Assembly (NCBI GenBank): GCA_026770585.1
Contig: MU646315.1
Coordinates: forward strand, 548,204 to 571,157
Direction: 5' to 3'
Source of the DNA: Baffinella frigidus
Taxonomy: Eukaryota; Cryptophyceae; Cryptomonadales; Baffinellaceae
DNA: 22,954 nucleotides
Part shown: positions 1-22,954 of the stretch, piece after piece
How the letters are laid out: every line of letters begins with the position of its first letter
Position numbering within the stretch: position 1 is the first letter of the stretch
The notes under the pieces: model-generated
Told to the model about the DNA's origin: nothing
The model's database searches: none
Seen by the model: the letters and a program-made list of their open reading frames with translations, nothing else
Translations under genes and position numbers: made by a program

Positions 1-105
1 TGAGTGTTGAGTGTTGAGTGTTGAGTGTTGAGTGTTGAGTGTTGAGTGTTGAGTGTTGAGTGTTGAGTGTTGAGTGTTGAGTGTTGAGTGTTGAGCGTTG
101 AGTGT
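1..105 (+). repeat. (TGAGTGT)n heptamer satellite
   Basis: Fifteen units of TGAGTGT, all perfect except one TGAGCGT. It continues at the same 7-base period into TTTAGTG, TTTAGCG and TTTAGGG variants. Confidence 0.97.
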
Positions 106-520
106 TTCTTGTCTAGTGTTGAGTGTTTGGTGTTGGGTGTTTAGTGCTTAGTGTCTAGTGTTTAGTGTTTAGTGTTTAGTGTTAAGTGTTTAGTGTTGAG
201 TGCTCAGTGTTTAGTGTTCAGTCTTCAGGTTTTAGGGTTTAGGGTTTAGAGTTTTAGTGTTTAAGGGTTTAGCGTTTAGGGTTTAGCGTTTAAGGTTTAG
301 GGTTTAGCGTTGAGCGTTTAGCGTTTAGCGTTGAGCGTTTGTTTAGCGTTTAGCGTTTAGCGTTTAGGGTTTAGGGCTTAGGGTTTAGGGCGTGGGGGTT
401 AGGGTATAGGGTTGAGGTTATATGGTTTAGGGTTTAGGGTTTAGGGTTTAGAATTTAGGGTTCAGGGTTTGGGGTTTAAGGTTTACGGTTTTGGGTTGTG
501 GGTTAAGGGTTCACACCAGG
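106..520 (+). repeat. Degenerate telomere-like tract, G-rich strand
   Basis: Mostly 7-base units: blocks of TTTAGTG (about 140-200), then TTTAGCG (about 265-365), then TTTAGGG (about 365-520). The last form is the plant/algal/alveolate telomere repeat. Confidence 0.93.
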
Positions 521-638
521 AGTCGCGTAACAGAGCGGCGAGCGCCACTACAAAAAGCATCTGGATGCATTTTATGAGGAGCCCATATCAATTGAGACAC
601 AGCTAGACTCTTGACGCTCCGCCCTTTCCCCGTGGCAG

Positions 639-656
639 GCTTACCATCGAGCCCTA
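639..656 (+). pseudogene. Degenerate copy of exon 1 start
   Basis: After ggcag, gcttaccatcgagcccta resembles the first 18 bases of exon 1. It breaks off into heptamer sequence. Short, so only moderately secure. Confidence 0.5.
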
Positions 657-683
657 ATTCCTAAACCCGAAACCCTAAACCAG

Positions 684-758
684 GCGTACCAGCGAGCCGC
701 GCTAGATCCGCAGATCTTGGAGGTGTATGAGACTGTCATGGAGGACTGGTGCACTCAG
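684..758 (+). CDS. Dynein heavy chain exon 1 (residues 1-25 of the partial product)
   Basis: Opens [10 protein letters not shown] and ends VMEDWCTQ, the tryptophan-centred helix of DHC_N1 that precedes the variable lL.es segment. Acceptor is aaccag, donor gtatca, phase 0 at both ends. The 3' end and the start of intron 1 recur at 866-918. Confidence 0.85.
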
Positions 759-3700
759 GTATCAAGCCTCTCCTTTCTTGTTTTTGCAGGTTATGAGCCT
801 CACTGTTACACCCCGTTACAGTCTATACAACTACGTGAACATCCATGGTACAGTCTACCGTACAGGATTGGTGCACTCAGGTACTGCGCCTCTCTTATTT
901 TTGCAGGTTTTGAGCCATCACTTGTCAGGTGGTGAGGCTCAGGGGCAGTCTAGGGGGTTTAAGATTTAGGGTTTAGGGATAAGGGTTTACGGTTTAGGAT
1001 TTAGGGTTTAGGATTAGGGATTAGGGTTTAGGGTTTAGGGTTTAGGGTTAAGATGAGGCTCAGGGGCAGTCTAGGCCGCGTCACGCAGACGTGGTCATTC
1101 ACTATGTACATGATTTTCCGTGGCGCGCCTAGAGTCAGACGCGCCACGTGCTTGACAACGATTTTGTGAATTTGACACCGAACGCGGCAGTGCGAGGCGC
1201 TGCTAGCGGAGAGCTTCACTCACTTTCAGTGGCTTACACAACCTGGTTTTGCACCAGAAATATTTTAGATGGACGCCTAGCGAAACATAACTTATTCTGG
1301 GCTGGTTCTAAATTCGGTGACATTCAATTCGGGGATACGTGGTCAACGCTTTCGCCTACCGACATCCTGACGCAAGTGGGTGATACACAGTGCGAGATGC
1401 TGCTGCCGGAGAGTACCACGACGGAAGAGGTGGGAGAGGGAGTGGCAGCCCTCCCCCTCTTACTGGCATGAGGCGTGTTTTCTGGGAAAGAATCTCATTC
1501 TGAGAATTAAGTGTAGGCGGACTCCCACGTGTGGCCTGACGCAATTCGGTGATACAGTGTGAGGCCCTGCTGGCGGAGAGCACCACGACAGAGGAGGTGG
1601 GGGAGGGGGTGGGCCCGGACACGGAGTTCGAGTTCTGGCGGAACCGCATGGCTAAGTTCAACTCGGTCCCACACCCTCCCTCAACCCTCCCTCAACCCCG
1701 AACTCTGAACCCTGAACCCTGAACCCTGAACCCTGAACGTTGAACCCTGATCCCTGCACCCAACCTTGAACACCCTAGACTTTGGCCTACACCCTAAACC
1801 CTCAACTCTAAACATCAAATCCTGGACCCGAACCCTGAACCGGACAACGAGTTTAAGTTCTGGCGGAACCGTACGGCCAAGTTCAACTCGGTGAGTGGGA
1901 GAGATATCCGATCCCTGAACCCTGAACCCTATCGTTTTCGTGGTCATACACCCTAAACCCTAAACTCTGAACCCTAAACCCTGGCCCTTAAACCCGGCTA
2001 TCTCAAATTCAACCCTTAAACCCTGAATCCTGAACCCTGAACCCTGAACCTTGAACCCTGAACCCTTAACCCTGAACCCTGAACCCTGAACCCTGAACCC
2101 TGAACTTTAAACCCGAAACCCTGCACCCTCAGCACTAAGCCCCACACCTTATACCCCGAACCCCACACCCCAAACTCCAAACCCTAAACCCTGAACCAGG
2201 TGGCAGAGCAGTTGAAGCAGAGTGAATGCCGCTGCGTGATCGGCGTCGTCGGACAGGTGAGGTGTGTTATGGTTGAGGGTTTCTAGTTGATTGTTTGCTA
2301 TTTGTTGTTGTTATTATTATTGTTATTATTATAATTATTATAAATATTATCAGTATTATCTTATTTTGGATTTGTTTTTAGGGTTCAGGCTGCAGGGTTC
2401 AGGGTTTCGGGGTTTTGGGTTTCGGGTTTCGGGTTTCGGGTTTCGGGTTTCGGGCTTTGGGTTTCGGGTTTAGCGAACCGGGAGGTGCAAGTGCTGAACG
2501 AGCGACCCTGTTGAGCGACCCTGTTGAGGTCGCGCGTTCAGCACTTGCACCTCCCGGTTTGCTAAACCCGCAACCCGCAACCCGAAACTCGAAACCTAAA
2601 ACCTGAACCCTGAACGAACGGCCAACAGGGGGAGAGCAAGTTCGTCAAGCGTTGGAAAGTCTTAGATAACCGGACCACCGACTCGCTCAATATTTGTTTC
2701 TGGCAACGAAAATTACTACACAGTTGGGCCATACTAGTATTAGTAAAGCATTTGTGTAGTAATTTTCGTTGGCCATAATCAAATATTTTGATTCGTTTTC
2801 GCAATCAAAAGTGCTGATCGAACGACGTTTGGCCTCACCAGGGGAAGAACAAGCTCTTGACTTTTGACGTAGTATTTTCATCTCCGGTGCGGGCTCGTTC
2901 TTGAGGCTCATAGCCATTGTATCACTCAACTCAAGGCTAAAGGGCCTATCTAGGACCTGTTTCGAGAGTAATAAAGAAGAAGAAGAAGAAAACTCTTGAA
3001 GCGCTGGAAGGTGGTCGACAACCAAATTACTGATTCCCTCAACGACGCCAAGTTTCACTGCGGACACCAACACACCAATCACTTTCTACCAACGAAAATT
3101 ACTACACTACACATTCGGGTCATACTAGTAAAAGTCAGGTGCTTGTGTAGTAATTATCGTTGGCTAGTAGCTAATATGTTGATCGTTTCTGGAATTGAAA
3201 TTGGTGCGCGGCCTCACCAGGGGAAGAGCAAACTCTTCAAGCGCTGGAAAGTTGTGGACAACCAAATCACCGACTCGCTCAACGAAGCCAAGGACAACGT
3301 CAAATACCTCTCGGCCCTCGAACGTTACACGGAGCCGCTTTACTCCGGTTCTCCCCGCCTCCTCACCTCAGAGGTTCTAGCTCTGCCTCAGTTGGGTTGG
3401 CTGACTATTCTGAAGTTGACATGCTGGGCGTATGGTGCAAATCCGTCAACTTTGGAGCGGAAAAGGACCCGATCTCACCATATTGGTGAGACCAAATAGA
3501 CTGAACCCATCCAGAGCTTGTCTGAGATCTCCTCGACTTCTCACGCGCCCTCCCACGGAATAGAGCTTTTCTGAACCGCTGTTGACCTTCGCTGTTGACA
3601 TTCGTTGACTTCCGCTGTTGATTTCCGCTATTGACTTTGGGCTGACGACTTTTCGCGTGTGTGTTGACTTTTGGCAGGCACGCCCGCGACGGTGGTCGAG

Positions 3701-6700
3701 GCTCTTCCCGCGCTGATGAACAACATCAAAATGATGCTCACCATCGCACGATACTACGGCACCCCCGCTCGCATGACGGTCCGTTCTACTGAACCCCTCA
3801 ATTTTGGAAAAGTCTTGGCATTGCTTCACCAGCTCCAATTCCCACAACTTTGGGCGAGTTTTGATTTGGGGTTTGCCTTTTACCCCAGCATGCTACCTTC
3901 TGGTACACACCTGTGAACTCGTACCATTATTGCGTTATTTTTGCGCCTAACTTCTGTGCACACCGTGCAAATTTTGAACAACCTGAACACGGACACCGTG
4001 CGGCAGGTGCTCTTCATCAAGCTCACGAACCAGATGATCTCCAACTGCAAGTCGAGCATTGTCCGCCCGGTTCAAGGGGGCCCTCCAGTGAAGATGTGGG
4101 ACCAGGACATTCCAGACTTGCTCACCAGACTCCGCGCCGTCCTCAAGCTCCACGAGGCACTGCCCCTGAACTCCAAACCCTACACCCTACACCCTACACC
4201 CTACACCCTACACCCTACACCCTACACCCTCAGCCCTCAACCCTCAACCCTCAACCCTGAACTCTACACCCCGAAACCTACACCCTAAACCTTAAATCCT
4301 ACACCCTAACCCCTAACCCCTGAACCCTGAACCCTAAACCCTAAACCCTAAACCCTAAACCCCAAACACTCAACGTCAACCCACAAAACAGTGTCGCAGT
4401 ACCGCGCGACGAAAGAGAGGCTGGCCGCGCAACCCAAGGGCAAGCAGTTCGTCTAAACCATAGTCCTTCTTCCAGCCTCAAGTGGACAGACCGATGAGCC
4501 CCTCATCGACGGGGGCTCACAGTTTAGGGTGCAGGGTTCATAATTTCATATTTGCACCGGTGCGAAGTTATGAACCCTGAACTCTGAACCCTGCATCCCA
4601 CACCCTGCAGGTGTACGTGTCGCAGTACCGGGCAACGAAGGAGAGGCTGGCAGCCCAGCCAAAGGGCAAGCAGTTCGACTTCAACGAGACCGCGATTTTC
4701 GGACAGGTGGAAACCTTAAACCCTAAACCCTTAACCCTTAACCATAAACCCTAAACCCTAAACCTTACACCGCAAACCCTAGACCCTAAACCCTATACCC
4801 TATACCCTATACCCTGAACCCTACACCCTATACCCTACACCCAACACCCTAAACCCAACACCCTCAACCCTAACCCCTAACCCCTCAACCCCAACCCTAC
4901 GGCAGTTCGACCTGCTGTGCAAGCGGGTGCAAAAGCTGCTGGACATGTTCACGACAACAATGCAGTTCTCGTCCCTCTCGCTGCACCGCGTCGAAGGACT
5001 CGAGGTCCCGTCCCCTCGCAGTCTATTTGGGCTCACAGATTTGGTGAACCCGGGCTCCTTTTCGAGGGATTTGTACCGCAGATCTAGCATGTCAACTTAG
5101 GAATAGCCAGCCAGCGCGTTTTTTGCAGAGCTAGGCCGCTGGACATGTTCACGACCGCGATGCAGTTATCACAAAGAACTGCATTGTGGATTGCGTAATG
5201 CAGAAAACAAACGTTGGAGGAGGACCTATTTGGACGCGACTTGGTACACAACTCACAATGCATGGCTTTTTAACCCATTAAAACCATGATTGTATTTTTT
5301 GTACTGGAGTCACGTCCAAATAAGTCAGCAACTAACGTTGGTTTCTGGGACAGGTTCTGATCCAGAGGTTCTTCGACATCATGGTGGAGTTCAAGCGGAA
5401 GCCCTACGACCTCCTCGACTTCTCGAAGAACGCCTTCGACCGCGACTACTTAGAGTACACCGTCAACATTGCGGAGCTCGAGCAGCAGGTGACGAGCCTC
5501 AACCCTCAACCCTCAACACTAACCCCTATGTCCTCAGCCCAAAACTGCAAAGAGCGTCGAGCTACGGTTGACTGATATGCTGGTGATGAGCCTCGAGTTG
5601 ACTGATATATGATGTTGACTAATATGCCTCAACTCTCAGCCCTCAACCCTGTACACTAACCCTTATGCCCCAAACCTCAACCGCAAAGAGCGTCGAGCCA
5701 CGGCTGACTGATATGCTGTGTTCTATGCGCACCCTGTCCGGTAAAGTCACATGGTGTGGCCATCTCAAGTTCCCTGTCAACATTGCGGAGCTCGAACAGC
5801 AGGTCATGAGCCTCGAGTTCACTGATATGATGTTGACTGATATGCCTCAACTCTCAACCCTCTACTTTATACACTGAACCCAATCTCCAAACGGCACCAG
5901 AACCTGGCGCCGTTTGGCCGTGCTCGGTCCAGTCAAAGACTCGAGTGTAGGGTGGACGACCCAATTTCCGGCGTCAACCTAATGCCGGCATTCCGGCAGC
6001 CTGGCCGGTTTTTGAGCATGCTCTGCACGTTGATCGCTGACATGGCAGTTGCTTTACAGAAGGAGTTGCTTTACACGCGTAATTGCTTTACAGTCACCTG
6101 TCGTGGCTACCTTGAGAGTGTATCGCGAATGTCGCTGAGCTCGAGCGTGGTTGACTGATCCCTGGGGTTCCACGAACAAACCCCGCCTGGTTGAGCAATC
6201 GCCCCTGTACAAACGCGTCCCGTTTAGTCAACAAAGTTTCCGTTGAGCCAAACGTTTCCGTTGAGTCAACAATCGCGGGTTTTGTTTGTTCGCAGGTCCA
6301 GATGTTCATCAACCTCTCTTTCGACAACATTCTCCGCACCGAGCAGGCGCTACCCCAAACCCCAAACCCTAAACCCTGGTCCCTGAACCCTCAACCCTGA
6401 CCCCTAAACCCTAAACCTCAAACCCTCAACCCTCAACCATATACCCTACACCCTCAACCCTGAACCTTCAACCCGCCATCCTCAACCCTCAATTCTAAAC
6501 CCTAAACCCTACGCCCTAAACCCTAAATCCTGAACCCTGAACCCGAAACCTAAACCTTAAAACCCCAACCCCCCCCCGAGAAAGTTACCCGATTCCATCT
6601 TTTCCTGGTACCAGCCATGCCCGATGTAGTCACCAGTCAACTGCATCTTACCCGGCACGCCCCCGTAAGGCGGTTGACTGATCACATATTTTCCTGGTAA

Positions 6701-9700
6701 TGAACCTGCCGGCTTGGTCATCCTCCTGGTACAAAACCCGCGCGGATCAGTCAACTGCATCTTACCCGGCAGGCACTTTGGGAAGAGTTTGTGACTTGAT
6801 GGTACCACACGGTGGGCGTCGAGAGTTTCGTTGGGCCTGGATTCCAGGGGGGTACGCGACCAAATTGCACCAGAAAATCTCTCAAGTTAATTGCATCAAG
6901 CCAAGTTGACTTTTGGCGTAAGGTTCGTAGTCCACCGTGTGGCTAATGAACCTTTCCCTCCTCAACACCGTGCAGGCGCTCTCCCTTCTCAAGCAGTTCG
7001 AGGACATTCTCACGCGCGACTCCCTCAAGGTTGCGAGCCCCCATTAACCATGAACCCTGAACCCTGAACCCTAAACCCTAAACCCCAAACCCCAAACCCT
7101 AAACCCTCAACCCTGCGCCCTAAGCCCTAAACCCTCAACCCTCAACCCTCAACCCCAAACCCTAACCTCCAAACCCCAACCCCCCACCCCCCCACCCCAG
7201 GCGGACCTCGACAGCAAGTACACAGTCATCTTTCACAACTACGGCCTCGACCTAGAGGCGGTGCATAGACTCGGGTTGACCGATCGTTTTCACACCAACA
7301 GTTGACGAATCACAACACAGGGAAACCAACTTCCGGTCTTCCTCATTTAACGCCCCCCCCATCCCACCAGGCGGACCTCGACAGCAAATACACGGTCATC
7401 TTTCACAACTACGGGCTGGACCTGGAGGCAGTGCAACGGCTATACGAGCGCCAGAAGAGCCAACCGCCCATGCTGCGCAACGCCCCGCCGGTAGATCCCA
7501 CACCCTACACCCTAAACCCTGAACCATGGACCCCAACCCCCAACCCCCAAACCCCAAACCCTAAACCGTAACAGGTGACGGGGAATATCCTGTGGGCGAA
7601 GCAGCTGTTGCGGCGGATTGAAGAGCCGATGAAGCGCTTCAAGGTGCCCCACCCCACCCTCACAACTCGTCGGTAGCTCGTCCTAGAGGAGGCCATCCAC
7701 CCACAACACCCTTAGAGGATGAAACGCGTCAAGGTAAGGGTGGAGCCGATGAAGCGCTTCAAGGTCCTTGAAGCGCTTCAAGGTCCCCCAACCCGCCCCG
7801 AAAACACCCTTCAAGTGTGTTGCCAGGAGACACGTTCTGGCTTGCTGCTCGGCGCGACCCTCGGGCACGCTGCGGGCATCACCCTAGGGCACGCTACATC
7901 ACCATCTACGAAGCTACGGCCCAATTCCATAAAAGCTGTTGCGGCGGATTGAAGAGCCGATGCAGCGCTTCAAGGTGCCCCACCCCACCCTCACAACTCT
8001 CTTCGTAGGCAGCTCGTCCTAAATGGGGCCATCCACCCACAACACCCTTAGAGGATGACACGCGTCAAGGTAAGGGTGGACTCTGTACTTCCTGCATCAA
8101 CCTGATTCCGGCATTCCGTAGAGTGCTACCGCAGGCAATACCGTAGGGTGATACGGAATGCCGGAATGAAGAGGTTCAAGGTGCCTCATCCCGCCCTCAC
8201 AACTCCCTTCACCACAGTTCCCAAGGAGATTTTGACCGCAAATCTGGTCGACATGCTACCGTAGGCAATACCGTAGGGTAAGGATGGGGGATGCAGCGCT
8301 TCAAGGTCCCCCATCCCGCCCCGACAACACCCTGCAAGTGGGTTGCCAGGAGACACGTCCTGGCTTGCTGCTCGGCGCGACCCTCGGGCACGCTGCGGGC
8401 ATCACCCTAGGGCACGCTACATCACCATCTACGAAGCTACGGCCCAATTCCATTTCTCTGCCGTTCCCACCCGTTCTTAACCAACAAACCCCCCAAACTA
8501 GGTGCCGTATAGTTGATGGTGAAAAAGCCGACCACTAATGTACGGTGCATGGTATGCCGCTGCTGGCATGAAAAGAAAACGACGACTGATGTATGGTGCA
8601 TGGTATGGCAGGCGCACACGAGCCTGATGCAAACATCCAAGGAAGCGCGCAAGATCATCAGGCGAGCCCCCCCCACAGAGCTGCTTGCCTAATCATCGAT
8701 GATTAGTGTTTCCTGGTGATCCAACCATGTTTGGTATTAGTCAGTTCGTATTTATTTATTATTGATCTAGGAAGCGCGCAAGATCATCAGGCGAGCCTCC
8801 CCCGCACCACTGTTTCCCCAAACCCAGCTTTTCCTGGTACCAAACATATCCGGATTAGTTCCCGTCATGGCCGGTACAAACCACGCCAGCTTATTGGAAG
8901 GGGTCGCCAAAAGTCAATATAAAGTCCAGATACTTTCTGGTCGAAATGCTACCGTAGGCAACAAGAGGGGATTGCTTACTTTTGGGATAGTTGAACGCCA
9001 AAATTGGCGTTCCCAAAGAAAGCTACCCCCTCCAGCAATCTATCGTGAAACCCTTCCCCTTTGCCCTTAACACCGCTTCACAAACACGTGATACCGTCTG
9101 GTACACACCCCTCACCTTTTGCAAGTTCCAGAACCGTCAACTTTTGACGCCAACCCCTCAACCCCAAACCCCAAACGCAGACTGTACAACCAAGTGGCGC
9201 GGGCGCTGGTCGAGTTCCAACTTTACCAGTTGAAAGTTCCAGAACCGTCAACTTTTGACCCCACACCCTAAACCCCACACCCTCAACCCTGAACCGTACA
9301 CGCAGGCTGTACAACAAAGTGGCGCGGGCGCTGGTGGAGTTCGAGACGCTGTGGCACAACGCGTGGGCACGTTCCATCGAGGCTGCCCGCTCCGGCTTGC
9401 AGGTCCCCCCTAATCCTCCGGGACTTCACCCCCCTCACTGACCGGGACTTCACCCCCCTCACTGACATCTGGCCCCCTCAACCCTAAACTCTCAACACTC
9501 AACCCCAACCTCTGAACCCTGAACCCCAACACCTAACCCCCACGCCCTAAAACGCTTTTTCGAAACCCATGATCTCGAGTTCCTCTCTCATCTGGTCCCC
9601 TTCACCCCAGATGTCTCACTGACATCAGGTCCCCTTAACCCTGGTCCCTAAACCCTCCACACTCTCAACCCCAAACCCTGAACCCTGCACCCCAACACCT

Positions 9701-10672
9701 AACCCCCACACCCTAAAACGCTTTTTCGAAACCCATGATCTCGAGCTCCTCTCTCGAAGATGGGAATCTGCCACATCCTCGACCAAGCCCTAAACCCTAA
9801 ACCATTTACCCCTAACCCCTAAACCCTCAAAACCTCAACCCTACACCCTAAACCCTACTGACGCGTGGGCGCTTGACCACAAGCAGGAGACGCTGATTAT
9901 CCAGCACCTGAAATGGCTCCAACTTAACGGGGTTTTCTCAACGGCTCCAACTTAACGGGTTATTCGGCACTGACGGGTTATTCGGCACTCCCGGCTCCGC
10001 AGGCGACGCTCATTATCCGGCACCCGACGACCGGGCGGCTCTTTGTCAACTTTGACCGCGAGATCCTGCAACTTATCCGCGAGACCAAGCTGCTCCAACG
10101 CTCCAACGTGACCCCTAAACCCTCAACCCTAGACCCCGAATCCTAAACTCTACACCCTAAACTCTAAACCCTAAACCCCAGACCCTGAATCCTGAACTCT
10201 TAAACCTCAACCCTAAACCTTTAAACCCTCAACCCTCAACCATGTGCTGCGACACTCGACCCCCTGGCCCTACCTCAATCAGGTTGTCTGACTATTCTCG
10301 ATTAGTCAAGAGTGGTCGACTTTTCCTAATGCAAAAGCTACCCTGTTCATTTTTCCTCCTGGTACAGTTTATTTAACAATCGCGGGGGGGTGAGTGAGCA
10401 TGTGGATATCTGAAGGATGCAATTTGTTGGACACCCATAAAGATCTGAACCATCAAACATCAACCCCAAACCTTGAACCCTAAACCCTAAACTCCTGCGC
10501 AGGTGGATATTCCGGACAATGCGCGAATGGTGCTGGTGCAAGAAGACAAATTCAAGAGCTACTTCAACCAGCTCTCCTTTGCGCTTCGAGAATACGAACG
10601 CGTCGTTGACCTCGTGAGTTTCCCTCCTCAGACTGTGTTCTACAGAGAACACCGTCTCCTCAGACTGTGTTA

Positions 10673-10715
<43 letters not shown>

Positions 10716-12480
10716 ACTCTCTCTCTCTCACTCCCTCTCTCTCTCACTCCCTCTCTCNNNNNNNNNNNNNNNNNNNNNNNNNNNNNNNNNNNNNNNNNNN
10801 NNNNNNNNNNNNNNNNNNNNNNNNNNNNNNNNNNNNNNNNNNNNNNNCCTCTCGCTGTTTTTCTCATGGCATTTATGTCGCTGACTTCCCCCCTCTCTCC
10901 CTTGGCAGGTGAACCCAGCAGTGCGGCCACTACTCACGCCGCACCTCAACGACCTCGACGCGAAGATCATGCCGGGGATGGTGCTCCTCACATGGCAGAG
11001 CATGAACATCGATTCGTACCTCCAACGCATCCACGCTGGTGCCTCCCTATCCCAAAACCCCAAACTCCAAACCCTCCGACCACCACACCTCAACCTTGAC
11101 CCTCAAACCCTAAACCCACGCACCCACCACCGCCGTACCACACCCTAACCCTTAGACCCTAAACCCGTACCACACCCTAACCCTCAGACCCTAGACCCTA
11201 AACACAAACCTCAAAACTCAAACCCTGAACCCTGAACCCCAAACTATCTGCAGCGCATCCACGCTGGTGCCTACCACCACCGCACCTGGACCCTAAGCCC
11301 TAAAATCTCAACCCTCAACCCTCAACCCTCAACCCCAAACCCCAAACCTCAAACCCCAGACCCCAAACCCCAAACCCCAAACCCTAAACGTGTCCGGGTT
11401 GCTCCCCGAGCAGGGTTGTCGCGGTTCGAGGAGCTAGTGCGAAGGGTGACATCCTCCTTAAGGGAGGTCATGCGCATGAGGTTTCCCGGGAACCTCAGGT
11501 CATGAGCCTGAGGTTTTCCGGGCCGCTCCCTGGGAGAAACGTGTTTCTGAGGCTCGAAACCTGTGCAGGACTGTCGCGGTTCGAGGAGCTAGTTCGAAGG
11601 GTGAACGACATCCTCGAGAACCGCGTCGAACAGAACCTCAAGTCCATCTCCAAGGTATTCACACGTGCAGTTGATTTCCTGGCACACATCACCTCGAAAC
11701 CTTGCAACTTAAACCCTCATTCTACGCCAAGTCAATCTCCAAGGCATGCATTCACAAGTAAGGGTTGACGACCACATTTCCGGCGTCGACCTATGTCTGG
11801 TATTCCTCTGGGTGCTACCGTAGGCAATACGGTAGGGTGCTACGAAATGCCGGAATTAGGCCGGAATTAGGAGCTGGTGGGAAGGGTGAACGACATGCTC
11901 GAGAAGCGCGTCGAGCAGAACCTCAAGTCCATCTCCGAGGTGAGCATCGAGCGGGGACGCCCGTGCCCGTATGCAGGACGGCCAATGTGGGAGAGGTCTA
12001 TCACTCAAGTGGCCAGGGGGTCAAATTTGACCGCCAAGAGGTCCTAGGCAGGTCCTAGGGCCATACGGTAGGGCGTATGGGCCTGCTGGCCACTTAAGGG
12101 ATACGGGCGGGGCCAGAGGTGTCACGGACGGTGCTGCCGCGGTGGAGGTGGCAAGGACCGCTGATTCCAGGGGTGGGGGCACGGCTCATGGGGCACGGTT
12201 GGGTGTCATCAACCGGTCGGTGCAGCGACGCAGTCGATCGCGGACTTGGGCGGCCATACGCCTTACACCATCCGCCCTAAACTCTAAACCATATCCCCTC
12301 AACCCTCAACAGTACCTTCAACCCTCAATTCTCAACCCTCAACCCTCAATTCACAACCCTCAACCTAAGACAAATCCCCTGAACTCTGGACCCTGAACCG
12401 AAATCAGGCGCTACTGGTCGAGCTTCCATCGGACGAGTCCTTCACTCTCGAGCAGTACTCCCCTCAGCCCAACCCATCAC

Positions 12481-12512
<32 letters not shown>

Positions 12513-15500
12513 CGTATAAGGCTCACGATTAGGGGAAAGTGATCATCTTACTAACTGCGCACCGTTCGCCGGATAGGACTGGGCTCCATTCCAGACATCC
12601 TAGCCCAGCTCCCTGCACCCACACTGTTGATGTTTTCCTTCGAGGGTCAGTGTAGCACGCACATGGGTAGTCCCTTTTCGATTCTTGGATCATTTCGCAT
12701 ACGGTATTTTCTACGGTTGGTTCGAAGGACTTCTATCAAGAGACGCGGTCGTAGCATTTGTAGAACCTACCCGACTCAGCACCGCATGCAAACAAACTGA
12801 AATCAAAACAGTGACATGATTAGAAAAAGTTTCAGTGTGCTCGAAACAGTTTTCTGATTTATCTAGGGCGCAGACATCGAAACAGCTTCCTGATGAGCAT
12901 GCGGGGCGCAGGTTCGTGACGGTGCAGGAGAAGACAACCAAGGGCAAGACCGCGATGCTCGACCTCAAAAACGTACGCTCTTCAACCCTCAACCCTAAGC
13001 ATACATTTTACGTACATTTTTACATTTTACGTGTTACGTGCATTTTTCGTGCCCCCCCCAAAGAAACGTGCGCACTGCCCGTGATCCTGCCCGCGAACCC
13101 TACCCTGATGTGAGCCTTCACGGACATGTCAGCATGTCATCTGTTCCGTCTTGAAGCCGGGATACGCACACCCGCATGCACACCCGTTCCCACCCCCGGA
13201 CGAAAACCGCCCGATCGCGTCCCAATCACGTCCTTGCCACGTCCAAGCCACGACCTGATCACGACCGGGTCAACCATATGGTCGCGTCCCAGTCAGGTCC
13301 TTTCCACGTCCTTTCCACGTCCTTCTCACGACCTTCTACGCCCTTCCTACGACCTGATCACGACTAGAGCACGTCTTGAACACGTCCCGATCGCGTCCGA
13401 AACAGGAGAAAGTGGATCGTCCCCGTTCCACTCCCCGGACACAAACCACATAGTCGCGTCCTTCCCTCGTCCTTTTCACGACCTAATCACGACCTGGTCA
13501 CGCTGGTGTCACGTCCTTTGCACGACTTGATCACGACCCGACCCCTTTTCGCAGGAGGAAGTGGAGAGGGCGCTGCGGGACGTGATGCACCTCATCTCAG
13601 CATATCCTCTCGAGACGGAAGAGACGATTCCAAGACACGCGATGTTCGAGCTCTGGACTATGTAACCCCGCCCCCCCCCACCCGGAGGCGAAAAGGTCCA
13701 CAAAAATGACATGAATCTAAATCATGTCTTGAGTCTTTTTGAACCCTAAACCCTCAACCTTCAACCCTAAACTCTGACCCCACACCCCAAACTCCAAACC
13801 CCAAACCCCCAACCCCCAACCCCGAACCCCCAACCCCTAAACCCCAACCTCCAACCTCCAACCCCCAACCCCCTAACCCTAACCCAGGTAACCGAACTGC
13901 TTCTGGGTGGGGCTTCGAGCACTGAAACCTTAAACCCTGAATCCTAAACCCCACACCCCAATCCCCTAACCCCTAACCCTAACCCAGGTACTCAAATAAG
14001 GCGTACATGTCGATCCTGCGCTGCACGAAGCAGTCGTTCTTCGCGCTCAAAAAGCGCCTCGCGGCCCGCGGTTCGAGCCCCCCGCACGAGGCTACTCAAG
14101 CACCCTTTTTACATGTCGATTGTAGGCGTTGTGTACGGAGTTGGTCACGTGTACCCCCGAAAAGCGGGGCGACACGTGACCAAACACATAACAATTACTA
14201 CACCTGTCTCACTTGTACAGCTCTCCGGGATTTAAAGTGGGTGCTTGTCGATCCTGCGATGCACGAAGCAGTAATTCTTCGCGCTAAAAAGGCGCCTCGA
14301 GGCCCGCGGTTCGAGCCCCTGAGACACCTTCTAGCTCTGCCTCACTTTGATTCTGGCTCGTCCTGACAAGTGTTAAGAGCAGAAATCCAGTACACAAGGG
14401 CGAATAGGAAGCCTTTAGGACGAGCCAGAATAAAACTCCGGCAGAGCAAGACGACTTGTTTTGAAACAAATTGTTGCCCTCGACAAGGCGAGGTTAGTAG
14501 CACGCCATTCCCGCTCCAAACCCCCGAAAGAAAACAGGGCCTTTCTGAAGGATAAGTTCCAGAGTCCACCTATGTTGGGAGTTAAAAGAACCCAAAGGAC
14601 CTGAGACGTGTGGACAAGAAGATGTCGAAGAGTCACCCACCCAGAGTCGTATATTACCAAGTATACGTATACTAAGAAAACAATGTGTCTCACAGGGGGC
14701 ATCGCCGGCCTGCTGTACGTCGAAAAGCCGTTCTTCAATGTGGATATCGAGCTGTCGCTCCCGCTCGTTACCATGAACCCGTCGTTGGACGAGATCCAGG
14801 TTTGTGCTCAAATGTCACTATGGGTTTAGATTGCGAAGCGTCCAGCCCTGAAACACTTGAATCAGATCAAATCGCCTCTACGCTCCAAAAAAGTCTAAAA
14901 AGGGGGTACGAAATCACAACAGGGGGTGAGGTAGAGGCGATTTGATCCGCTTCAGGTCCAAAAACAGGTTTCAGGGCTGGACGCTTCCGTTCCTAGGTTG
15001 TGTGGACGGACGTCATTTGTGTTTTGTGTGGCTACCTCCCAAGAACCCCCCCCTCATGTTTGTCTCGACGGGCTTGTGAACCGAATTGTGGCCGACGCGA
15101 TTTCAATGTGATGCACGTTGTGCTCCCGCACAACTCCACGGGACCCCCCTGAACTGCCACGAACAGAGGACTGCACCCCCCCTGTTTGTGACCCACTCTT
15201 CTGGAGTCATGTTCGGCACGCCATTTGAAACAGGAGAGTGTAACACGGGGTGGGGTCGACCAGGTCATGCAGAAAACCAACGTTAAAGCAGGACTTACTT
15301 TCTTGGACGCGACTAATTACTAAATTTGAAATTGATGGCTTTACAACCCATTTTTTAAAACGGGTGTGATGGTTTGTACCAGAGTCGCGTCCAAATAAGT
15401 GCGCATCTAACGTTGGCGTTGGGCATTACAGGGGGCGGTCAACCGGTGTGCTTTGAACATCCTGCGGTGCTCATGAAACCCTGAACCATAAACCATCAAC

Positions 15501-18500
15501 CAATTTTCACGGCGAGTGGTAGGACGGGCCTGGCGCAGTTCACACAGTTTAATCTCGAAAAGGGATTTCATATAACAAACATTCATGGCAGGGGGCGATC
15601 AACCGATGCGCGCTGAACATCCTGCGGTGCTCCAAGTCCATCTACCAGTGGGCCCCGACGCCCGTCCCCGTTCCGCGCACCGATCGCGAGACCTTCCACA
15701 GGTTATGCTCCTCACATTTCTTCCACAGGTTCCGAGCACCGTAGTTTAGTACTGGAATTGGAGAATTAGTACTGGAATTGGAGCCATTTAATTGGGAATT
15801 TAGTGCTGGAATTGGAGCCATTCAATTGGGAATTTAGTGCTGGATTGGAGCCATTCAACCGACTATCAGGGATGCTGGTACAAAACACGCGAGACACCCA
15901 GTTAGCGGTTTGCCCCCGACGCCCGTCCCAGTCCCGCGCACCGATCGCGAGACATGCTAAAGGTTCCGAGCCTCAACACCTGATGCTCAATCGCCACTGT
16001 TGAATCGCCACTGCGATAAAGGAGATTCAATCGGTGCACGCAAGAATTGAAAATGAGTCGGTCCACACGAAAAGGGAAACTGACTCGGTCCACACAAAAA
16101 CACCGCGGCGGTCTGATCGCTGGAGACTACCAAATCGTCGCGGTTTTCCTGATGCCCACCTGCGCAAATCTAGTTCCAAGGATGGGTCCAGAGCGGTCTG
16201 GTAGAGCGTGGCCAATGCAAAAACGGAAACTGAGTCTGCTGTGCACGCAAGAATCGGAAATGGGTCGGTCCACACGGAAATCTCAAACCCTGAACCCGTG
16301 CAGGCTGATCGCTGGAGACTACCAAATCGTCGCAGTCTGCCTGATGCTCACGGGGGCTGTCGAGGGGACCAAGAAACAGGTCAACCCCTAAACCCTAAGC
16401 CCTGAACCATGAACCCTGGACCCGAAACCCTAAACCCGAAACCCGAAACCCGAAACCTCAAACCCTTACCCCTAAAACCTAAAGCCTGAACCATGAATGC
16501 GATACCCTCAGGTGCACGACTATCTTCTGACGTTCATGAACTACGACTTCCTGTGGAAGGAAGACCGCCAGAACACGTACTCCTCCCCCAACCGCCCCCC
16601 ATGTGATAGCATTCATAAGCCTTGTACCCCCCATGCGAAATTCTGCAGAGTCCCGCAAAATCCAGTTTATCTCGAGCTCTGGTTCTTGACTCCGCGCGAG
16701 TCAAGAACGCCACGGGGTGTACTTTTTGAGACCATTGGGTGTATTCGTCAAAAGGATACCGGGTCAGGTGTTGGTGACGGGTAACACTTGGCGGCAGGTA
16801 ACACATTGGCGGTACGTAGCACATTGGCGGCACGTAACACATTGGCGGTAGGTAAGACATTGACGGCAGGTAACACATTGGCGGCAGGTACCACGTTGGC
16901 GGCTTAACACCCAACCACTGAACCAGGTACAAGTGGTTCGCGCAGACGAAGCCGACGATCGAAGACTTTGAGCGCGAGCTTCAGAAGTATGTCGAGGTAC
17001 GGGCACAGACCTCCCAACACCCTCACGCTACACCCTCAGGCTACACCCTCAAGCTACACCCTCACGCTACACCCTCACGCTACACCCTCAAGCGTTCGAT
17101 AAGAACCAACAACCAAGAACGGAACATCCAGTAGTTGTAGGTAGCTTCCGTACGACGATTGACGAATCCACTCGTGTTCTGTTCCACCATATATCCTCCC
17201 CCCGACCCGAAGGGAACGCTGTAAGCTCTTCGGAAACTAGTTAGTACCTGGTTCAAGCTCCTTGTTTTGTCCTTGAATCCTTTAGATGGACGCCTTGCGA
17301 AACATGATGTATTCTGGGACTGAATCCGCACCCACCATTGCAGGTGACCGCAAGACCGCGTTTGGGAATTGGAGCCCTTTGGTTGCGCTACTATGTGTTT
17401 TTGTACCACGAAACACTTTTAGCGCGAAACGTTGCGTGTGAAATACGCACTCATGTCCTGGCGTGGCTTTGCAGGTGGAGCAGCGGATCGCGTCGATCCA
17501 GGAGCTGAACACCATCGGCTGCCTCGCGCTCAAGACCGCCCCGCTCAAGGCCTCCCTCCGGACGGAGGTAACGACTCCCCTCAACCCTAAGCTCTGAACC
17601 CTAAACCCTAAACACGAAACGCAAAACCATGAACCTTCAACCCTAAACCCTTGCTCAAGGCTTCGCTACGGACCGAGTTCACCCTGATACCCGAAACCCG
17701 AAACCCGAAACCGGTGCTGAGGTTCCGTTGCGGCGCAGGACTGTTTTTTCACACCGTTTCGCGGTTGAGTGAAGCGTTGCGTTCTCTTGTCCGCAGTTGA
17801 GTGATTCGTTGCGTTTTCTTGTTCGCTGTTGACTAAACAGTCGCGGGTTTCTTGTTTGCAGGCGGACATGTGGAAGCAGCTCTACTCGGACAACCTCCTC
17901 GCTGAGGCCCAGGTCGTCACCCCCTTTTTTCTTTTCTTTTTCTCTTTTTCCTTCTTTGAGCACCTACTCCTTCTCTTTTTTCTTTTTTCTTTTCTTTGTA
18001 TCGTCCTCACCCCTGCCTCTTTTCCTCTTTTCCTTCTTTGAGCACCGACTCCTTCTCCTTTTCCTTCTTTTCTACTTTATTACTCTCAAGCCTAGCATTG
18101 ATTGCTATGGTCGAAATGGGCTTCGCGCGGAATCGAGGTCAGGTCAGGAAATCAGGAAATTTTCCGAAATGGACTTTTATGCTATCTTAGGCATGGTTTT
18201 TATCTCAAAATAGCATCTCCCACCCATAAGATGACACAAAAAGGCAAAACAATAAAAAAATGTTGCCGACCTGACCTCGATTTTTTCCGCGCGGAGCCCA
18301 TTTCGACAATTCAGAGTTTATCAGCCGATGAGCCCGGCGCCGGAGATTTCCGCATCTTTCCACTGACGTACGGCTTTCCATAAATCGCAGGTTGGGCTCA
18401 AGGGGCTGACGGACTACATGGTGGACGTGGACCAGCGGTTGGAAGGGGAGTGCCCCGATCTCGACACCGTCCGCGAGATGATGACTGTGCTTTCTGAGGT

Positions 18501-21500
18501 CTGCCATCCGCCCCCCTACACTCCACCCGTCCCACGGCGTTCCAGCGCACACCCTATTTTGAATATTGTTTTTGGCCCGACGGTTCCCGATCAGATTCCC
18601 AGCTTGGGAGGGTGGCAGGTGTGCAACGTTGCGCGGTTGAGTTGTTTTGGGGCGGTTTTGTCAAAGGGTGTTGGGCGGGGGCAGGTGAGAGGGAAGGAGA
18701 CAGACATGGAGCTGGACATCCAGCCGATCCAGCGCAAGTACAACCTCCTCCTCAAATACTCGCGACAGGTGATCCATCTGCCGAACCCTCGCATTCCCTG
18801 CCATCTAGCTCTGTCTCAGTCTATTTGGGCTAACCAATGTGGTGACCCCGGGCTCTTTCCCGCTCCAAAGTTGATGGTTTTGTACCGCAGACCCAGCTTG
18901 TCAACTTTTGTATAGTCGGTCAACCTGAGTGAGGCAGAGACATCCAGCCGATCCAGCGAAAGTACAACCTCCTCCTCAAGTATTCGCGACAGGTACTCCA
19001 TCCACCTCCTTAAAACCTGAACCCTAAACCCTAACCCCAACCCCTAAACACTCACCCCTAAATACTCAACCCCAAACCCTAAATCCTAACCCCCAAACCC
19101 AAAACCGTAAAGCTTAAACCCTAAACCCTGTACTCGCGACAGATCCCAGATGAAGAGTTGGCGGTGGTGTTCGGACTGGACCTGCAATGGTCGCAGGTGC
19201 CCCACCCCTCCCGCTTTCCTCCCTCCCTCGTTTCTCGACGCCCCTCGCTTGAAATCATGCTCGTGCCTGTCTCTCTCATACACGTCAACGAACGCTAGGA
19301 CCGTCCTACGACCTACCGAAGTCACTACCACACGCTGAACTACCCTAAAATTAGGCCGTCGCCCGATTGATGTTTTGTTGTTTGCAGATGTTGTTGAAGG
19401 CGCGGGATACGGCAGACAACCTCAGCTAACAGCAACACAAACTCAAGAATTTATGAGGGCCGAGGGCCTGTTCACTTAGCATGACGGCTCGGTTAACCCT
19501 GAACCCTAAACTTATTTTTTCGCAGGTTGTGTTGAAGGCGCGGGATGCGGCAGACAACTTGAACCAACAACAACACGATCTCAAGAACCTGTTAAGGCCG
19601 AGGGCCTGTGTTCGTAGAATGATGGCTCGTTGCACTCGTTTACGTAAAATACTGGCTCGCTGCCCTCACCACTCGAATTATGTTTTTTGCAGGTTGTGTT
19701 GAAAGCGCGGGATGCGGCAGACAAGCTGAACCAACAACATCTCGAACTGAAGAACCGCCTGATATCCTATCAACATGAAATCATATCCCGGCATTTACGG
19801 ACGATCGGTTGAACTGACTCGTTTGTTTCGCAGGTTGTGTTGAAAGCGCGGGATGCGGCAGACAAGCTGAACCAACAGCAGCACGAACTCAAGAACCGCC
19901 TCCAGAACGACGTCCGCGCCTTCACTGCAAAGGTTACAACCCTTCTGAAACGATTTAAAAAATACCCCCACATTTGGGGTAATTAAATTAACGGACTTTA
20001 GGCGAGGGCCCGGCTCTGGGCGAGGGGACGGATCTCCGAATTTCCTGGTACATTTTTTTTTGAAATCGTTTCATAAACCCGTCAGCGAAGTAGATCCCAA
20101 TGTGAAGCAGCAGCAACACGAAGTGAAGAACCGTCTCCAGAACGACGTCCGCGCCTTCACTGCAAAGGTCAGCCTCCCCTAAACCTTGAACCCTGAACTA
20201 ACACTCGTGCATAAGAGGTTCATAATCCTAAACCCTGAACCCCCCTAACACACGTGCACAAGGTTAGGTACCTGAACCCTACACCCTGAACACTAAAACC
20301 TAACTCCTGAAATCCAAAACCTGAACACTCATCCCTGAATCCTGAACCATAAACTCTGACCCCCAAACCCCACACCTTAAACCCTAACCCCTAAACCCTA
20401 CCCTCCCCGAAAAGGTGAAAGCGTTCCGGACAGACTTTGAAGCCAACGGACCGATGGAGGACGGTGCCACGCCCTAATCCCCTCACCCCAAACCCCACAC
20501 CCTAAATCCTAAACCCTGAACCCGAAAACGAACTCCCTAAACCCTAAACCCTAAACCCTAAAGCCTACATTCCAAACCCCAAACCCCAAACACCAAACCC
20601 CAAACCCTAAACCCCGAACCCTAAACCCTACACCGTACACTCCAAACCCCAAACCCCAAACCCTAAACCCCAAACCTCAAACCCTGAACCCTAAATCCCA
20701 AACCAGGAATCACGTCCGACGAGGCGGCCAAACGCCTGGAAAAGTACAAGAAGGTGCTGATCCTGCCACGCCAGAGGGCTCGAGGGAAACCGACGTTTTG
20801 TCTACGCCAGATCTGGCGTCTTTGACTTAGAGTTCTCTGGGGATTCTCCCTGAATCAAGTCACAAGCGGACGTTCGAGCCCTGGACGGTGCGACTGTTGA
20901 CGTATTGCATGCAGTAGCACCCTACGGAACTCCGTGATTAGGTTGGTGCCGGGAACAGGTCAAAGGGATTAGTCAATGGTGGTGGTGACTCTGCAGCACC
21001 AGGTCCCTGCGTAGCCCGTTGTGTGGTGAGTCGATCGGGGCGCATGAAAACGTTCATACTGCAAGTTGATTTCCCGAGGCTGCGTGTGGCTGACTCAGAC
21101 TTTCGCGTTTCGCAGGTGTACACTAAGTTCGAGGACCAGTGGCGCACGCTCGCGGACGGTTCATCCCTAAACCCTAAACCCGAAACCCGAAACCTTAAAC
21201 CCTCAACCCTCAACCCTAATCCCCAATCCCTCAACCCAAAACCTAAACCCTAAACCCTAAACCCTAAACCCTCACACCTAAAACCTAAACCCTGGAAGAT
21301 AAACCCTAAAACCTTAACCCTAAACCAGGCGAGAGGCTCTTTGGTCTCAAAGTCACGCTGCACCCTGAGCTGGAGGTCACCCTCCCTACACCCTCCCAAC
21401 ACCCTCCCTCAACTCTCTCTCAACCCTCCCCACACCCTCCCTCAATCCTCTCTCAACCCTCCCCATACCCTCCTTGAACCCTCCCTCAACCCGCACACCC

Positions 21501-22870: not shown

Positions 22871-22954
22871 GTCCCGCCCTCCCTCCACTCTACCTACCCC
22901 CCCCCTCATCTCTCCATCAACCCTCCTCAAACCCTTCTTAACCCCCCCGTAAAC

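Follow-up and report, generated by a model that had tools for sequence, protein, structure and literature searches.

Truncated exon copies in the introns of an outer-arm dynein gene of Baffinella frigidus: possible by-products of failed repair from a diverged allele

In the 5' half of an outer-arm dynein gamma heavy-chain gene, a flagellar motor gene of the Arctic single-celled cryptophyte alga Baffinella frigidus, 23 of 41 exons have partial copies in an adjacent intron. To judge from the nucleotide differences, copy and exon seem to be different coding alleles, as if the piece, together with the adjoining intron, had been derived from a diverged homologue. We tentatively suggest, at somewhat less than an even chance, that the copies are by-products of a failed recombinational repair, with a diverged allele of the gene as template and end joining as the final step. 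The observations comprise the anatomy of the copies, their direct orientation and closeness to the exon, a coding-type divergence, the loss of similarity in the flanks of most copies and the recurrence of the pattern further along the gene. Among the matches listed in a literature search, which included few subscription journals, no title or opening of an abstract described such a gene with exon fragments.

The dynein gene and its introns

The window, i.e., the whole stretch of DNA which was analysed, has 22,954 bases (C13:548204-571157) in a searched assembly of 382 Mb. The published genome, of strain CCMP2293, is given as 534.5 Mb with 41.1% repeats, obtained from Illumina reads with the assembler AllPathsLG (PMC9756366). 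The gene model comprises 41 exons on the plus strand (684..22870) which cover DHC_N1, a coiled-coil and the start of DHC_N2. The exons sum up to 3452 nt; the median length is 83 nt for exons and 467 nt for introns. When translated and stitched together, the exons match Pfam DHC_N1 (E 4.5e-160), and the top match among solved structures is 7kzm_C, a dynein gamma chain of the flagellar outer arm of Chlamydomonas (E 2e-302). Domain and best match thus identify an outer-arm dynein gamma heavy-chain gene. It continues for about 10-30 kb past the end of the window, where motor peptides again match 7kzm_C best (E 5e-11).

The nearest protein is P0001, a predicted dynein of B. frigidus. It agrees with the exons of the window except at the alignment ends, yet it starts in exon 8 and reads into introns at several places. 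This is a warning for gene finders; the BUSCO value reported for the published genome is 72.3% (PMC9756366). The edges of exons 5, 6, 13, 19, 20, 24, 36, and 38 are unsettled. Seven of these exons have no AG right before the modelled start (exon 6 has AA), and the donor of exon 20 as modelled is TA. GC donors follow exons 6, 10, and 14.

The window contains a variety of repeats. Telomere-like heptamers (CCCTAAA and variants) are distributed one-sidedly, with 230 C-type against 14 G-type units in the gene body (684-22954) and one C-type against 12 G-type units upstream of exon 1. At least three C-type units are present in 24 of 40 introns, and at the acceptors of exons 1, 3, 23, and 28 some AGs lie directly in a heptamer run, e.g., aaccctaaaccag. 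The heptamer resembles a branch-point motif, and its strand bias could originate from this. At other loci the C:G ratios are 162:1 (L016), 3:170 (L018), and 3:74 (L032, with a dynein relative on the minus strand); less one-sided are L025 (63:30), L023 (92:16), L012 (16:69), L003 (6:13), and L022 (31:3). The dynein relative, C65:245529-250565, located in part in L032, is remote (20-24% identity to P0001), and its open frames, of 172-354 aa, contrast with the short exons of the gene in the window.

Introns also harbour short hairpin elements of two families (2689-2787 and 3083-3165; 5195-5344 and 15264-15429), which have inverted ends and resemble non-autonomous DNA transposons. A dispersed repeat of about 100-130 bp occurs five times and on both strands (3377-3504, 5016-5134, 18806-18939, 21597-21710, 21784-21897). 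Intron 3 carries an imperfect palindrome of 84 bp (2476-2559; 82% self-complementary by BLAST), and intron 27 a tandem repeat with an 18-bp unit (16770-16931).

Anatomy of the partial copies

Each of the 41 exons was aligned with 42 segments, i.e., the 40 introns and the two ends. A score of at least 30 was attained by 25 of 82 pairs of an exon with its own flanking segment, representing 21 exons, versus none of 1640 other pairs, of which the maximum was 29. Exons 1 and 18 score 29 in their own flank, identical to this unrelated maximum; their own best scores elsewhere are 20 and 24, and with flanks added they reach 54 and 42, respectively. The own-flank pair of exon 28 is also top-ranked, but its score of 22 is in the background range. 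The resulting 23 exons are exactly those for which a preceding sequence-only reading had listed copies in the flanking introns. Because the copies exist only beside their own exon, a roaming element, i.e., gene capture by mobile elements, is an unlikely source.

A search with exons plus flanks, in direct orientation only, gave 34 hits at 24 exons. A 15-nt match inside exon 6 was discarded, and 33 copies remained, all on the plus strand, 18 upstream and 15 downstream of the exon. All 18 upstream copies represent the 5' part of the exon with the acceptor, and all 15 downstream copies the 3' part, as a rule with the donor. A whole exon is present in none of the 33. In 32 copies the similarity reaches the outer splice boundary within 7 nt; the exception is the copy of exon 8 which stops short of the donor. 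Missing are the last 26-84 nt of the exon in upstream copies and the first 16-108 nt in downstream copies. The spacers between copy and exon measure 73-530 nt in the 32 copies which approach the splice boundary. The sequence-only reading had described blocks which span one splice site, break in the exon and leave one complete exon; this anatomy proved right.

The upstream copies belong to exon 2 (1188..1214, 21/24 exonic nt matching; 1366..1445, 45/55), exon 4 (2623..2690, 50/62; 2982..3052, with all 10 mismatches at the third codon position and none at positions 1 or 2), exon 7 (4391..4454, 56/64, seven of eight mismatches silent), exon 12 (7178..7265, six of six silent), exon 15 (9147..9217, 34/37), exon 16 (9883..9911, 21/25), exon 19 (11410..11456, with a 4-nt deletion), exon 25 (15429..15472, 36/41), exon 26 (16113..16159, 43/47), exon 34 (copy A, 19378..19449, with an in-frame stop; copy B, 19515..19589, 58/64; copy C, 19685..19760, 64/68), exon 39 (21749..21785, 32/35), exon 40 (22088..22154, four of four mismatches silent), and exon 41 (22531..22549, 14/14; 22647..22691, 27/30). 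By eye, copies A and B of exon 34 have a common truncation, as in a secondary duplicate.

The downstream copies belong to exon 1 (864..915, 16/17), exon 2 (1840..1892, 44/51), exon 8 (5135..5170, 31/36), exon 9 (5768..5814, 31/35), exon 13 (7743..7765, 21/21; 7934..8019, a young copy with the intron flank duplicated too), exon 14 (8769..8806, 22/22), exon 18 (11245..11275, 19/22), exon 19 (11869..11941, 64/71), exon 23 (14246..14319, with an in-frame stop), exon 25 (15914..15965, 43/49, with an in-frame stop at the end), exon 29 (17653..17677, four of four mismatches silent), exon 32 (18939..19002, three of three silent), exon 34 (copy D, 20103..20169, 59/65), and exon 38 (21502..21535, 21/23). 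Including the exon, up to five versions exist for exon 34 and four for exon 2. In-frame stops thus affect copies of exons 23, 25, and 34, and frames are broken in copies of exons 4 and 19. Additional short pieces of exon 13 and, by eye, a piece of exon 1 near 639 are outside the 33.

A self-comparison was carried out on both strands. An overlap of at least 10 nt with an exon was found for 30 direct pairs, but for not one of the 16 inverted pairs. The distances are 60-624 nt, one overlapping pair aside, i.e., the copies are direct and nearby as in a plain tandem duplication. The same preference prevails when all BLAST pairs up to 600 bp are counted: the ratio of direct to inverted pairs is 49:3 in the window and, pooled over seven other readable stretches, 158:9, where an eighth stretch with 366 readable bases is left out and the exon content of the repeats is established for the dynein gene only.

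The copies might be an artefact, i.e., an assembly mosaic in which pieces of a diverged haplotype or of a paralogue were laid head to tail by the assembler. The genome was assembled by AllPathsLG from short Illumina reads (PMC9756366), and two haplotypes would display a coding-type divergence combined with different introns. Yet the 22,954 bases contain a sole N run (10758-10847, next to a CT-rich microsatellite) against 33 copies, five versions of exon 34 and four of exon 2 exceed two haplotypes, and stops or broken frames are present in some copies. Further, the breaks are in exons beside unrelated sequence, where a k-mer assembler would presumably have no overlap. The single N run, the five exon versions and the in-exon breaks make a mosaic less likely, and we regard it as improbable. 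Misjoining at heptamer repeats, as considered in the sequence-only reading, is rejected, as the breaks read fall inside exons, many beside non-repeat sequence. Retrocopies of a spliced mRNA are equally rejected: the copies carry AG or GT plus a few of the intron nucleotides next to their own exon, and none continues with the sequence of the neighbouring exon.

Divergence of exons and intron flanks

Over 1434 aligned exon sites, copy and exon differ at codon positions 1/2/3 by 28/19/107 mismatches (479/481/474 sites). Of these 154 mismatches, 99 are silent, 54 change an amino acid, and one is located in a split codon; pS is 0.30 and pN 0.049. Without the four copies of exon 34 the mismatches are 21/17/89. 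In 22 of the 33 copies, more mismatches are at the third position than at the first and second combined; the numbers are equal in four copies, the third position has fewer in four, and three copies have no mismatch at all. Among the 33, twelve lack any amino-acid change although their pS is 0.35.

These numbers bear on the possibility of a plain local tandem duplication, in which a block spanning one splice site was doubled from the same chromatid or its sister and the copy then decayed neutrally. In that case changes accumulate at every position of the dead copy but only at silent positions of the exon; therefore, at most about half of the mismatches are predicted at position 3. Observed are 107 of 154 (P = 7e-7 against one half; the test takes sites as independent and counts the copies of one exon separately). 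Further downstream in the gene the picture is the same. Seven pairs differ by 11/10/48 (pS 0.39, pN 0.062; P = 0.0008 against one half), and the four pairs in which the match to the solved structure confirms the frame by 7/8/27. The seven were selected from 17 local pairs because both members are dynein in one frame, a choice which was not blind since some of them had been noticed by their phase.

Controls without exons behave differently. In eight ungapped exon-free repeat pairs of the window, some of which overlap each other, the best phase contains 41 of 91 mismatches where 43.4 are expected (P = 0.86), i.e., a period of three is absent. It is present in 14 ungapped pairs with exon (62 of 92, 48.6 expected, P = 0.0002). 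Annotation-free periodicity was clear for the remainder of the dynein gene (P = 0.0008) and for 25 pooled pairs from other loci (P = 0.004), but modest in the window with exon and intron pairs mixed (P = 0.006); it was absent from L003, L018, and L022 alone (P = 0.13). Base composition does not explain the excess: a neutral rate derived from positions 1 and 2, with a correction for GC-rich third positions, predicts 26 mismatches at the third position from changes in the copy alone, and about 52 if the exon changed silently as fast, versus 107 observed.

When the age of every copy is left free, a fit with average site fractions yields a shared silent divergence before copying of about 0.22 (0.18-0.28) and rejects a value of zero (2 x log-likelihood difference 52). 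As a further control, exon-34 copies A and B, which are both dead and duplicates of one another, show 6/1/4 differences. The copy of exon 4 at 2982 has seven private changes, all at the third position. Over all copies, the private changes amount to 16/5/21, which is less strongly biased (P = 0.019 against one third). Exon-private changes number only three, all at the third position, which makes a fast-evolving exon alone a less likely explanation. It is excluded only in part: in exon 34, many silent differences are common to several copies and absent from the exon, hence part of the change occurred on the exon's own line.

Exon 34 also fits an alternative in which a plain duplication was followed by an exon-confined allelic replacement in a very diverse sexual population. 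The copy would then be the older allele, and the same silent excess is expected; crossovers which prefer exons have been reported from a hypervariable fungus (PMC4209137). However, replacing only the exon leaves both intron flanks alike, and they are mostly unlike here (see below). We therefore consider such a later exchange unlikely.

Could the copies be old and still be selected as coding, e.g., for alternative transcripts? A pN/pS of about 0.16 would suggest this if both members were exons. Against it, none of 33 copies has a whole exon with both splice sites, the stops and broken frames named above interrupt several of them, and they are apparently unused in P0001, a predicted protein whose first residues are encoded by exon 8. 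Such a function is highly improbable.

The intron flanks provide a second test. A plain duplication requires a twin of the spacer beside the copy, and since the copies have about 5% change of the amino-acid type, flanks about 90% identical are expected. When 60-nt flanks were compared with simulations, 31 of 32 were below the 1st percentile at 10% divergence, 26 of 32 at 20%, and 11 of 32 at 30%. Without gaps, the identity of cognate flanks falls to the unrelated level at a distance of about 24 nt on the upstream side and 12 nt on the downstream side. The intron bases nearest to the splice sites are more alike than by chance, and in gapped alignments 10 of 32 flanks outscore all non-cognate flanks. 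A duplicate of the spacer is lacking beside most copies. It is found for the exon 13 copy at 7934, where the likeness extends over 147 bp including intron, as in a plain duplicate.

The sequence-only reading had considered the blocks as expected for local tandem duplications. A few copies, i.e., those of exons 13 and 14, do resemble plain duplicates; for most, this view is not supported, given 28/19/107 mismatches and flanks which in 31 of 32 cases are less alike than simulated ones at 10% divergence. As a general explanation, plain duplication is supported by direct orientation, by closeness, by the 207 direct versus 12 inverted BLAST pairs up to 600 bp (window plus seven other stretches), and by the copies of exons 13 and 14 and the exon-34 A/B pair which look so. 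The silent excess and the absent flank similarity in most copies contradict it, and we think it has a low probability.

A possible origin in failed repair

A coding-type divergence of exons combined with a lost similarity of introns is the pattern of two alleles; hence, the piece seemingly derives from a diverged homologue. We propose the following sequence of events. A break would occur inside an exon. One broken end would invade the homologous exon of a diverged allele, the presumed template, and synthesis would exit via the donor, or the acceptor, into the intron of the other allele. There the introns would be too different to anneal, and the extended end would be joined to the other end of the break, presumably by end joining. 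The product would be one complete, spliceable exon, part of it from the other allele, and beside it a truncated copy which retains the outer splice site. Both forms of the copies, and the constant presence of one complete exon, would follow from a repair which begins in an exon, proceeds outward and finishes by end joining. A duplicate next to the presumed break and the retention of one intact copy, both characteristic of failed strand-annealing repair, were found. The alleles would have been this diverged at the time of the event.

Several observations count against repair from a diverged allele. The required silent divergence near 0.22 is extreme, and for exons 13 and 14, whose copies hardly differ from the exon, a sister template is suitable. 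The silent states common to several copies of exon 34, the weaker bias of the copy-private changes and the residual likeness of the intron bases next to the splice sites also count against it. A second allele or a near-identical paralogue was not found in searches with exon DNA and protein; these misses carry little weight because 16 of the 24 examined stretches are wholly N. With exon 7 DNA only exon 7 and its local copy were retrieved, with exon 9 DNA only exon 9. P0001 had 30 matches: 26 on the contig of the window, three with 20-24% identity on C65, and one with 67% over 36 residues on C86. A query of 193 aa retrieved no protein with more than 85% identity and none named Baffinella among the best 120 of 139 proteins, most of which are entered without a name.

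If repair from a diverged allele is correct, the introns would store former variants of the gene. With still less assurance, the introns of this alga may even preserve, like fossils, the traces of failed exchanges between hyperdiverse alleles, each copy being a piece of an allele encountered by this chromosome in the past; allelic diversity and sites of breakage of former times could then be read from one assembled sequence. Repair from a diverged allele, if correct, would also link three subjects usually treated separately, i.e., recombination between unalignable alleles, the growth of introns and tandem duplication from unfinished repair, and would make it possible to test by sequence alone for recombination of strongly diverged alleles in a protist.

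The exon-sequence copies within introns recall a mode of intron gain. In intron gain by tandem duplication of an exon segment with AGGT, the copy lies directly after the preceding donor or directly before the following acceptor. None of the 33 copies abuts in this way; the gaps are at least 117 nt in the 18 upstream and at least 141 nt in the 15 downstream copies, and this route was rejected. Tandem exon duplication, as with mutually exclusive exons, is similar insofar as an exon and part of the adjacent intron are duplicated locally (PMC6071210). Mutually exclusive exons, however, are described as whole and spliced, whereas the B. frigidus copies are truncated and possess one splice site; not one of the 33 is a complete exon with acceptor and donor, and this possibility was dismissed.

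In the mushroom Schizophyllum commune, termed the most polymorphic species known (PMC9187340), crossovers favour exons (PMC4209137). As proposed here, exchange between very diverged genotypes is concentrated in exons; unlike here, truncated exon copies are not mentioned in that account, as far as it extends (PMC4209137).

The closest relation is to repair-born duplications. In flies, aborted strand annealing is reported to be completed by end joining (PMC8951532). In helq-1 mutants of C. elegans, tandem duplications are attributed to failed synthesis-dependent strand annealing with polymerase-theta end joining (PMC8654963). The individual parts of the mechanism are known; we infer their combination in B. 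frigidus. The copies would, again with a probability slightly below one half, be a variant of repair-born tandem duplication in which the new element is a diverged homologue as template. As in helq-1 worms, joining of an extended end which did not anneal would leave a head-to-tail duplicate of the copied stretch (PMC8654963). The worm template is described as the sister homologue (PMC8654963), so that the copies should initially be identical, whereas those of B. frigidus differ from the exon by a coding-type divergence. And unlike the situation in helq-1 worms, more than half of the modelled exons of one natural gene carry copies in B. frigidus.
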